A stretch of 37,942 nt of DNA, taken from IMG/VR virus record IMGVR_UViG_3300020213_000303, positions 1 to 37,942 of that record; one strand, written 5' to 3'. Below the pieces are notes generated by a model that had not been told where the DNA came from, did no database searches, and saw nothing but the letters and a program-made list of their open reading frames with translations. Shown here piece after piece: positions 1-37,942 of this stretch. The number at the start of each line of letters is the position of its first letter. The stretch's first letter is position 1. This DNA comes from a virus. A program made the position numbers and the translations under genes.

Positions 1-752
1 GGCGGGAACGAGGGGGCCGGTTGGTACGGTCCCGGCTGGTATGGTCCCGGCTGGTAGTTTGGGGGTGTTACGGGGTTGAAAGGGTCCGTACTTGGCGGGG
101 TAGCAAACGGGGGAGTCCGTTGCCCCGGCCCGCTGGCGGGGGCTTCCCCCTTGTAGTTTTTTGGCCCGGACTCTACCAAAACCTTTGCGTACCGCCTAAC
201 CGATTTGGCGATTTTATCGCGCAGCTTGGCGGGGTTCCCGTCGTAGCCCGCCTCTTGCATAACGACCGTGGCGGGGTTGCCGTAATCGCCATTGCGTGGG
301 GGTTGGATTACCAACGTAGGGTAGCTACCGATCTTGTAGCGTTCCGTCCGCCATTTTTGGGTAGCGTCTGCCGTACTGTATACGTTGAAATGCGCCCAAG
401 CCCGGCTAGTGGTCTTGCCCGTGGTAGGGTCCGTGGTTTCGACCGCCTTAATAAAAGCGTTCAATTCGGGGGACTTAACGAAGTCCACTTTAAGCGCTTC
501 GCACGATGCGCAGCCCGGCGTAGTAAACAGCGTGATAAACCATTGGTGGTTATCGTCCGGGGGCGGGGCCATTGCGCTATTAAACAAATCATCTTCGTTA
601 GCCCGTGGCCCTTCCCCGGCTACGGTAACGCTATCGCCCCGGCGGATTACTTCCGCCGTTTCAACTTGTGGCGGGGGCGTTAGGTCCGCCGCCCGGCCGT
701 AGATCGGAAGGGTAGCCGCTACAAGGGCTACCAAAATTAGAAACCGTTTCAT
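1..752 (-). CDS. Exported thioredoxin-fold protein with Pro-rich tail (3' end outside window)
   Basis: The reading frame stays open to the window edge, so the C-terminus is missing after 250 residues. The ATG at 752 follows a CGGAG ribosome site. Residues 1 to about 21 form a signal peptide (KRF, a hydrophobic run, then AxA-like cleavage near RAA). A thioredoxin fold is indicated by TTPGCASCEA (C81, C84, a CxxC redox site) and by IGSYPTLVI with the expected cis-proline P145. The last 50 residues are rich in Pro, Gly, Tyr and Gln, with a YQPGP repeat. Thioredoxin-like proteins with signal peptides act on disulfides outside the cytoplasm. It is the last visible gene of the leftward late cluster, next to an exported papain-like protease. 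The fold is well supported; the role in infection is inferred. Confidence 0.8.
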   Translation of the reverse strand, partial: MKRFLILVALVAATLPIYGRAADLTPPPQVETAEVIRRGDSVTVAGEGPRANEDDLFNSAMAPPPDDNHQWFITLFTTPGCASCEALKVDFVKSPELNAFIKAVETTDPTTGKTTSRAWAHFNVYSTADATQKWRTERYKIGSYPTLVIQPPRNGDYGNPATVVMQEAGYDGNPAKLRDKIAKSVRRYAKVLVESGPKNYKGEAPASGPGQRTPPFATPPSTDPFNPVTPPNYQPGPYQPGPYQPAPSFP

Positions 753-813
753 TTTTCGTACTCCGTGGAAACAAGGTAGAAACAAACAAACGACACTATA
801 GAGAGTTAAAGCC

Positions 814-1386
814 CTACCACCATTTAACGTAAATTGGTAGAGGGGGCGGGGCGGGGGTCTTTAGGATTACTACCCATTGCCCACTAGCCAAATGCAACCG
901 CCTAAATTCGCTTTCGCTGTACTCGTCTATACGGCTAGGCGAATTATTGTTGCAAACGTACCACGTACCGCGTTCCGGGTTGTACCAAACGAGGGTTTGG
1001 AAATGGGAACCGCCAGCCCCGATAGCCGCCATGCGCCCATTGCGGGCCGCCCATTTCATCCAATCCCAAGTATTACTACCCGTTACGTTGTAGATCGGAA
1101 TTTTCCGCCTATCGGCGTAATCCTCTACCCGTTGGGGGCCGCTCCCGCCGCGTACTGCTTTGCCGTAGTCCGTGTCCCAAAGCAGCGTAAGGGCTTGCGG
1201 ACAATTCCCTTGCCATGCGGCCCCCATCCCAATGGAACATTGCACGCAACTACCATCGGGATTACGGAACCAAACCCGCACGTCCGCCGGTAAATCCCGT
1301 TGGTCCCCTTGGATAACCCGGCTATCTTGGGCGAATACGCCCGCCGGAATTACCAAGAGTAGTAATGCCCCAACAATCGCACGCAT
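814..1386 (-). CDS. Exported papain-like cysteine protease candidate
   Basis: 190 residues starting with a clear signal peptide (MRAIVGALLLLVIPAGVFA, cleavage before Q20). The segment NPDGSCVQCSIG resembles the papain active-site stretch GSCxxCW, making C50 the likely nucleophile. GGSHFQTLVWYNP gives a candidate catalytic histidine (H128), followed by an Asn-rich WYVCNNNSP (N146-N148) where papain-like enzymes carry the third residue. The tryptophan after the nucleophile is replaced by Ser, so family membership is tentative. The start has a GAAAGGG ribosome site. It ends in a Pro-rich tail (APPPLPIYVKWW). It lies between a glycosyltransferase and an exported thioredoxin in the late operon. 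It could cleave cell-wall peptide or envelope protein; activity is inferred. Confidence 0.6.
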   Translation of the reverse strand: MRAIVGALLLLVIPAGVFAQDSRVIQGDQRDLPADVRVWFRNPDGSCVQCSIGMGAAWQGNCPQALTLLWDTDYGKAVRGGSGPQRVEDYADRRKIPIYNVTGSNTWDWMKWAARNGRMAAIGAGGSHFQTLVWYNPERGTWYVCNNNSPSRIDEYSESEFRRLHLASGQWVVILKTPAPPPLPIYVKWW

Positions 1387-1401
1387 AGAATTTCCCTTTC
1401 C

Positions 1402-2211
1402 TTAGTAAAAGCAGCGGACTTTATCCGCCCAAGCGAATGGCCCGGATACGTCCGGCGCTTGGCGGTATATCTCCCATCGTTGCCCCGGCCGGACTCCGCT
1501 TACTAATCCGATATGCCGTGCTATGTACGGATGTATTAAGTACGTTTCGTAGCCGTGTACGCGGGCCGTTTCACAAATTGCGCTATCGTAACAAGCGCGA
1601 ATATCAACCCGATTACTAAAAAACTCTATGGCGTCTTCGTAAAACGGACGAGTAACGTAGAGTAGTTGGGCGGTTACGTTACCAACCGGAACAACTCCCG
1701 GCGGGTACTCTTGCCTATGGACCACGGTTACGCCCGAAATGATGCCGGGGCGTTTATGTCTTTGCTTGTTTTGGTAGTCCAGCGAAACGATAGCGTCTTG
1801 GATTTGTTGGAACCAATCCGGTTTTAGTAGCAAATCGTCTTGCAAGAGTAGGAACCCGTCCGCGTTTTTGCACGTAGCCGCCATAAAGTTAATAGCGAAA
1901 TTGGAAGCGTTCCAAACCCCTAACGAGTCTTCCGAAATTCGCATAACATTTACTAAACCTTGCAAGCAGCGTATCGAAACGCAATCGTTTAGGTTTGGTA
2001 GTTGTAGCTCCGCTGGCGGGGTTGGGAATTCCGGCATAGGACCAATGTAGGTTTGCTCGTTCCCGTAGAGAAAGATATACCCTTGGTAAGTAACGCTCCC
2101 ATCGTCGAAAACGAAAACGGGGCTTCCGTCGATGGAAGACCCGGACAAACTGCGCAGCGTAGCGTTTAGGTACGCGGGCCGATCTTTGGTAACTATTCCG
2201 ATTGGGACCAT
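1402..2211 (-). CDS. GT-A fold glycosyltransferase (family 2-like)
   Basis: 269 residues. The N-terminus PIGIVTKDRPAYLNATLRSL is typical of nucleotide-sugar-binding GT-A enzymes. VFVFDDGS follows, and FLLLQDDLLLKPDWF supplies the DxD-type metal and sugar-nucleotide motif. No membrane segment is seen. Family 2-type enzymes transfer sugars from nucleotide donors to acceptors; in phages they modify virion proteins, host surface polymers or DNA. It sits with a methyltransferase and a phosphoribosyltransferase-HAD fusion, a combination usual in glycan pathways. A role in decorating the virion or altering the host envelope is inferred. Donor and acceptor cannot be read from sequence. Confidence 0.75.
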   Translation of the reverse strand: MVPIGIVTKDRPAYLNATLRSLSGSSIDGSPVFVFDDGSVTYQGYIFLYGNEQTYIGPMPEFPTPPAELQLPNLNDCVSIRCLQGLVNVMRISEDSLGVWNASNFAINFMAATCKNADGFLLLQDDLLLKPDWFQQIQDAIVSLDYQNKQRHKRPGIISGVTVVHRQEYPPGVVPVGNVTAQLLYVTRPFYEDAIEFFSNRVDIRACYDSAICETARVHGYETYLIHPYIARHIGLVSGVRPGQRWEIYRQAPDVSGPFAWADKVRCFY

Positions 2212-2224
2212 TGATAAACCATTC

Positions 2225-3106
2225 CTAGTCTTGGTACATCGTTAGCGTAGAGGAACAAAAGACCGCTTTACCAGTAGCTTGGTAGATTTGTTTAGCTTGG
2301 TTATCTCCGCTTTCGACGAAGACCATTAGCGTTTCGTCCGCTAGGTAGGCGTCCGCTTTACGCTTGAAAGGGTAGCCGTCTTCGCTTGCTCGTTCCTTGG
2401 TAGTCTTGGCGGGGTTCATTTCCAGCCGGTCCCACGCTACGCCATGCCGTAGTAGCCATTGCTCCGTAGCCGCCCTATGGCGTTCCAAACGGTTGGTAAC
2501 GATCAAAGGGATACGATAGGACCGCTGGACGTAGAGGGGCTTGGCGTTGGCTATACAGAATTCGTAGCCGCCCTCGTCCGCGTCCACTAGGGGCGGGTCC
2601 ACGCAAAGCGCCCCGTCTATGTCCCAAGCGGTATAGCGTTGGCCCCCTTGGTTTAGCCAATTCCATTGAAACCAACGGGGGGCGTTAATAATGCGGGCGT
2701 AGAAGTTTACCCGGCTTGCCGCGTCCGCCGTTGCGTAGACCGCCGCCGTATACAACCTATCGTGCCATTCGGGGCGGGCTATTAGTAGCTCCGTTTGCAA
2801 TCGGTTAATGTCTTCCGCCCTAACTACCGCGTCTTCTACGATCAAAATAGGGGCGTCCGTGGGGACTTCCGCCGCGTGGTCCATTCTCCGCCCGGCCCCG
2901 CATAGTAGCCCGGTCTTAATAAAGGTTTCCAGACAACCTACGGGACAATGGTAATGGGTAGCCAAGAGGATAGCCGGAAGTAGCCCGGAACGCGCAACGC
3001 CCAAGACCGCCCCAATTCCCGGCGGTAGTTGGCCCGATAGGTTTAGCACGTCCCGCCCAAGATCGGCCAACGTGGTAAATTCGATTTTTGGTAGCCGCTC
3101 TTTCAT
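2225..3106 (-). CDS. Phosphoribosyltransferase-HAD phosphatase fusion
   Basis: 293 residues with two apparent domains. Residues 1 to about 150 look like a type I phosphoribosyltransferase: GIGAVLGVARSGLLPAILLA, then ILIVEDAVVRAEDI (87-100) in the place of the PRPP-binding motif, although the usual double acid is Glu-Asp with no following Thr-Gly. From about 158, AWDIDGALCVDP carries the HAD motif I aspartates (D162, D164), and PLIVTNR matches HAD motif II (T204). Such fusions occur in capsule and surface-glycan gene sets. Its stop overlaps the methyltransferase context upstream (TAATG junction at 3106), so the two are probably translationally coupled. Substrate unknown; the domain calls are fairly secure. 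Confidence 0.7.
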   Translation of the reverse strand: MKERLPKIEFTTLADLGRDVLNLSGQLPPGIGAVLGVARSGLLPAILLATHYHCPVGCLETFIKTGLLCGAGRRMDHAAEVPTDAPILIVEDAVVRAEDINRLQTELLIARPEWHDRLYTAAVYATADAASRVNFYARIINAPRWFQWNWLNQGGQRYTAWDIDGALCVDPPLVDADEGGYEFCIANAKPLYVQRSYRIPLIVTNRLERHRAATEQWLLRHGVAWDRLEMNPAKTTKERASEDGYPFKRKADAYLADETLMVFVESGDNQAKQIYQATGKAVFCSSTLTMYQD

Positions 3107-3690
3107 TACGCCCGGACTCCGCTAATAGATAGGTCTAGTATCCCGTGGTTATGGCCCCGCACGGGAACCGGGCTACGAAGATTGGTAAAGCCCACTCGTT
3201 CTAGCAACCCCTTTAGGTAGCGGTAATCGAAAGCGGCTTTATGCCAATCGCCAGCGTCCGGCCCGTGGGCGTACATCCGGCTATTAAATGCCAATACCGG
3301 GTCTTCGTTTGCTCCCATCGGCCGGTAGTTACCAGCCGCCCGCCTATGCTGGTAATGAGTAATGAGGGCGTCCAAGTCCGGTACGTGGATTTCCAAGACC
3401 CCGCCCGGCTTTAGTAACGAGTACGCTTGCCGTAGGGCGTGTTCGGAACGAGTCCAAGGGATATGCTCTAGGACGTGGGAAGCGTGGATAACGTCAAACG
3501 AGTTACCCGGAAAGGGCAACGCTTGCGCGCCGCCCCATTCGCCTACCCGGTCCATTCCTAAATGCCAACCGTCCCGCATTTCGTTAGCTCCCCTACGGAA
3601 CCCGATACCCCTTGCCCTTACGTCCAACGTGTACCACTTATCAAACGGACGTAAGGGAAAAATACCGGGGCCAATGTCCAGCCCTAGCAT
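3106..3690 (-). CDS. Class I SAM-dependent methyltransferase
   Basis: 194 residues with the Methyltransf_11-type pattern. LGLDIGPG near the start is the SAM-binding glycine loop, SFDVIHASHVLEHIPW is the motif IV region, and LLKPGGVLEIHVPD follows the last helix. The glycine loop lies only two residues from the start, shorter than usual at the N-terminus. Enzymes of this subgroup methylate sugars, small molecules or proteins and often travel with glycosyltransferases. It overlaps the preceding gene by 7 bases and abuts the next, so it belongs to one co-transcribed accessory cluster. Substrate inferred only as glycan-related. Confidence 0.75.
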   Translation of the reverse strand: MLGLDIGPGIFPLRPFDKWYTLDVRARGIGFRRGANEMRDGWHLGMDRVGEWGGAQALPFPGNSFDVIHASHVLEHIPWTRSEHALRQAYSLLKPGGVLEIHVPDLDALITHYQHRRAAGNYRPMGANEDPVLAFNSRMYAHGPDAGDWHKAAFDYRYLKGLLERVGFTNLRSPVPVRGHNHGILDLSISGVRA

Positions 3691-4304
3691 ACGTGCAACC
3701 CCACTACTACTATTAACGTGTCAATCGTCCCCTCTTGGTTTTGGACCCCTACCGTTGCCGTAATCCGGTAATCGTCCCGGCTGGTAGGATTGGTAACGGT
3801 AAACGATACCCGTTGCCCATCGTTGCTATACGTGGCGTTGCTAATCGCCCCGCCGGAAGATCGGTTAATAGATAGATCGTAGACCCCTACTACCCGCTCC
3901 CCTTCCGCCAGTAAGTTACCAAACGGTATTTCGTAGTGGCGCTCGTCTTCGTCCAACTTCATTTCCAGCGGTTCGCCCTCTACCGCCGGGTCTTCTACCC
4001 GGACGAGGGCGCGTATCGTTTCCCGCCAGCTTGATAAACCCCGTTGGGAAATGTCCGTAGCAAACGATAACGAGTACATACCCGCCACGTTTCCGGCGGA
4101 AAGTCTTACGCGGGTCTTGCTCCCGTTTTTCTGGACGAGGGCGGAGATTACGGACGGGCCGCCCGCTTCCTCTATGCTGGCGGTAGGGGTAGCGTTGGTT
4201 TTTAACCGTTGCCCCGGTTTCAAGTAATCGGACCAATCCAACGTAAACGACCGGGTTTCCCCGGCTATTAAACGTATACGGTCTTGGGCGTCGTAGCATT
4301 TCAT
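3684..4304 (-). CDS. Probable virion protein with Ig-like or baseplate-type beta domains
   Basis: 206 residues from the ATG at 4304, which overlaps the upstream stop as ATGA. A longer start at 4322 is possible, but the ATGA junction is more typical here. The N-terminal half (IRLIAGETRSFTLDWSDYL) resembles the BppU-type upper baseplate fold. The C-terminal half (VVGVYDLSINRS to the end) looks like an Ig-type beta sandwich rich in Thr and Val. No enzymatic motif is visible. Its position after tail-tip genes supports a structural role, perhaps in host binding. Family assignment is tentative. Confidence 0.5.
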   Translation of the reverse strand: MKCYDAQDRIRLIAGETRSFTLDWSDYLKPGQRLKTNATPTASIEEAGGPSVISALVQKNGSKTRVRLSAGNVAGMYSLSFATDISQRGLSSWRETIRALVRVEDPAVEGEPLEMKLDEDERHYEIPFGNLLAEGERVVGVYDLSINRSSGGAISNATYSNDGQRVSFTVTNPTSRDDYRITATVGVQNQEGTIDTLIVVVGLHVC

Positions 4305-4576
4305 TTGGGCTTGTCCCCCCATTCCATCCGAAATTTAGCGGGCCGCTCGTTTTCCTTTACCAAAGATTCCACGTAGCCCCGATGGGAGTAGCCCGCCCAA
4401 TAGGCCGCCCCGCAAAGCGTGGCGATACCTACGACAATGGAAACAATTTCGTAAACTCGTTTCATGGCGGACCAGCTCCGCTTAGAGAACGCCCGGACCA
4501 CTAACGCAATGCCCAAGCAAACGAGTAGAAACGCAACGGCCCCACAAGGGCCAATGTCAAACCAACTATTAAACAT
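4301..4576 (-). CDS. Two-helix membrane protein (holin candidate)
   Basis: 91 residues from the ATG at 4576, chosen because ACGGGAGCT lies six bases upstream; longer in-frame starts at 4582 and 4645 exist. Two hydrophobic segments are clear: about residues 10-29 (GPCGAVAFLLVCLGIALVV) and about 44-64 (YEIVSIVVGIATLCGAAYWAG). They are separated by a basic loop, and the C-terminus is charged. Small two-span membrane proteins near tail-fibre genes are often holins, which permeabilise the inner membrane for lysis. There is no sequence signature proving this, and no neighbouring endolysin is certain apart from the papain-like protease 3 kb downstream. Confidence 0.55.
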   Translation of the reverse strand: MFNSWFDIGPCGAVAFLLVCLGIALVVRAFSKRSWSAMKRVYEIVSIVVGIATLCGAAYWAGYSHRGYVESLVKENERPAKFRMEWGDKPK

Positions 4577-4663
4577 ACCCATAGCTCCCGTGTAAGAAAC
4601 AAACCCCGCCTGGGCGTCCCGTGGTACTACGGAACGCCCCGGCAACTACTAACGGACCTTGGA

Positions 4664-5449
4664 CTAATCCAAGGTAATATCCAACGCCCCATCGTCGTAT
4701 TCTACGACGTTACCAACGGCGGTAACTTGCGATACGCCAAGCGCCGCGTACATAAGCATATTCCCCGCCGTGCTGGCGTCGAATAGCGCGCAATGGGTAA
4801 GCGTTCCCCAATCGCTGGTAACGATGGTTGGGAAAGTAATAGCCCCCGTATTTTCCGTGGCCCCGCTTGCCGCCGCGTCCCAAGTATTTTTCTGGACGCG
4901 CGCGTAGCCGTTGCCGGACGGTTCCGCTAGGCCGCTGGCGGAGTCCCCCGGATTTGCCGTAGAGAGTCCTACGTAGATATTTGTTGGGACCGTGAACGAT
5001 GCAACCTTAAATACGTGGTCCAAAAATTTGTTGGCAAGGTAGGTAGAGAAACCGCCAGCATTGAACGAAACGACGATAGCGCCGATAGCGAACGTAACCA
5101 CGTTGCCAGATACCACGCTATTAGGAATGGTAAGCGCTCCGTGTCCAAGGAAGTTACCGCCGCTACTGGCGTCGAATACCGCGTAATGGGCAATCGTTCC
5201 CCAAGACCCGCTAGCCGCCGGGAACGTAACCCCGGCCGCGTTGCTGGTAGATCGGCTAGCCGCCGTTGCCCACGAATTACAAACGGTACGGGCGTAGTTG
5301 TTTCCGCTTGGTTCCGCAATCGCGCTACCCGTGTCGGTTGGGGCCGCCGTCGAAAGGGCAATGTAGATATTTGTAGGGACCGTGTACGACGTGGTTTTAA
5401 GTACGTGGTCCAACAATTTCAATTCAAGGTAATTACTTGCGCTACCCAT
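4664..5449 (-). CDS. Tail-tip or tail-fibre protein made of a tandem duplication
   Basis: 261 residues consisting of two copies of one domain, about 1-130 and 131-261. Each copy has YLxxKxLDHVxK, then FTVPTNIYVGLST, then AEPSGNxYAR, a Trp-containing stretch, ITFP, a WGT segment and a FDASxxGN segment. This pattern is common in small phage proteins found near tail fibres, where one copy is usual. Two copies in one chain suggest an internal gene duplication. The start has an AAAGGA ribosome site. It precedes the membrane protein and follows the long repeat protein. A structural or receptor-contact role is inferred. Confidence 0.65.
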   Translation of the reverse strand: MGSASNYLELKLLDHVLKTTSYTVPTNIYIALSTAAPTDTGSAIAEPSGNNYARTVCNSWATAASRSTSNAAGVTFPAASGSWGTIAHYAVFDASSGGNFLGHGALTIPNSVVSGNVVTFAIGAIVVSFNAGGFSTYLANKFLDHVFKVASFTVPTNIYVGLSTANPGDSASGLAEPSGNGYARVQKNTWDAAASGATENTGAITFPTIVTSDWGTLTHCALFDASTAGNMLMYAALGVSQVTAVGNVVEYDDGALDITLD

Positions 5450-5466
5450 TTGCGTTTTTCCTTTTG

Positions 5467-7248
5467 CTAATCGTGTTCGTTAAGGGAGATTTCGGCGTAC
5501 CGTTTTGGTAACTCCCACGTTTCGCCCGCCGGAACGTCCGGCCGATTGTTACTAAACGCTAGCCGCGCGTCCAAGACCGTGGCTAACTTCCTCGTTACGT
5601 CCACTTCCCCCGCCAACGAAACGGACCCTAACATAGCCGCCGTTAATTTTCGATGGTTGGTAAGCCCGGCGGAGATAGAAAGCCCGGCCGCTATTGTGGC
5701 CCGTAGAGAACGAGATAGAACGGACGCGCGAAAGTTAGTAGCTCCCGCAATCGTTGCCGTTAGCTTTCGATTGTTAGTAAGGGTTGCCGTCCAAGACATA
5801 CGCCCGGCTACGGTAGATTGTAGGGCGTTATTTAGGCGGGGCGCTCCCATACTCTCTACCGCCGCAATGGTAGCCGTCAACTTCCGGCGGACGAGGGCGG
5901 GGGCGGTTATCGCCAGCCCGGCCGAAACCGTGGCGGTAACGCTCCGTAGATTAGCTGGCGTTGCCGTCAACCCAAGGGCCGCCGCAACCCCGGCCGATAC
6001 GTGGCGGGTATTGATAACGGCCCCGGACCCGCCAAGCCCGGCCGCTATCGTGGTCGTTAGTTTCCGCCGCGCTCCCACGGACCCCGCAAACGAGGAAACC
6101 CCGGCTAGGGTAGCCGTTAGCTTCCGCCGGACAAGGGCCGCCGCCGGGGCTACGCTCGTCCCGGCTACGACCGTGGCGGTTAGCTTCCGTGTCACAAGAT
6201 CGGCCGCCGTGGCTACGCTGGTAGCCCCGGCAACGGCCCCGGTTAGCTTCCTAGTAACGAGGGCGTCCCCGGACAAGGAAGTAGCCCCGGCAACCGTGGC
6301 GGTCGTTTTGAGGATAACGGGGGCGTCCCCGGTTAGGGATAGGCTGGCGGCTATGGTTGCCGTCAACTTTCGGACCACGGACAAGGGGGCCGCCCCGGCT
6401 TGGACCGCTCCCGCCGCCGTAGTGGTTAGCCCCCTCGTTACGTCCAGCCCGGCCGCCGCAAAGGTTACGCCAGCCCCAACCGTGGACCGCTGGTAGAGAA
6501 CGGTAGATAGCGTCCCGGACCAATTAGTAGTCCCTTGGATTGTCCGGCGGGGGCGTATGTAGTTTGTCCAGCCCGCCGCCGCTAGATCGGTGGTAGCCAC
6601 TATCGTAGCGTCCACGGGTTTTACCAATCCAAGGTAGGGCGTAGACGTTTCGATTACCGCCGCAACCGTGGCGGTTAGTTTCCTCTTGGACGAGAGTAGA
6701 CCCGCGAACGAGGAAACCGCGTTTACCGTGGCGGCTATGGACCGCGTGTTTAATAGCGTCCCATCAAACGCCATGCTAACGGAAACGGTAGACGTTACTT
6801 GTAGGTACGTGTTTAGTAACGTAGCGTCCCCAAACGCTAGGGTAGTATGCGGGTCCGCCGTTAGCTTCCGCCGGTTGGTAACGGGGGACGTGGGGAAATT
6901 AAACCCTACGTCTATCGTGGTCGTTAGCTTCCTCGTTACCAGCCCTTCCGCCGTTGCGAACGTCGTACCGGCCGCTACCGTGGACGTAACCGGCTTTAGT
7001 AGCGATAGAGGGGCCGCCGCAAAGTCCGTACCGGCCGAAACCGCCGCGTCCACTTTCAAGATTACCGCCAGCGTAGCGCTAGAGAAATCGGTAGCCCCGG
7101 CAATGGTAGCCGTTAGCTTCCTCGTTACGTCCGCCGCCGCGCTGGCAAACGAGAAAGCGCCCGCAATGGTAGCGGTTAGCTTGGTAGTAAGCGCCCCGCC
7201 GCTACTCTCGTCCGGCGGAAAGACTACTGCTAAAAGGTACGGGTCCAT
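5467..7248 (-). CDS. Long tandem-repeat virion protein (about 28 repeats)
   Basis: 593 residues, of which about 20-550 are a tandem array of 19-22 residue units with consensus TRKLTATIAGAxxFxxAxLxV. By eye I count about 28 units, some degenerate (for example TRSIAATVNAVSSF and LYQRSTVGAGVTF). The regular alternation of Thr/Ala strands suggests a beta-helix or beta-sandwich stack forming a fibre. A unique tail (about 550-593, ending RPDVPAGETWELPKRYAEI) may attach it to a partner. Similar repeats occur in phage fibre-like proteins. Lateral homology between units would let copy number change by recombination. The role as a tail or head fibre is inferred from repeats and location. Confidence 0.65.
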   Translation of the reverse strand: MDPYLLAVVFPPDESSGGALTTKLTATIAGAFSFASAAADVTRKLTATIAGATDFSSATLAVILKVDAAVSAGTDFAAAPLSLLKPVTSTVAAGTTFATAEGLVTRKLTTTIDVGFNFPTSPVTNRRKLTADPHTTLAFGDATLLNTYLQVTSTVSVSMAFDGTLLNTRSIAATVNAVSSFAGLLSSKRKLTATVAAVIETSTPYLGLVKPVDATIVATTDLAAAGWTNYIRPRRTIQGTTNWSGTLSTVLYQRSTVGAGVTFAAAGLDVTRGLTTTAAGAVQAGAAPLSVVRKLTATIAASLSLTGDAPVILKTTATVAGATSLSGDALVTRKLTGAVAGATSVATAADLVTRKLTATVVAGTSVAPAAALVRRKLTATLAGVSSFAGSVGARRKLTTTIAAGLGGSGAVINTRHVSAGVAAALGLTATPANLRSVTATVSAGLAITAPALVRRKLTATIAAVESMGAPRLNNALQSTVAGRMSWTATLTNNRKLTATIAGATNFRASVLSRSLRATIAAGLSISAGLTNHRKLTAAMLGSVSLAGEVDVTRKLATVLDARLAFSNNRPDVPAGETWELPKRYAEISLNEHD

Positions 7249-7250
7249 TA

Positions 7251-7928
7251 TTAAACGTCCCTAGATTTTAGTTCGGACCACGTCCGGCTAACTCCGTCGA
7301 TGGTTGCCGTTGTTACGGCTATGACGGCTTCCCCCGCCGTCATACGGGCCGTAGTTAGTAGGTCTTTCTTATAGACCGAAACGCTACCCACTTGCGACAT
7401 TGCGGTAGATGCTTGTAGGTCCGTTCCGTCCGCTCGTTTTATTAGTTGCAAGGTTACGTTACCGCTATCCTTGTCAACCAAGACCCCGTTACGATACCAA
7501 CGTACCGTCCATTCGTCTTGCGAATTGCCCGTGTCTACGTTCACGTCGATACGCGCGTAGTAGGTTACGAATGGGACGATAGTAGCGCCGTCGTAGTGGA
7601 AATCTATTTGGGCTTCCCCGGACGGGCCGCTAATGTCTGTATTCGTTAGTATGTCCCCCACGGCTGGCGTTCCGCCTACCCGGTCAAACAAGATAGCGGT
7701 AAAGCGGCCCGTCCCGAAATTGGCGTGGGTAGGAATAGCGAACGTGTAGATACGGGAGTACGTACCTAGCTCCGTTCCGGGTACGTCGTAGTTATCTATA
7801 TTGGCGTCCGTGAACGTGGCCCAAGTATTATTAGCCACGTCCCAAACCTTGCCGTCCGATGGGCGGAAAAATAACGCATACTCGTTATCGTCTTGGGAGT
7901 AGTGCCGCCTTATCAATTTGTCCGCCAC
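7251..7928 (-). CDS. Probable tail or baseplate structural protein
   Basis: 225 residues beginning at a GTG (7928) behind an AAAGGG ribosome site. The N-terminal part (EYALFFRPSDGKVWD, then FTDANIDNYDVPG) resembles proteins that precede phage tail fibres. The central part is beta-rich (TYYARIDVNVDTGNSQDEW). No transmembrane segment or catalytic motif is visible. It ends two bases before the long repeat protein, so the two are co-translated and probably co-assembled. The exact family was not recognised. Confidence 0.55.
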   Translation of the reverse strand: MADKLIRRHYSQDDNEYALFFRPSDGKVWDVANNTWATFTDANIDNYDVPGTELGTYSRIYTFAIPTHANFGTGRFTAILFDRVGGTPAVGDILTNTDISGPSGEAQIDFHYDGATIVPFVTYYARIDVNVDTGNSQDEWTVRWYRNGVLVDKDSGNVTLQLIKRADGTDLQASTAMSQVGSVSVYKKDLLTTARMTAGEAVIAVTTATIDGVSRTWSELKSRDV

Positions 7929-7943
7929 GGATAGAACCCTTTA

Positions 7944-8054
7944 CTAAAAGAGATAGCGGACGGCTACGATAGCCGCCGCAATGGTTAGCGATACGATGAT
8001 TACCAACGCCCCGGCTACAAGCGCAGCGCGTCCGCTATCGTCTTCCTCGTTCAA
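7944..8054 (-). CDS. Small single-span membrane protein with TTG start
   Basis: A 36-residue frame starting at TTG (8054), with AGAGGG eight bases upstream inside the end of the preceding gene. The product is an acidic N-terminus (NEEDDSGR), then a strong hydrophobic helix (LVAGALVIIVSLTIAAAIVAV) and a short basic end (RYLF). It sits in the only gap between two tail-side genes. Size and topology would suit a spanin fragment, a holin accessory or a membrane anchor, but none is proven. The hydrophobic pattern and ribosome site are the only evidence for it. Confidence 0.45.
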   Translation of the reverse strand: MNEEDDSGRAALVAGALVIIVSLTIAAAIVAVRYLF

Positions 8055-8058
8055 TGGT

Positions 8059-8247
8059 CTAGCCCTCTTGCTTGGTAACGAGGGCTTGGGGGCGGGCCGT
8101 AAAATTCCGCCGGTCCCGCTTTAGCTCTTGCTCCGCAATCACCTTGGTAATTGCCGCGTCCGCCGTTTCGGCTTCTACGGTCCACTTGTTCGCCCCAAGG
8201 GTAACAACGAACATTTGGGGGCCGGTACTTGGTTTGACTTTCGCCAT
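8059..8247 (-). CDS. Small basic hypothetical protein
   Basis: 62 residues starting MAKVKPSTGPQMFVVTLGANKW, with GGAGT eight bases before the ATG. It shares the opening MAKVK and a FxVTL strand with the next upstream gene (8357-8665), so the two could be diverged paralogues. The DNA coding for the RRNFTARP region contains a 26-bp stretch repeated exactly at 14402-14427. No function recognised. Confidence 0.55.
   Translation of the reverse strand: MAKVKPSTGPQMFVVTLGANKWTVEAETADAAITKVIAEQELKRDRRNFTARPQALVTKQEG
8088..8113. repeat. 26-bp exact repeat, copy 1 (inside a gene)
   Basis: This 26-bp stretch is identical to 14402-14427 in the same orientation. Here it lies within the coding sequence of the 62-residue protein at 8059-8247, coding for RRNFTARP. 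The flanking sequence differs at both copies. Confidence 0.8.
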
Positions 8248-8356
8248 AGCTTTAGACTCCGTTAATAAAGAGTAGGGATAGAAGACCTACCGCCGGGTAC
8301 GTCTTGGGAGTCCAAGCCCTAAGACGCCCCGGCCGGTAGGCAAGATCGGCCCGCCG

Positions 8357-8665
8357 CTAGAGGGCGGGGTATTGGACAATTCCGTTTTCGTCCGTGGCAA
8401 GATCGGCCGCCCGTTCCTCGTCCAGCGGTTCCGCCGTAATCGGGTGTTCGGTCCCGATGATACCGCAAAGGGTAACGAAAAAATCTTTGGCGTCCCCGGC
8501 GCTATCCGCTTGCAAGACCGCCGCCAGCGGTTTGGCCCGCCCGTCTTTCAAGGTAACGAGGAAGACCGGCCCCCCCTCGTCCGCGTCCGGCGCGCCCTCG
8601 TTTTTCGTGTCAACCGCTCCGTTGCCGCCCTTTTGCTTGTTCCGCTTTACCTTAACTTTTGCCAT
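8357..8665 (-). CDS. Small hypothetical protein with basic N-terminus
   Basis: 102 residues. A Lys-rich start (MAKVKVKRNKQKGG) is followed by an acidic linker and a compact segment beginning GGPVFLVTLKDGRAK. The ATG follows GGGAGCT with six bases between. It resembles the next gene downstream in its first residues and FLVTL strand. It is the first gene after the terminator at 8765-8789 in the direction of transcription. No family recognised. Confidence 0.55.
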   Translation of the reverse strand: MAKVKVKRNKQKGGNGAVDTKNEGAPDADEGGPVFLVTLKDGRAKPLAAVLQADSAGDAKDFFVTLCGIIGTEHPITAEPLDEERAADLATDENGIVQYPAL

Positions 8666-8764
8666 GTTCGTAGCTCCCGTGTAAAGAATGAGTTTTCCAC
8701 GTCAACCACGGACCCTAGCTACGCCCTCGTTAATTTGCCAGCCCGCCGGACAAGATCGGCGCAT

Positions 8765-8789
8765 AAAAAAACCCGCCGTAAAGCGGGTT
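8765..8789 (-). terminator. Rho-independent terminator
   Basis: On the minus strand a 7-bp stem AACCCGC/GCGGGTT with a 6-base loop is followed by a run of seven T. It lies just after the stop of the gene at 8807-9013, so it should end the short transcript that begins at or near the dyad element. Confidence 0.85.
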
Positions 8790-8806
8790 ACTAAGCGGGG
8801 TCCGAT

Positions 8807-9013
8807 CTAGCGGACGAGGATAAACGAAACCGTTTTTCCATCGTCGGCTACCACGTCCCAACCCTTGGGGGTCTTTACCAATTCGGACGGTACGCCCTTA
8901 TCGGCCGCCAGAATGGCGGAGAATTTTAGGGCCGCTTCGTAGGGCAAGCGGGTTTCGTAAGAATGGACTACGGACATTTTCGGGCTTTCTTTGTTGGGGT
9001 TGCGTTGCGACAT
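8807..9013 (-). CDS. Small hypothetical protein in its own short unit
   Basis: 68 residues if it starts at 9013. A second ATG at 8977 (MSVVHSYETRL, 56 residues) has AAAGAAAG upstream and would suit the promoter-like sequence at 9020-9047, which would place the transcript start close to 9013. The compact domain has an Ala-rich helix (PYEAALKFSAILAADKG) followed by strands (GWDVVADDGKTVSFILV). It is bounded by a dyad element upstream and a strong terminator downstream, so it may be separately expressed, as regulators often are. No DNA-binding motif is evident. Confidence 0.55.
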   Translation of the reverse strand: MSQRNPNKESPKMSVVHSYETRLPYEAALKFSAILAADKGVPSELVKTPKGWDVVADDGKTVSFILVR

Positions 9014-9019
9014 ACCAGC

Positions 9020-9047
9020 ATTTTAATAACCATCGTCCGAAATGCAA
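9020..9047 (-). promoter_or_regulatory. Possible sigma70-type promoter
   Basis: On the minus strand, TTGCAT and TAAAAT are separated by 16 bases. The -10 box matches 5 of 6 consensus positions and the -35 box 3 of 6. It lies between the left dyad element and the gene at 8807-9013. Moderate support only. Confidence 0.35.
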
Positions 9048-9062
9048 GCCCCCATTATTAAA

Positions 9063-9218
9063 ATTAGTAGAATTATTCCGGGGTTTAGGGGGGTATAGCG
9101 TGTAGCCTACTCCCTACCCCTCTATCTTACTACCTTATTACTATTAGTAATGAATAGGCAAATTTACTTTAGAATACCCCCCGCCCACTATACCCCCGGA
9201 AGCGCGGGAATAATTACC
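9063..9218. repeat. Left dyad element (AT-rich, imperfect inverted repeat)
   Basis: A gene-free AT-rich stretch bounded by inverted 29-bp arms at 9070-9098 and 9188-9216. Each arm runs from AATTATTCC to GGGGGTATAG, pointing inwards. The middle contains a 15-base palindrome (ATTACTATTAGTAAT, 9137-9151). A diverged second copy lies at 27298-27442. The right arm here matches the left arm of that copy at 27 of 29 positions in reverse complement, and the left arm here matches its right arm at 26 of 29. Together they bracket the replication block. Candidate roles are promoter-operator region, replication origin or recombination boundary; none is proven. Confidence 0.8.
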
Positions 9219-9231
9219 GCCGCCCGTGTTA

Positions 9232-9453
9232 TTACGTGTTATCGCAAACGTCCCGATAAGCGGTAATCGTCCGGTAAACGCTCCGCAAGCGAATAGCTAC
9301 GTACTGGCGAATAGGCGGGGCGTCTTCCGCATTGTAGCGCCGCTCCCCGTAATGCCAACGGCTACGGGGTCCGGCCGCTTCCGCCTCTTGGACGAGGGCT
9401 ACCAACAATTGGACCGCCAGTAGCGCCCGTAGGGAGAATCTTAGCCGTCCCAT
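9232..9453 (-). CDS. Small protein with N-terminal hydrophobic segment
   Basis: 73 residues from the ATG at 9453, which has GGGAGCT six bases upstream and overlaps the end of the preceding gene. Residues 8-25 (LRALLAVQLLVALVQEAEAA) look like a signal peptide with AEA-A cleavage, or a membrane anchor. The rest is polar and Arg/Tyr-rich, with one Cys near the C-terminus. It is the last gene before the left dyad element. No family recognised. Confidence 0.5.
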   Translation of the reverse strand: MGRLRFSLRALLAVQLLVALVQEAEAAGPRSRWHYGERRYNAEDAPPIRQYVAIRLRSVYRTITAYRDVCDNT

Positions 9454-9800
9454 CCGATTAGCTCCCGTATGTCCCGTAGGGGCGGATACTCCCCCGGCGG
9501 ACAATCTCGCCTTACCAACGCATAGCAACGGGCGCACCAAAGGTTAATACCGTCGATAGATACCGCCGCCGGTTCCCGTAGGCAATAGGTGCATTTGCCA
9601 GCTTGTCCGCGCAAGATCGGCCGGAACCGCATACCGTTGTAGAGTAGCCCCCGGCCCGCTATCTCTTTAATAATCTGGCATACGCTCCCGCAATTGCAAG
9701 ACCCGCCGCCCTCGTTCCGTACCCGGCAAATTTGGGTTATGACTAGCTGGCGTTGGGTATCGGGTACAAACGCTTTAATAACTTCGTCTTGGTTCGCCAC
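9441..9800 (-). CDS. Cys-rich zinc-binding protein
   Basis: 119 residues. The C-terminal half carries GKCTYCLREPAAVSIDG and WCARCYAL, a paired CxxC treble-clef or zinc-ribbon pattern. The first half has a further Cys cluster, SCNCGSVC. Such small zinc proteins of phages often bind nucleic acid or host enzymes. It is one of four similar proteins clustered around the primase-helicase. No closer family was recognised. Confidence 0.6.
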   Translation of the reverse strand: MANQDEVIKAFVPDTQRQLVITQICRVRNEGGGSCNCGSVCQIIKEIAGRGLLYNGMRFRPILRGQAGKCTYCLREPAAVSIDGINLWCARCYALVRRDCPPGEYPPLRDIRELIGWDG

Positions 9801-9801
9801 G

Positions 9802-10035
9802 TTACCCCCCTACGATTTTGGCGTTTGGAAATTGGTTAATAACCCGCTCTAGCTTTCGTATCGCCTCTTGCGGGTCTAGCCGCCATGCGGTAGCGAAATT
9901 GGTAGTTGTTTCCCACGCTTGCCCGTCGTAGCCGTCCAGCCAAACCCCGGCGCTACATTCGATCTTAACCCCGTTGCCCCCTCGTCCACGGGTCCGGGGG
10001 CGGGCGCTCCGCTTTCTGCTTGCTCGTCTTGCCAT
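9802..10035 (-). CDS. Small protein with very basic N-terminus
   Basis: 77 residues from the ATG at 10035, preceded by AAAGGAA. The first 23 residues (ARRASRKRSARPRTRGRGG) are strongly basic and probably contact nucleic acid. The remainder (IECSAGVWLDGYDGQAWET, then a helix EAIRKLERVINQF) is compact. An earlier start at 10062 would overlap the preceding gene and lacks a good ribosome site. Unknown function. Confidence 0.5.
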   Translation of the reverse strand: MARRASRKRSARPRTRGRGGNGVKIECSAGVWLDGYDGQAWETTTNFATAWRLDPQEAIRKLERVINQFPNAKIVGG

Positions 10036-10049
10036 GTTAAGGGTTCCTT

Positions 10050-10520
10050 TTAATAGCTCCAATCCGCGTTACCTAGCGTTTCCTCTACGCTGCTTGCGTG
10101 TTCGCCCGCCAGCGTTTCCAAATCATCGGCAACGCTTTCTAGGCTGGACTCTAGGGCGTCTAGTTGGTCTTTCCGCTCTTGCAATAATTCCAGCGTAGGG
10201 CAACCATTGGGAAACGCTTGCTCTAGGTTACTAATTTTCTCGTCTTGCTCGTCCCGCAATTCGCCTACCCGCTCCGCAATCGCCCGGACGGCTTCCGCCG
10301 CCGCTTGGCTATCCCCGTGGTCTATCGCCCCGTAATCGTCTTCTATGTCGTAGAGCGTTGCCAGATAGTCCGATTGCGTTAGTTGGGACCGCTTGGGCGG
10401 AGTCTTACTAACCCGCTTGGGGCCGTAGGCGAATTTCCACCAATAGTAGCTATCCCCTTTCTTAATGCCGCTTCCCCGAATTGCCTTACGCGCTTTCTTT
10501 ACAAACGTAGCTCTAGCCAT
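10050..10520 (-). CDS. Hypothetical coiled-coil protein
   Basis: 156 residues. The basic N-terminus contains GIKKGDSYYWWKFAYGPKR, an aromatic-rich stretch. It is followed by a long helical region (about 65-150) with heptad-like spacing, for example AIAERVGELRDEQDEKISNL. The leader is AGGTAGTCCAGACA-ATG, the same spacing used by many genes here. Proteins with this layout are common in phage early regions, but no function was recognised. Confidence 0.6.
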   Translation of the reverse strand: MARATFVKKARKAIRGSGIKKGDSYYWWKFAYGPKRVSKTPPKRSQLTQSDYLATLYDIEDDYGAIDHGDSQAAAEAVRAIAERVGELRDEQDEKISNLEQAFPNGCPTLELLQERKDQLDALESSLESVADDLETLAGEHASSVEETLGNADWSY

Positions 10521-10533
10521 TGTCTGGACTACC

Positions 10534-11001
10534 TTAGATAGACCCCGTTACTAATTCCCCGTTTAGTAAGACTTCATAAGCGGCCGGGGCGGAACCGCTT
10601 ACGCTATTAACGTAGCCTTTCAATTGGGCAACGGCTTCTAGTAGCCCGCCCTCTACCCGTAATTCCCCGCGTATCTTTTGGCGGACTCCGCCAATCGTTA
10701 CCCAACCGATGAAAATTACCCGGTGGATTTCCCCGGTAACGCGAATGGCCCGCCGGGTATCCCGTTCCAATTGCTCCGCCGCGCACGTTAAGCAAGGTTC
10801 CTCTACGATCAAATGACCATTAGGGCAACGCCAGCCAACGGCCCCGCCGGTCCCCTCTACCGCGTTGCCAGCCCGCCCCAAGACCGCCTTTACGCGGGCG
10901 TAATAGGTCTTAGCCCGGCGGGCTATTTCCTTGTAGCTGGCGTCCGGGTATTTCGCCCGGACCCGTCTTATCTTCGTTTCTAGCTGCTTGCTTATACTCA
11001 T
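10534..11001 (-). CDS. Zinc-ribbon protein with N-terminal helix-turn-helix-like segment
   Basis: 155 residues. The N-terminus (IRRVRAKYPDASYKEIARR, then a second helix) resembles a helix-turn-helix. The middle has WRCPNGHLIVEEPCLTC, a four-ligand zinc site (C, H, C, C). The C-terminal half is beta-rich (VIFIGWVTIGGVRQKIRG). The start at 11001 has GGAG nine bases upstream and lies within the end of the preceding gene. A DNA- or RNA-binding role is inferred. Confidence 0.5.
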   Translation of the reverse strand: MSISKQLETKIRRVRAKYPDASYKEIARRAKTYYARVKAVLGRAGNAVEGTGGAVGWRCPNGHLIVEEPCLTCAAEQLERDTRRAIRVTGEIHRVIFIGWVTIGGVRQKIRGELRVEGGLLEAVAQLKGYVNSVSGSAPAAYEVLLNGELVTGSI

Positions 11002-11236
11002 TTAATAACCGCTCCGTAACCTTTGCCAATTGGAAGTCCGCCGCGTGGGCTATCCGCTCGTCCGCTGGCGTATACAATCCGCCCCACCAAACCCCGTTAA
11101 TAACCCGGAAGACGAGGGAATAGCCCTCTAGTCTTGGTAGCTCGTTACTTGGGGAAGTAGTCCCCAAGTCCGCCCGTGGGGATTCCTTCCGCGTCCCGGC
11201 CGCTTGCAATCTCTTGCGCTGCTTTCGTGTAGACAT
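10910..11236 (-). CDS. Hypothetical protein overlapping both neighbours
   Basis: 108 residues if the ATG at 11236 (AAAGGCTAGGA upstream) is used. That start overlaps the RHH-like gene by 92 bases, and the end overlaps the zinc-ribbon gene by 92 bases. The best-conserved-looking part is the middle, LEGYSLVFRVINGVWWGGLY and a helix ending LLNEYKQAA, which lies mostly in non-overlapping DNA. A shorter start (for example TTG near 11167) is possible. Unknown function. Confidence 0.45.
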   Translation of the reverse strand: MSTRKQRKRLQAAGTRKESPRADLGTTSPSNELPRLEGYSLVFRVINGVWWGGLYTPADERIAHAADFQLAKVTERLLNEYKQAARNEDKTGPGEIPGRQLQGNSPPG

Positions 11237-11495
11237 TCCTAGCCTTTCCTTTGGGTTTGTTTGCTTTAATAGCTTCCAACCGCTCCGCCACTTCCCGGCG
11301 GGTAAGTACCCGCTTGGGCGTATCCTTGTCCAGCTTGGCGGGCGTGGGCCGTTCCGGGAATAGTAACCGCAAGCAAAGGGCGTTTAGGCTACGGTCTTCG
11401 TCAACCGCCCGCCGGTTTAGCTCGTCCCGGTCTTCCGGCCGCATACGTACCGTTACCATTACCAGCCGCTTTACTTCCTTGCTTTCGTCTTGCAT
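11145..11495 (-). CDS. Ribbon-helix-helix-like DNA-binding protein
   Basis: 116 residues. VMVTVRMRPEDRDELNRRA followed by EDRSLNALCLRLL fits the ribbon-helix-helix pattern seen in Arc- and HicB-type repressors: a strand, then an acidic helix, then the SLNA turn. The C-terminal half is basic, with a helix REVAERLEAIKANK. The leader is CGGAGTCCAAAGCA-ATG. Proteins of this type repress phage or toxin-antitoxin promoters. Here it lies just downstream of the primase-helicase and could regulate the early block. Target unknown. Confidence 0.5.
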   Translation of the reverse strand: MQDESKEVKRLVMVTVRMRPEDRDELNRRAVDEDRSLNALCLRLLFPERPTPAKLDKDTPKRVLTRREVAERLEAIKANKPKGKARNVYTKAAQEIASGRDAEGIPTGGLGDYFPK

Positions 11496-11512
11496 TGCTT
11501 TGGACTCCGTTA

Positions 11513-13696
11513 TTAAGACTTGAAACCGTCCCGATTACGGCGGGCGTCTACCGCTTCGTCGATATGGTCTTCCGTTACTTCCGCCGCGTCCCATAGCCGC
11601 CGTACCGATGGGGCCACGGAATAGAGATAGGAAGACCGCCCTACGCTCTTGGTACTCTTGGTAATTGTATTGCGGTTAATAGCTCCAAGTATCTGTAAGT
11701 CTACCAACCGCTTGTCCAGCGTGGCCCGTGGCATACGGGATACTTCCATTAAATCATCTATTGCCACGTTCCGCCCGCCGATCTTAATAAGGGCTTGGAT
11801 AATGTCCAAGTGGAAACCGTGCGCCGTATTGAACGCTACGCGCTCTACCAGCCGGTAGCTTTCCTCGTCTACCTTTCGCTTGCCCAAGACCACGCAATTA
11901 GCCATAGCCAATTTTACTAGCTGCTTGCCTAGTCGCGTTGGTAATTCGCTTTCGGGCCGGTAGCTTAGTTCGCGGTCGTACCCGTGGCCCGCGTACTCTA
12001 CCTTGGTTCGCAAGAGGGAAATAAGGTCTACTAACGCCCCCGTCCGCCGTAGGTAATCCATTCCTAGCGTTTCCAGCGGTATCATTTGGGGAACGTCCCG
12101 ATTTAGAAACGAGTTAGCCGCCGTTTGTAGGGCGTCGTTTTTCTCCGCCTCTTGGCAAGCGGCAAGCATGGCGGACATTACTACCGATTTGCTTTCCCGG
12201 CGGGAAAGTTTGGGTAGCTGGAATTTTAAGAAACGCTCCCCTACGGGCGTATCGTTCAATGCGTGGATAATGTTAGTAACGCCCGCCAGTATATTGCCCT
12301 TACCAATGTAGTGGCGGTCTACCCCGTTGCCAAAGTGGCGCTTTACTTCCCCGTCATACCAGCCCCGCAACGTCCCGTAGGTTTCCTCTAGCGCTAGATC
12401 ATTCCCCGTTAGTAGCTCCGTCCAATCCTTGAATATGCTACAACGTCCGATCATTTCCGGGATAAGGGACGGGTCCGGGTCCGCCTTGAAACCGCTTACC
12501 AATCCTTTCGATTGCATAGACGAGTAGAAGATAGCTTCCGGGGCGCTCCCCAACGTACAAAGTATTTCGGACTTGCCGCTACCGGGACTACCAACCACGA
12601 AACCCCACAAGGGCGCATCGTCCCATTGTGTAGCGAAGTAGACGGAGTAGCAAAATTGTAACGCCAGTACGTGGTTATCCGTCATTTCTAGGTAGCGTTG
12701 GTAATGCTTTAGCGTTTGCTTGAAAGACGGATTAGTAGCGGGCCGCTCCGCCTTAACCCGGACCCCTTCCCCCCGTGCTACTTCCGCGCTTTCCTGTCCC
12801 TTAAACGGCATACGTCTATGTCGCTCGTCCGTTAGCTTTAATAATTCCCGCGTGGTCTTGCGGGACGGCTTGGACCGCTCTACGAAATTCTCTTTAATAA
12901 AATCGGAAACGTCGTAGCCGTCCGCCAGCGTATCGGGCCAATTCAAGTAGCGTAGCTCCGTCTTGCCGTTCAACTTTTGCCAAGTTTTTTCCGCCATAGC
13001 GTCCCCGTCTTCGTCGTTATCCCCCATAACGACCACGGAACGAAAGCCCGCCCATAACTCCGCCCATTCGTCTTTAATAGTCCTAGCCCCCGGTATGCCG
13101 CAAACGAGGGCGTCCGCAACGCCAGCCCGCTTTAATAGCCAATCCCACGGCATGGCGTCCCATTCGCCCTCGTTCACGTAGAGGGTAAGCCCGGCCGCCG
13201 TTCCATCGGCTACCGCCGCCGCTACCTTATCAAGATTCCAGCAACCGGCCGGACGCCCGGCGGTCCCCATTTTCTTACCCGTGGGGTTCATAACCCGTAG
13301 GTCCGTTACCTTTCCTTCCGGGTTGTAGATCGGTACTAACCAGCGGTCTAGCGTCCCGTGGTAGCCTACGCCATGCGGGCGGAACGCTTCCGCCGGAATA
13401 CCGCCCCGGCGCTCTTGCAACGCTTCCCAATCCTCGTTAGTAGTTTGCTTGGCTATCCACTCCGCAAACTGGACGAGGAACGTAGCCGCGTTGCCGCTCC
13501 GCCCGCATAGGGACCGCTTACTATGACATACCCAACGCCCCGTAACCGCGTGGGCAACAAACCCCCGGCGCTTGCCGCAAAATGGACAAGTACCTACTAG
13601 GTCTTCCCCGGACTCTTGGTAGGGTCCGGTACGCGCATACGCCCCGTGGAAACGGTAGGGCTTTAATGCTTTCGGGAAATCGTCTTGGGCTTCCAT
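11513..13696 (-). CDS. Primase-helicase (zinc site, TOPRIM, P-loop ATPase)
   Basis: 727 residues. The N-terminus has a primase-type zinc site (C37 and C40 in TCPFCG; C57 and C64 in CHSKRSLCG). A TOPRIM domain follows, with NEGEWDAM (E176) and GDNDEDGD (225-232), which bind metal for RNA primer synthesis. From about 320 there is an ATPase domain with Walker A GSPGSGKS (369-376), resembling the helicase half of T7 gp4-type or DUF3987-type proteins. The C-terminus (IDDLMEVSRMPRATLDKRL) looks like a winged helix. It would unwind DNA and prime lagging-strand synthesis for the phage polymerase encoded just upstream. The helicase superfamily is not certain. Confidence 0.85.
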   Translation of the reverse strand: MEAQDDFPKALKPYRFHGAYARTGPYQESGEDLVGTCPFCGKRRGFVAHAVTGRWVCHSKRSLCGRSGNAATFLVQFAEWIAKQTTNEDWEALQERRGGIPAEAFRPHGVGYHGTLDRWLVPIYNPEGKVTDLRVMNPTGKKMGTAGRPAGCWNLDKVAAAVADGTAAGLTLYVNEGEWDAMPWDWLLKRAGVADALVCGIPGARTIKDEWAELWAGFRSVVVMGDNDEDGDAMAEKTWQKLNGKTELRYLNWPDTLADGYDVSDFIKENFVERSKPSRKTTRELLKLTDERHRRMPFKGQESAEVARGEGVRVKAERPATNPSFKQTLKHYQRYLEMTDNHVLALQFCYSVYFATQWDDAPLWGFVVGSPGSGKSEILCTLGSAPEAIFYSSMQSKGLVSGFKADPDPSLIPEMIGRCSIFKDWTELLTGNDLALEETYGTLRGWYDGEVKRHFGNGVDRHYIGKGNILAGVTNIIHALNDTPVGERFLKFQLPKLSRRESKSVVMSAMLAACQEAEKNDALQTAANSFLNRDVPQMIPLETLGMDYLRRTGALVDLISLLRTKVEYAGHGYDRELSYRPESELPTRLGKQLVKLAMANCVVLGKRKVDEESYRLVERVAFNTAHGFHLDIIQALIKIGGRNVAIDDLMEVSRMPRATLDKRLVDLQILGAINRNTITKSTKSVGRSSYLYSVAPSVRRLWDAAEVTEDHIDEAVDARRNRDGFKS

Positions 13697-13710
13697 TGCC
13701 GCCGCCTATC

Positions 13711-14067
13711 CTAGATGGTTTTACCAAGGTATTTTTTAATAATCTTTTGAGCGCTTACCATTTGCTTATCGGTGAATACCGGCGCTTGCTTGGTAATGGA
13801 CTCTAGGAAACCGTCTTCCCATTCGGTTAGCTTACTGGCGTACTCGTCCAAGATCGTTTGTAGGGCGTCCCGTACTTCCCTTTCGTGGTCCGGCCGGGGG
13901 TCCGTTAGTACCGCCTTTAGCTGGCGTCTACAACTATCGCAAATGGTTAGACCGATTGCGGGTAGCTCCCCGTTATTAACCGGGATAGAGATACGCCAAA
14001 TCCAACGGGGCGTATTGCATGTTACGCATACGCTCCCGGAATTGTCCCCATAATATCTACTTTGCAT
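13711..14067 (-). CDS. Small zinc-finger protein
   Basis: 118 residues. Two CxxC pairs (SVCVTCNTP and TICDSCRRQ) frame a beta-rich loop of about 30 residues, a typical zinc-ribbon spacing. The C-terminal part is helical and charged (DALQTILDEYASKLTEWED). It lies between the primase-helicase and other small zinc proteins, and overlaps its upstream neighbour by 11 bases. A replication accessory or regulatory role is inferred from context. Confidence 0.55.
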   Translation of the reverse strand: MQSRYYGDNSGSVCVTCNTPRWIWRISIPVNNGELPAIGLTICDSCRRQLKAVLTDPRPDHEREVRDALQTILDEYASKLTEWEDGFLESITKQAPVFTDKQMVSAQKIIKKYLGKTI

Positions 14068-14242
14068 CGTCCGCCCTTTCGATGAAAGCCCGCACGGGTA
14101 GCCCCTTGATACCTTTACCAGCCGCCCACGCTTCCGCGTCTTTCCGGCGGGGAAACATGGGGGACGCTACCAAGAGCGTAGGGCCGTTGTAGGTCCGCCT
14201 TGCCCGATTGGGTAACGTCCGAATTTGGTAAACCGTTTGCAT
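14057..14242 (-). CDS. Small basic protein
   Basis: 61 residues from the ATG at 14242, which has GGGAGCT seven bases upstream. The opening (QTVYQIRTLPNRARRTYNG) and the helix RRKDAEAWAAGKGIKGLP suggest a compact fold. Longer in-frame starts upstream merely run through the neighbouring gene and a hairpin region and lack ribosome sites. It overlaps the zinc-ribbon gene at 14115-14375 in another frame by 128 bases. Unknown function. Confidence 0.55.
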   Translation of the reverse strand: MQTVYQIRTLPNRARRTYNGPTLLVASPMFPRRKDAEAWAAGKGIKGLPVRAFIERADDAK

Positions 14243-14375
14243 CGTCGATAGCTCCCTTGAATTTAGTAACCAACCATCGGGGCGGGTCTTTAATAACCGT
14301 CCCGCAACGGGAGCAACGGAACGCCCGTAACTCCCCGTCATAGCCCCAAAACTCCCGGCCGCATACGCAAGACAT
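14115..14375 (-). CDS. Zinc-ribbon protein with long overlap
   Basis: 86 residues from the ATG at 14375, with AGGTGGG upstream. The N-terminus has a clear zinc ribbon: SCVCGREFWGYDGEL, then FRCSRCGTVI (CxC and CxxC). The first 44 residues use DNA not shared with another gene. The last 42 overlap the gene at 14057-14242 in a different frame and look like unconstrained sequence. The true protein may rely only on its N-terminal half. Function unknown. Confidence 0.5.
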   Translation of the reverse strand: MSCVCGREFWGYDGELRAFRCSRCGTVIKDPPRWLVTKFKGAIDDANGLPNSDVTQSGKADLQRPYALGSVPHVSPPERRGSVGGW

Positions 14376-14401
14376 AACCCACCTAAATGGGGAAAGAGAA
14401 A

Positions 14402-14427
14402 GGGGGCGGGCCGTAAAATTCCGCCGG
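14402..14427. repeat. 26-bp exact repeat, copy 2 (non-coding)
   Basis: This stretch is identical to 8088-8113. Here it lies in the 106-base gap between the zinc-ribbon gene and the 434-residue gene, just downstream (in transcription) of the hairpin at 14432-14465. It may be a remnant of a duplicated gene end. Confidence 0.8.
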
Positions 14428-14431
14428 AACC

Positions 14432-14465
14432 GGGTAGCCGGACCCCGTAATAGGCCCGGCTACCC
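14432..14465 (-). other. GC-rich hairpin without T-run
   Basis: A perfect 10-bp stem GGGTAGCCGG/CCGGCTACCC around a 14-base loop lies in the gap after the 434-residue gene. No T-run follows directly, so it is not a standard terminator. It could stabilise or process mRNA between two genes. Confidence 0.5.
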
Positions 14466-14481
14466 CCGGATTTGGCCCCGT

Positions 14482-15786
14482 CTAGGCGTTTGGACCGCCC
14501 CGGACGGCTTCCGGGTCTTCCGCCAGCGGGGCCGCCCCTACGCCCTCGTCCGGGGCCACGTCCGCCGCTTGGCAAAATGGGGGGTCTAGCTTGATTTGGC
14601 CCGTGCGGACCATTTCGTAGAACGCCCGGACCTTTAGGGACTTGGTTAGCCAATCGTTGGACCGGAAAAACGAATGGACGAGGGGCGTAACTTCCGGGGC
14701 CGTTCGGTCCAAGTGGTCGATAAAGTCCCCAAGCGTGGCCCGCTCCCCGCCGCCGCCGTAGGTTTTGCGGATTAGCTCTAGCAAATCTCCCGCCCCGTTA
14801 TTAACGCCCGCGTCCGCTTCGCTCCCCGCCCATCGCTGGACTACGTTAAGCGCCGCCGCGTCTTGGCGCTCCCGTAGGGCAACGCCAGCCCGCCGCCCGG
14901 CCGCTTCCATAGCGTCCAGCGTTTCCGCCGTCCGATCTTGATAAAGCGCCGGGTCCGCCAACCGATCTACCCCGCCCTCTTTAATAGCCGCCGCGTAGAT
15001 TAGGTCCGTGCGCTCTTTTAATTGGGCTTGCTCTACGGACTCCCGCGTAGCCCGCTCCCCATCGAATGGCGGAACCGGCGGGGCGTCCCGTAAAAATTCC
15101 ACGTCCAGCCCTAGCCCCTCGTCTTCCCCGGTAATCGTTATCATTCCGGGAGTTTTGCGTAGCTGCTTGGCAACGTCGATAAAGGCGGGGCGGACGTTAC
15201 TAAAACCGGGGGCCGCCGCCAAGTGGGCTAGGATTATCCCCACTTCCTCTAGCGTAATCTCCCGCGTTTGGTCCGGGGTTCCGGTCCTATACGCCCAACC
15301 CTCGTTTACCGTTTCCGGTTCGCCAATGTCCGTAGCGTCAAAGCGCCCAAGGGCTACCCCGTGTTCGTTGTAGTATTCGTGGCCCTCGTCCCCACTTCGT
15401 AGGAACCGGACAAACTCTAGGACGGGCGTAAGTGGCGATACATTGTATTCGTCTACAACGTGCATTACCACGCTAGACAAGTCCAATTCTACCGGCCCCG
15501 CGTCCGTTAGTAGCCCTTGTAGCTCCGCTACCAATTCCCGGCGGGAATTCTCCGCATAGAGATTAACGAGGGCTACGACGTGTTTAACGCAATCGTCCCA
15601 ACGCCAAGAGTCCACGCCCACGGTTTCCAGTAGATCAAACCCGGCCCGGACTAGCTCCGCCGCTTTCCGCCGGAACATTTCCCGCCCGCAATCGTCTAGG
15701 TCTTGCGGGTCCATAAGGTAGAGCGTAGCTACCATCCGATCTACCCGCCCCATCGCTTCATTAACTTGGATTGTCGAAAGCGCCAT
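14482..15786 (-). CDS. Large hypothetical protein in the replication block
   Basis: 434 residues from the ATG at 15786, with leader GGGAGTCCAGACA. The sequence is acidic and mainly helical (VDRMVATLYLMDPQDLDD; ELVAELQGLLTDAG; LLELIRKTYGGGGERATLGD). There is no P-loop, nuclease or zinc motif and no membrane segment. It lies directly after the DNA polymerase and before the zinc-protein cluster, so a replication accessory role is plausible. An upstream in-frame start at 15858 overlaps the polymerase gene and lacks a ribosome site. I do not recognise the family. Confidence 0.6.
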   Translation of the reverse strand: MALSTIQVNEAMGRVDRMVATLYLMDPQDLDDCGREMFRRKAAELVRAGFDLLETVGVDSWRWDDCVKHVVALVNLYAENSRRELVAELQGLLTDAGPVELDLSSVVMHVVDEYNVSPLTPVLEFVRFLRSGDEGHEYYNEHGVALGRFDATDIGEPETVNEGWAYRTGTPDQTREITLEEVGIILAHLAAAPGFSNVRPAFIDVAKQLRKTPGMITITGEDEGLGLDVEFLRDAPPVPPFDGERATRESVEQAQLKERTDLIYAAAIKEGGVDRLADPALYQDRTAETLDAMEAAGRRAGVALRERQDAAALNVVQRWAGSEADAGVNNGAGDLLELIRKTYGGGGERATLGDFIDHLDRTAPEVTPLVHSFFRSNDWLTKSLKVRAFYEMVRTGQIKLDPPFCQAADVAPDEGVGAAPLAEDPEAVRGGPNA

Positions 15787-15835
15787 TGTCTGGACTCCCT
15801 TTACTAAAACCGTCAAACGAGGGCCGCCAACCGAA

Positions 15836-17899
15836 TTAGTTAGCCGTAACCCAATCACAATCTACCGATTCTAACCAGTTTTCCGAATGTCTTTTAACAT
15901 CGACCGGGGTAGCAACGCTTGGAAACATACCATCGTTATTACTCATTAGCTCCGCCAGCGTCTTAATAACGCTACGGGGCCGCCGGTCTTTCTCAAACTC
16001 AAAAACTAAATCATCGTGGATAGTCATAACTAACCAGCCGTAGCCTAGCTCTTGTAGGTAGCGGTAGGTCTTTACTAACGCCCGTTTCATCAAACGCGCT
16101 GCGCTGCTTTGAATTATATAATTGACGCCCTTATACGCTTCGTCCCGCCAAACGTCGATACGTTGCCCGTAGCGGTTAATAACGTAGCCATTGTGGCGGG
16201 CTTGCCGGATTGTATCTTGCATGAAACCAGATACGCCCGGAAATGAACTATCGAAACAATCGACCACGGTAGCCGCTTCGTCTTGGCTAATCTCCCGGCC
16301 GGGTATCGCTTCCATAATTCGTTTTAGTAATTTGCGGACGCCAAGCCCGTATAGCTTGCCTAGAAAAATATGCTTGGTATCTTGCCGCCCAATCTCTAGG
16401 CCGGTTTCGTTTTCAATTACGTTGGCAAACTCTTGGTAAACGTCCAGCCCCTTACGGAACGCCCGCAACATAAATTTTTCGTCCGCTTCGTCCGCGAAAA
16501 TCCGGGCTTCTATTTGTTGGTAATCCATCGAATACCAAACGAAACCGGGACGAGGGCCAAACGGCTGGCGTACCCGTAGCATTACGTCCAGCGGGGTTAG
16601 CTTGCCGCATTTGGCGCAACGGACTTTACTACCAATCCATTCGACTATTTTTAGGTCCGCTTTGCAAAGATAGCAGCGCCCACGCTTGGGGACGTTTTGC
16701 AAGTTAGGGGACCGAAACGAAAACCGCCCCGTCTTCGCTCCCATTTGTTGGGGCCAACCGTGTAAAATCCCCTCGTTCATTTGGGCTAGGTAGTTATTAA
16801 AATACGTACTAACCGCCTTGCTTGCCCTTTCCTCGTCCATTAGCGCCCGGCAAAGCGGTACGTCCGTTTCGTAATATTCTAGGAACGTCTTATTTATTTG
16901 CGGGTTCCCGGCTTTCGTTTCCGCCAGCGGTTCTAGCCCTAGCTCTTTAACAAAGTAGGCTATCTTTTGGGGGTGGGAGTGCGCGAACGTGTCCGGGTTA
17001 AGATCGGTCTTGGCGGACTTGCAAATTTTGGTAATGGTCTTAGCCGCCCGCCGTTGCTGCTTTATCGCAATGTCCCGCCCTTGCTCTACCAATTCCTTGT
17101 CCAGATAAACGCCCCGGCTGGCAATGGCGTAGGTAACGGGCCATACGTCCCGGATTTCCTCTTGGTAGATCGGTTCTAGCTCTAGCTCCGCTAATAGCTC
17201 CCGGACGAAGCCCCATAGCGTAATAGTCCGCTCCGCGTCCCGTACCGCGTAGGACTTGCAAAGCGCCACGTACCCGGCCGCTTTCTCCCTTGCCGCCGCT
17301 TCCATCTTCCGGCGGGCGTTGGGCGTGGCCCCCGTGTAGGTCTTTAGCCGCCCAAGGGAGTTTACCAAGATCGTTTCCGCATACTGTATTAACCAGTAAT
17401 CCGATTGCTTCCGCCCTTCCCCGTGCGATTCCTTGGACGATACCGCGTAGCCTTGCTTTGCTGCTTTCAACCGCAGCCCGTTTACCGCGCTTACTAACGC
17501 TTTCTTATCCTCGTCCGGTATGTCAAAGTATTTTTTAGTAACGGGCTTTAGTTCGTAGGTTAGTTCGCTGGCGTTGCAAACCCGTAGCGCAAATTCCGTA
17601 TCCTCTATTAAGCCCGCTACGGGTATCCCCGCCGTTTCCAGCATACGTACATCAAAGGGGCTATTATGGAAGACTTTAGTAATACGCTTATCCGCGTAAA
17701 ATCGTTTAATAGCCCGGTAGGTCTTGGGCTTGTCTTCGTAGCGTACCCGCCGGGTCTTCCGATCTACCGGGAATTCCCGGTAAGCGGTTTCCCCGTCTTC
17801 GTTGGCAAACGAAAACGCAAAGGGTAAATCCCCGTTCCAAGGGTCTAGGCCCGTGGTTTCCGTGTCACAAGCTACGACCGTCCCGCTAATAATCGGCAT
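15836..17899 (-). CDS. polA: Family A DNA polymerase with inserted zinc ribbon
   Basis: 687 residues from the ATG at 17899 (GGCGGAG upstream). The 3'-5' exonuclease domain has Exo I ACDTETTGLD (D12, E14), Exo II HNSPFD (N79, D83) and Exo III SYAVRD (Y217, D221). The polymerase half has TGRFSFRSPNLQNVP (390-404), motif A SMDYQQIEARIFA (D459), motif B R505-K509-L513-G-Y517G, and motif C TIHDDL (H628, D629, D630). There is no 5' nuclease domain. The residue matching E. coli Phe762 is Leu513. A CxxC...CxxC zinc ribbon (C409, C412, C428, C431) is inserted just before motif A, which is unusual. This is the phage replicative polymerase. Confidence 0.95.
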   Translation of the reverse strand: MPIISGTVVACDTETTGLDPWNGDLPFAFSFANEDGETAYREFPVDRKTRRVRYEDKPKTYRAIKRFYADKRITKVFHNSPFDVRMLETAGIPVAGLIEDTEFALRVCNASELTYELKPVTKKYFDIPDEDKKALVSAVNGLRLKAAKQGYAVSSKESHGEGRKQSDYWLIQYAETILVNSLGRLKTYTGATPNARRKMEAAAREKAAGYVALCKSYAVRDAERTITLWGFVRELLAELELEPIYQEEIRDVWPVTYAIASRGVYLDKELVEQGRDIAIKQQRRAAKTITKICKSAKTDLNPDTFAHSHPQKIAYFVKELGLEPLAETKAGNPQINKTFLEYYETDVPLCRALMDEERASKAVSTYFNNYLAQMNEGILHGWPQQMGAKTGRFSFRSPNLQNVPKRGRCYLCKADLKIVEWIGSKVRCAKCGKLTPLDVMLRVRQPFGPRPGFVWYSMDYQQIEARIFADEADEKFMLRAFRKGLDVYQEFANVIENETGLEIGRQDTKHIFLGKLYGLGVRKLLKRIMEAIPGREISQDEAATVVDCFDSSFPGVSGFMQDTIRQARHNGYVINRYGQRIDVWRDEAYKGVNYIIQSSAARLMKRALVKTYRYLQELGYGWLVMTIHDDLVFEFEKDRRPRSVIKTLAELMSNNDGMFPSVATPVDVKRHSENWLESVDCDWVTAN

Positions 17900-17904
17900 G
17901 GCAA

Positions 17905-18186
17905 CTACTCCGCCGGGACGAGGAAGACTACCAGATACGGACCTAGCGGGCCGATCTTGTGGCCCCGCCGCGTTACCAGCCCCACGGTAGCGCCGTCTAG
18001 GGAGTAAACCGCGTCCCCGGCCGCTGGCGGACACGTAACGAGGGCGGGCCATTCTACGCCCTCTAGGCGCTCCGCCCCGCGCTTGTCCGGGTCCGGGACT
18101 ATCTCTACCAGTACGCCCGGCAAGACTTCCAAGGGGGCCAAATCGTCCGGGTCCGGTAAAACGATGGTTGGGTTAGATTGTGACAT
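17905..18186 (-). CDS. Small hypothetical protein before the polymerase
   Basis: 93 residues from the ATG at 18186 (SQSNPTIVLPDPDDLAPLEV). It ends 5 bases before the polymerase start. The sequence is Pro- and Val-rich with beta character (DAVYSLDGATVGLVTRRGHK), reminiscent of a small SH3-like barrel. No clear ribosome site precedes the ATG, and a terminator lies just upstream, so expression would depend on read-through. An earlier in-frame start at 18255 runs through the terminator hairpin. Function unknown. Confidence 0.5.
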   Translation of the reverse strand: MSQSNPTIVLPDPDDLAPLEVLPGVLVEIVPDPDKRGAERLEGVEWPALVTCPPAAGDAVYSLDGATVGLVTRRGHKIGPLGPYLVVFLVPAE

Positions 18187-18213
18187 TAGTAAGACGAGGG
18201 GTTGGGGAACGAG

Positions 18214-18251
18214 AAAACCCGGCCCCGCCAGCAAACGCCAGCTGGGCCGGG
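18214..18251 (-). terminator. Rho-independent terminator after the DUF669-like gene
   Basis: On the minus strand a GC-rich stem CCCGGCC/GGCCGGG, with further inner pairing (CAGC/GCTG), is followed by TTTTCTC. It lies 22 bases after the stop of the gene at 18273-19337. Read-through would be needed to reach the polymerase, so it may attenuate polymerase expression. Confidence 0.7.
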
Positions 18252-18272
18252 ACAAAAGACGCCAGCGCCGGA

Positions 18273-19337
18273 CTAGGCCGCTTCTACGGAGTCCGCCGGG
18301 ACGGTCTTAACGACGAATTCCCCGCCGTGCTTGAAACGGACCTTAACCGTTTCGTCTTCCTCGTTAATAGCCTTAACCGTCCCTTGGGCTTCCTTCCCCT
18401 TGTAGTTGACGATTACCTTAGAGCCTACGTCTAGCTCTACTTCCTCGTCTTCGTCTTCCTCGTCTTCCTCGTCTTCGTCTTCCTCGTCTTTCTTCCCCTT
18501 ACCCTTGGGCTTGGGCTTGGACTTGCCGCCCTTGCCCTTCCCCTTGGGCTTGGCGTCTTCCTCGTCTTCGTCCGCGTCTTCCTCGTCCGCCGGTTCCAAG
18601 ACCGAAAGCAGAATACCGGGGTACTCGTTCCCGTCTTCGTCTTCTAGCTTGGCTTTCGTTCCTTTGATCGAAACGACCGTGCAAACTTTCGCTTTCTTTG
18701 CGCGGGGCGGGGTAAATAGGACGGAGTCCCCCTTACTAATTTCGGGGGCGTCTTCCTCGTCTTCGTCTTCCTCGTCCGCTTTGGACCCCTTCCCGCCTTT
18801 CTTCCCGCCCTTGCCGCCGCTGGCGGTCTTGGCTTTCTTCCCCTTCCCCTTGCCCTTGGGCTTGGCGTCTTCGTCTTCCTCGTCTTCCTCGTCTTCCTCG
18901 TCCGTGGCAATGTCCACTTTGTTAAGGTAGACGTTTTGATACTCGTCTTTCATGCGGACGGAGATACGGCAATCGGGGGCCGCCTCTACCATCCCTTCCA
19001 ACGTCGATTCCAATTCCTCTACCAAGTCCATTTCGTCTACCCCATCGACGAAGCGCCCCAAATCGCGCTTAAGGTAGGAAAGGTTTTCGTCCGTTTCCAG
19101 ATTGTAGCGGGACGTTACCACTTCCCCGGCGGGGTCTTCCTCGTCCCCAATCGTGTAGGAAAGCACGATAACCGCTTTGCCCCCCATTTCCTTTAGCTCC
19201 GCCCCCGTAAGGGTAGCGGAGTAGGAATCGTCCGGGACGGCTTCATTAGTAAATCCCCCGCCGTCCGCCGCTTTGGTTTTCTTAAACTTGCCAGCCGCTT
19301 TCTTAACGGCCGCTTTAATTTTGCTGGACAATGCCAT
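18273..19337 (-). CDS. DUF669-like ssDNA-binding protein with charged linkers and two SH3-like domains
   Basis: 354 residues. The N-terminal ~145 residues (FTNEAVPDDSYSATLTGAEL; GKAVIVLSYTIGD; YLKRDLGRFVDGV) resemble DUF669-type phage ssDNA-binding proteins, which sit next to Sak4-type ATPases as here. Two compact KOW/Tudor-like segments follow: about 198-249 (ISKGDSVLFTPPRAKKAKV) and about 300-354 (DVGSKVIVNYKGKEAQGTV). They are separated by long linkers that alternate blocks of Glu/Asp with blocks of Lys-Pro-Lys-Gly. The usual protein is about half this length. The linkers may drive self-association or nucleic acid contact. The leader is CGGAGTTTAGTAGTT-ATG. The DUF669 match is by pattern only. 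Confidence 0.65.
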   Translation of the reverse strand: MALSSKIKAAVKKAAGKFKKTKAADGGGFTNEAVPDDSYSATLTGAELKEMGGKAVIVLSYTIGDEEDPAGEVVTSRYNLETDENLSYLKRDLGRFVDGVDEMDLVEELESTLEGMVEAAPDCRISVRMKDEYQNVYLNKVDIATDEEDEEDEEDEDAKPKGKGKGKKAKTASGGKGGKKGGKGSKADEEDEDEEDAPEISKGDSVLFTPPRAKKAKVCTVVSIKGTKAKLEDEDGNEYPGILLSVLEPADEEDADEDEEDAKPKGKGKGGKSKPKPKGKGKKDEEDEDEEDEEDEDEEVELDVGSKVIVNYKGKEAQGTVKAINEEDETVKVRFKHGGEFVVKTVPADSVEAA

Positions 19338-19381
19338 AACTACTAAACTCCGTACTTGAAACTAGAAACAAATCGACACTA

Positions 19382-20194
19382 CTAACGCTTCCGTTTTTTG
19401 ATCTTCGCTTTCGGTTTCCTTTCCGCCGGTTTGGCTAACTGGTTATTAAAAGCGGCTAGGAAGTTTGCGTAGGCTTCCGTCTTGCCGTCCCCCATCGGGA
19501 TATACTTAACTGGCGTCCCATCGTCGTAGAGGAAGTTTTCTTCTAGCCGACAACCCGCCATAATTTCATCGTCCCCCCGGATTTGTAAGACGCGCTCCCC
19601 CCGCCGGAAATGATAGTAGCCGATTACATCTACCATACCCGCCACTAGCTCTAGCGTCTTCCCGGATAGGTTGGGGTGTACGTCTTCTACTTCGTCCCCG
19701 TCCGCCAGCGGACGAGTACCCCTAACCGCGTGGCTTACTAATACGGTCCCCTTGTCCCGTAGACCTAGAAAGCCCCGCAATAGCTGGCGGAAGGGTTTAT
19801 TAACCCCGTCCCAACCCTTACCGTAACCCTCGTCCGATGGGTGTTCTATTCCCATCTTGGCTAAATGGTAGTCCCAACTATGGGCGTAGAGGGCTTCTAC
19901 CGTGTCCAGCGTTACGTTATCAAACTTGGTAGTCTTGCGAACTAGCCGTAGGAACGCTACCGCCGCTTCCCAATCGGTAATATCAAACTTAAACAACCGC
20001 AACGCTTTCGCCCCGTCTTCCGCCATTCCGTGAATTACGCCCCGCCATTGTTGGGTAAGCGTGGTCTTACCGATCTTGGGCGGGCCGTATATCCAAAACG
20101 AAAAATCTTCCAACCGCTCTAGCGGTTCGCTTTCGATGGTTGGTAGCCGGTAGCTCGTCCGCTCTACCGTCTTCCCTTTGCGCTTTAGTTTCAT
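19382..20194 (-). CDS. Sak4-like RecA-fold ATPase (single-strand annealing)
   Basis: 270 residues. Walker A YGPPKIGKTT (36-45) and Walker B-like NVTLDTVEAL (D97) define a RecA-type ATPase core. The pattern with a following GTVLVSHAVRGTR strand fits phage AAA_24/Sak4 proteins, which promote strand annealing or exchange during recombination-dependent replication. The C-terminus is Lys-rich (KPKAKIKKRKR). It lies next to a DUF669-like binding protein and overlaps the PD-(D/E)XK nuclease by 4 bases, a standard phage recombination trio. The leader is CGGAGTCCCGGTAGA-ATG. Confidence 0.75.
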   Translation of the reverse strand: MKLKRKGKTVERTSYRLPTIESEPLERLEDFSFWIYGPPKIGKTTLTQQWRGVIHGMAEDGAKALRLFKFDITDWEAAVAFLRLVRKTTKFDNVTLDTVEALYAHSWDYHLAKMGIEHPSDEGYGKGWDGVNKPFRQLLRGFLGLRDKGTVLVSHAVRGTRPLADGDEVEDVHPNLSGKTLELVAGMVDVIGYYHFRRGERVLQIRGDDEIMAGCRLEENFLYDDGTPVKYIPMGDGKTEAYANFLAAFNNQLAKPAERKPKAKIKKRKR

Positions 20195-21330
20195 TCTACC
20201 GGGACTCCGTTAGTAGTGGGCCGCTGGCGTGGGACGCCAGCGAAGTTATTAGACGTAATGGGAACGAACAAACGGCAAGGGCCGTACTTAGTTAGTAGCG
20301 CGTTGAGATTGGGGTAATGAGGGCCGCCAGCATACGCCCAACGCTCTAAGTCCCGCAAGATGGGTAGAAAAACAAAGTCCCGGAAACGCTCTAGGTCCAC
20401 TTGCGTTAGCCCGTGGCGGAACCGATAGAAAAAATACGCGGGTTTCTTTGCCACTTCCTTACCAATCCGCCGGATAAATCCCGATAGGCTTTCCCCCTTG
20501 TGGGGTTTGCTGGTAGTCCGCCTTATTACGTTATGTTCTACGGACGATGGGCATTTACCAGTATTGATAAAGTGGGCTAGGGAGTACGTTAATAACTGGA
20601 AATTAAGCCCCATCGTATTTTCTATTTCGTATTCCGTTATCCGGCTGGTAGTCTTCGTATCCGTTAGCCGGGTCCGCTTGCCGTCCCGAAACGCTCCGTC
20701 TTGCGTTCCGTAGATCGTAATAGGCTGGCAACCCTTACTTTTAACCGTGGCGGAAAATTGCCCCTCTAGGCTAGTCCACTTGCGTTTAAGATCGGCCGCG
20801 TAGTGGCGGGCGTAGTGGGGCCAAATCGCCACGGCTACCGCGTAGTTAATCTCTTGCTCCGCTTTGGCGGTAGAGGGTAGGTTTTTCCAGCCCTTAATAA
20901 ACGAGGGGTGGTAGACCGTGCGAAGATCGGCCGCCGGGTCTTTGGATAGCTCCCCTTTTAACCAACGCTCTATTAGCCAATGGAAGACGTTACCAAACTC
21001 TAGGGACACGTTATAGACTTCGTATTGGTAGCCGCAAACGTATTGTAGCCAAAATTGGTGCTTGCATGATAACCAAAGGGATAGCCCGGATTGGTTGATA
21101 CCGTCCCGGTATAAGTCCCACCATTTGGAAGACCGGGGGGCGTCCCCTATATCGAACTGGTAGCCGGACTCTTTCCGGCGGAGAATCTTGCCGGGGCCGG
21201 ACCCTAGCCGCTTGCCAGCCCGCAACGCATCTACCGCCCGCTTGCCTAAGTCCGTGGGGCCGATTTCTTCCCACGGTAGCGCCGTACTTTGATCTTTGCC
21301 CCGCCGCCGAAACCGTTTGATTTTCGCCAT
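20191..21330 (-). CDS. PD-(D/E)XK nuclease (RecB/Cas4-like exonuclease)
   Basis: 379 residues from the ATG at 21330 (AGGTAGAGC upstream). Motifs in order: NQSGLSLWLSC, GNVFHWLIE (H117), GTQDG (D211), LTDTKTT (D224-x-K226) and QLLTYSLA (Q245, Y249). These fit the RecB-type nuclease fold used by phage exonucleases. There is a Cys after the first helix (C89), but I see no full iron-sulfur set of Cas4. It would resect DNA ends for the adjacent Sak4-like ATPase. The start overlaps the upstream gene by 85 bases. Confidence 0.8.
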   Translation of the reverse strand: MAKIKRFRRRGKDQSTALPWEEIGPTDLGKRAVDALRAGKRLGSGPGKILRRKESGYQFDIGDAPRSSKWWDLYRDGINQSGLSLWLSCKHQFWLQYVCGYQYEVYNVSLEFGNVFHWLIERWLKGELSKDPAADLRTVYHPSFIKGWKNLPSTAKAEQEINYAVAVAIWPHYARHYAADLKRKWTSLEGQFSATVKSKGCQPITIYGTQDGAFRDGKRTRLTDTKTTSRITEYEIENTMGLNFQLLTYSLAHFINTGKCPSSVEHNVIRRTTSKPHKGESLSGFIRRIGKEVAKKPAYFFYRFRHGLTQVDLERFRDFVFLPILRDLERWAYAGGPHYPNLNALLTKYGPCRLFVPITSNNFAGVPRQRPTTNGVPVE

Positions 21331-21689
21331 TGCTCTACCTTTGGTAATTGGTCTATTTTCGGTTCCGTTTTCCAAACGTGTTTTAGGTACTCGTCCAACC
21401 ATTCCGGTAACGCTTCCTTGCAATCGTCCCAAGTCCCTTGCTCTAGCTTGAATAGGTTTAGGTAAGGGACTATTAAGCCCGCCAGCCGTAGAGCGTAAGC
21501 CCGCGTAGGGCAATGGAAGATGATACTACGGCCGCTGGCGATATGCCAAACGCCCCAACTATTATTCCACTCCGCCAGCCCCACGCAAAGCGTTTTGCGG
21601 GTTCCCGGTACGTGGTAGCCGGTTCCCGTGTACCGCGCGTAACCCACGTAGTAGGTAAACGAGAATGGTAACGCCCTCTTGATTTTCAT
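21246..21689 (-). CDS. Hypothetical protein between resolvase and nuclease
   Basis: 147 residues from the ATG at 21689, two bases after the resolvase stop. It has an aromatic-rich beta segment (FSFTYYVGYARYTGTGYHV; NNSWGVWHIASGRSIIFHC) and a helical middle (YLNLFKLEQGTWDDCKEAL). The last 28 residues are basic and overlap the nuclease gene in another frame. Position implies a recombination or replication role, but the family was not recognised. Confidence 0.5.
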   Translation of the reverse strand: MKIKRALPFSFTYYVGYARYTGTGYHVPGTRKTLCVGLAEWNNSWGVWHIASGRSIIFHCPTRAYALRLAGLIVPYLNLFKLEQGTWDDCKEALPEWLDEYLKHVWKTEPKIDQLPKVEQWRKSNGFGGGAKIKVRRYRGKKSAPRT

Positions 21690-21691
21690 TA

Positions 21692-22237
21692 CTAAAACTT
21701 CCCTTGGGCAAATAGACCGATACCGAAAGCGTCCCAATCGTGGGAGATAGGGTAACTTAGTAATCCCCCAAACGTCGTTTCGTCTTCGCTACTCCGCTCG
21801 TCCAGCCCGTACCGTTTAAGTATCCGCCGGTAAACCATATCCTTTGATAGTTGCCCTTTCCATTTGGTAACGGGTACGGAATGGAAAGCGGCCCCGATGG
21901 TTTCGGCAAAGTAGAAGATAGCCCCCGTGGCGAAAGCAACGTGCAAAACGTCCGCCCTAGCCGCGTTGGCCCGGACCCCATCAAACCCTATCATTTCTTC
22001 GCAATAGACCCGCTCTACGTGGTAGCCCTCTAGCTTGGACGCCAGCCGCTTTAATAGCTCCCGGACCCCGCTTATATGGTTGCGTAGGATTTTGCCGGAC
22101 GTAGAGAAACTACGGTTAAGATCGTACTTACCAGCCGCAATAGGCGGGACGAGGGGGCCGCGTTCCCATTTGCGCATATCCCAAACGCAATAGCCCATAG
22201 TAACCGTACCGGGGTCTATGCTTACGCTTACCCTCAT
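21692..22237 (-). CDS. RuvC-like Holliday junction resolvase
   Basis: 181 residues with the RNase H fold signature of RuvC. SIDPGTVTMGYCVWD gives the first acidic residue (D8), VERVYCEEM gives E80/E81, and ISHDWDAFGIG gives H166 and D169 of the last motif. Such enzymes cleave four-way DNA junctions formed during phage replication and recombination, and resolve branches before packaging. It abuts the SNF2-like helicase (shared base at 22237). The catalytic set appears complete. Confidence 0.8.
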   Translation of the reverse strand: MRVSVSIDPGTVTMGYCVWDMRKWERGPLVPPIAAGKYDLNRSFSTSGKILRNHISGVRELLKRLASKLEGYHVERVYCEEMIGFDGVRANAARADVLHVAFATGAIFYFAETIGAAFHSVPVTKWKGQLSKDMVYRRILKRYGLDERSSEDETTFGGLLSYPISHDWDAFGIGLFAQGKF

Positions 22238-23592
22238 TACAGTAACCCGCCTTTCCTAGACTTTACTAAAACCCGTTGCAAAAAATAGGCGGTAGACCGC
22301 TTGCGCTCCCGCAACGTATCTACTACCGCTTCGTCTACGGTCCCCCTCGTTACCAAATCGACTATTAAAACGGGTTCCGTCTTCGTCATATCGTCCGCCC
22401 GCGCTTCGCATTGTCCACGTATGCCCCAATCCCATACGTTACTGTAAAAAATCATGGCGTCCGCAAACGAGAGATTTAGGGCGTATTGCCCTATCTTGGA
22501 TTGTACTATTAAAACGTCAAAGTCCCCCGCCCGGAACGAGTCCAACAAAGTAGCCCGCCGGTCCCGTGGGGTTAAGCCCGTAATCTTACGGGCCGATAGT
22601 CCCTCTTGGGCTAACCGGCGGGCTACTAATGTTATCTCCCTAGAGAATCTTGCCCATACGATTACGCGCCGCCCGCGTAGCTCCCCCTTTAATAACGCTA
22701 CTAGCTCGTTCGCTTTCGCTTGGGAGCAAAGCAAGCGGGCCGCGTCGTATTCCGGCGGGACTATTCCGCCCGCCAATTGGGCGAACCAATTAGCCGTAAC
22801 TACGGTCCATTTCGTTTCGCCAGCCCCGCAAGCAAAGTCTTTACTAATCTGGCGGTAGATCGTTCGTAGCTTGGGCGATAGCTCTACGTGGCGGGTTTCG
22901 TAGACCTTGGGAACGAATAACCCCGCTTGCTTCGTTGTTTTGATAAACGCCAGCCGCCGGACTTCCGCCCGTAGCTGCTTGCGTACTCCGTCTTTTAGTA
23001 GCCACTCAAACCCGGCTTGGTACATATACCGCTTACGCCAAGTCCAAAAGTCCCGGCAACCCATAAAGACGCCAAAGACCGTTAATAGTTGGGTAACGTA
23101 ATCTTGTGGCCCGCCGGGGTCCGGTAGCCCGGTAAGAATGGCCCGCTTAGGGGCGTCCAGCTTGCGTAACAATAGCTTACTAATCTTCGCTTGTGGATTA
23201 GTTAGCCAACCGCCGGACTCGTCCATTATGACGGCTTCCCACGGACGGGCGGTTAGTAACGAGGGACAAGCGCGTAGCCCTTCCGGGTTTGTAACGAACC
23301 AACGGCTAGACGTACTGGCGTCTAGTGTCCGTAATTTTGCTTTCGTACTCCCGGCAAGGGCCACGGCTTGGACTCCCTCTAGTTTTAGCTCCCGCTCCCA
23401 AACGTAGATCGTAGTAGCGGGGGTAACTATCAAAACGTAATCGTCTTCCGTTGTTTCATTCTTCCCCCATCGTATCGCTACTAGCGATTTGCCTAACCGC
23501 ATTTGCATTAGTAACGCTATGCGGTCTTTCCCCGCCGCATACGCTAGGGCTTCCGTTTGATGGGGGCGGGCTTTCCGGGGTTTCGTTTTCAT
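22237..23592 (-). CDS. SNF2-family DNA translocase/helicase
   Basis: 451 residues. Motif Q/I region: RPHQTEALAYAA and MQMRLGKSLVAI (GKS at 34-36). Motif II is VIMDESGGW (D124-E125). Motif III is AILTGLPDPG. The second RecA domain has RRVIVWARFSREI, QSKIGQYALNLSFADA and QCEARADDMTK (motifs IV-VI). This is the SNF2 pattern; phage members remodel or migrate DNA forks and junctions. The start has GGCGGAG and overlaps the end of csrA by 137 bases. It heads the recombination set with RuvC-like, nuclease and Sak4-like partners. Confidence 0.85.
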   Translation of the reverse strand: MKTKPRKARPHQTEALAYAAGKDRIALLMQMRLGKSLVAIRWGKNETTEDDYVLIVTPATTIYVWERELKLEGVQAVALAGSTKAKLRTLDASTSSRWFVTNPEGLRACPSLLTARPWEAVIMDESGGWLTNPQAKISKLLLRKLDAPKRAILTGLPDPGGPQDYVTQLLTVFGVFMGCRDFWTWRKRYMYQAGFEWLLKDGVRKQLRAEVRRLAFIKTTKQAGLFVPKVYETRHVELSPKLRTIYRQISKDFACGAGETKWTVVTANWFAQLAGGIVPPEYDAARLLCSQAKANELVALLKGELRGRRVIVWARFSREITLVARRLAQEGLSARKITGLTPRDRRATLLDSFRAGDFDVLIVQSKIGQYALNLSFADAMIFYSNVWDWGIRGQCEARADDMTKTEPVLIVDLVTRGTVDEAVVDTLRERKRSTAYFLQRVLVKSRKGGLL

Positions 23593-23737
23593 CGTCGCCT
23601 AACTCCGCCCGGACAATCCGGTAGCCGGGGGCTTCTATCCCGATACGTACCTTACGCCCGCCGATCTTTACCAGCGTTATTAACACGTCTTCCCCTACCT
23701 TGATTTGCTCCCCTACCATCCTTGATAAAACTAGCAT
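23456..23737 (-). CDS. csrA: CsrA-family RNA-binding translational regulator
   Basis: 93 residues. The first 46 are a clear CsrA: MLVLSRMVGEQIKVGEDV, then KVRIGIEAP and GYRIVRAEL. Arg6 is kept, and one loop residue is missing so that Arg43 aligns with the RNA-contacting Arg44 of E. coli CsrA. The remaining half (GDDENETPESPPPSNGSP onward) is low-complexity and overlaps the helicase start in another frame. CsrA dimers bind GGA motifs in mRNA leaders and block or alter translation. Here the phage's own leaders are strongly GGAG-type, so self or host targets are both possible. Family assignment is firm; the target is inferred. Confidence 0.9.
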   Translation of the reverse strand: MLVLSRMVGEQIKVGEDVLITLVKIGGRKVRIGIEAPGYRIVRAELGDDENETPESPPPSNGSPSVCGGERPHSVTNANAVRQIASSDTMGEE

Positions 23738-23909
23738 TACTAACCCTACCTTTCCGGGCTTCTAACCATTTAATAAAGTCTTCCAACTCCCCACGCGAAA
23801 CGAGTACCGCCAGCCCCACGCCCTCTACGTGGTCTAGCTCGTCCCAAAACCTAGACCACGCCACGGGGCCGCCGTAGAGGGCGTTAATAGCCCCTAACTT
23901 GAAATCCAA
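23652..23909 (-). CDS. Small hypothetical protein overlapping csrA
   Basis: 85 residues from a TTG at 23909 (or CTG at 23924), with GGACGG upstream. The first ~60 residues (YGGPVAWSRFWDELDHVEG; SRGELEDFIKWLEARKG) look like a real small helical protein. The last ~25 overlap csrA in another frame and are basic and Gly/Arg-rich. It would be the first gene of the csrA-helicase unit. Unknown family. Confidence 0.45.
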   Translation of the reverse strand: MDFKLGAINALYGGPVAWSRFWDELDHVEGVGLAVLVSRGELEDFIKWLEARKGRVSNASFIKDGRGANQGRGRRVNNAGKDRRA

Positions 23910-24035
23910 AACGAAACCGTCCAGTCAATGGCGGTAGCCAAACGGGGTAAGATCGGCCGAACGTGGCGGAATAGATGGTACGATAACCATTAGAGGGGCT
24001 TCCCTTCCGGTACTTGGTTCGCTTCCCTAAACCAG

Positions 24036-24095
24036 CCGTCCTAACGACCGGCCCCGGCGGGTATTGCTACCGGCCGGGGCCGGTCGTTAGGACGG
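24036..24095. other. Perfect 23-bp inverted repeat (strong hairpin)
   Basis: Arms at 24036-24058 and 24073-24095 are exact reverse complements, and the 14-base loop can pair again (GGTA/TACC). It lies in a 234-base gene-free stretch between the genes at 24144 and 23909. No T-run follows on either strand, so it is not a simple terminator. A short AAAAACCCGGCCGGG sequence at 24126-24140 lies upstream in the same gap. Possible roles are mRNA processing, attenuation, protein binding or a single-strand replication signal. Confidence 0.85.
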
Positions 24096-24143
24096 AACGC
24101 CATAGCGTCGAATGGGCTTTATAACAAAAACCCGGCCGGGGCG

Positions 24144-24449
24144 TCAATCCCCATTTTTCGCCAGCGTAAGGGCGTCGTAGCCCCATCCTTGGACCACGCC
24201 CGGCCGGGACACGTCCGGGGCCATGCGGACGGTTCCAAACGCATAGAAGACCGCCCGGCTATCGTGCCGCTCCGCAATGGCCCGGACGAGGGCTACCCGG
24301 TCTAGGGCCGCCCGATGGGAAGCGTAGGGGCCGGACGCCAGTACGTACCGGCCCGCGTCCAGCGCCGAAACGTAATAAGGGCCGGGGGCGGTATCGGCTT
24401 CCGGCGGGAACGAGTCCGGGGCCGCGTGGCGGTAGCTGGTAATTTCCAT
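24144..24449 (-). CDS. Small hypothetical protein
   Basis: 101 residues from the ATG at 24449, which overlaps the upstream stop as TAATG. The sequence suggests an alpha-beta fold: YYVSALDAGRYVLASGPY, then a helix RAALDRVALVRAIAER and FYAFGTVRM. No catalytic or metal motif is evident. Longer in-frame starts overlap the upstream gene and lack a ribosome site. The unit is followed by the strong hairpin. Unknown function. Confidence 0.55.
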   Translation of the reverse strand: MEITSYRHAAPDSFPPEADTAPGPYYVSALDAGRYVLASGPYASHRAALDRVALVRAIAERHDSRAVFYAFGTVRMAPDVSRPGVVQGWGYDALTLAKNGD

Positions 24450-24697
24450 TAGACCCGCCCCTTTGTTAGCTGCTTTAATAGTACCGTATCTCCCGCCGCT
24501 ATGGCGTCGATAACCGGGACAATCCACGTTTCGACATAGCGGGCCGTAGCCGCCTTAATAGCCGCCGTATCTTGTTCGCTGTTATTAAGCCCGCCGCCCG
24601 GCAAGTTAAAGTAGGCGTTATCGTAGCGGACTTGCCGCTTTAGATATTCGCAAGCGTGTACTACGGTCTTAGTCGGTTTGCTCGTTCGCTTTCCCAT
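24449..24697 (-). CDS. Small hypothetical protein
   Basis: 82 residues. The N-terminus is basic (GKRTSKPTKTVVHACEYLKR), followed by YDNAYFNLPGGGLNN and a helical segment (ARYVETWIVPVIDAIAAGD). The leader is TAGGGAGTCCAGCAA-ATG, immediately after the T-run of the terminator at 24715-24747, leaving no room for a promoter. Translation must therefore rely on read-through transcripts. Unknown family. Confidence 0.55.
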   Translation of the reverse strand: MGKRTSKPTKTVVHACEYLKRQVRYDNAYFNLPGGGLNNSEQDTAAIKAATARYVETWIVPVIDAIAAGDTVLLKQLTKGRV

Positions 24698-24714
24698 TTG
24701 CTGGACTCCCTAAG

Positions 24715-24747
24715 AAAAAACGCCCGGCGGGAAACCCCCGCCGGACG
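24715..24747 (-). terminator. Rho-independent terminator
   Basis: On the minus strand an 11-bp stem (CGTCCGGCGGG with CCCGCCGGGCG, one G-T pair) and a 5-base loop are followed by TTTTTTCTT. It lies after the gene at 24783-25394 and directly before the ribosome site of the next gene, so it may act as an attenuator. Confidence 0.85.
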
Positions 24748-24782
24748 TTACCAAGTTTAGTAAAGACCGCCCGCCGTGTCAA

Positions 24783-25394
24783 CTATACCCCGTCCGGGAC
24801 TTCGTAGAAGTCTTCCCGGAACGCTTGGTAAGCGTTCCATAGCTCCGCGTGTAGGTGCATCATGCCGGAACCGTGGTACGTGTCCAGCCAACCCAAGAGG
24901 GTAGCCGGTTCTACATCGTCCAGCCCGCACGTATCCAATCTGGCAAATAGAAACCACGCCAGTAGATCGGCTGGCGTAGCGAAACGGCGCTTACGCGGGG
25001 TCTTGCCCTTGGGCGCTTTCCCTTTCCCCTTGGGCTTGGGCGGGTCTTCCTCGTCTTCCGCCGGGTTTGCCCGATTGTTGGCGGTATTGGTAACGCAAGC
25101 GTTTACCGCGTCTTCCATCGTGTCACAATCGGCAATCGGCAACCCCGGAATATCGCCAAGTAGGTAAACGTCCATTGCTACGGCTCCCCCGTCTATTAGT
25201 AACTCTTGCCGGTCCCCGTCTTCCTCGTCCGTATCAACCCCTAACGACGCCCGGACCCCGCACGCCAGCGCCGCATAAAGCCCCCGCAACGCCCGCCGGG
25301 GTTTGCTGGAATTCTCCCGGACAAACTCCGCCACGTCCCCCGCTTCGTAATCTGCTTGGCAAAGGTCTTGCCACTCTTTCGCGCTTCGCTTCAT
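24783..25394 (-). CDS. Hypothetical two-part protein with charged linker
   Basis: 203 residues from the ATG at 25394 (GGGAGTCCAAGTT leader). The N-terminal half is helical and acidic (SAKEWQDLCQADYEAGDVAE). A linker of about 30 residues (EDEEDPPKPKGKGKAPKGK) closely resembles the linkers of the DUF669-like protein. The C-terminal half contains ADLLAWFLFARLDTCGLDD and a His/Met-rich helix HGSGMMHLHAELWNAY. No known domain was recognised. It is followed by a strong terminator. Confidence 0.55.
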   Translation of the reverse strand: MKRSAKEWQDLCQADYEAGDVAEFVRENSSKPRRALRGLYAALACGVRASLGVDTDEEDGDRQELLIDGGAVAMDVYLLGDIPGLPIADCDTMEDAVNACVTNTANNRANPAEDEEDPPKPKGKGKAPKGKTPRKRRFATPADLLAWFLFARLDTCGLDDVEPATLLGWLDTYHGSGMMHLHAELWNAYQAFREDFYEVPDGV

Positions 25395-25462
25395 AACTTG
25401 GACTCCCATTACTAAACTAGAAACAACCGGCCGGAACGTCCAGCCGGATTAAACCGCCGCTT

Positions 25463-25684
25463 TCAATTTTTCCAATAGCTCCGCCCAACTATCGCCCTTG
25501 CATCGTCGAGCAACTCCGAAACAGCATTCCGGCGCGCGTGCTCGACCTCGCGAATCGCAGCACGAAACGAAAATAAAGTGGGCTCACTCGCGCGAAGTCG
25601 CACAGCCACTCGCTCGGCCTGCTCCAGCGATTGGGCCAGTTCTCGCAACCTCGCCACCAAGCTCGCTCGTTGATCTCGCGTCAT
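25463..25684 (-). CDS. Small helical protein in a foreign-looking block
   Basis: 73 residues from an ATG with GAAAGGGG nine bases upstream. The product is an Arg/Glu-rich helix (RASLVARLRELAQSLEQAER) with few other features. Codons are unlike the neighbours: CGA, CTG, GAG and CAG dominate, whereas adjacent genes prefer CGG/CGC, CTA/TTG and CAA. The last ~12 codons run through DNA whose other frame codes SWAELLEKLKAAV-stop, in the usual phage style, suggesting the end of an older gene. It may be a recently acquired gene, or part of an assembly join. Confidence 0.4.
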   Translation of the reverse strand: MTRDQRASLVARLRELAQSLEQAERVAVRLRASEPTLFSFRAAIREVEHARRNAVSELLDDARAIVGRSYWKN

Positions 25685-25730
25685 CGCAAACCCCTTTCAG
25701 AATTGCACCACCACGAAACGCAAAACAAGG
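25500..25730. other. Compositionally foreign block
   Basis: About 230 bases with words rare elsewhere in the window (CTCGCG, CTCGAC, GCGCGAAG) and little of the usual phage vocabulary. It lies between a coiled-coil coding fragment and a short phage-like gene end. An inverted repeat CCGCCTA/TAGGCGG (25737-25743 and 25758-25764) lies at its right boundary. Exact ends are not determined. Confidence 0.45.
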
Positions 25731-26120
25731 TTAAGACCGCCTACGCTATTAACTGTATAGGCGGAGCAACGGACGGAGTAAAGACGGGACTTGCATTTTT
25801 TAATTTCCTCGTCCAATTCCCGGCGGGACTCTAGCCCCTCTAGCAAACGCTCCGCCGCCGCCAGCGGGGCTACCATGTTCGGTAACGAGGGCGTCCCGCC
25901 GTACACGTCGATAACGAAGCGCCCCGCCGTTGCCAGCCCCTTTAGGACCGCTTCCAGCCCGCCCAAGGTCTTTAGCTCGTTACTAATCGCTTCCCGCTCC
26001 GCTTGGGCTTCCGCCAGCCGTTCGCGTATCTGGACTTTCTCCGCCGCCGTTGGGGCGTTGGGGCGTTCCTCTACATACGCCCGCAACCGCCCAAGAGAAA
26101 TTTACGGCTACGATTTGCAT
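25697..26120 (-). pseudogene. Probable frameshifted coiled-coil gene
   Basis: The ATG at 26120 has the standard leader (GGGAGTCCAGACA) and a good upstream promoter, but its frame (MQIVAVNFSW) stops after about 45 residues. The coiled-coil product (RLRAYVEERPNAPTAAEKV, then ERLAEAQAEREAISNELK) lies in the next frame and opens only at a non-ATG codon near 26086. Removing one T from the TTT run near 26100 would join the two into one protein. The C-terminus then runs into foreign-looking DNA. This is best read as a broken gene or a sequence error. Function unknown. Confidence 0.45.
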
Positions 26121-26161
26121 TGTCTGGACTCCCTAAAGGTTTCGTTTGCGTTACGTTACCA

Positions 26162-26190
26162 ATTTTAATAATCGGCTAGGCTGGCGTCAA
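26162..26190 (-). promoter_or_regulatory. Sigma70-like promoter
   Basis: On the minus strand, TTGACG and TAAAAT are separated by 17 bases (5 of 6 consensus matches in each box). It follows the terminator at 26261-26294 and lies about 35 bases before the ATG at 26120, so it starts a new transcription unit. Confidence 0.65.
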
Positions 26191-26260
26191 TCCCCTATTA
26201 TTAAAATTTTTCCAGTAGAGGGGGTAAATTTTAGATCTTCCGGGTTTCCGATCGGCGCAC

Positions 26261-26294
26261 AAAAAAACCCCGGCCGGGTAGCTCCCGCCGGGGT
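26261..26294 (-). terminator. Rho-independent terminator
   Basis: On the minus strand an 8-bp stem ACCCCGGC/GCCGGGGT, with a loop that pairs again, is followed by seven T. It lies just after the stop of the KOW gene and ends the first early unit. Confidence 0.85.
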
Positions 26295-26309
26295 CTTCGT
26301 TTCGGCCGA

Positions 26310-26507
26310 TCATTCGACCGGGGCCGCGTCGATGGGCGTTAGCCCGCTTCGCTCTATCGTGGCGGTATCGCCCGGCCGCCAGCCCCGCCGCCCCTCGTCC
26401 AGCCGGACGGCTACCGCCGCCGTCCGTTCCGAAACCCGGACCACGGTAGCCGCCAGCCCCGCTAGCGGGCCGTTGTTAATGCGGACTTTCTGGTTTGCTT
26501 CTAACAT
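26310..26507 (-). CDS. Small KOW/SH3-like domain protein
   Basis: 65 residues. QKVRINNGPLAGLAATVVRV matches the KOW pattern seen in NusG and ribosomal proteins, where the GPLAG turn contacts RNA or protein. The rest (AAVAVRLDEGRRGWRPGDT) completes a small barrel. The leader is CGGAGTCCTACGACG-ATG. A lone KOW domain in a phage early operon could act in transcription or translation control. This is inferred, because KOW domains have many partners. Confidence 0.55.
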   Translation of the reverse strand: MLEANQKVRINNGPLAGLAATVVRVSERTAAVAVRLDEGRRGWRPGDTATIERSGLTPIDAAPVE

Positions 26508-26537
26508 CGTCGTAGGACTCCGTAGAGGGCCGTAGGA

Positions 26538-27203
26538 TTAGACCGCCGCCGCCGGGGTGGTTTCGGCCGAAACCGGGGCCGGGGGGCCGCTGGCGGGCTT
26601 CCGGGACGGCTTCCCGCCGCTCTTGGCGGGCTTCCCTTTGCCGATCTTGGCTTTACCGGGCTTGGCGGACTTCCCGGACTTGGCGGACTTCCCGGCGGAC
26701 TTGGACGAGGGGGCCGGGGCGGTCTTGGGTTTGGCCCGCTTTACTTTGATCTTCCCGCCCTTACCCTTGGGCTTGGCTTTCTTCCCCCATCGCTTTGCGG
26801 CCCGCTCCGCTCCCGCCGCTACGCAAGCGGGGTTTGGCTTCCGGCCCGTGTCCCACGCGCTGGACGTGGTTACTTCCCCTTCCGCGTCGTAGGCGTAGCT
26901 TTGCTTGGGCGTCCCCTTAACGACCTTGCCCGGCGGGTTGCCGTAGCCCAAGATACCCCGGTTATACATCGACCGGACCCGCCCCACGGGTTGGGCAATC
27001 TCCCTATCCGGGAATTCCTTACGAAACGCTTTGGTAAGGCGCTCGTCCGTTAGCTTCCGCTTGCCGTTGTCCGCAAGCAGCTTGGACCAAAAGGCGGCTA
27101 CCCCTAGCCCCGTAGTCTTACCAACCGTAAGACCCGAAACGGGTTCCCCGGCGGGCTTGGTTGGGGCCGTTTTCTTCGCTGGTTTTTTCTTCGCTACTTT
27201 CAT
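26538..27203 (-). CDS. Basic protein with histone H1-like tail
   Basis: 221 residues from the ATG at 27203, with leader GGGAGTACGGACG and a promoter 58 bases upstream. The N-terminal 20 residues are Lys/Pro-rich. The central ~90 residues are a compact helical domain (LGVAAFWSKLLADNGKRKL; ERLTKAFRKEFPDRE; VRSMYNRGILGYG) that resembles a winged-helix-type fold. The last ~85 are a Lys/Ala/Pro/Gly tail with SAKSGKSAKPGKAKIGKGK, like histone H1 or bacterial Hc1 tails. It is the first gene after the right dyad element. DNA compaction or early regulation is inferred. Confidence 0.6.
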   Translation of the reverse strand: MKVAKKKPAKKTAPTKPAGEPVSGLTVGKTTGLGVAAFWSKLLADNGKRKLTDERLTKAFRKEFPDREIAQPVGRVRSMYNRGILGYGNPPGKVVKGTPKQSYAYDAEGEVTTSSAWDTGRKPNPACVAAGAERAAKRWGKKAKPKGKGGKIKVKRAKPKTAPAPSSKSAGKSAKSGKSAKPGKAKIGKGKPAKSGGKPSRKPASGPPAPVSAETTPAAAV

Positions 27204-27260
27204 CGTCCGTACTCCCGTGGAAAAACTGGTAACGGGCCGGAAACCCCGGCCGCTTTGGTA

Positions 27261-27289
27261 AGGGTATCGTCCAGCCCCGGACGTGTCAA
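27261..27289 (-). promoter_or_regulatory. Sigma70-like promoter of the early block
   Basis: On the minus strand, TTGACA (6 of 6) and TACCCT (3 of 6) are separated by 17 bases, immediately downstream of the right dyad element. The start would lie about 50 bases before the ATG at 27203. The weak -10 box suggests help from an activator. Confidence 0.5.
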
Positions 27290-27297
27290 CTATCATT

Positions 27298-27442
27298 ATT
27301 AGTAGAATTATTCCCGCGTTTCCGGGGGTATAGTATGTAGACCCCCTTAGTACCCCTATTATCTAACCTAATTTTGGGGGTTTATTAAAGAATAAAGAGG
27401 GGTCCGTACACTATACCCCCCTAAACCTTGGAATAATTACCC
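27298..27442. repeat. Right dyad element (AT-rich, imperfect inverted repeat)
   Basis: Diverged second copy of the element at 9063-9218. Inward-facing 29-bp arms lie at 27305-27333 and 27411-27439, each running from AATTATTCC to GGGGGTATAG. Internal stretches such as TACCCCTATTATCT also resemble the left copy. It lies between the tail genes and the first early gene, directly upstream of a TTGACA promoter. That placement suggests an operator or activator site, but an origin or recombination boundary is also possible. Confidence 0.8.
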
Positions 27443-27461
27443 GGCTATTAACGAGAATTCG

Positions 27462-27830
27462 TTATATCAAGGGCTTTCCGGCGGAAATGAACGCCAGCGC
27501 GTCCGCCGGGTAAAGTACCGAAACGGGTACGAATTTATGGACCATTGCAACGTAGCCGCCCTCGTCCACTCCGTTGGACCCGATACGTAGCAATTCGCCC
27601 GGTTTCCACGTCCGGCCCCTATCGTCGATTACGGGGGCCGAATTGGTCCGCCCAAGCGTTCCGCCTAGCTCGTCTACGATCTTGGTAAAGACCGCCTTAG
27701 AGTACCGCCGGGAAACCATTACCAGCGCTTCCAGTACGCCCGGCCGAAATTCGATGGTTTGGGTAAGCGCTCCGCCGTAGACGAGGGGGCCGGGTAAACG
27801 CTCCGTAGCTGGTTTCTTTGCTTTCGCCAT
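27462..27830 (-). CDS. Small hypothetical protein at the tail/early boundary
   Basis: 122 residues with leader CGGAGTCCAAGCA-ATG. The N-terminus is basic (AKAKKPATERLPG). A helical segment follows (PGVLEALVMVSRRYSKAVF), then a beta segment (GRTWKPGELLRIGSNGVDE) that resembles a small SH3-like turn. It is the last gene before the right dyad element and shares the leader type of early genes rather than tail genes. Unknown function. Confidence 0.55.
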   Translation of the reverse strand: MAKAKKPATERLPGPLVYGGALTQTIEFRPGVLEALVMVSRRYSKAVFTKIVDELGGTLGRTNSAPVIDDRGRTWKPGELLRIGSNGVDEGGYVAMVHKFVPVSVLYPADALAFISAGKPLI

Positions 27831-27848
27831 TGCTTGGACTCCGTAAGA

Positions 27849-29177
27849 TTACCAAGGAATAATAACCCCGTCCCGGCCGTAACGGGCCGGACGAGGGCCG
27901 CCGCCCCACCATTGAAAACCCGTAGGGTTGTCCGTGGTTTTCGCTCCGCAAAACGCATTATAGCCGGGGGAGTAATAATTCTCGTCCACGATACGCGCGG
28001 TAATCCACGCCCGCCGGATACCCACGGAACAAAATTTCCCAAATGGAACCGTCCCAAACGAGTAGGTAGAAACGAGTAGGTTAAACCTATTGAATACGCT
28101 ACCCGTCCCTTGTCCGTGTTCTAGCGCTTGCGTTCTAATAACGGTTTTCTCCCCCATTACGCCAGATAGAGAGTTTAGCGCTACCGTCCCCGCCGGGATT
28201 ACTAAAGGTAGCTCGTTATTCCAGTACCCGCCGGGGTGGTTTGCCCAATCTATGGGCGTAGATTGTCCGTTAAAGTTTTGGACCAAATGAACGGAGAATG
28301 GTAGCGGGGCCGGAATGATATTACTAACCCCATCCCCGGCGGAATGGGTATGCGGAGTACCGGCGCTTGCGCCCCCCGTGGTTGCCATGCTACCAAACGG
28401 GCTAGTCCACAAGCTACCCGGTTGGGCGTTTATATTGTCCGCGTTCCAAATGTTTACGTAGGCTTCTACTCCGTAGGTTAGTTCGTAGACGCCCGGCGCG
28501 TGTATAAACAAATCTCCCGTAGCCGCGTCCACGTGCGCCCAATTGAATTGGTCTACAGTAGATGGGGTTTGTTGGTCCGCCGATATGGACCCTCTAATAA
28601 ACTTGGCTTCTAGGGTCCGTATGCCACGGTAGCTACCGCTAGCGCTATCCCCATCGTCCGTCCAAACGGCGGTAATAGCCCGTTGTCCGCCTAGCTCGTT
28701 AATAACTGTATACAAATCGTCGCCCACGGGGGAAACGAGATACCAGCCTACCGGATGGGCGTAGGAACCAAGGTTTACTACTTTAATAATCTCCCCGGTT
28801 TCCTCTAATTGGTCCGATTTCACTTTCCAAACCGTACAATCCCTTGGGTAGACTTTGCGATTTTTCCGCGTGGGGGCGGGACTATTATTACCCGCGTAGT
28901 TTCCGTATTCTTCGTATTTGGTTCGATAGGTTTCTATATTGGCATAGCCGTTAGACGGGCCGCCAAACGCTCCCGGTAGCCACGGGGCTAGGACGAGTTT
29001 ACAACCCTCTACATCGTCCACGATGGGGGCTATTGCGATACCGCCGCCGCCGTTGGACATTCCGGCGGACGTGGCGTTAAACTTCCCTAGCCGGTCTACT
29101 TCGTCGTAGAGGGCGGTTAGGTCTTTGGCGCTTAGCTGCTTGTCCCCTTGCTTGGGACGGGTTAGTTTTCGTGGCAT
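27849..29177 (-). CDS. Large tail structural protein
   Basis: 442 residues. The N-terminus is helical (KQLSAKDLTALYDEVDRLG). The rest is long, beta-rich and low in charge, with Gly- and aromatic-rich stretches (FQWWGGGPRPARYGRDG) and GTPHTHSAGDG, a His-rich turn found in fibre-type proteins. No enzyme motif was seen. It follows the baseplate-like gene and ends the right-hand tail cluster. A tail-tip or fibre-attachment role is inferred. Confidence 0.55.
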   Translation of the reverse strand: MPRKLTRPKQGDKQLSAKDLTALYDEVDRLGKFNATSAGMSNGGGGIAIAPIVDDVEGCKLVLAPWLPGAFGGPSNGYANIETYRTKYEEYGNYAGNNSPAPTRKNRKVYPRDCTVWKVKSDQLEETGEIIKVVNLGSYAHPVGWYLVSPVGDDLYTVINELGGQRAITAVWTDDGDSASGSYRGIRTLEAKFIRGSISADQQTPSTVDQFNWAHVDAATGDLFIHAPGVYELTYGVEAYVNIWNADNINAQPGSLWTSPFGSMATTGGASAGTPHTHSAGDGVSNIIPAPLPFSVHLVQNFNGQSTPIDWANHPGGYWNNELPLVIPAGTVALNSLSGVMGEKTVIRTQALEHGQGTGSVFNRFNLLVSTYSFGTVPFGKFCSVGIRRAWITARIVDENYYSPGYNAFCGAKTTDNPTGFQWWGGGPRPARYGRDGVIIPW

Positions 29178-29182
29178 GGCTA

Positions 29183-30097
29183 TTAAGATCGGACGGAGTA
29201 AGGGGGCGGGACTACGTTAGCAAGGTTATAGCTTTCGTAGGGCGGGTTATCGGACCCGGCCGCAATGCACGGAACCCATTTAAGCGTATCGGGGTGTAGG
29301 ATATTATTCCAGCCAAACGGCTGGTAGATGAAATTATACTTGATCTTCCAAGTACGGGCCGTAAGGAATTGGCTTTCCCGTTCCGCGTTGGGGCCGTCGA
29401 ATAGGACCGTACCGGGGGCCGCCCCAAAGATTTGCTTACTATTAACCTTGCCTACCGCCGCTTGTATTTGCTCGTTAGGTAGAAACCCGGCGCGTGGAAT
29501 GGTAACGGTATATGTTACGGTTGGTATGCGGATATGGCGCTTAACCGTTTTTTTCTTTGGTTCAATGTTGGCGGGGTTGGGGGGAATCGGGAAGGGGCTA
29601 CCGTCTTCGTTGCTGCTTGGTAGATTTTTGATGCGTTCCTTAAATGCCGCCGCGTCTTCCTCTATTTTTTTCTTATCTACATCGTCTACCACTTGGACCG
29701 GGATAACCGCAATTTCTACGTTGTAGTCCAAAGACTCTATTAAATACGTGGCGGGTTGCCCATCGTCGTTTTTATCGTCTTCGTGTTCGGGAATTTTGTA
29801 ATCTACCGTTACCTTTGCCCACTTGTAACGAGGGCCGTAAGCCCACGAACTATTAAGCATTTTGCCCAAGCCCTCTACGGTTACGGAGTCTACCAAGAGG
29901 GCCGGGACGCCCGGCCAATTTTGCCGCCCAACGATATAGGCCGCGTTGCCGTAGATTACTAAGACGCCCATAAGGTCCGCTATTACTTGGGGGTAATCGT
30001 CCCACCATACGCGGGCTATTCGTTGCCCGGTTACTCCCTTATTAGTAACCGCCAGATTGCCGCTACCCGCCAATTCGTCAATTATTAAACTAGACAT
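29183..30097 (-). CDS. Tail or baseplate protein after the tape measure
   Basis: 304 residues. The gene lies 3 bases after the tape measure gene, where siphophages usually encode distal tail or baseplate proteins. Beta-rich segments (ARVWWDDYPQVIADLMGVL; HIRIPTVTYTVTIPRAGFL) flank a central acidic, charged stretch (IPEHEDDKNDDGQ; KKKIEEDAAAFKERIKN). No specific family was recognised. Role assigned from position. Confidence 0.55.
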   Translation of the reverse strand: MSSLIIDELAGSGNLAVTNKGVTGQRIARVWWDDYPQVIADLMGVLVIYGNAAYIVGRQNWPGVPALLVDSVTVEGLGKMLNSSWAYGPRYKWAKVTVDYKIPEHEDDKNDDGQPATYLIESLDYNVEIAVIPVQVVDDVDKKKIEEDAAAFKERIKNLPSSNEDGSPFPIPPNPANIEPKKKTVKRHIRIPTVTYTVTIPRAGFLPNEQIQAAVGKVNSKQIFGAAPGTVLFDGPNAERESQFLTARTWKIKYNFIYQPFGWNNILHPDTLKWVPCIAAGSDNPPYESYNLANVVPPPYSVRS

Positions 30098-30100
30098 TCC

Positions 30101-32047
30101 CTACGCTCCAATTAGTGGGGCCGATTTTTTCTCTTTCTCTACCGCCGCTACTACTTTCTCCGTGGCTACTAAATTTTTCTCCGCCACTTCTACCCCGCGT
30201 TTTGCAATTTCCAATTTCTCCCCTTCCTTATCGCCAAACGCCATTTCCAAATTTTTGGTAAATAGGGACGAAGCGCTTACTAGCTCAAATTTGATCTTGC
30301 GGGTTTCCTTCCCTTCCCCGGCTAGGGACTTGTCAAATTCTTTAATAGCCTTTAGCTCGTCTACTTTCTTCCCCGCCTTTTGCATTTTTGCATCTATGGC
30401 CCCTACCAATTCTTCCCACGCTTTAACGCTTTTATCGTGGGTAGTAGCGCTTGGCATAATGGGGGCTTTTACTTTCTTCCAAACGTCTTTAATAACTTCG
30501 TCTATGCCAATCTCTATCGCGTCCGTTCCGCCGCTACGGATAAAGTCCCAAATCTCCGCCCATCCTTTATTAAGGAATTCCCATAGGGAACCGTGGGATT
30601 TAGCGATAGAGTCCAATACGTTCGGGAAAAATTCTAGTATGTTATTACCAAGGGCGGAAAATATCGCCCACGCATCGTTACCAAACGAAACGATAGCGTC
30701 TTCTACGTCCCCTAGCCCCGCGTCAATCAAATTGTAGACGAGTCCCGATAACTCCGCCCAATTACTAAAGACCGCCATTACCATACGCAAGACGGTAGTA
30801 ACATTTTCCGCCACGCCCTTTAGAGTTTGCCCCCAAGACTCTACGCCCACGCTTGCCGCGTCCACTTCCCCGATAGCGTCCCCGAAAAATTGCAAAAATA
30901 CTTCCGCCGCTGGCATGAAAATGGAACCGATCTTAATACCCAAGTCTTGGACGAGGGCCATAATCCGTTTCATTTGATTACCAAAACTACCGCCGGTCTT
31001 AACCGCGTCCCCGTGCGCGTCGCTCGTCCCCCGGACGATGATATTAAGGCGGGCTAGCGCTTTCATTTGCTCGTTTGCGGACTCCGCGCTACCCTTGTGG
31101 CCCATTCGCTCTAGCTCTAGCTTTAGCGTGTTCTCACTTAGGACCACGCCATATTTTTTCATTACTTCCCCGCTACCCGTCATAGCTGCTTGTATGTCGT
31201 TAATAGCGTCCGCGTCCGATTTGTTACCAAACGACGCCATATCTACCGCTAGTTGGGCGATTTGCACGGACATACCCGCCGCCTTGTCCCGTGCGAAACC
31301 AAGGGGTACTAATAAATCTTGGGTATTAGCCGCCATTTCGGTTAGCTGCGCTTTGGACCGTCCCATAGCGCGGGCCATTTTGTCAATTTCCAGCGTAGCC
31401 GCCGGGGCGGACTCCCCAAAGACCGTATCGAATTTGCCTTTAACTTCCTGAAAATTCCCCGCCATGCCGGTAGCGTATCCGCCTAGCCCTACAACCGCCG
31501 CCCCAAGCGTTACCAAAATTGATAGCCCCATAGTGGCGGACGCCCACGCCATTTGCGCCGCCGTAGCTATCATCTTGAAACCGCCAGATACCGCCATACC
31601 CATACCCTTACCGGCTATCCCTATCATGCCGTAAAGTCCCGCCAGCGCCCCGGACTTATCCCCGCCGCCCTTGGACGCCATGCTTTTAATAGCCGCCGTC
31701 CCAAGCGTGGTAAAGGATTTCATACCGGCTAGACCTAGCTTAGTAGCCTTGTCCGCCATGCGGTCAAAGAATTTCAACCCCGCCGGGGTAAGACGAGAGA
31801 ACGCCATAAGCCCGGCTACGGTTATCCGCTCAAATGATTTGATAGATTGCGCCCCGGCTTTCGTAGCTCCGCTGGCGAATTGCCCAAACGCTTTGGCCCC
31901 GGCTACGCCGATCTTGCCGCCCTCTTTCATGGCGGAGTTAAAGACCTTGGTAAGATTGTTGCCGCTGGACTCCGCCAACTTCATTACTTTGGCTAGGCCG
32001 CTATCCTTGCCGGTAAACGAAACGAATAATTCCCCAAGGTTAAACAC
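30101..32047 (-). CDS. Tape measure protein
   Basis: 648 residues from a GTG at 32047 (AAAGGG upstream), the longest gene in the tail cluster after the repeat and replication genes. It starts LGELFVSFTGKDSGLAKVM and has long helical and Gly/Ala-rich segments. A hydrophobic stretch at about 158-195 (GLSILVTLGAAVVGLGGYA) is typical of tape measures. The middle has the TMP-type core (ARAMGRSKAQLTEMAANTQD; AVDMASFGNKSDADAINDI). It directly follows the frameshifted tail chaperones. It sets tail length and helps eject DNA. Its length would suggest a tail of roughly 100 nm by the usual scaling (inference). Confidence 0.85.
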   Translation of the reverse strand: MFNLGELFVSFTGKDSGLAKVMKLAESSGNNLTKVFNSAMKEGGKIGVAGAKAFGQFASGATKAGAQSIKSFERITVAGLMAFSRLTPAGLKFFDRMADKATKLGLAGMKSFTTLGTAAIKSMASKGGGDKSGALAGLYGMIGIAGKGMGMAVSGGFKMIATAAQMAWASATMGLSILVTLGAAVVGLGGYATGMAGNFQEVKGKFDTVFGESAPAATLEIDKMARAMGRSKAQLTEMAANTQDLLVPLGFARDKAAGMSVQIAQLAVDMASFGNKSDADAINDIQAAMTGSGEVMKKYGVVLSENTLKLELERMGHKGSAESANEQMKALARLNIIVRGTSDAHGDAVKTGGSFGNQMKRIMALVQDLGIKIGSIFMPAAEVFLQFFGDAIGEVDAASVGVESWGQTLKGVAENVTTVLRMVMAVFSNWAELSGLVYNLIDAGLGDVEDAIVSFGNDAWAIFSALGNNILEFFPNVLDSIAKSHGSLWEFLNKGWAEIWDFIRSGGTDAIEIGIDEVIKDVWKKVKAPIMPSATTHDKSVKAWEELVGAIDAKMQKAGKKVDELKAIKEFDKSLAGEGKETRKIKFELVSASSLFTKNLEMAFGDKEGEKLEIAKRGVEVAEKNLVATEKVVAAVEKEKKSAPLIGA

Positions 32048-32839
32048 GTTTTCGGCCCTTTCGTTTGTTTACTGGTTTTGGTAACGGCTTCCCTTCCGCT
32101 TCCATTTGGGCTAATAGCTGCGCCTTGAATTGCGCCGGGTCCATTAGTTCGGGTTGGTTCCGCCACTCGTCCGGGTTTCCGCCTACCGCGTACATATAGA
32201 TTTGATCTAAGGTTAGCTCCCTAACCACGCCCGGCCCCCAACCGTATTTTTCCGCCAGCCCGGTAAAGACCTTAAACCAAATATCGTAAGACGCTATCGG
32301 CGCTTTGCTTTCTTCGCTTTCTTTACTAACAGCTTGCCCCGCAATTTTTTTTTAACGGCTGGCGTTGGTTCCGTTGCGTTGGCTTCCGGGAAAACGAGGG
32401 TTTGGACCGTGCGGTAGATTAGTTCGCACTCCGCATTACTAAACGCCCTCGTTTCGTCTTCCGGCGGGAACGCTTCCCGCACGCTTTCCAGCGTTGGGAA
32501 TTCCGGGGCCGTTGCCTTTACCATCGACCAAAAGAGGAAGATTGCCCCCTCTAGGTTATCTCCCCACTCCGCTACGGGTATCCGTAGCATGTTCGCCCGG
32601 TTCGCTTCCCGTAGCTCTAGCGCCCGGACGGCTAGCGCCTTTTGGACTTCCGGCGGGAATTTGCTTAGGGCTTCCGATTCCCGCGCCAACTCTTGCAACG
32701 GGTCCGCAACCCGCGAACATAGGTAAGCGTGCAACTTACCAAGAGTATTAACGGAGATAGCGCTACATTCGTAGCGCTTCCCCCGGATTTCCAAAAACGT
32801 ACCAATACCCGCCGCCCGCTCTAGTGGACTTCTAGCCAT
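32040..32839 (-). CDS. Tail assembly chaperone, -1 frameshift fusion product
   Basis: Translation starting at 32839 reads 165 codons and slips back one base in the A9 run (32353-32345). It then continues ATT-GCG-GGG in the -1 frame to the stop at 32040, giving a product of about 266 residues. The -1 frame has a stop (TAA) just before the run, so it can only be entered by slippage. The added part contains IASYDIWFKVFTGLAEKYG and LTLDQIYMYAVGGNP, followed by a basic end. This arrangement matches lambda gpG/gpGT: the minor fusion recruits tail tube protein to the tape measure. It overlaps the tape measure start by 8 bases. Confidence 0.75.
32294..32839 (-). CDS. Tail assembly chaperone (unshifted product)
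   Basis: 181 residues. Begins ARSPLERAAGIGTFLEIRGK. The body is helical and acidic (EVQKALAVRALELREANRAN; FFLFW-type aromatic patch) and it ends in a basic tail (KKKLRGKLLVKKAKKAKRR). It lies upstream of the tape measure, the fixed position of tail chaperones. The A9 run near codon 163 allows a fraction of ribosomes to make the longer fusion. It coats the tape measure during tail assembly. Family sequence identity is low, but gene order and the slip site support the call. Confidence 0.75.
   Translation of the reverse strand: MARSPLERAAGIGTFLEIRGKRYECSAISVNTLGKLHAYLCSRVADPLQELARESEALSKFPPEVQKALAVRALELREANRANMLRIPVAEWGDNLEGAIFLFWSMVKATAPEFPTLESVREAFPPEDETRAFSNAECELIYRTVQTLVFPEANATEPTPAVKKKLRGKLLVKKAKKAKRR
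32345..32353 (-). promoter_or_regulatory. Programmed -1 frameshift site (A9 run)
   Basis: On the minus strand, GTT-AAA-AAA-AAA-TTG contains the A-AAA-AAA slippery heptamer in the correct phase. The -1 frame is closed just before it and open for about 100 codons after it. Confidence 0.8.
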
Positions 32840-32889
32840 TGTGAATTATCCCCGTGGAAAGGAAAGTTAGTAACGGCCCCCGCCGCTCG

Positions 32890-33306
32890 TTAGCTTTCGT
32901 GTTTAATAGAGTACGGCCCGTTACTGGAAAAATTGAACGAGAAAACCGCCGCCGGCCCGCCGTTGGGGTCCGCGCCCATCATCAAATCTTTAATACGGGC
33001 GCTTGGCAAATCCCGGTAGATTTTCTTTCCCGTGGTAGGGGCGCTTTGCGTAATGTAGAGTTTGAGGGCTACCAAGTCCCCTTCCTCTAGCAAATCGCTT
33101 ACCACTTGTTCGCCCGTAATCTTGCCCTTAACGGACCCGGCGCACGATGCGTTGCCGTCTACGGACAACTTAAATCCGCCGCTGGCGGACGTAGCGAACA
33201 TTTCTTCGTCAACCGTACCCGTGCTTTCGTGGTCCGTAATTTCCAATTCCGTGGCCCCGATGAAAACCCGGCCGTCTTTGCCTTTAACCGGCGTACCGTA
33301 ATCCAT
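32890..33306 (-). CDS. Major tail (tube) protein
   Basis: 138 residues. The pattern GTPVKGKDGRVFIGATELEI at the start and ALKLYITQSAPTTGKKIYRD later fits the small tail tube fold of siphophages. It lies between the tail terminator and the tail chaperones, the standard place. It polymerises into the tube around the tape measure. A Cys near residue 55 is unusual but not disabling. Assigned from fold pattern and order. Confidence 0.7.
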   Translation of the reverse strand: MDYGTPVKGKDGRVFIGATELEITDHESTGTVDEEMFATSASGGFKLSVDGNASCAGSVKGKITGEQVVSDLLEEGDLVALKLYITQSAPTTGKKIYRDLPSARIKDLMMGADPNGGPAAVFSFNFSSNGPYSIKHES

Positions 33307-33310
33307 ATTA

Positions 33311-33754
33311 CTAACCCTTTCGTCTTGGACGAGGGCGTAGCGTTTCTACGTCGAAACGCATAAACGCCCTCGTTAGTCCGTTGGTAATTTCGTCCACTCC
33401 GCCCGCGCCTTGTGTTACGTCAAACAATTTTTCCCGGTCCAAAAATAGCGCCGCTTCCTCTAGTAGATCGGCCGCCAAGTCCCGCCAGTAAATGGCGTCC
33501 GCTTGCTTGGTAGCGTATATGGCTACTTGGACCATATAGATACGGTTAATAGCCTTGCTCGTCCCGCCGGGGGTAGACGAGTCCGGCCCCAAGATCAAAA
33601 CGTAGGGGGCGTCTACCGGGGTATCCTTGCCCGTGGTAGGGTCTTGGATTTTGTCCGGGACTTGTCCGGTAAAAATCTTGTGGGGCGGAACCATACGGCT
33701 AAATACCGCGTCCGCTACCAAGACCTTTCGGAATTCTCCCCATACGTTAGCCAT
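33311..33754 (-). CDS. Tail terminator / completion protein
   Basis: 147 residues. It starts ANVWGEFRKVLVADAVFSRM, then APYVLILGPDSSTPGG, and RIYMVQVAIYATKQADAIY with a final helix AADLLEEAALFLDRE. This layout is that of gpU/DUF3168-type tail terminators, which cap the growing tail tube. It is placed between the gp10-like protein and the tail tube, as in HK97-like phages. Confidence 0.65.
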   Translation of the reverse strand: MANVWGEFRKVLVADAVFSRMVPPHKIFTGQVPDKIQDPTTGKDTPVDAPYVLILGPDSSTPGGTSKAINRIYMVQVAIYATKQADAIYWRDLAADLLEEAALFLDREKLFDVTQGAGGVDEITNGLTRAFMRFDVETLRPRPRRKG

Positions 33755-33759
33755 GCTGA

Positions 33760-34182
33760 TTACCGCCCGAATTTATTAAAAGCAATTTTTGCCGCCCGCT
33801 CTAGTGTATTCTTTACCCTCGTTTGCTCTTGAACTAGCGCCCGTTTCATAAACGGGCGGGGGTCCATTTTCCGCGTTCCGAATTCCAACCATAGCCCGTA
33901 ATTGGCGGGCTTGCCCTTGCTACCAATCTCCGCCGGACCTACGTAGACTTGTAGCGTCTTTCTATTAACCCATACGTCTATGGACCCTTGTAAGTTGCCC
34001 GTCCGCTTGTGGGGGCTTTCCCCGGCTACGCTGGCGGGCGGGTAGGGCGTGTTTAGTAGCCGCCGCATTGTCCGCTTAACGACCGCCGCCGCTCGTTCTA
34101 GCCCGTCCGCAATAGCCGATCTAACCGCCCAAGACGCCCGGCCCCCTTTCCACTTGAATTTACAGTAGCCCCAATCTGGCAT
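33760..34182 (-). CDS. HK97 gp10-like head-tail connector protein
   Basis: 140 residues. The C-terminal motif NYGLWLEFGTRKMDPRPFMK is the hallmark of HK97 gp10 family proteins (YxxxxEFGTxxxxPxPFxxP). The N-terminus is helical and basic (ADGLERAAAVVKRTMRRLL). These proteins help complete the neck or tail. The order before the tail terminator supports it. Confidence 0.85.
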   Translation of the reverse strand: MPDWGYCKFKWKGGRASWAVRSAIADGLERAAAVVKRTMRRLLNTPYPPASVAGESPHKRTGNLQGSIDVWVNRKTLQVYVGPAEIGSKGKPANYGLWLEFGTRKMDPRPFMKRALVQEQTRVKNTLERAAKIAFNKFGR

Positions 34183-34188
34183 AGCTTA

Positions 34189-34839
34189 CTAATCCTTAAC
34201 CGGGGTCCGGGCTACTTCTACGTCCAAGACCGTGGCTACTCCCATATTCCCCTTACCAGTAACCCGCAATACGTGGTAGATCGTTCCATTTGTTTGGACA
34301 ACCCGCCAGCCCGCGAACACGTCTACGAAGTCTACGACGAAAATTTGATGGGTAACGAGGGTCCGCCGCCGCCCCACTTCTACCGCTATTTCGCTTTGGA
34401 CTTCGTTTACGTGGGCGTTTACCAACTTCATTAGCCGCCAATCGTAGTAAGGCGCGCCGGACTCGTCCCGCTTCGTTATCCCTTTCTCTAGCCGGACTTC
34501 CTCTAGCGTGTTCGGGTTTAGCTCCGCCCTCTTGGACCAACAAACCCGCCGGGTACGAAGCGTAGCTAGGTCTACCATTCCGATAGTCCAAACGGCCCCG
34601 TCTTCCTCTACGATGAAATCCCCGGCTACGGGGTTGAATACCAGACATTCCCCGGCGGGAATGGAAAACTTAACGTCCGCCGTTTGATAAGTACCATCGG
34701 ACCCGATAGCGTCCCGCGTGGTAACGCTCCGCCGCAATGCGGACTTGATAACTTGCTTCCGCTCCGTCCCGGCTTGGACGTTAGTAATTGACGCCAGCCC
34801 GTCAAATAGTAGGAAGTCTTTAGAAATGTCTACCGGCAT
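34189..34839 (-). CDS. Head-tail connector or stopper candidate
   Basis: 216 residues. A beta-rich protein (TADVKFSIPAGECLVFNPVA; AVWTIGMVDLATLRTRRVC; IFVVDFVDVFAGWRVVQTN). It lies immediately before the gp10-like gene, where stopper or adaptor proteins are encoded. It is longer than typical stoppers (about 110 residues), so it may be a two-domain version. No definite family match. Confidence 0.5.
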   Translation of the reverse strand: MPVDISKDFLLFDGLASITNVQAGTERKQVIKSALRRSVTTRDAIGSDGTYQTADVKFSIPAGECLVFNPVAGDFIVEEDGAVWTIGMVDLATLRTRRVCWSKRAELNPNTLEEVRLEKGITKRDESGAPYYDWRLMKLVNAHVNEVQSEIAVEVGRRRTLVTHQIFVVDFVDVFAGWRVVQTNGTIYHVLRVTGKGNMGVATVLDVEVARTPVKD

Positions 34840-34851
34840 GGCCCGCCCTCG

Positions 34852-35073
34852 TTAGGTGTACGTTTCGGTTTGGACAAACGCTATTCCCCCGTCTTCGTCC
34901 GCGTCGTTTGCCAGCCCGCGTAGTAACGCCATTTCCTCTAGCAAATGCGCCCGGTACTCCGTCCACGAAAACGATTGCCCATCTACGGAGTAGCTAGGCT
35001 TAATGTCCCCTTCCGCCAATTCTTTGGCGACACGGGCCATAGCCGTTTCCAGATAAGTTTGCGTTGCGTTCAT
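34852..35073 (-). CDS. Small hypothetical protein in the neck module
   Basis: 73 residues. A mostly helical acidic protein (TYLETAMARVAKELAEGD; YRAHLLEEMALLRGLAND). It shares an ATGA junction with its upstream neighbour at 35070-35073. Position suggests a small connector or head-completion factor. Not recognised. Confidence 0.55.
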   Translation of the reverse strand: MNATQTYLETAMARVAKELAEGDIKPSYSVDGQSFSWTEYRAHLLEEMALLRGLANDADEDGGIAFVQTETYT

Positions 35074-35336
35074 TCGTCCCCCTCGTCCGTATCAAGGTCC
35101 GTTGTAATTGACGGTACGGACCCTATTACTATTCCGTTTGGGTCCGTTTTGATTTTCTCCCCCGGCTTTAGTAACCGGGCTTTAATCGTGTAGATAGAGT
35201 CCACGATACCTACGGGGTAGCGGGCTATTGCTTCCGATCTACTCCCGGCCGAAACAACCGCCGCCGGGGCGTTGGTTAGGGTTACTAACCAACGGTCCCC
35301 GGCTGGTAGCTGCTTTCGTCGTTTGCGCACTTTCAT
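35070..35336 (-). CDS. Small hypothetical protein after the capsid gene
   Basis: 88 residues. A strongly basic start (KVRKRRKQLPAGDRWLV) precedes a compact alpha-beta segment (APAAVVSAGSRSEAIARYP) and an acidic end (TDLDTDEGDE). It lies between the capsid gene and the neck genes. A head-associated role is possible but not shown. Confidence 0.5.
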   Translation of the reverse strand: MKVRKRRKQLPAGDRWLVTLTNAPAAVVSAGSRSEAIARYPVGIVDSIYTIKARLLKPGEKIKTDPNGIVIGSVPSITTDLDTDEGDE

Positions 35337-35364
35337 AAAACCCCCGTTCGTTGAAAGTGGCTTA

Positions 35365-36564
35365 CTACGCTTGGTAGTTTTTGACCACGGCGCGCGGTTC
35401 CATCATGGCGTAAACGCCCTTCATAGACGCGCGGAACCGCAAGACAATATCTTGCGTAAACTCCGCTTCGTTGTTTGCCGGGGCTTGTAGGACCGTCATA
35501 GGCCAATTCTGTATCCAGCAAATCGCCTTTTGGAAGTCCCCCAAAAACCACCAATCGGCCGCGTCACTGGCGGATACTCCGCTAGCGATAATGCGCCGGT
35601 AGAGGAATTTGGAAAGTACCAACGTGTAGGCGTCCACGGTATTGGGCGAATACGTGGCATCGTTGGTAGCGGTGGTATCCGTACCGCCGCGCAATTGCGA
35701 AGCGCCCAAGACCCGGCGGAATTGGTGTTTTCGCGCTGGCATGGCTACAATCGTGTTCGGGCTTACCGTAATCGGTTCCCCCGTGTGCGGGTCCAACATG
35801 TTGGTAAACAATTGCTCCGCCGCGTCGATTTGCGCCCAACCGTTGGCTACCGTAATTCCGTTGGTAGCCTTTACGTTAATCCAAGGGGCGGAAGTTTGGT
35901 ACGTGTTATACGACGTACCCCGCCACTTGAAATTATTGGTAACGCCCGCCAGCAAATCGCAAAGCATTTTTTCCCGGCGGAGTCCCAACAATTCGCCCAC
36001 GCTACGGGCCGCGTCCGTTACCAAGCCCGTGCGGTCGTAGAAAACCGTTTCCTTGGTTACGTTGATTAGCCGCCCTTTCTTTGTGGTCTTGGGGGTTTCG
36101 ATGTAGTCTTCCCCAAACCCTACCGCCGGGTACGGCATACCCTCTTGGATATCGTCCGAAAGGTCTTCCGTAATGCCGGTTAGGCCGGGGATTTTTTCCG
36201 AAAGGAATTGACTATCCCGCGTCCGGCCGATCTTGGGAAAAATGTACTCCGCCGCTTCATAGCCGCGCATGATTTCCCCGTAGACGATTTGGCCCGTAAT
36301 GTTGGAAAATGCGGTAGAGTCTACGGCCCCGTCCGCTTCCAACAAAGTAACGCCCCCGCCGCCGCGTGGACTACAAACGGACTCTACCCATTCGCGCCCG
36401 CACGGTTCCCCGCTCCCATCGACGATTAGGGCTTCCGCCAGATTGCGAATGGAAAAATCGTTGGCGGTCAAATGCCCCGCCGTAATTGCATCGCCCAAAT
36501 GCCGTACCGTGGGGCCAACGCCCTCTAGTTGGATACGGCGGGCCAATTCCCGATAACGTAACAT
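35365..36564 (-). CDS. Major capsid protein (HK97 fold)
   Basis: 399 residues from the ATG at 36564 (AGAGGAA upstream); longer in-frame starts have no ribosome site. Typical HK97-type features are visible: an N-terminal arm, IVYGEIMRGYEAAEYIFPKI, TTKKGRLINVTKETVFYDRT, GELLGLRREKMLCDLLAG, and a C-terminal TQDIVLRFRASMKGVYAMME followed by EPRAVVKNY. The first ~70 residues (MLRYRELARRIQLEGVG and following) may act as a scaffold-like delta domain. It lies between a decoration-like gene and connector genes. Confidence 0.8.
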   Translation of the reverse strand: MLRYRELARRIQLEGVGPTVRHLGDAITAGHLTANDFSIRNLAEALIVDGSGEPCGREWVESVCSPRGGGGVTLLEADGAVDSTAFSNITGQIVYGEIMRGYEAAEYIFPKIGRTRDSQFLSEKIPGLTGITEDLSDDIQEGMPYPAVGFGEDYIETPKTTKKGRLINVTKETVFYDRTGLVTDAARSVGELLGLRREKMLCDLLAGVTNNFKWRGTSYNTYQTSAPWINVKATNGITVANGWAQIDAAEQLFTNMLDPHTGEPITVSPNTIVAMPARKHQFRRVLGASQLRGGTDTTATNDATYSPNTVDAYTLVLSKFLYRRIIASGVSASDAADWWFLGDFQKAICWIQNWPMTVLQAPANNEAEFTQDIVLRFRASMKGVYAMMEPRAVVKNYQA

Positions 36565-36640
36565 GGTATTGTTTCCTCTTGGAAATGGTTTCGTTTTAGT
36601 AAAGCGTTCCGCCAAACGAGCGTAACGAACGAACGAGGGA

Positions 36641-37162
36641 CTAGGCCGGGACTTGGGGGCCGCCGTCCATAAGCGTGGAAAAAATGCGGACGAGTACCTT
36701 AGTAACGCTCGTCCCGGCTTTCGCAACCCGGCCGATTGCCAGATTAGCGGTAGCCACGGCTACTACCTTTTGGTCTTCCAAAAGATTGCCGCTTTGCTTG
36801 GCGGGTCCAACCAAGTCCCCTACGTTAAACGACGCGCTGGCGCAGTCGAATTCATAAACGCCATTAGTCCCCACTTGGATAGAATCCGTATCGGCCGATT
36901 GTCCGCGTTGGTTGGCAACGCCCAAAAACGCATCGTGGAAAGCCTCTTGCGTAGTGGCAAGGTTGGTATCCCACGGGGTATCACTTGCCGGAAAGGGCAA
37001 ACCCACGGTAATGGAAACGGAAGACGTAGCCCCGGTAATGGTCCCGCCAGCTTGTCCAACCAAGTCCCCTACCGCAATCGCTACTAGCGCTTGCTTTGCT
37101 TTGGAAACGACCGGCCGCGTATCCCCGTATTTCCACGGCATGTTACGATTGGTAGTACCCAT
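36641..37162 (-). CDS. Capsid decoration or head-fibre-like protein
   Basis: 173 residues with AAGGA before the ATG. Two GDLVG turns (about 31-36 and 117-121) in a beta-rich chain (AIAVGDLVGQAGGTITG; ASFNVGDLVGPAKQSGN) resemble DUF2190-type decoration proteins, which usually lie directly before the capsid gene, as here. Such proteins stabilise the expanded shell. Probable, not proven. Confidence 0.55.
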   Translation of the reverse strand: MGTTNRNMPWKYGDTRPVVSKAKQALVAIAVGDLVGQAGGTITGATSSVSITVGLPFPASDTPWDTNLATTQEAFHDAFLGVANQRGQSADTDSIQVGTNGVYEFDCASASFNVGDLVGPAKQSGNLLEDQKVVAVATANLAIGRVAKAGTSVTKVLVRIFSTLMDGGPQVPA

Positions 37163-37236
37163 CTTTGGTAATCCTTATTTCTGGTTTGTCGAATTGGTAA
37201 AAGACTCGTCTAGCGTCCCGTCAAACGAACGAGGGA

Positions 37237-37764
37237 CTAGCCCCGCAATCCCGCCGCCCAATCCTTGGAATCCTTGTAGGCGGGCTTTCCGTCCGCCCCT
37301 TCCAAAACGTCCCGGCTACGCGCTCCGCTGGCGGTCTTCCGCCGGGGGTTGGGGTTAGCCTCTTGCCAGCTTTCGATTAGATCGGCTTGCGTTTCCTCGT
37401 CTTCGCACGCAAGCAGAATCTTTACTTGCTTATCCGTGGGGCGGAACCCTTCCGATTCACATAGCTCCCGGACGGCTAGGCGGGCTTCCCTTGCCTCTAG
37501 CCGGTCTAGTAGGGCTTTCGTCCCCTCGTCCAGCCCGGACCCGCTGGCGGGCCGTTTACGGGGCTTGGCGCTATCCTCTAGCCGGTCTTCCTCGTCCCCG
37601 TCTTCCTCGTCCCCTTCCCCGGCCATTTGATCGGCCGCCCCGGCCGCCGCTCCCGCCCCGGCCGCGTCTTTGCTAGACCCGCCGGGTATCATTTCCTTAA
37701 GCGCCTTTAGGCGCTTCGTAACCGCCTTAATGGAATCTTCCGCCGTAATGTTGGGGTCCGCCAA
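37237..37764 (-). CDS. Acidic scaffold-like protein (main fragment)
   Basis: 175 residues if a TTG at 37764 is the start, but the frame is open further upstream and appears to belong to a longer protein shifted by one base near 37815-37818. The visible part has a helix (SIKAVTKRLKALKEMIPGG), an Ala/Gly-rich stretch, an acidic block (GDEEDGDEEDRLED) and a long coiled helix (LLDRLEAREARLAVRELCE). Acidic coiled proteins before decoration and capsid genes are often scaffolds or protease-scaffold fusions. No serine protease motif is in view. Confidence 0.6.
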   Translation of the reverse strand: MADPNITAEDSIKAVTKRLKALKEMIPGGSSKDAAGAGAAAGAADQMAGEGDEEDGDEEDRLEDSAKPRKRPASGSGLDEGTKALLDRLEAREARLAVRELCESEGFRPTDKQVKILLACEDEETQADLIESWQEANPNPRRKTASGARSRDVLEGADGKPAYKDSKDWAAGLRG

Positions 37765-37793
37765 GACTTGGCGGACGAGGGCAATTAGCGCCT

Positions 37794-37942
37794 CTACGTT
37801 GGACCCGCCAGCGTCCCCGCCGCCGGGTCTAGGGCTTCCAAGAGAACGCCCGCCACGTCCCGGCCGTAGGATTCTACCAGCGCCCGGCGGACTTCCCGGC
37901 GGGACATTTGGGACGGCTTGCCGCTCGTCCGCTTTCGTCGAA
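37794..37942 (-). CDS. 5' part of the scaffold-like gene, in a shifted frame (partial)
   Basis: An open frame from the window edge to a TAG at 37794 codes for a plausible helix (MSRREVRRALVESYGRDVAG, then VLLEALDPAAG) and then degenerates. Adding one G to the GGGG run (37815-37818 on the plus strand as CCCC) joins it to the downstream frame as GDAGGSNVEALIALVRQVL. The two pieces are therefore probably one gene with a one-base indel. Confidence 0.5.
   Translation of the reverse strand, partial: RRKRTSGKPSQMSRREVRRALVESYGRDVAGVLLEALDPAAGTLAGPT

Follow-up and report, generated by a model that had tools for sequence, protein, structure and literature searches.

Two adjacent genes encode predicted exported proteins

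The stretch of DNA analysed, hereafter the window, is a 37,942-base IMG/VR virus record. Near its first base lie two neighbouring ORFs, for both of which the minus strand is the sensible reading. We refer to the product of 814-1386(-) as PAP and to that of 3-752(-) as TRX. The features of the locus are as follows.

1394..1403, minus strand: Shine-Dalgarno-like AAGGAAAGGG before PAP (sequence reading)
814..1386, minus strand: PAP, predicted exported papain-like cysteine hydrolase, 190 aa (AF2 model, PDB fold matches, conservation)
761..764, minus strand: Shine-Dalgarno-like GGAG before TRX (sequence reading)
3..752, minus strand: TRX, predicted exported thioredoxin-fold protein, ATG at 752, 250 aa to the contig end (Pfam score below cut-off, AF2 model, fold matches)

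The two genes are separated by 61 nt. PAP begins with a hydrophobic stretch ending in ...GVFA/QD, contains C47, C50, H128 and N146-N148, and terminates in ...YVKWW. TRX has a signal-like N-terminus, a CASC motif at residues 81-84, a proline at the cis-Pro position (P145) and a Pro-rich end; its tail is truncated in the window because the frame reaches the contig end (base 3) without a stop. The listed PAP residues, the signal-like N-termini and CASC all agree with a first-pass annotation of this DNA, which had proposed an exported protease activated by an exported thioredoxin.

In Pfam, PHROGs and NCBIfam, neither PAP nor TRX reached the cut-off of any family. TRX scored 25.2 bits against Pfam Thioredoxin_2 (E = 2.1e-5), just under the 27-bit cut-off. 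The PADLOC models of anti-phage defence did not match any of the six proteins tested.

PAP and TRX form an obligate pair in planctomycete phages

Searching viral contigs with PAP initially recovered 22 relatives with 54-72% identity, and a profile scan recovered 91, of which 80 were kept. Thirteen relatives were found on bacterial genome contigs, nearly all of them Planctomycetota MAGs and one labelled Rhodospirillaceae. These proteins, with PAP itself, are referred to below as subfamily 1. No subfamily-1 PAP was found in 50,697 deposited phage records, and phage isolates contained no match to this subfamily or to the second one described below.

We found a TRX homologue downstream of PAP in 88 of 94 planctomycete phage and MAG loci, corresponding to 88 of the 89 loci with room for it. 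The homologue was directly downstream except in locus L095, where it lay 951 nt away. Five of the six loci without TRX end ≤69 nt from PAP, and the sixth, L036, has a broken PAP. In 392 Planctomycetota genomes, the PAP profile yielded three strong matches and one distant match (genome G419). A separate TRX search of these genomes returned the same three, each with TRX adjacent to PAP, and none other at E ≤ 1e-8; in one of them, G411, the pair lies on a 6.96-Mb contig. A scan with the single TRX sequence found no relatives because TRX diverges fast, and its relatives were found via the neighbourhood of PAP instead. These data confirm that the pair is real and far more general than the window alone. 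It is not a product of chance, because PAP has many relatives (22, then 91), and TRX accompanies it in 88 of the 89 loci that leave room; what had been noted as two adjacent genes is an obligate pairing.

Identities of PAP and of the TRX core domain correlated over 630 pairs (r = 0.74). A mirror-tree comparison using whole TRX ORFs, with their variable ends, gave r = 0.49 versus 0.53 for PAP and capsid; the latter figure belongs to the whole-ORF comparison and is hence no yardstick for the domain-only value. Co-inheritance of PAP and TRX rests on adjacency and co-occurrence, not on r = 0.74. The family lacks a match above cut-off in Pfam, PHROGs and NCBIfam, is absent from the 50,697 phage records and is therefore unnamed in these resources. 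PAP/TRX is novel both as a family and as a combination.

A divergent second subfamily retains the pair

The distant PAP match in G419 (locus L155) led to 51 viral loci that constitute a second, divergent subfamily; the counts given here are over 52 rows, which include one contig twice (L165 = L181). The subfamily-2 enzyme reads GSC[VT][HW]A..., GGAHM and LDNN, such that C47, H128 and Asp/Asn-Asn are kept and C50 is replaced by Ala. One member matched Peptidase_C39_2 weakly across the corresponding region (E = 0.062; 14.3 bits versus a cut-off of 24). A Trx-like partner with a C-terminal TM helix is encoded downstream of the enzyme in every row. None of the 47 partners with a located motif region has CxxC.

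The subfamily-2 cassette comprises the pair and three further conserved genes near terminase, which follows the cassette in the loci read in detail. A TM-plus-helix protein occurs in 51 of the 52 rows and a separate canonical CxxC thioredoxin in 47 (e.g., L165 9812-10165), 34 having a lipobox pattern. A protein encoded ∼0.4-1.2 kb upstream of the enzyme in 46 rows (e.g., L165 7222-7926) resembles a permuted NlpC/P60 hydrolase by eye and could be the endolysin in these phages; it had no Pfam or PDB sequence match.

Two further observations concern these loci. In L155 (2091-2363) and L164 (7732-8004), the enzyme is directly preceded by a gene for a 90-aa protein with an N-terminal helical part and a C-terminal TM segment, which looks holin- or XhlA-like by eye and matched, weakly, only an unnamed PHROG. 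L176 and L184 are two subfamily-2 cassettes on a single 103-kb contig (IMGVR_UViG_3300050333_000165), representing either joined phages or a duplicated cassette.

PAP is predicted to adopt a papain-like fold with C47 as the likely nucleophile

The AF2 model of PAP, based on 45 aligned relatives, had a pLDDT of 89 and a pTM of 0.81. The top PDB fold matches were all papain-like, the best among the matches listed being 9l5u (VIA Z 13.3). Others were the CdiA-CT toxin 8ssm (Z 12.8), the C39-like protein 3erv (Z 12.4), PeiR (Z 11.7), and PCAT1 and ComA (Z ∼10-12). Identity to C39-type enzymes in the structural alignments was ∼7-17%. Toxins, peptide-processing proteases and phytochelatin synthase are among the closest solved structures; these do not act on walls, which weighs against PAP being a wall hydrolase. 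A sequence-based link to solved structures was dropped: phmmer and hmmsearch of PDB sequences returned only chance or spurious matches, the latter to designed repeat proteins.

The model has the α+β core of the papain-like superfamily, and its Cys, His and third polar residue are placed as in that superfamily. The papain-like fold initially suggested for the product of 814-1386 was thus borne out by structure prediction. The accompanying premise that papain-like enzymes are rare in phage lysis does not hold generally, as CHAP and NlpC/P60 lysins belong to the same superfamily (PMC10318531).

The canonical papain-like triad consists of Cys, His and a third polar residue (PMC10318531). In the PAP model, the helix spanning residues 47-59 starts at C47, H128 immediately precedes the strand 129-136, and N146 immediately follows the strand 141-145. 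The model points to C47, H128 and N146 as a putative triad. Of 76 non-redundant subfamily-1 PAPs, all have C47, 75 have C50 and 72 have C145. H128 and N147 are invariant in the PAP alignment (A2), and position 146 is occupied by Asn or Asp. G-S-C, H and N-N are common to both subfamilies. At the oxyanion-hole position, PAP has no Gln six residues before C47; N42, five residues before it, is invariant in subfamily 1 and unaligned in subfamily 2.

C50 lies one turn after C47, the two forming a CVQC motif (C47-V-Q-C50) at the start of the helix. According to the alignments, C47 is the likely nucleophile, because it is never replaced and lies at the helix start, while C50 is Ala in the loci L083 and L084 and in subfamily 2. 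C50, which had been proposed as the catalytic residue, was ruled out on the same grounds: Ala takes its place in one lineage of subfamily 1 and in the whole of subfamily 2. A strict C50-C145 disulfide was likewise unsupported, since each of these residues is lost without the other. The two loci of the subfamily-1 lineage, L083 (7896-8549) and L084 (5629-6282), encode PAPs that carry Ala in place of C50 and Gln in place of D44, with partners that keep CxxC; they represent a natural test of which PAP cysteine is catalytic.

TRX has a conserved scaffold with a predicted membrane anchor, and a dispensable CxxC

In the AF2 model of the window's TRX, the ten-residue blocks from residues 61 to 190 had pLDDT values of 88-98 and the Pro-rich end was disordered. 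PDB matches included thioredoxin (Z 9.7) and a Trx-fold protein of Helicobacter pylori (4fyb; Z 9.4), and the listed rows, with Z of 8.4-9.7, were thioredoxin-fold chains or thioredoxin fusions. The cis-Pro loop of the fold is present, and P145 is invariant. These data substantiate the thioredoxin fold first read from the sequence of 3-752.

Full-length TRX relatives start with a hydrophobic segment (56 of 69), continue through the Trx domain and a Pro-rich linker, and end in a TM helix (69 of 71) with a short tail after it. The Pro-rich tail described initially is therefore present in the window, but in relatives it is a linker to the C-terminal TM helix. At the level of sequence, export signals are seen on both PAP and TRX, in agreement with the signal peptides originally assigned.

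The invariant positions of TRX are G39, W71, P145, QPP150-152 and G158, and do not include the CxxC. The latter occurs in 62 of 75 subfamily-1 partners and is missing in 13, with at least about eight changes between presence and absence on the PAP tree. The window's TRX has the CxxC of a redox-active thioredoxin; its Thioredoxin_2 score is below cut-off. Overall, the redox centre is common yet dispensable, and the scaffold is not dispensable.

These patterns bear on the proposal that PAP is activated by thiol chemistry, whereby the CASC of TRX would hold the catalytic cysteine of PAP in its reduced form outside the cytoplasm or open a C47-C50 disulfide, comparable to the disulfide caging of P1 Lyz. 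Consistent with such a role, almost every subfamily-1 PAP has CVQC at the helix start, and 62 of 75 partners have CxxC. Moreover, subfamily 2 lacks both C50 and the partner CxxC, yet 47 of 52 rows carry the separate CxxC thioredoxin, often with a lipobox. Disulfide-controlled phage endolysins exist (Xu 2005 and Kuty 2010, as cited in PMC9025707). Against it, the CxxC has been gained or lost at least eight times while C47 and C50 were kept, and no relative of the separate subfamily-2 thioredoxin was found near CxxC-less subfamily-1 pairs. Conversely, L083 and L084 lack C50 but keep CxxC, and the invariant residues of TRX lie elsewhere. We consider redox activation unlikely to be what the pair is for. 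As a general mechanism, the proposal that TRX keeps the protease cysteine reduced was not upheld: reduction of a PAP cysteine cannot be the conserved function of TRX, because CxxC is lost in 13 of 75 subfamily-1 partners and in all 47 subfamily-2 partners with a located motif region. Whatever TRX does must require its Trx scaffold and membrane anchor, not the cysteines, such that holding, presenting or inhibiting PAP is likelier than reducing it.

The pair lies among late genes in phage records without the common lysins searched for

The neighbours of the subfamily-1 pair are genes for terminase, portal, capsid, cement, head-tail joining and tail proteins; its exact place among them differs between phages, as would be expected of a self-standing cassette. 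The window's copy comes after the genes for fibre and adaptor (Gp80, Gp77). The late, structural operon setting attributed to the pair was thus supported by its virion-morphogenesis neighbours, and a late-gene cassette is the arrangement expected of a phage lysis module.

Pair-carrying records, some of which may be fragments, were searched for eight families of wall-cutting enzymes. Amidase_2, Phage_lysozyme, M15_4, M23, CHAP and SLT were found in none of 28 records (1.27 Mb), and control genomes were positive. NLPC_P60 was found in none of 36 records and M15_3 in none of 20. Phages can carry lysins outside these eight families. A PHROG scan of 28 window genes detected tail, neck and Holliday-resolvase families and no lysis family, and in a Pfam scan, the best 25 families of a 41.7-kb relative included no lysin; a 65-kb relative, for which more families matched than were listed, was left out of this evidence of absence. 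In line with a wall target, planctomycetes have a peptidoglycan wall that is sensitive to lysozyme (PMC4432640).

No dependable holin was found beside the subfamily-1 pair. One gene of the window is a lead only:

4301..4645, minus strand: small protein with apparently two membrane segments, possible holin (sequence inspection)

The gene belongs to the block that contains the pair, upstream of it, and its product had no family match over cut-off.

Other genes of the window were also annotated. The region directly upstream of the pair, 1402-3690(-), encodes a weakly glycosyltransferase-like protein, a SAM methyltransferase and a protein whose parts weakly resemble phosphoribosyltransferase and polynucleotide kinase, possibly a glycan or nucleotide modification cluster beside the fibre genes. 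A single protein encoded by 4664-5449(-) has two tandem Gp80 podophage fibre domains. The adjoining 5467-7248(-) encodes a 593-aa protein with many degenerate repeats around RKLTATIAGxxxF and no PHROG match. By eye, the product of 23456-23737(-) resembles a phage-encoded CsrA (MLVLSRMVGEQIKVGEDVLITLVKIGGRKVRIGIEAP...).

PAP and TRX are a candidate lysis module

We propose, with a probability of roughly one half, that a large group of tailed phages of planctomycetes uses PAP and TRX as its module for envelope attack (lysis). The pair is the best lysis candidate for these phages because all other common wall-cutting enzymes that were looked for are absent. According to this model, PAP would be made late, exported by the Sec pathway and folded into a C39-like papain fold with C47, H128 and N146 in the active site. 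Its most likely substrate would be host peptidoglycan, cleaved at a peptide or amide bond, or else an essential envelope protein. TRX would be exported alongside PAP, with its C-terminal helix anchored in the inner membrane and its Trx-fold domain in the periplasm. There, it may bind PAP, holding it in place or restraining it until the membrane fails. In the majority of members, the CxxC together with C50 beside the nucleophile (CVQC) may add a redox setting, an accessory layer because it is lost repeatedly. Our first interpretation of the locus as a papain-like, exported and likely lytic or envelope-active system stands in this respect; C50 as the nucleophile and thiol activation as the conserved role do not.

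A more specific version is tentative, and we give it considerably less credence: an exported papain-like endolysin gated by a dedicated, membrane-anchored Trx-fold protein, with CVQC and the optional CxxC as a redox switch, would be the main lysis system of planctomycete phages and a new principle of lysis control. In the papers searched, we found no account of how phages of Planctomycetota lyse their hosts. The pair offers a concrete two-gene lysis candidate in planctomycete phages without the usual lysins, and possibly a novel mode of control for an extracytoplasmic phage enzyme.

Alternatively, PAP could be a toxin that attacks the envelope of the host or of competitors, with TRX as a membrane-anchored immunity protein or regulator that protects the producer; the pair would then confer an advantage on lysogens instead of effecting lysis. 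The highest Z scores of PAP are to papain-like toxins of contact-dependent inhibition and of toxin/immunity pairs (9l5u, 13.3; 8ssm, 12.8), and PAP and TRX are similarly a two-gene, obligate unit with the enzyme first. However, the Z scores of the top papain-like matches differ by only ∼1, so they show no preference for toxins. PAP has no toxin delivery domain, its partner is a predicted exported, anchored Trx-fold protein, and the pair is embedded in virion-morphogenesis genes of phages in which no lysin was found. We regard this explanation as improbable. A role in the virion or its assembly, in which PAP would act at the membrane to process a virion protein, or TRX would catalyse disulfides in virion proteins, is very improbable: many relatives do have the pair between their capsid and tail genes, but both proteins carry export signals, TRX has a membrane anchor, the position of the pair relative to individual structural genes changes freely, and CxxC is dispensable. 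Both roles are less likely than a lysis module.

Comparison with known systems

As a lysis module, the pair has partial counterparts among characterized proteins. PAP resembles C39 and C39-like proteins (PCAT1, ComA and 3erv of Bacillus) in fold (Z ∼10-12.4) and in the placement of Cys, His and Asn/Asp. C39 peptidases are N-terminal domains of ABC exporters, whereas PAP is a stand-alone protein of 190 aa with an export signal and no ABC transporter, and the window's PAP had no match over cut-off to the Peptidase C39 model.

P1 Lyz has a lysozyme fold and a self-contained switch, with no known partner protein. It provides a precedent for an exported, disulfide-controlled phage wall enzyme, from which PAP differs by its papain fold and its partner. 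More specifically, P1 Lyz is a SAR endolysin, a Sec-exported wall enzyme under disulfide control, as described in PMC9025707 and in works cited there.

The pseudomurein endoisopeptidases PeiW, PeiP and PeiR are virus-encoded and lyse walls by cutting an isopeptide bond (PMC4592898). Like the proposed PAP, they are lysis enzymes of phages or proviruses, and the fold of PeiR matches that of PAP with the Z of 11.7 given above. They differ in their methanogen (archaeal) hosts and in the wall attacked, and no sequence kinship with PAP was seen. We know of no thioredoxin partner of these enzymes.

Finally, the window's TRX has the fold, CxxC and cis-Pro position of thioredoxins and periplasmic Trx-fold proteins such as 4fyb. 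Unlike these, it has an N-terminal extension with conserved R-G, W and SWAH/QPP motifs, and the family is set apart by the Pro-rich linker, the C-terminal TM anchor and the frequent loss of CxxC.
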